From Acidiferrobacter sp. (GTDB lineage Bacteria; Pseudomonadota; Gammaproteobacteria; Acidiferrobacterales; Acidiferrobacteraceae): DNA of 7,530 bases. Of the stretch, positions 1-7,530 are shown piece after piece (within the stretch, counting starts at the first letter, position 1; every line of letters starts with the position of its first letter). The stretch lies in contig DAHWGZ010000076.1 in the NCBI GenBank assembly GCA_027335965.1, forward strand, positions 1 through 7,530, in the 5' to 3' direction. A program made the position numbers and the translations under genes. Below the pieces are notes generated by a model. That model saw nothing but the letters and a program-made list of their open reading frames with translations, searched no databases and had not been told where the DNA came from.

Positions 1-187
1 TTGGCTCATGCAGGTCCTTCGTCGGGATGGCGATCGGCTGTTCAGTGTCGAGCATGTCGCCGAGAGACCGGCGGCGCGCGAGCTTCTCCACCGCCGCCTT
101 CACGCGCCCGCGCACACGTCGCTGCAGGCGGTCCTGGTTGGCGCTGGAACGTGTCCCCAAATTGCGGCGATCTATGATCACGCTCAT
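1..187 (-). CDS. yeaH: YeaH/DUF444 family protein, N-terminal part only
   Basis: Only the first 62 codons are in the window; the gene continues past the left edge. The start is the ATG at 187-185, preceded by a strong GGGAGGGG ribosome binding site about 7 bases upstream. The visible protein starts MSVIIDRRNLGTRSSANQDR, is rich in arginine, and ends with AIPTKDLHEP. The same elements, IDRR near the start, a basic stretch, then SIPTEDISEP, occur at the same place in E. coli YeaH. Known members carry a von Willebrand factor A-like domain further on and are encoded next to the kinase PrkA (YeaG). The molecular role is not established, but the operon is linked to stationary-phase and nitrogen-stress responses in E. 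coli. It lies 52 bases after prkA on the same strand and is probably cotranscribed with it. The family assignment is firm; the rest of the protein cannot be judged. Confidence 0.9.
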   Translation of the reverse strand, partial: MSVIIDRRNLGTRSSANQDRLQRRVRGRVKAAVEKLARRRSLGDMLDTEQPIAIPTKDLHEP

Positions 188-192
188 GGAAA

Positions 193-202
193 CCCCTCCC
201 AC
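193..202 (-). promoter_or_regulatory. Ribosome binding site of yeaH
   Basis: On the minus strand the sequence GTGGGAGGGGTTTCC directly precedes the ATG at 187. The GGAGG core is about 7 bases from the start codon. It fixes the yeaH start and allows independent initiation after prkA. Confidence 0.65.
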
Positions 203-212
203 GAAACAGCGT

Positions 213-226
213 GCCTAGCGATAGGC
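213..226. repeat. Small hairpin between prkA and yeaH
   Basis: GCCTA and TAGGC (213-217 and 222-226) form a perfect 5-bp stem around a 4-base loop, in the 52-base gap between the prkA stop and the yeaH start. On the transcribed (minus) strand no T-run follows it, so it does not look like an intrinsic terminator. It could be an mRNA stability or processing element within the operon, or chance. Confidence 0.3.
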
Positions 227-239
227 CCGCCGTTTTTCA

Positions 240-2174
240 TCAATGATGCTTCCGATAGCGCATGTACCAATCGACGAGCAGGCGCACCTGCTTTTCGGTA
301 TAGCCCTTTTCCTGCATGCGCACCACGAAGTCATGATGCTTGCGCTCGTCTTCCGAGCTCCGCTTCTTGCCAAACGAGATCACCGGCAGCAGATCCTCGG
401 TGTTCGCAAACATCTTCTTCTCGATCACCGCCCTCAGCTTCTCGTAGCTCGTCCATGCCGGGCTCTTGCCGCCGTTGTTGGCCTTGGCGCGCAGCACGAA
501 ATTCACCACCTCGTTGCGAAAATCCTTCGGGTTGGCGATCCCCGCGGGCTTCTCGATCTTCTCCAGGTCCTCGTTCAGGAGCGTCCGGTTCATGATCTGA
601 CCGGTGTCGGGATCCCGGAATTCGGTGTCCTGCAGCCAGAAATCCGCATACTGGATGTAACGATCGAACAGGTTCTGTCCGTAGTCGCCGTAGCTCTCGA
701 GATAGGCCTTCTGGATCTCGAGCCCCAGGAACTCGGCGTAACGCGAGGCGAGATCATCCTTCAAGAAGCCGAGGTAACGGGCCTCCGTGTCCGGGGGGAA
801 CTGCTCGGCGCGGACCTGCGTCTCCAGGACATGCAGGAGATGCACGGGATTGGCCGCCACCTCCTCGCTGTCATAGTTGAAGGTCCGTGACAGGATCTTG
901 TAGGCAAAGCGCGTGGACACGCCGTCCATGCCCTCGTCCACCCCCGCCACGTCGCGGTACTCCTGAAGGCTTTTGGCCTGCTGGTCGCGATCCTTCAGGG
1001 TCTTGCCGTCGTAGATCTCCATCTTCGACCACAGGCTGCTGTTGCCCGGGTCCTTCAGGCGGCTCAACACCGAAAACCGCGCCAGCATCTCGAGGGTGTC
1101 GGTGGCGCACGGAGCCTCGCTCAACGCGCTGTTTTCAAGCAGCTTGCGGTAGATGCGCGTCTCTTCGGTCACGCGCAGGCAATAGGGGACCTTGACGATG
1201 AACACCCGATCGAGAAAGGCCTCGTTGCGCTTGTTGTTGCGAAACGCCGCCCACTCCGACTCGTTACTGTGGGCAAGTATGATCCCCTGGTAGGGCATGG
1301 CGCCGAAGCCCTCGGTGCCGTTGTACGTGCCCTCCTGGGTCGCGGTCAAAAGCGGATGGAGCATCTTGATGGGGGCCTTGAACATCTCCACGAACTCGAG
1401 CACCCCCTGCGTGGTGACGTTCAGGCCGCCAGCGTAGGAGTACGCGTCCGGATCATCCTGGGAGAAATCCTCGAGCTTGCGGATATCGACCTTGCCCACG
1501 AGGCTTGCGATATCCTGATTGTTTTCATCGCCCGGCTCGACCTTGGTGATGCCGATCTGGTGCAACTGCGACGGCATGAGGCGCACGACCGAAAACCGGC
1601 GAATGTCGCCGTCGAACTCGCGCAGGCGCTTTGCCGCCCATGGCGACATGACGCCCTGAACGGCGCGACGCGGAATGCCATAGCGCTCCTCCAGGATCGC
1701 GCCGTCCTCCTCGGGGTCGAACAGCCCGAGCGGCGATTCGTAGAGGGGCGAAACGCGGCCGTTGGATGCCAGGCAATAGATGGGGTATTGCTCCATCAGC
1801 GTCTTCAGGCGCTCGGCAAGAGAGGATTTCGCCGCGCCCACCGGACCCAGGAGATAAAGAATCTGCTTGCGTTCCTCGAGACCCTGAGCGGCGTGGCGAA
1901 AATACGCCACGAGGTTCTCCACGACATCCTCGATCCCATAAAAATCTTCGAATGCTGGATAAGTCAGAATCTTCCGGTTCATGAAGATGCGCGCCAAACG
2001 CAGGTCGGACTGGGTGTCGACGACCCGCGGTTCGCCGATCGCCGCCAGCATGCGTTCAGCGGCGGGGGCGTAGGCCAGCGGGTCCTTGGCGCACAGCTTG
2101 AGATACTCATCAAGCGTCATGGTCACTTCCCGCTGTTGCCTGAATCGTTCTTGATACCGGTCAAATAGCGCCAT
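240..2174 (-). CDS. prkA: PrkA serine protein kinase, AAA+ type (YeaG)
   Basis: Encodes 644 residues, the same length as E. coli YeaG, which it matches along its full length. It is a cytoplasmic Ser/Thr protein kinase built on an AAA+ ATPase core (residues about 20-380), followed by the PrkA C-terminal kinase-like domain. Visible conserved blocks include YPAFEDFYG near 72-80, the nucleotide-binding loop GPVGAAKSS at 110-118, GIPRR and MSPWAAKRL, EPGDENNQDI, LVGKVDIRKLE, HPLLTATQEGTYNGTEG, HSNESEW and, near the end, SYEKLRAVIEKKMF. The start at 2174 is chosen because it lines up with YeaG and has a GAGGGGTGG ribosome binding site; an in-frame GTG at 2273 would add 33 unconserved basic residues. 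The P-loop is odd: the family normally has GG or SG before the lysine, and here it is AA. It lies directly upstream of yeaH. In enterics this operon is under starvation and nitrogen-stress sigma factors; no clear promoter is visible here. Confidence 0.96.
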   Translation of the reverse strand: MALFDRYQERFRQQREVTMTLDEYLKLCAKDPLAYAPAAERMLAAIGEPRVVDTQSDLRLARIFMNRKILTYPAFEDFYGIEDVVENLVAYFRHAAQGLEERKQILYLLGPVGAAKSSLAERLKTLMEQYPIYCLASNGRVSPLYESPLGLFDPEEDGAILEERYGIPRRAVQGVMSPWAAKRLREFDGDIRRFSVVRLMPSQLHQIGITKVEPGDENNQDIASLVGKVDIRKLEDFSQDDPDAYSYAGGLNVTTQGVLEFVEMFKAPIKMLHPLLTATQEGTYNGTEGFGAMPYQGIILAHSNESEWAAFRNNKRNEAFLDRVFIVKVPYCLRVTEETRIYRKLLENSALSEAPCATDTLEMLARFSVLSRLKDPGNSSLWSKMEIYDGKTLKDRDQQAKSLQEYRDVAGVDEGMDGVSTRFAYKILSRTFNYDSEEVAANPVHLLHVLETQVRAEQFPPDTEARYLGFLKDDLASRYAEFLGLEIQKAYLESYGDYGQNLFDRYIQYADFWLQDTEFRDPDTGQIMNRTLLNEDLEKIEKPAGIANPKDFRNEVVNFVLRAKANNGGKSPAWTSYEKLRAVIEKKMFANTEDLLPVISFGKKRSSEDERKHHDFVVRMQEKGYTEKQVRLLVDWYMRYRKHH

Positions 2175-2789
2175 AATCCACCCCTCGCCGTCTCTCGTAC
2201 GAATCTTGCGTCCTGCACCACGGCTGCGCGCCGCCTGCCCTTGCGCGGCGCGTCGTGCCGCCGCGATCTTCACCCGTTCACTTTAGGGCCTATGTCTCCT
2301 TGTCTCATCCTCAATACGCCCGACTCATGTCCGATCATCATGCCTAGCGCCCGCGAACACCGCGTCTTGCATTCCTTGTGCATCACCTAAGCGCGCCCTA
2401 CAAGCTTAGACGCGGATTGCGCGAAGTAACGCCCCGCGTGCGCGATTTTCGACAAGCGGTCACACCCGCACGCATCGCCTTCCATCACCGCTCCCACGCC
2501 GCCCGCATGACGGTCTTGCCTGCCCGTTGGATGCGGCCGGGGCATGATTTGTTCCGCGCCCCGAGCGCTTCGCATCGCCCACCGCCGCCGCGCCCTACCC
2601 TGAATGGCAGCAAAGTTCATGCCGTTTCGCGCCCCATGACGACGTCGCCCACAGGCCTCGTCCGCCTACTCTACAGCGGCCACGGCCGCATCACTATCCG
2701 CCGTCGCGTCTCAAGCCATCGCCCGCGTCCCGCGAAAGGCCGCGCTGGCCATGGACGTCCTGCGAGCGAGCGCGCCATTGCGACATCCC

Positions 2790-2803
2790 CCTATCGAGAT
2801 AGG
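2790..2803. repeat. Near-palindrome CCTATC-GA-GATAGG
   Basis: Two perfect 6-base arms flank a 2-base centre, an arrangement more like a dimeric repressor operator than an RNA hairpin. It stands out because its arms are AT-containing in a GC-rich stretch. It is about 280 bases upstream of the transporter start and 600 upstream of prkA, so either gene or neither could be its target. No regulator gene is next to it in the window. Confidence 0.25.
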
Positions 2804-2899
2804 CGCCGGACCGGGCCCGGCGAACGCCGCCACCGGCCGCCGCACGAACGCTCGCAAGTCGCGATCCGCCACCCATGTCCCGATCGCGCGGCGCCTCTC

Positions 2900-2928
2900 T
2901 TGGGAATTCGCCGGCGCTATGTCATCAT
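2900..2928 (+). promoter_or_regulatory. Weak candidate sigma-70 promoter for the transporter gene
   Basis: TTGGGA (2900-2905) and CATCAT (2923-2928) each match four of six consensus bases and are exactly 17 bases apart. The start would lie roughly 150 bases upstream of the transporter ATG, giving a long leader containing the 3013-3037 stems. In DNA of this composition such a match can arise by chance. Confidence 0.18.
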
Positions 2929-3012
2929 GGCGCCGCCTGAGGTGGCGGGTTCCGTGCGCTCGCGCGCACGCAGGGGGTACCTGCCTGCAACCGGCGGCGG
3001 CCGCCGAACGTT

Positions 3013-3037
3013 GGGGCATCGGCCCCGCAAGCGCGGG
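3013..3037 (+). repeat. Two overlapping, mutually exclusive hairpins upstream of the transporter
   Basis: GGGGC (3013-3017) can pair with GCCCC (3022-3026), and CCCGC (3024-3028) can pair with GCGGG (3033-3037). The two stems share bases 3024-3026, so only one can form at a time. They end about 48 bases before the transporter ATG. This resembles a minimal leader switch, but there is no T-run or leader peptide, and short GC stems are common in such DNA. Confidence 0.25.
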
Positions 3038-3084
3038 CAAGGATCCTGACTCTCTTGGCTTCCCACCCTCGCAGAGGTCCATGG

Positions 3085-4242
3085 ATGTCGATCGTATCCG
3101 CTCGTCCCTCGTCCGCCGACGCCCCCGCGGAGCCATCGCCGGTCGCGCCCTTGCTGGGCCTGGCCTGGCTGCATTTCCTGAATGACGGCGCCGCGAATTT
3201 CCTGCCCGGCATCCTTCCGGCCATCCTTGTGGGCCTGCATGCGGGGGCGGCATCGGCCTCCGGCATCATGGCCGCGCTCTTGATAGGCCAGGGCTTCCAA
3301 CCGTTCGCCGGTTGGCTCTCGGACCGCCTCGGCGGCAAGAGCCTCGCCATCCTGGGCGTGAGCGGCACGACCCTCGGCCTGGTGCTCGTCGGCCAAAGCC
3401 ACCGCCTGCCGACCCTGCTCGCGGCGCTGGCCTTGATCGGGATGTCCAACGCGCTTTTTCATCCCCAGTCGCTCGCCCTGGCGCGCAGTCTCGCAAAGAC
3501 CCGTCATGGCGCCATCATGTCCGCGTTTCTCGTGGGCGGCGAGCTCGGCCGTGGGCTTTACCCGCTGGTCGCGAGCCTCGCGGTCGCGCACTTCACCACC
3601 TCCGGTCTGTGGATCGTGGCGCTGCCGGCACTCGTGAGCATACCCCTCATAGCGCCCCTGCTCCCACGGCTCGCGCCGCGCGCCGCTCATGCCGCGCCGG
3701 TACAGTGGCGGCGTCACGCGAGGCCGGCCGCCATCCTGATCGCCTACGCCTCACTGCGCTCCTTCGGCCTCTACGCGCTGGTCACCTTTCTGCCCATCGC
3801 CTGGGTGCATGGCGGCGGTTCACTCGTGACCGGCGCCTCGCTGATCACCGTCTTGCTGGTCGTGGGGGTCATAGGCAATGTGAGCGGCGGGCTGATCGCC
3901 GACCGCTTGGGCCGCCGCATCGTGCTCGTCGGATCGAGCGTGTCGAGCGCCGCGCTCGTGGCCGCCTATCTCATGAGCTCCGGGTGGGCCGTATGGCTGA
4001 TCCTGGGCCTCTTGGGGATAGCCGTATTTAGCGCGCTCCCGGTCTCGGTCCTCGTCGGCCAGGACATCTTTCCGGAAAATCGCAGCCTGGGCTCAGGCAT
4101 CGCGCTGGGCCTTGGGAACAGTCTTGGCGCGGTGCTCCTGCTTGGCTTTGGGGTCGCCACATCGGCGTTCGGCGTCCACACCGCCCTTTGGATACTGCCG
4201 CCCGCGGCGCTGGCCTGCGCCTTTCTGGCCGCCCGCCTCTAA
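3085..4242 (+). CDS. MFS transporter, fosmidomycin-resistance (Fsr)-like
   Basis: A 385-residue inner-membrane protein with the hydrophobic pattern of a 12-helix major facilitator. The start at 3085 has AGAGG 7 bases upstream; an in-frame TTG at 3055 lacks such a site. The first helix carries LHFLND (residues 29-34), matching SHLLND of E. coli Fsr. The loop after helix 2 has the MFS motif GWLSDRLGG (76-84). FHPQSLALARSL (125-136) followed by RHGAIMSAFLVGGELG (140-155) matches the Fsr block FHPESSRVARM...RHGLAQSIFQVGGNFG. A hydrophilic central loop spans about 195-213, and the second half repeats the MFS motif as GGLIADRLGRR (268-278). Fsr exports fosmidomycin in E. coli by proton antiport; the natural substrate here is unknown. 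It stands alone, divergent from prkA and convergent with the SMC/Toprim operon. The subfamily is likely; the drug is not proven. Confidence 0.88.
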   Translation: MSIVSARPSSADAPAEPSPVAPLLGLAWLHFLNDGAANFLPGILPAILVGLHAGAASASGIMAALLIGQGFQPFAGWLSDRLGGKSLAILGVSGTTLGLVLVGQSHRLPTLLAALALIGMSNALFHPQSLALARSLAKTRHGAIMSAFLVGGELGRGLYPLVASLAVAHFTTSGLWIVALPALVSIPLIAPLLPRLAPRAAHAAPVQWRRHARPAAILIAYASLRSFGLYALVTFLPIAWVHGGGSLVTGASLITVLLVVGVIGNVSGGLIADRLGRRIVLVGSSVSSAALVAAYLMSSGWAVWLILGLLGIAVFSALPVSVLVGQDIFPENRSLGSGIALGLGNSLGAVLLLGFGVATSAFGVHTALWILPPAALACAFLAARL

Positions 4243-4280
4243 AGCCCGCACGCACGGGGTCATACCGCGCCTCGATCGTC

Positions 4281-4321
4281 TCGAGCGCGCCCCGGACCCG
4301 AGCGATGTCCGCCGCGCTCGA
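4281..4321. repeat. 9-bp perfect inverted repeat after the transporter gene
   Basis: TCGAGCGCG (4281-4289) and CGCGCTCGA (4313-4321) are exact reverse complements separated by 23 bases. The element lies 38 bases after the transporter stop, between two convergent transcription units, so it might act as a stem at the RNA 3' end in either direction. No T-run follows on either strand, so it is not a canonical terminator. It could also belong to the decayed insertion sequence next to it. Confidence 0.3.
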
Positions 4322-4339
4322 ACGGCGACGGCGGGTGCA

Positions 4340-4550
4340 CCTGGCATCCACGCAGGCGCCAACCCCCTTGCCGCGCGCGGGAAAGTCGCGGATCAGACGC
4401 TCACGGCGGCGCCCAAAGCCGACGCGATGAGCGCTCCCGCATTGGTGACAGGCGCGCGGCCCATCCTGAACGGGGACGGAGACACGGTCATCGGGGCTGA
4501 TCGATCCGGGTGACGATGTAGGCGGCCCGGTTGAGGATGTTGCCGGGCAT
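4340..4550 (-). pseudogene. Frameshifted N-terminal remnant of an ISL3-family transposase
   Basis: Translation from the ATG at 4550-4548 gives MPGNILNRAAYIVTRID. Skipping one base (4499) continues it in the next frame as SPDDRVSVPVQDGPRA, then CHQCGSAHRVGFGRRRE, then RLIRDFPARGKGVGACVDAR. This order (ILN..Y.V, a CxxC zinc finger, GFGR, LIRDFP.RGK.V..VDAR) is the layout I know from the N-terminus of ISL3-type transposases, where LIRDLPMHGKRVGIYVDARR is typical. Recognition stops near 4340; the second zinc-finger half, helix-turn-helix and DDE catalytic domain are absent, so the remnant is both frameshifted and truncated. Unless the frameshift is a sequencing error, only a 20-residue peptide ending at 4488 would be made from the ATG. 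The ATG overlaps the stop codon of the Toprim gene (TGATG). I see no insertion-sequence terminal repeat upstream. The assignment rests on remembered family patterns. Confidence 0.6.
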
Positions 4551-5497
4551 CACACCTCTCGCGCCATGGCCTCGATTTCCTGGCCCAGCCGCGGATCCAG
4601 CATGAAAACCTCCTGGAATATCCGCCTCTGGGTCTTTTGCAATTCACTCAAGAGGGGGGAATCAACGCTCTTGCCCCATGACCTCTTTACGGGCCGCCCC
4701 GGTAGATATTCAGCCGCAAACGAGGGCACATACAGATTCAACTTCCTGCCGGTTTCCCTGGCCAGGCTCTCGCCGATCTCCAAGCCATCCGGGTCCAGGT
4801 CCCCGAAATGAAGCCACCGTACCCCCGGAAGACGCTTGATGAGCGCGGCCGCCGCCTCAATATCCGCCCCCGGAGAGTAGATCGCCATCACCCCGTCCGG
4901 CACGGGAAGATCGACGTACGCCCCCAAGTTTTCGCACGTCACCATCTGCTTGGGCCATTCGCCGCTGAAGCCCTTGAAGCGCAACCACATCCGTTCTGGC
5001 ACGGCGCATTCCGTCAGAAGCGCCGCCATTTCCTGAAAGTCGACATCCTCGTCGGCAAACGTGCCCCGTAAACCCCGATTGGGCCGGAAACGCAAGACCC
5101 AATCCCTGGTGAGGGTTGCCGTCGGCGCGAGTTGCGGCTCGTGCTTGGGGCCCACGCCGGCCGCCGCGTTCCAGTTGCGGCGATTGAGCATGCCCTTCAC
5201 GGGTTTTTGTCTTTTGAAGGCCGGGAGGGCCTCAATCGCGCTGGGATCATAGGGGTCACGCTCGATCGAGCGCAGGAACCGGAAGTCCTCGCGCCACGTG
5301 GGCGCAATCTCATCGAGGCGCGCTTCCAGGCTCGACGTGGCGCCACTGCGCGCGCGCCACTCATTCTTGCGCCCCGTCGGCTCGATCCACCTCGCCGTTT
5401 CGAAACGGTGGAGCAAGTGCCGGTTACGGCCGACCAGCCTTATCAGGCCGGACTTCAGCAACCTACCAAGCGACGCTATTTCCAGCGCGTCGCTCAT
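4550..5497 (-). CDS. Toprim-domain protein, JetD/MksG-like (DUF2220) nuclease subunit of a Wadjet-type system
   Basis: Encodes 315 residues. The N-terminal third (LGRLLKSGLIRLVGRNRH and following) is basic and may be a winged-helix DNA-binding region. The C-terminal third holds a Toprim fold: VTCENLGAY with the catalytic glutamate at 189, a strand and helix AIYSPGADIEAAAALIKRLP (205-224), then HFGDLDPDGLEI with the metal-binding pair D233 and D235. JetD/DUF2220 proteins show the same order: a VEN motif, a gly-rich turn, a leucine-rich helix, then a GDiDxxG motif. In Wadjet systems this subunit cleaves the small circular DNA trapped by the SMC complex. All three acidic residues are present, so it looks active. 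The start ATG overlaps the stop of the SMC gene (ATGA) and has an AAGGTGG site upstream. By my recollection it is shorter than most JetD proteins (nearer 400 residues). The Toprim call is firm; the exact family is less so. Confidence 0.78.
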   Translation of the reverse strand: MSDALEIASLGRLLKSGLIRLVGRNRHLLHRFETARWIEPTGRKNEWRARSGATSSLEARLDEIAPTWREDFRFLRSIERDPYDPSAIEALPAFKRQKPVKGMLNRRNWNAAAGVGPKHEPQLAPTATLTRDWVLRFRPNRGLRGTFADEDVDFQEMAALLTECAVPERMWLRFKGFSGEWPKQMVTCENLGAYVDLPVPDGVMAIYSPGADIEAAAALIKRLPGVRWLHFGDLDPDGLEIGESLARETGRKLNLYVPSFAAEYLPGRPVKRSWGKSVDSPLLSELQKTQRRIFQEVFMLDPRLGQEIEAMAREV

Positions 5498-7530
5498 GCC
5501 GCCACCTTGATGCCGCGAATGATCAGGCGCTCGTGGGGATCGTAAACGCGACTGAGGGCATAAAGAATGCAGCTGTAACTGGGCGTCAGCTCGGGAGCCG
5601 CGACGATCACCTGGAAGCCTTCGCGTTTGGCGAAATCGACGAGCACGGCATGGCCGGCCGCATCGAGACGATGGGCCTCATCGACGGCAAACAAGGGGTA
5701 TATCTGGTCCACCTTGATTTCCCCTCGCGCGGCGATAGACCGAGTCAGCATCAACGCCAGCGCCAGCCCGCTCCCGATCGATTCCCCGCCGGATAAGGAT
5801 ACCGCAGGCGCCCATCCGGACCCTTTTCGGCAAGCCTCGATGGAAAGATCCACATAATTGCGGTAATCCAGCAATTCCTCGCCGTTCAGGGCAATCCCCT
5901 CGTCCTTGCCGGCCGCGGCGTCGAACCACTCCTTCAAAGCCGCGTCCACCGGCTTTTTCTCGGAAAAGAGCTGTTCCGCGAATCCCTCAAGGATGGAAAG
6001 CATGGCGTCTCTTGGAGACAAAACGATCCTGATTCCGGTCACGTTGCCGAACTTGATGCTCTCGCCCAGCCGGCTCAGCTTGTCGATTTTCCGTTTCTGC
6101 AAGGCGGCCTGGGCGCCGACCGTTTGATGAAGGTTGCGCGCCCTTATCCTGACATCGTTCTCATGACCCACGAGCTTGCCGCCGAGTTCCGCGCGGCGCC
6201 GCTTCATCGCCTCGATCATGTCATCGCCGTCCACTTCGGCGCGATCGATGCTGACACGCTCCCGAACGATCTCCATGAGGATGGGCCAAATGCTCAAGGT
6301 GGACAGCCGATCTCTCGGATCCATGTTCTCAAGGATGAGCAAGCGGCCTGGTAACTCATCCGGGAGCGCCGCGCCAAGAGACGCGATCCGCTTGGTTTGC
6401 TCGACGAGGAGCTTTGTCTCATCGCAGCGCTCGAGGCCTTCGGCGACCGCAAACATGGGCTCGGAATAGCCGCCGAGAATGATCTTGGCGGACGCTTCCT
6501 CTTGCTCGATGACGGCAAGCGCATTGTCATTGGCGGTGATTTTCTCACCCAACCTCTCCATGTCCCCGCTCAGCTTTTCCAGTTTCTGCTGCTTTGTGGC
6601 GCGATTGGCTCGCAGCGTCTCCAGCTGTTTTTCGTACGGTATGGCGATCTCTTGAATCTCGCTCTCGATCCTACGGTGGGCGCCCTCCGCATCGGCCATC
6701 TCGCCTTCAAGGGCCCTCAACGCCTCCTTCGCATCGATTACGGCTTGGTCGATCTCAGTCGCATGATCGCGCTCGGCGAGGTAATAGTTGATCTTCTCCG
6801 CATGCGTTGCCAACGAAGTCTTGCGCTCATCAAACTTGTCGGCCTTCAGGCCCCATTCCCCGCGCCTTTTTTCAAGCTCAACGATTTCCAGCAGGATCGC
6901 GTTTCGGCGCGCGGCGCGCGCGGCGCGCCCGAACACGGGCGTTCGCCCCTTCTTGGTGGCCACGCAGCCCCCGGCGACGAATTCGACGAGCCAATCCCCC
7001 ACCTCGCGCGGCGCGGCGGGTTTCGGCGCGTTGGCGCCCAACCAGAACGTGTCAGGTAGATCATCCGAGCCCTCAAGCCCCGCCAGCTCATCTGGTCCCA
7101 TCCCAACGACGCCATCGGTCAGCCCGCAAAGGGACGCCTCGATTGCCAGTGCCTCTTTTTCGGAAACCGCATCGAGCGCATCCTCCAAGGTCTGCGCGCC
7201 CGTCCTTTCGGCCAGTTTTTCCGAGAGGGCCGACGCCATGCCGCTTTTCAGCCGATTGCCTTGCTCCTGAAGACGCTCCATCTCGGACCGCACCTTGAAA
7301 GCCTCCTGCTCGGCTGCCCGTCTCCCGGCATCCAGCCAATCGCGAACCCATTCGATGGTCCGGTCGGCATGCTCGCCGGCAAGGGCCTGCCAATGGCTCC
7401 CGCCTTGGTCGAAGGCCTTCTTTTTCTCTTGGGCGGTGGCGACCGAAGTCTTCGATGTGGCCCATGCGCTCGTCAGCGCCGTGATGCGGGCGCTTGCCTC
7501 CTTTAACTGATGCAGGGCCACGTTCAGCAC
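5494..7530 (-). CDS. MukB-like SMC ATPase (JetC-type), hinge and C-terminal half
   Basis: The frame is open through the right edge, so the N-terminal Walker A head and first coiled-coil arm lie outside; 678 residues are visible. Residues 1-105 are coiled coil, about 105-205 a hinge ending in PVFGRAARAARRNAI (MukB has PLFGRAARESRIESL), and about 215-545 mostly coiled coil with a break near 378-400. Then comes the C-terminal head: IKFGNVTGIRI (MukB VSFGQVNSVRL), GEELLDYRNY at 550-559 (identical in MukB), the ABC signature LSGGES at 579-584, Walker B LFAVDEAHRLD with D617 and E618, and VIVAAPEL (MukB LIIAAPEN). It is an ATP-driven DNA loop-extruding motor. Housekeeping MukB is encoded with mukF and mukE; here the next gene is a Toprim nuclease, as in Wadjet/MksBEFG plasmid-defence systems. 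The arm after the hinge is much shorter than in E. coli MukB. The catalytic residues seen are intact. Confidence 0.88.
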   Translation of the reverse strand: MLNVALHQLKEASARITALTSAWATSKTSVATAQEKKKAFDQGGSHWQALAGEHADRTIEWVRDWLDAGRRAAEQEAFKVRSEMERLQEQGNRLKSGMASALSEKLAERTGAQTLEDALDAVSEKEALAIEASLCGLTDGVVGMGPDELAGLEGSDDLPDTFWLGANAPKPAAPREVGDWLVEFVAGGCVATKKGRTPVFGRAARAARRNAILLEIVELEKRRGEWGLKADKFDERKTSLATHAEKINYYLAERDHATEIDQAVIDAKEALRALEGEMADAEGAHRRIESEIQEIAIPYEKQLETLRANRATKQQKLEKLSGDMERLGEKITANDNALAVIEQEEASAKIILGGYSEPMFAVAEGLERCDETKLLVEQTKRIASLGAALPDELPGRLLILENMDPRDRLSTLSIWPILMEIVRERVSIDRAEVDGDDMIEAMKRRRAELGGKLVGHENDVRIRARNLHQTVGAQAALQKRKIDKLSRLGESIKFGNVTGIRIVLSPRDAMLSILEGFAEQLFSEKKPVDAALKEWFDAAAGKDEGIALNGEELLDYRNYVDLSIEACRKGSGWAPAVSLSGGESIGSGLALALMLTRSIAARGEIKVDQIYPLFAVDEAHRLDAAGHAVLVDFAKREGFQVIVAAPELTPSYSCILYALSRVYDPHERLIIRGIKVAA

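What the first reader, a model, noticed from the sequence alone, without database searches (positions are those of the whole stretch)
4550..7530. A MukB-clade SMC paired with a Toprim nuclease: possible divergent Wadjet-like system
Seen: the SMC carries MukB hallmarks (FGRAAR at the hinge end, an identical GEELLDYRNY block, DEAHRLDA and IVAAPE in the head), and the next gene, overlapping by 4 bases, has a Toprim core with E189, D233 and D235. Known: MukB normally acts with MukE and MukF and has no nuclease partner, while Wadjet (JetABCD), MksBEFG and EptABCD pair a more distant MukB-like SMC with a Toprim protein. As I remember MksB and JetC, they have DVR.WFDF-type motifs where MukB has LLDYRNY. 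Inference: this may be a less described branch linking chromosomal MukBEF and plasmid-cutting Wadjet, either a MukB that acquired a nuclease or the ancestral state.
Basis: partly seen in the sequence, partly recalled or inferred. Interest (0 to 1): 0.75.

Follow-up and report, generated by a model that had tools for sequence, protein, structure and literature searches.

The report
MukB condensin paired with JetD nuclease
A relative of MukB, the protein that folds the E. coli chromosome, sits in an operon with a DNA-cutting enzyme of the plasmid-defence kind, and related enzyme genes, some with a changed active site, lie in gammaproteobacteria that carry MukB itself, so chromosome folding and plasmid cutting look like close kin.

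Summary
The window holds the last 678 of 1002 residues of an SMC protein and, overlapping it by 4 bases, a complete 315-residue JetD-like Toprim protein. In 6 of 6 related loci the operon is MukF-like kleisin, KITE, this SMC, this JetD. Profile comparison joins the SMC to MukB end to end (score 461), far above JetC (156 at most) and MksB (112). PADLOC barely sees it. JetD genes of the same clade occur in 26 of 394 genomes of one gammaproteobacterial order, all 26 with MukB: near mukB with an intact active site, directly behind mukB with a lost one, or elsewhere. Most likely it is a Wadjet-like plasmid-cutting machine built on MukBEF: a new variant of a known kind. Whether MukBEF descends from such a machine or gained JetD is unresolved: trees fit descent, but AU tests reject no alternative. 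Activity is inferred, not shown.

The parts
5494..7530 (-). MukB-clade SMC protein, C-terminal 678 of 1002 residues (hinge, second arm, C-terminal half of the ATPase head); 5' end cut by the window edge
   Evidence: ORF; full-length copy P0121; MukB_hinge PF16330; NCBIfam MukB 273 bits on P0121; PDB sequence search with the family profile lists only MukB chains; hhalign to MukB 461
6865..7296 (-). MukB-type hinge domain
   Evidence: PF16330 at residues 79-222 of the window fragment, 30.1 bits
6916..6933 (-). FGRAAR at the end of the hinge, identical in E. coli MukB
5854..5883 (-). GEELLDYRNY block of the C-terminal head, identical in E. coli MukB
5782..5796 (-). LSGGE ABC signature
   Evidence: position 903 of P0121; invariant in the 28 aligned members
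5659..5682 (-). Walker B / D-loop DEAHRLDA
   Evidence: position 941 of P0121; pattern DE[AVI].RLD
4550..5497 (-). MukB-type JetD (MksG-like) Toprim nuclease, 315 aa, start overlaps the SMC stop by 4 bases
   Evidence: ORF; JetD_C; 131 homologues; AlphaFold model pLDDT 92.3; Foldseek ranks C. glutamicum MksG first, then P. aeruginosa JetD and Top6A; VIA-align ranks Top6A and MksG level
4931..4933 (-). Toprim catalytic E189
   Evidence: invariant in 69 of 69
4793..4801 (-). Toprim D233-x-D235
   Evidence: invariant in 69 of 69

Best explanation
It is the end of a four-gene operon mukF-like, mukE-like, mukB-like (short-armed) and jetD, coding for a Wadjet-like machine built on the MukBEF branch. 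By analogy with Wadjet/MksBEFG the SMC-kleisin-KITE motor would load on DNA, extrude loops with ATP, and on small closed circles reach a stalled state that lets the Toprim protein JetD cut the DNA, so the cell rejects plasmids. Shown here: operon layout in relatives, MukB kinship of the SMC, JetD fold and intact catalytic triad, and a canonical Smc in the same genomes. Inferred: loop extrusion, circle sensing, cutting, plasmid rejection.
Against: No experiment. The window holds only two of the four genes. Defence-type enzymes were seen beside 3 of 7 loci (L001, L004, L072); L003 has housekeeping neighbours, L002 transposase and Rhs-like genes, L005 a Rep-type helicase and an EAL protein, L006 only a WYL regulator (a choice of flanking frames, not all), and the window itself shows PrkA and an MFS transporter. 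The KITEs show no N-terminal tail of the kind that carries the JetD-contacting IFDR motif described for JetB (5 short-type KITEs looked at; PMC10586767, passage), so JetD must dock differently. PADLOC does not recognise the kleisin or KITE.
Confidence: 0.8

Rival explanations
1. It is an ordinary Wadjet (type I, II or III) whose JetC merely looks like MukB.
For: Same four-gene layout and JetD partner; AU test does not reject the SMC grouping with JetC (p 0.09) or MksB (p 0.22) on the head alignment.
Against: PADLOC JetC1 24.6 bits against 734-1818 bits for four real JetC of the class sample; hhalign 461 to MukB over 995 columns against 156, 67, 53, 46 and 26.5 to five JetC groups; no JetC in the PDB sequence hits; bootstrap 100 for the clade MukB + long + short; bp-RELL and c-ELW, unlike AU, exclude short + JetC. 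No JetC3 protein was in my sample; the PADLOC JetC3 model gives 15.8 bits on P0121.
Confidence: 0.05
2. A MukBEF complex picked up a JetD from Wadjet secondarily (acquired nuclease rather than ancestral nuclease).
For: The AU test leaves open short + long as one clade beside canonical MukB (p 0.24), which would allow one gain in that clade; most MukB-bearing genomes seem to have no such JetD (26 of 394 genomes of the order have it; 13 of 40 sampled there have MukB).
Against: The JetD partners form their own clade apart from all classical JetD in the tree (support 99); JetD of the same clade sits behind or near canonical mukB in MukBEF genomes, so a gain would have to precede canonical MukBEF or happen several times from the same source.
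Confidence: 0.3
3. The complex serves the chromosome (segregation or decatenation, JetD acting like a topoisomerase-type helper) rather than plasmid defence.
Against: Its hosts already have Smc; rare (the short type in 1 of 369 genomes of the class sample, and that one was the centre of the draw); some defence-type neighbours.
Confidence: 0.12

Closest known systems
MukBEF of E. coli and relatives (MukF, MukE, MukB)
   Same: SMC profile aligns to the MukB profile end to end (995 columns); MukB N-terminal, MukB hinge, MukF middle and MukE Pfam domains; gene order F-E-B.
   Different: A JetD gene follows; the protein is shorter (1002 against 1486 aa), mostly in the arms; scores stay below the NCBIfam cut-offs (MukB 273 of 699, MukF at most 153 of 407, MukE at most 59 of 250); hosts also have Smc.
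Wadjet JetABCD types I-III (EptABCD, MksBEFG with nuclease)
   Same: Kleisin, KITE, SMC and Toprim JetD in one operon; JetD keeps E, D, D and the MksG/JetD fold.
   Different: SMC, kleisin and KITE belong to the Muk side; JetD is 315 aa against 357-488 aa for 30 classical JetD frames (starts not refined) and lies in a clade of its own; no JetB-like N-terminal tail on the KITE.
   Same: KITE matches Pfam MksE better than MukE (74 against 37 bits for L001).
   Different: SMC profile score to MksB 112 against 461 to MukB.
   Same: Same four genes in the same order, with MukF, MukE and JetD_C Pfam domains; JetD of the same clade.
   Different: SMC 1472-1473 aa, grouping with canonical MukB (support 96).

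Membership tests
Wadjet (JetABCD) | Operon of kleisin, KITE, SMC and Toprim nuclease | tested here: met
   6 of 6 related loci (kleisins; 4 KITEs); in the window only SMC and JetD can be read
Wadjet (JetABCD) | JetD fold with Toprim E, D, D | tested here: met
Wadjet (JetABCD) | SMC falls within JetC types | tested here: not met
   Best JetC model 24.6 bits for P0121; hhalign and tree place it with MukB. The AU test is not decisive, and JetC3 was not sampled
Wadjet (JetABCD) | JetA and JetB models match the partners | tested here: not met
   PADLOC lists no JetA or JetB for 4 kleisins and 4 KITEs; two kleisins get only a weak match to JetC2
Wadjet (JetABCD) | Restricts plasmid transformation by cutting closed circles | not testable with these tools
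   needs bench work
MukBEF | MukB N-terminal and hinge domains, MukF and MukE partners | tested here: met
   Pfam above cut-off in the full-length SMC, in 6 of 6 kleisins and in the 4 KITEs scanned
MukBEF | NCBIfam equivalog cut-offs for MukB, MukF, MukE | tested here: not met
   273 of 699, at most 153 of 407, at most 59 of 250 bits
MukBEF | No nuclease partner; stands in for Smc in its host | tested here: not met
   JetD follows in 6 of 6; Smc present in 6 of 6
MksBEFG | SMC nearest to MksB | tested here: not met
   112 to MksB against 461 to MukB; my MksB references were chosen by MksE score, not by a named MksB record

The most novel reading that the evidence does not exclude
The chromosome organiser MukBEF descends from a JetD-bearing, DNA-cutting machine: the common ancestor of short-armed, long-armed and canonical MukB carried JetD, canonical MukBEF mostly lost it, and in Aeromonas-like and some Smc-less gammaproteobacteria the chromosomal MukBEF still works with a JetD encoded nearby or in trans, part of it turned into a probably inactive, conserved accessory factor.
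Probability: 0.4. Interest if true: 0.88.

Novelty: new variant of a known kind. Interest (0 to 1): 0.72.

Why it matters
It is printed that MukBEF lacks the MksG/JetD nuclease (PMC7617805, passages) and, as speculation, that Wadjet gave rise to MukBEF (PMC10586767, passage). A MukB clade with JetD, and MukB-type JetD genes in genomes that carry canonical MukBEF, turn that speculation into something that can be tested: whether a MukB motor can measure and cut plasmids, and whether chromosomal MukBEF still has a nuclease partner in some bacteria. The short-armed SMC with a MukB-type hinge could also test the reported tendency of channel-less hinges to go with long arms (PMC12647877, passage); whether this hinge lacks the channel was not examined. 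Defence-system catalogues such as PADLOC would miss the system.

Tried and rejected
No genome is held for the window, so its own upstream genes could not be read. The viral-contig scan with the SMC found no relative, and phages gave no match to the long-type JetD (the window's own JetD was not run there). In the plasmid collection the window's JetD found only Burkholderia pyrrocinia and a 4.9 Mb Aeromonas caviae record. JetC, MksB and JetD reference proteins were taken from sampled genomes. Dropped before the trees: jetC_L110 (a frame on the strand opposite to its JetD, probably not a JetC; still inside the 33 of the motif counts), jetC_L103 and jetC_L108 (JetC2-like, no Walker A by my pattern; compared apart), jetD_L091 (wrong frame), the L006 SMC (frame broken, left as it is); L085, L094, L102 and L111 gave no clear JetC and were not used, and JetD of L089, L109 and L110 was not used. 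The guess that a JetB-like N-terminal tail would mark JetD docking led nowhere (I did not check IFDR in the sampled JetB either). Topology tests were not decisive: short + long p 0.24, short + mukB p 0.48, short + jetC p 0.09, short + mksB p 0.22. A look for JetD next to 18 further canonical mukB loci found none, but it is a weak control: it reached 3.3-5.9 kb downstream in 17 of 18 and 0.4 kb in one, less than the distance of most JetD copies near mukB, and five of the 18 come from genomes that have JetD elsewhere; the whole-genome count is the better measure. The AlphaFold model of the whole SMC is only moderate (pLDDT 73.7, pTM 0.42), so its fold matches are read as support only. The profile A4 holds copies from the sampled genomes; the earlier profile A3, which held none of them, finds the same 26 genomes at E 9.1e-20 or better (my notebook entry 3 says 27, a miscount). 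Literature: combinations of MukB/MukBEF with JetD, Wadjet, MksG, DUF2220, Aeromonas, Shewanella and type III listed no paper on a MukB-JetD operon or on JetD near canonical mukB, judged from titles, abstracts and, in five papers, passages; Data S1 and Figure S1A of PMC7617805 could not be opened and may contain members, and subscription papers are not held (one search shows one). Weaker JetD-like hits of 19-30 bits were left out.
Full report
WHAT IS THERE. The window's right half holds, on the minus strand, the 3' part of an SMC gene (7530..5494, 678 aa, open at the window edge) and a complete gene of 315 aa (5497..4550) that overlaps it by 4 bases. A database protein, P0121, contains the SMC part at 100% identity and is 1002 aa long; P0001 is identical to the second protein and lies on a contig of 12,892 bases. 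On the full-length SMC, Pfam finds the MukB N-terminal domain (83.8 bits) and the MukB hinge (28.6 bits, cut-off 27), and NCBIfam finds MukB at 273 bits, below its equivalog cut-off of 699. The second protein has the JetD C-terminal domain (29.3 bits, cut-off 22). DYRNY and FG..A[RK] also occur in 7 of 33 proteins of my JetC set each (one of the 33 is probably not a JetC), so they do not prove MukB kinship alone; DE[AVI].RLD does better (16 of 16 family members, 21 of 21 canonical MukB, 1 of 2 long-armed MukB, 0 of 33). E189, D233 and D235 of JetD are invariant in 69 of 69 aligned proteins.

THE OPERON. No genome is held for the window, so relatives were used. One scan of genome contigs gave six loci, all metagenome-assembled: Rhodocyclaceae, Betaproteobacteria, Nitrosomonadales, Sideroxydans, Gallionella and Methyloglobulus. 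In all six a kleisin-sized gene (438-472 aa), a KITE-sized gene, the SMC and JetD follow each other on one strand; in L002 the KITE frame is only coarsely called and in L006 the SMC frame is broken. All six kleisins carry MukF_M; the KITEs of L001, L003, L004 and L006 match MksE (74-84 bits) and MukE (37-57 bits). A KITE cluster, P0168 (5 contigs), has a longest contig of 12,892 bases, the length of the contig with the window's JetD, which suggests but does not prove that the window's operon has it too. All six genomes also hold a canonical Smc above the curated cut-off (in one genome split over two contigs) and only one PF04310 gene, so this is an accessory complex.

BEYOND THE WINDOW: LONG-ARMED KIN. 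Burkholderia pyrrocinia pBPJTT has a kleisin, MukE, mukB (1473 aa) and a DUF2220 gene in a row, near SAVED- and WYL-domain genes. Both kleisins have MukF winged-helix, middle and C-terminal domains, both KITEs match MukE at 112-113 bits, both JetDs match JetD_C. In the class sample of 369 genomes, PF04310 was strong in three: G001 (the centre of the draw, short type, 79 bits), G317 (long type, 194 bits) and G258 (canonical, 373 bits); the other matches were at 30 bits or less.

BEYOND THE WINDOW: JetD IN MukBEF GENOMES. With a JetD profile of this clade, 26 of 394 genomes of the order of G258 hold 38 copies at E below 1e-70, and the next hits are at 30 bits or less. That profile holds some of these copies; the earlier profile A3, which held none from the sampled genomes, finds the same 26 genomes. 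All 26 have exactly one PF04310 match, at 397-425 bits; in a sample of 40 of the same order 13 have one over the cut-off. Only two or a few lineages are involved, so this co-occurrence is not 26 independent events. Twenty-one of the 26 also have Smc (one split over two contigs) and resemble a named Aeromonas caviae record; the name is inferred. Five (G385, G409, G429, G449, G679) show no Smc at E 1e-100 among the 16 best candidates scored in each.

First class (aerA): 13 copies, 12 in those genomes and one in A. caviae KAM479. Ten lie on the same strand 2.4 to about 10 kb downstream of canonical mukB, one about 26 kb upstream, two on other contigs (the distances in G734, G551 and G650 are worked out from coordinates). 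E/D/D is intact in 13 of 13; median dN/dS is 0.22 on eight copies, with dS near saturation.

Second class (aerB): one copy in each of the 21 Aeromonas-like genomes by score class (70-96 bits). In the ten copies that I fetched and aligned, E189 is replaced by D or N in 10 of 10, D233 in 8 of 10 and D235 in 2 of 10, so they are probably inactive; median dN/dS is 0.17 on eight copies. In the one locus read (L161) it sits between a porin gene and an aminotransferase gene.

Third class: in G449, where MukB was the only SMC of these kinds found, JetD starts 3 bases after mukB but has lost E189 and D235. In G385, G409 and G429 a JetD with intact residues stands without mukB beside it. Its neighbours on one side, a 255-aa gene, a 229-aa histidine-kinase-type gene and a LysR-type gene, were read in G409 and G385 and are the same as in G449 (domains in G449). 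I infer that mukFEB and jetD were neighbours and were parted in the former; a move of mukFEB to JetD in G449 is not excluded. G679 has a further copy on a short contig, behind a truncated SMC-like frame.

JetD TREE. In a tree of 79 JetD proteins the MukB-type JetDs form one clade (99) apart from classical JetD; short (100), long (96) and the gammaproteobacterial set (98) are separate, and their order is unresolved. Profile scores agree: short JetD to long 277, to the gammaproteobacterial set 240, to classical groups at most 67.

HOW IT MOST LIKELY WORKS. Established for Wadjet and MksBEFG (PMC10586767 and PMC10123090, passages): the SMC motor acts on circular DNA and JetD/MksG cuts it. Shown here: partner set, MukB kinship, JetD fold and catalytic residues, accessory status. 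Inferred: the MukB-type motor extrudes and measures circles and licenses JetD. JetD docking must differ from type I Wadjet, because the KITEs have no N-terminal tail of the JetB kind. Defence-type enzymes stand beside 3 of 7 loci (L001, L004, L072) and WYL regulators beside 2 of 7 (L006, L072); L003 has housekeeping neighbours.

WHAT IS KNOWN. PMC7617805 (passages and section 52) built a Wadjet-group tree and states that MukBEF lacks MksG/JetD; its size filters would have admitted this family, but its Data S1 was not readable here. PMC10586767 (passages) offers descent of MukBEF from Wadjet as speculation. My searches listed no paper on a MukB-JetD operon or on JetD beside canonical mukB, within an open-licence library and judged mostly from listings.

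VERDICT. Observation confirmed and interpretation supported. A new variant, MukBEF with JetD, is well supported; its plasmid-cutting function is likely but inferred. The stronger claim, that MukBEF descends from a cutting machine and in places still has a JetD partner, is not excluded and is worth testing.

Noticed in passing
L113 19865-20890 (A. caviae KAM479) and L146, L147, L149, L150, L152-L154: Intact MukB-type JetD genes a few kilobases downstream of canonical mukB on the same strand in Aeromonas-like genomes that also carry Smc (Smc not checked for the A. caviae record).
   Followed up: partly
L161 10543-11520 and kin L162-L170: A second MukB-type JetD with replaced catalytic residues, present by score class in 21 of 21 Aeromonas-like genomes (10 aligned), with low dN/dS.
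   Followed up: partly
L160 7639-8592: JetD with lost E189 and D235 directly behind the only mukB of a genome in which no Smc was found.
   Followed up: partly
L156 3147-7067: A kleisin-like frame and a truncated SMC-like frame with a MukB-type JetD on an 8.1 kb contig of a genome that also has canonical MukB.
   Followed up: no
NZ_AP026896.1, NZ_CP134663.1, NZ_OL790811.1: Records of 4 to 5 Mb that PLSDB lists as plasmids carry canonical mukB and look like whole chromosomes.
   Followed up: no
window 240-2273 (-) and 3055-4242 (+): A PrkA serine kinase gene and an MFS transporter gene; of the window's other frames only the SMC and JetD were scanned against Pfam.
   Followed up: no
L006 5076-8080: The SMC frame is broken in this metagenome-assembled locus while its kleisin, KITE and JetD frames are whole.
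   Followed up: no
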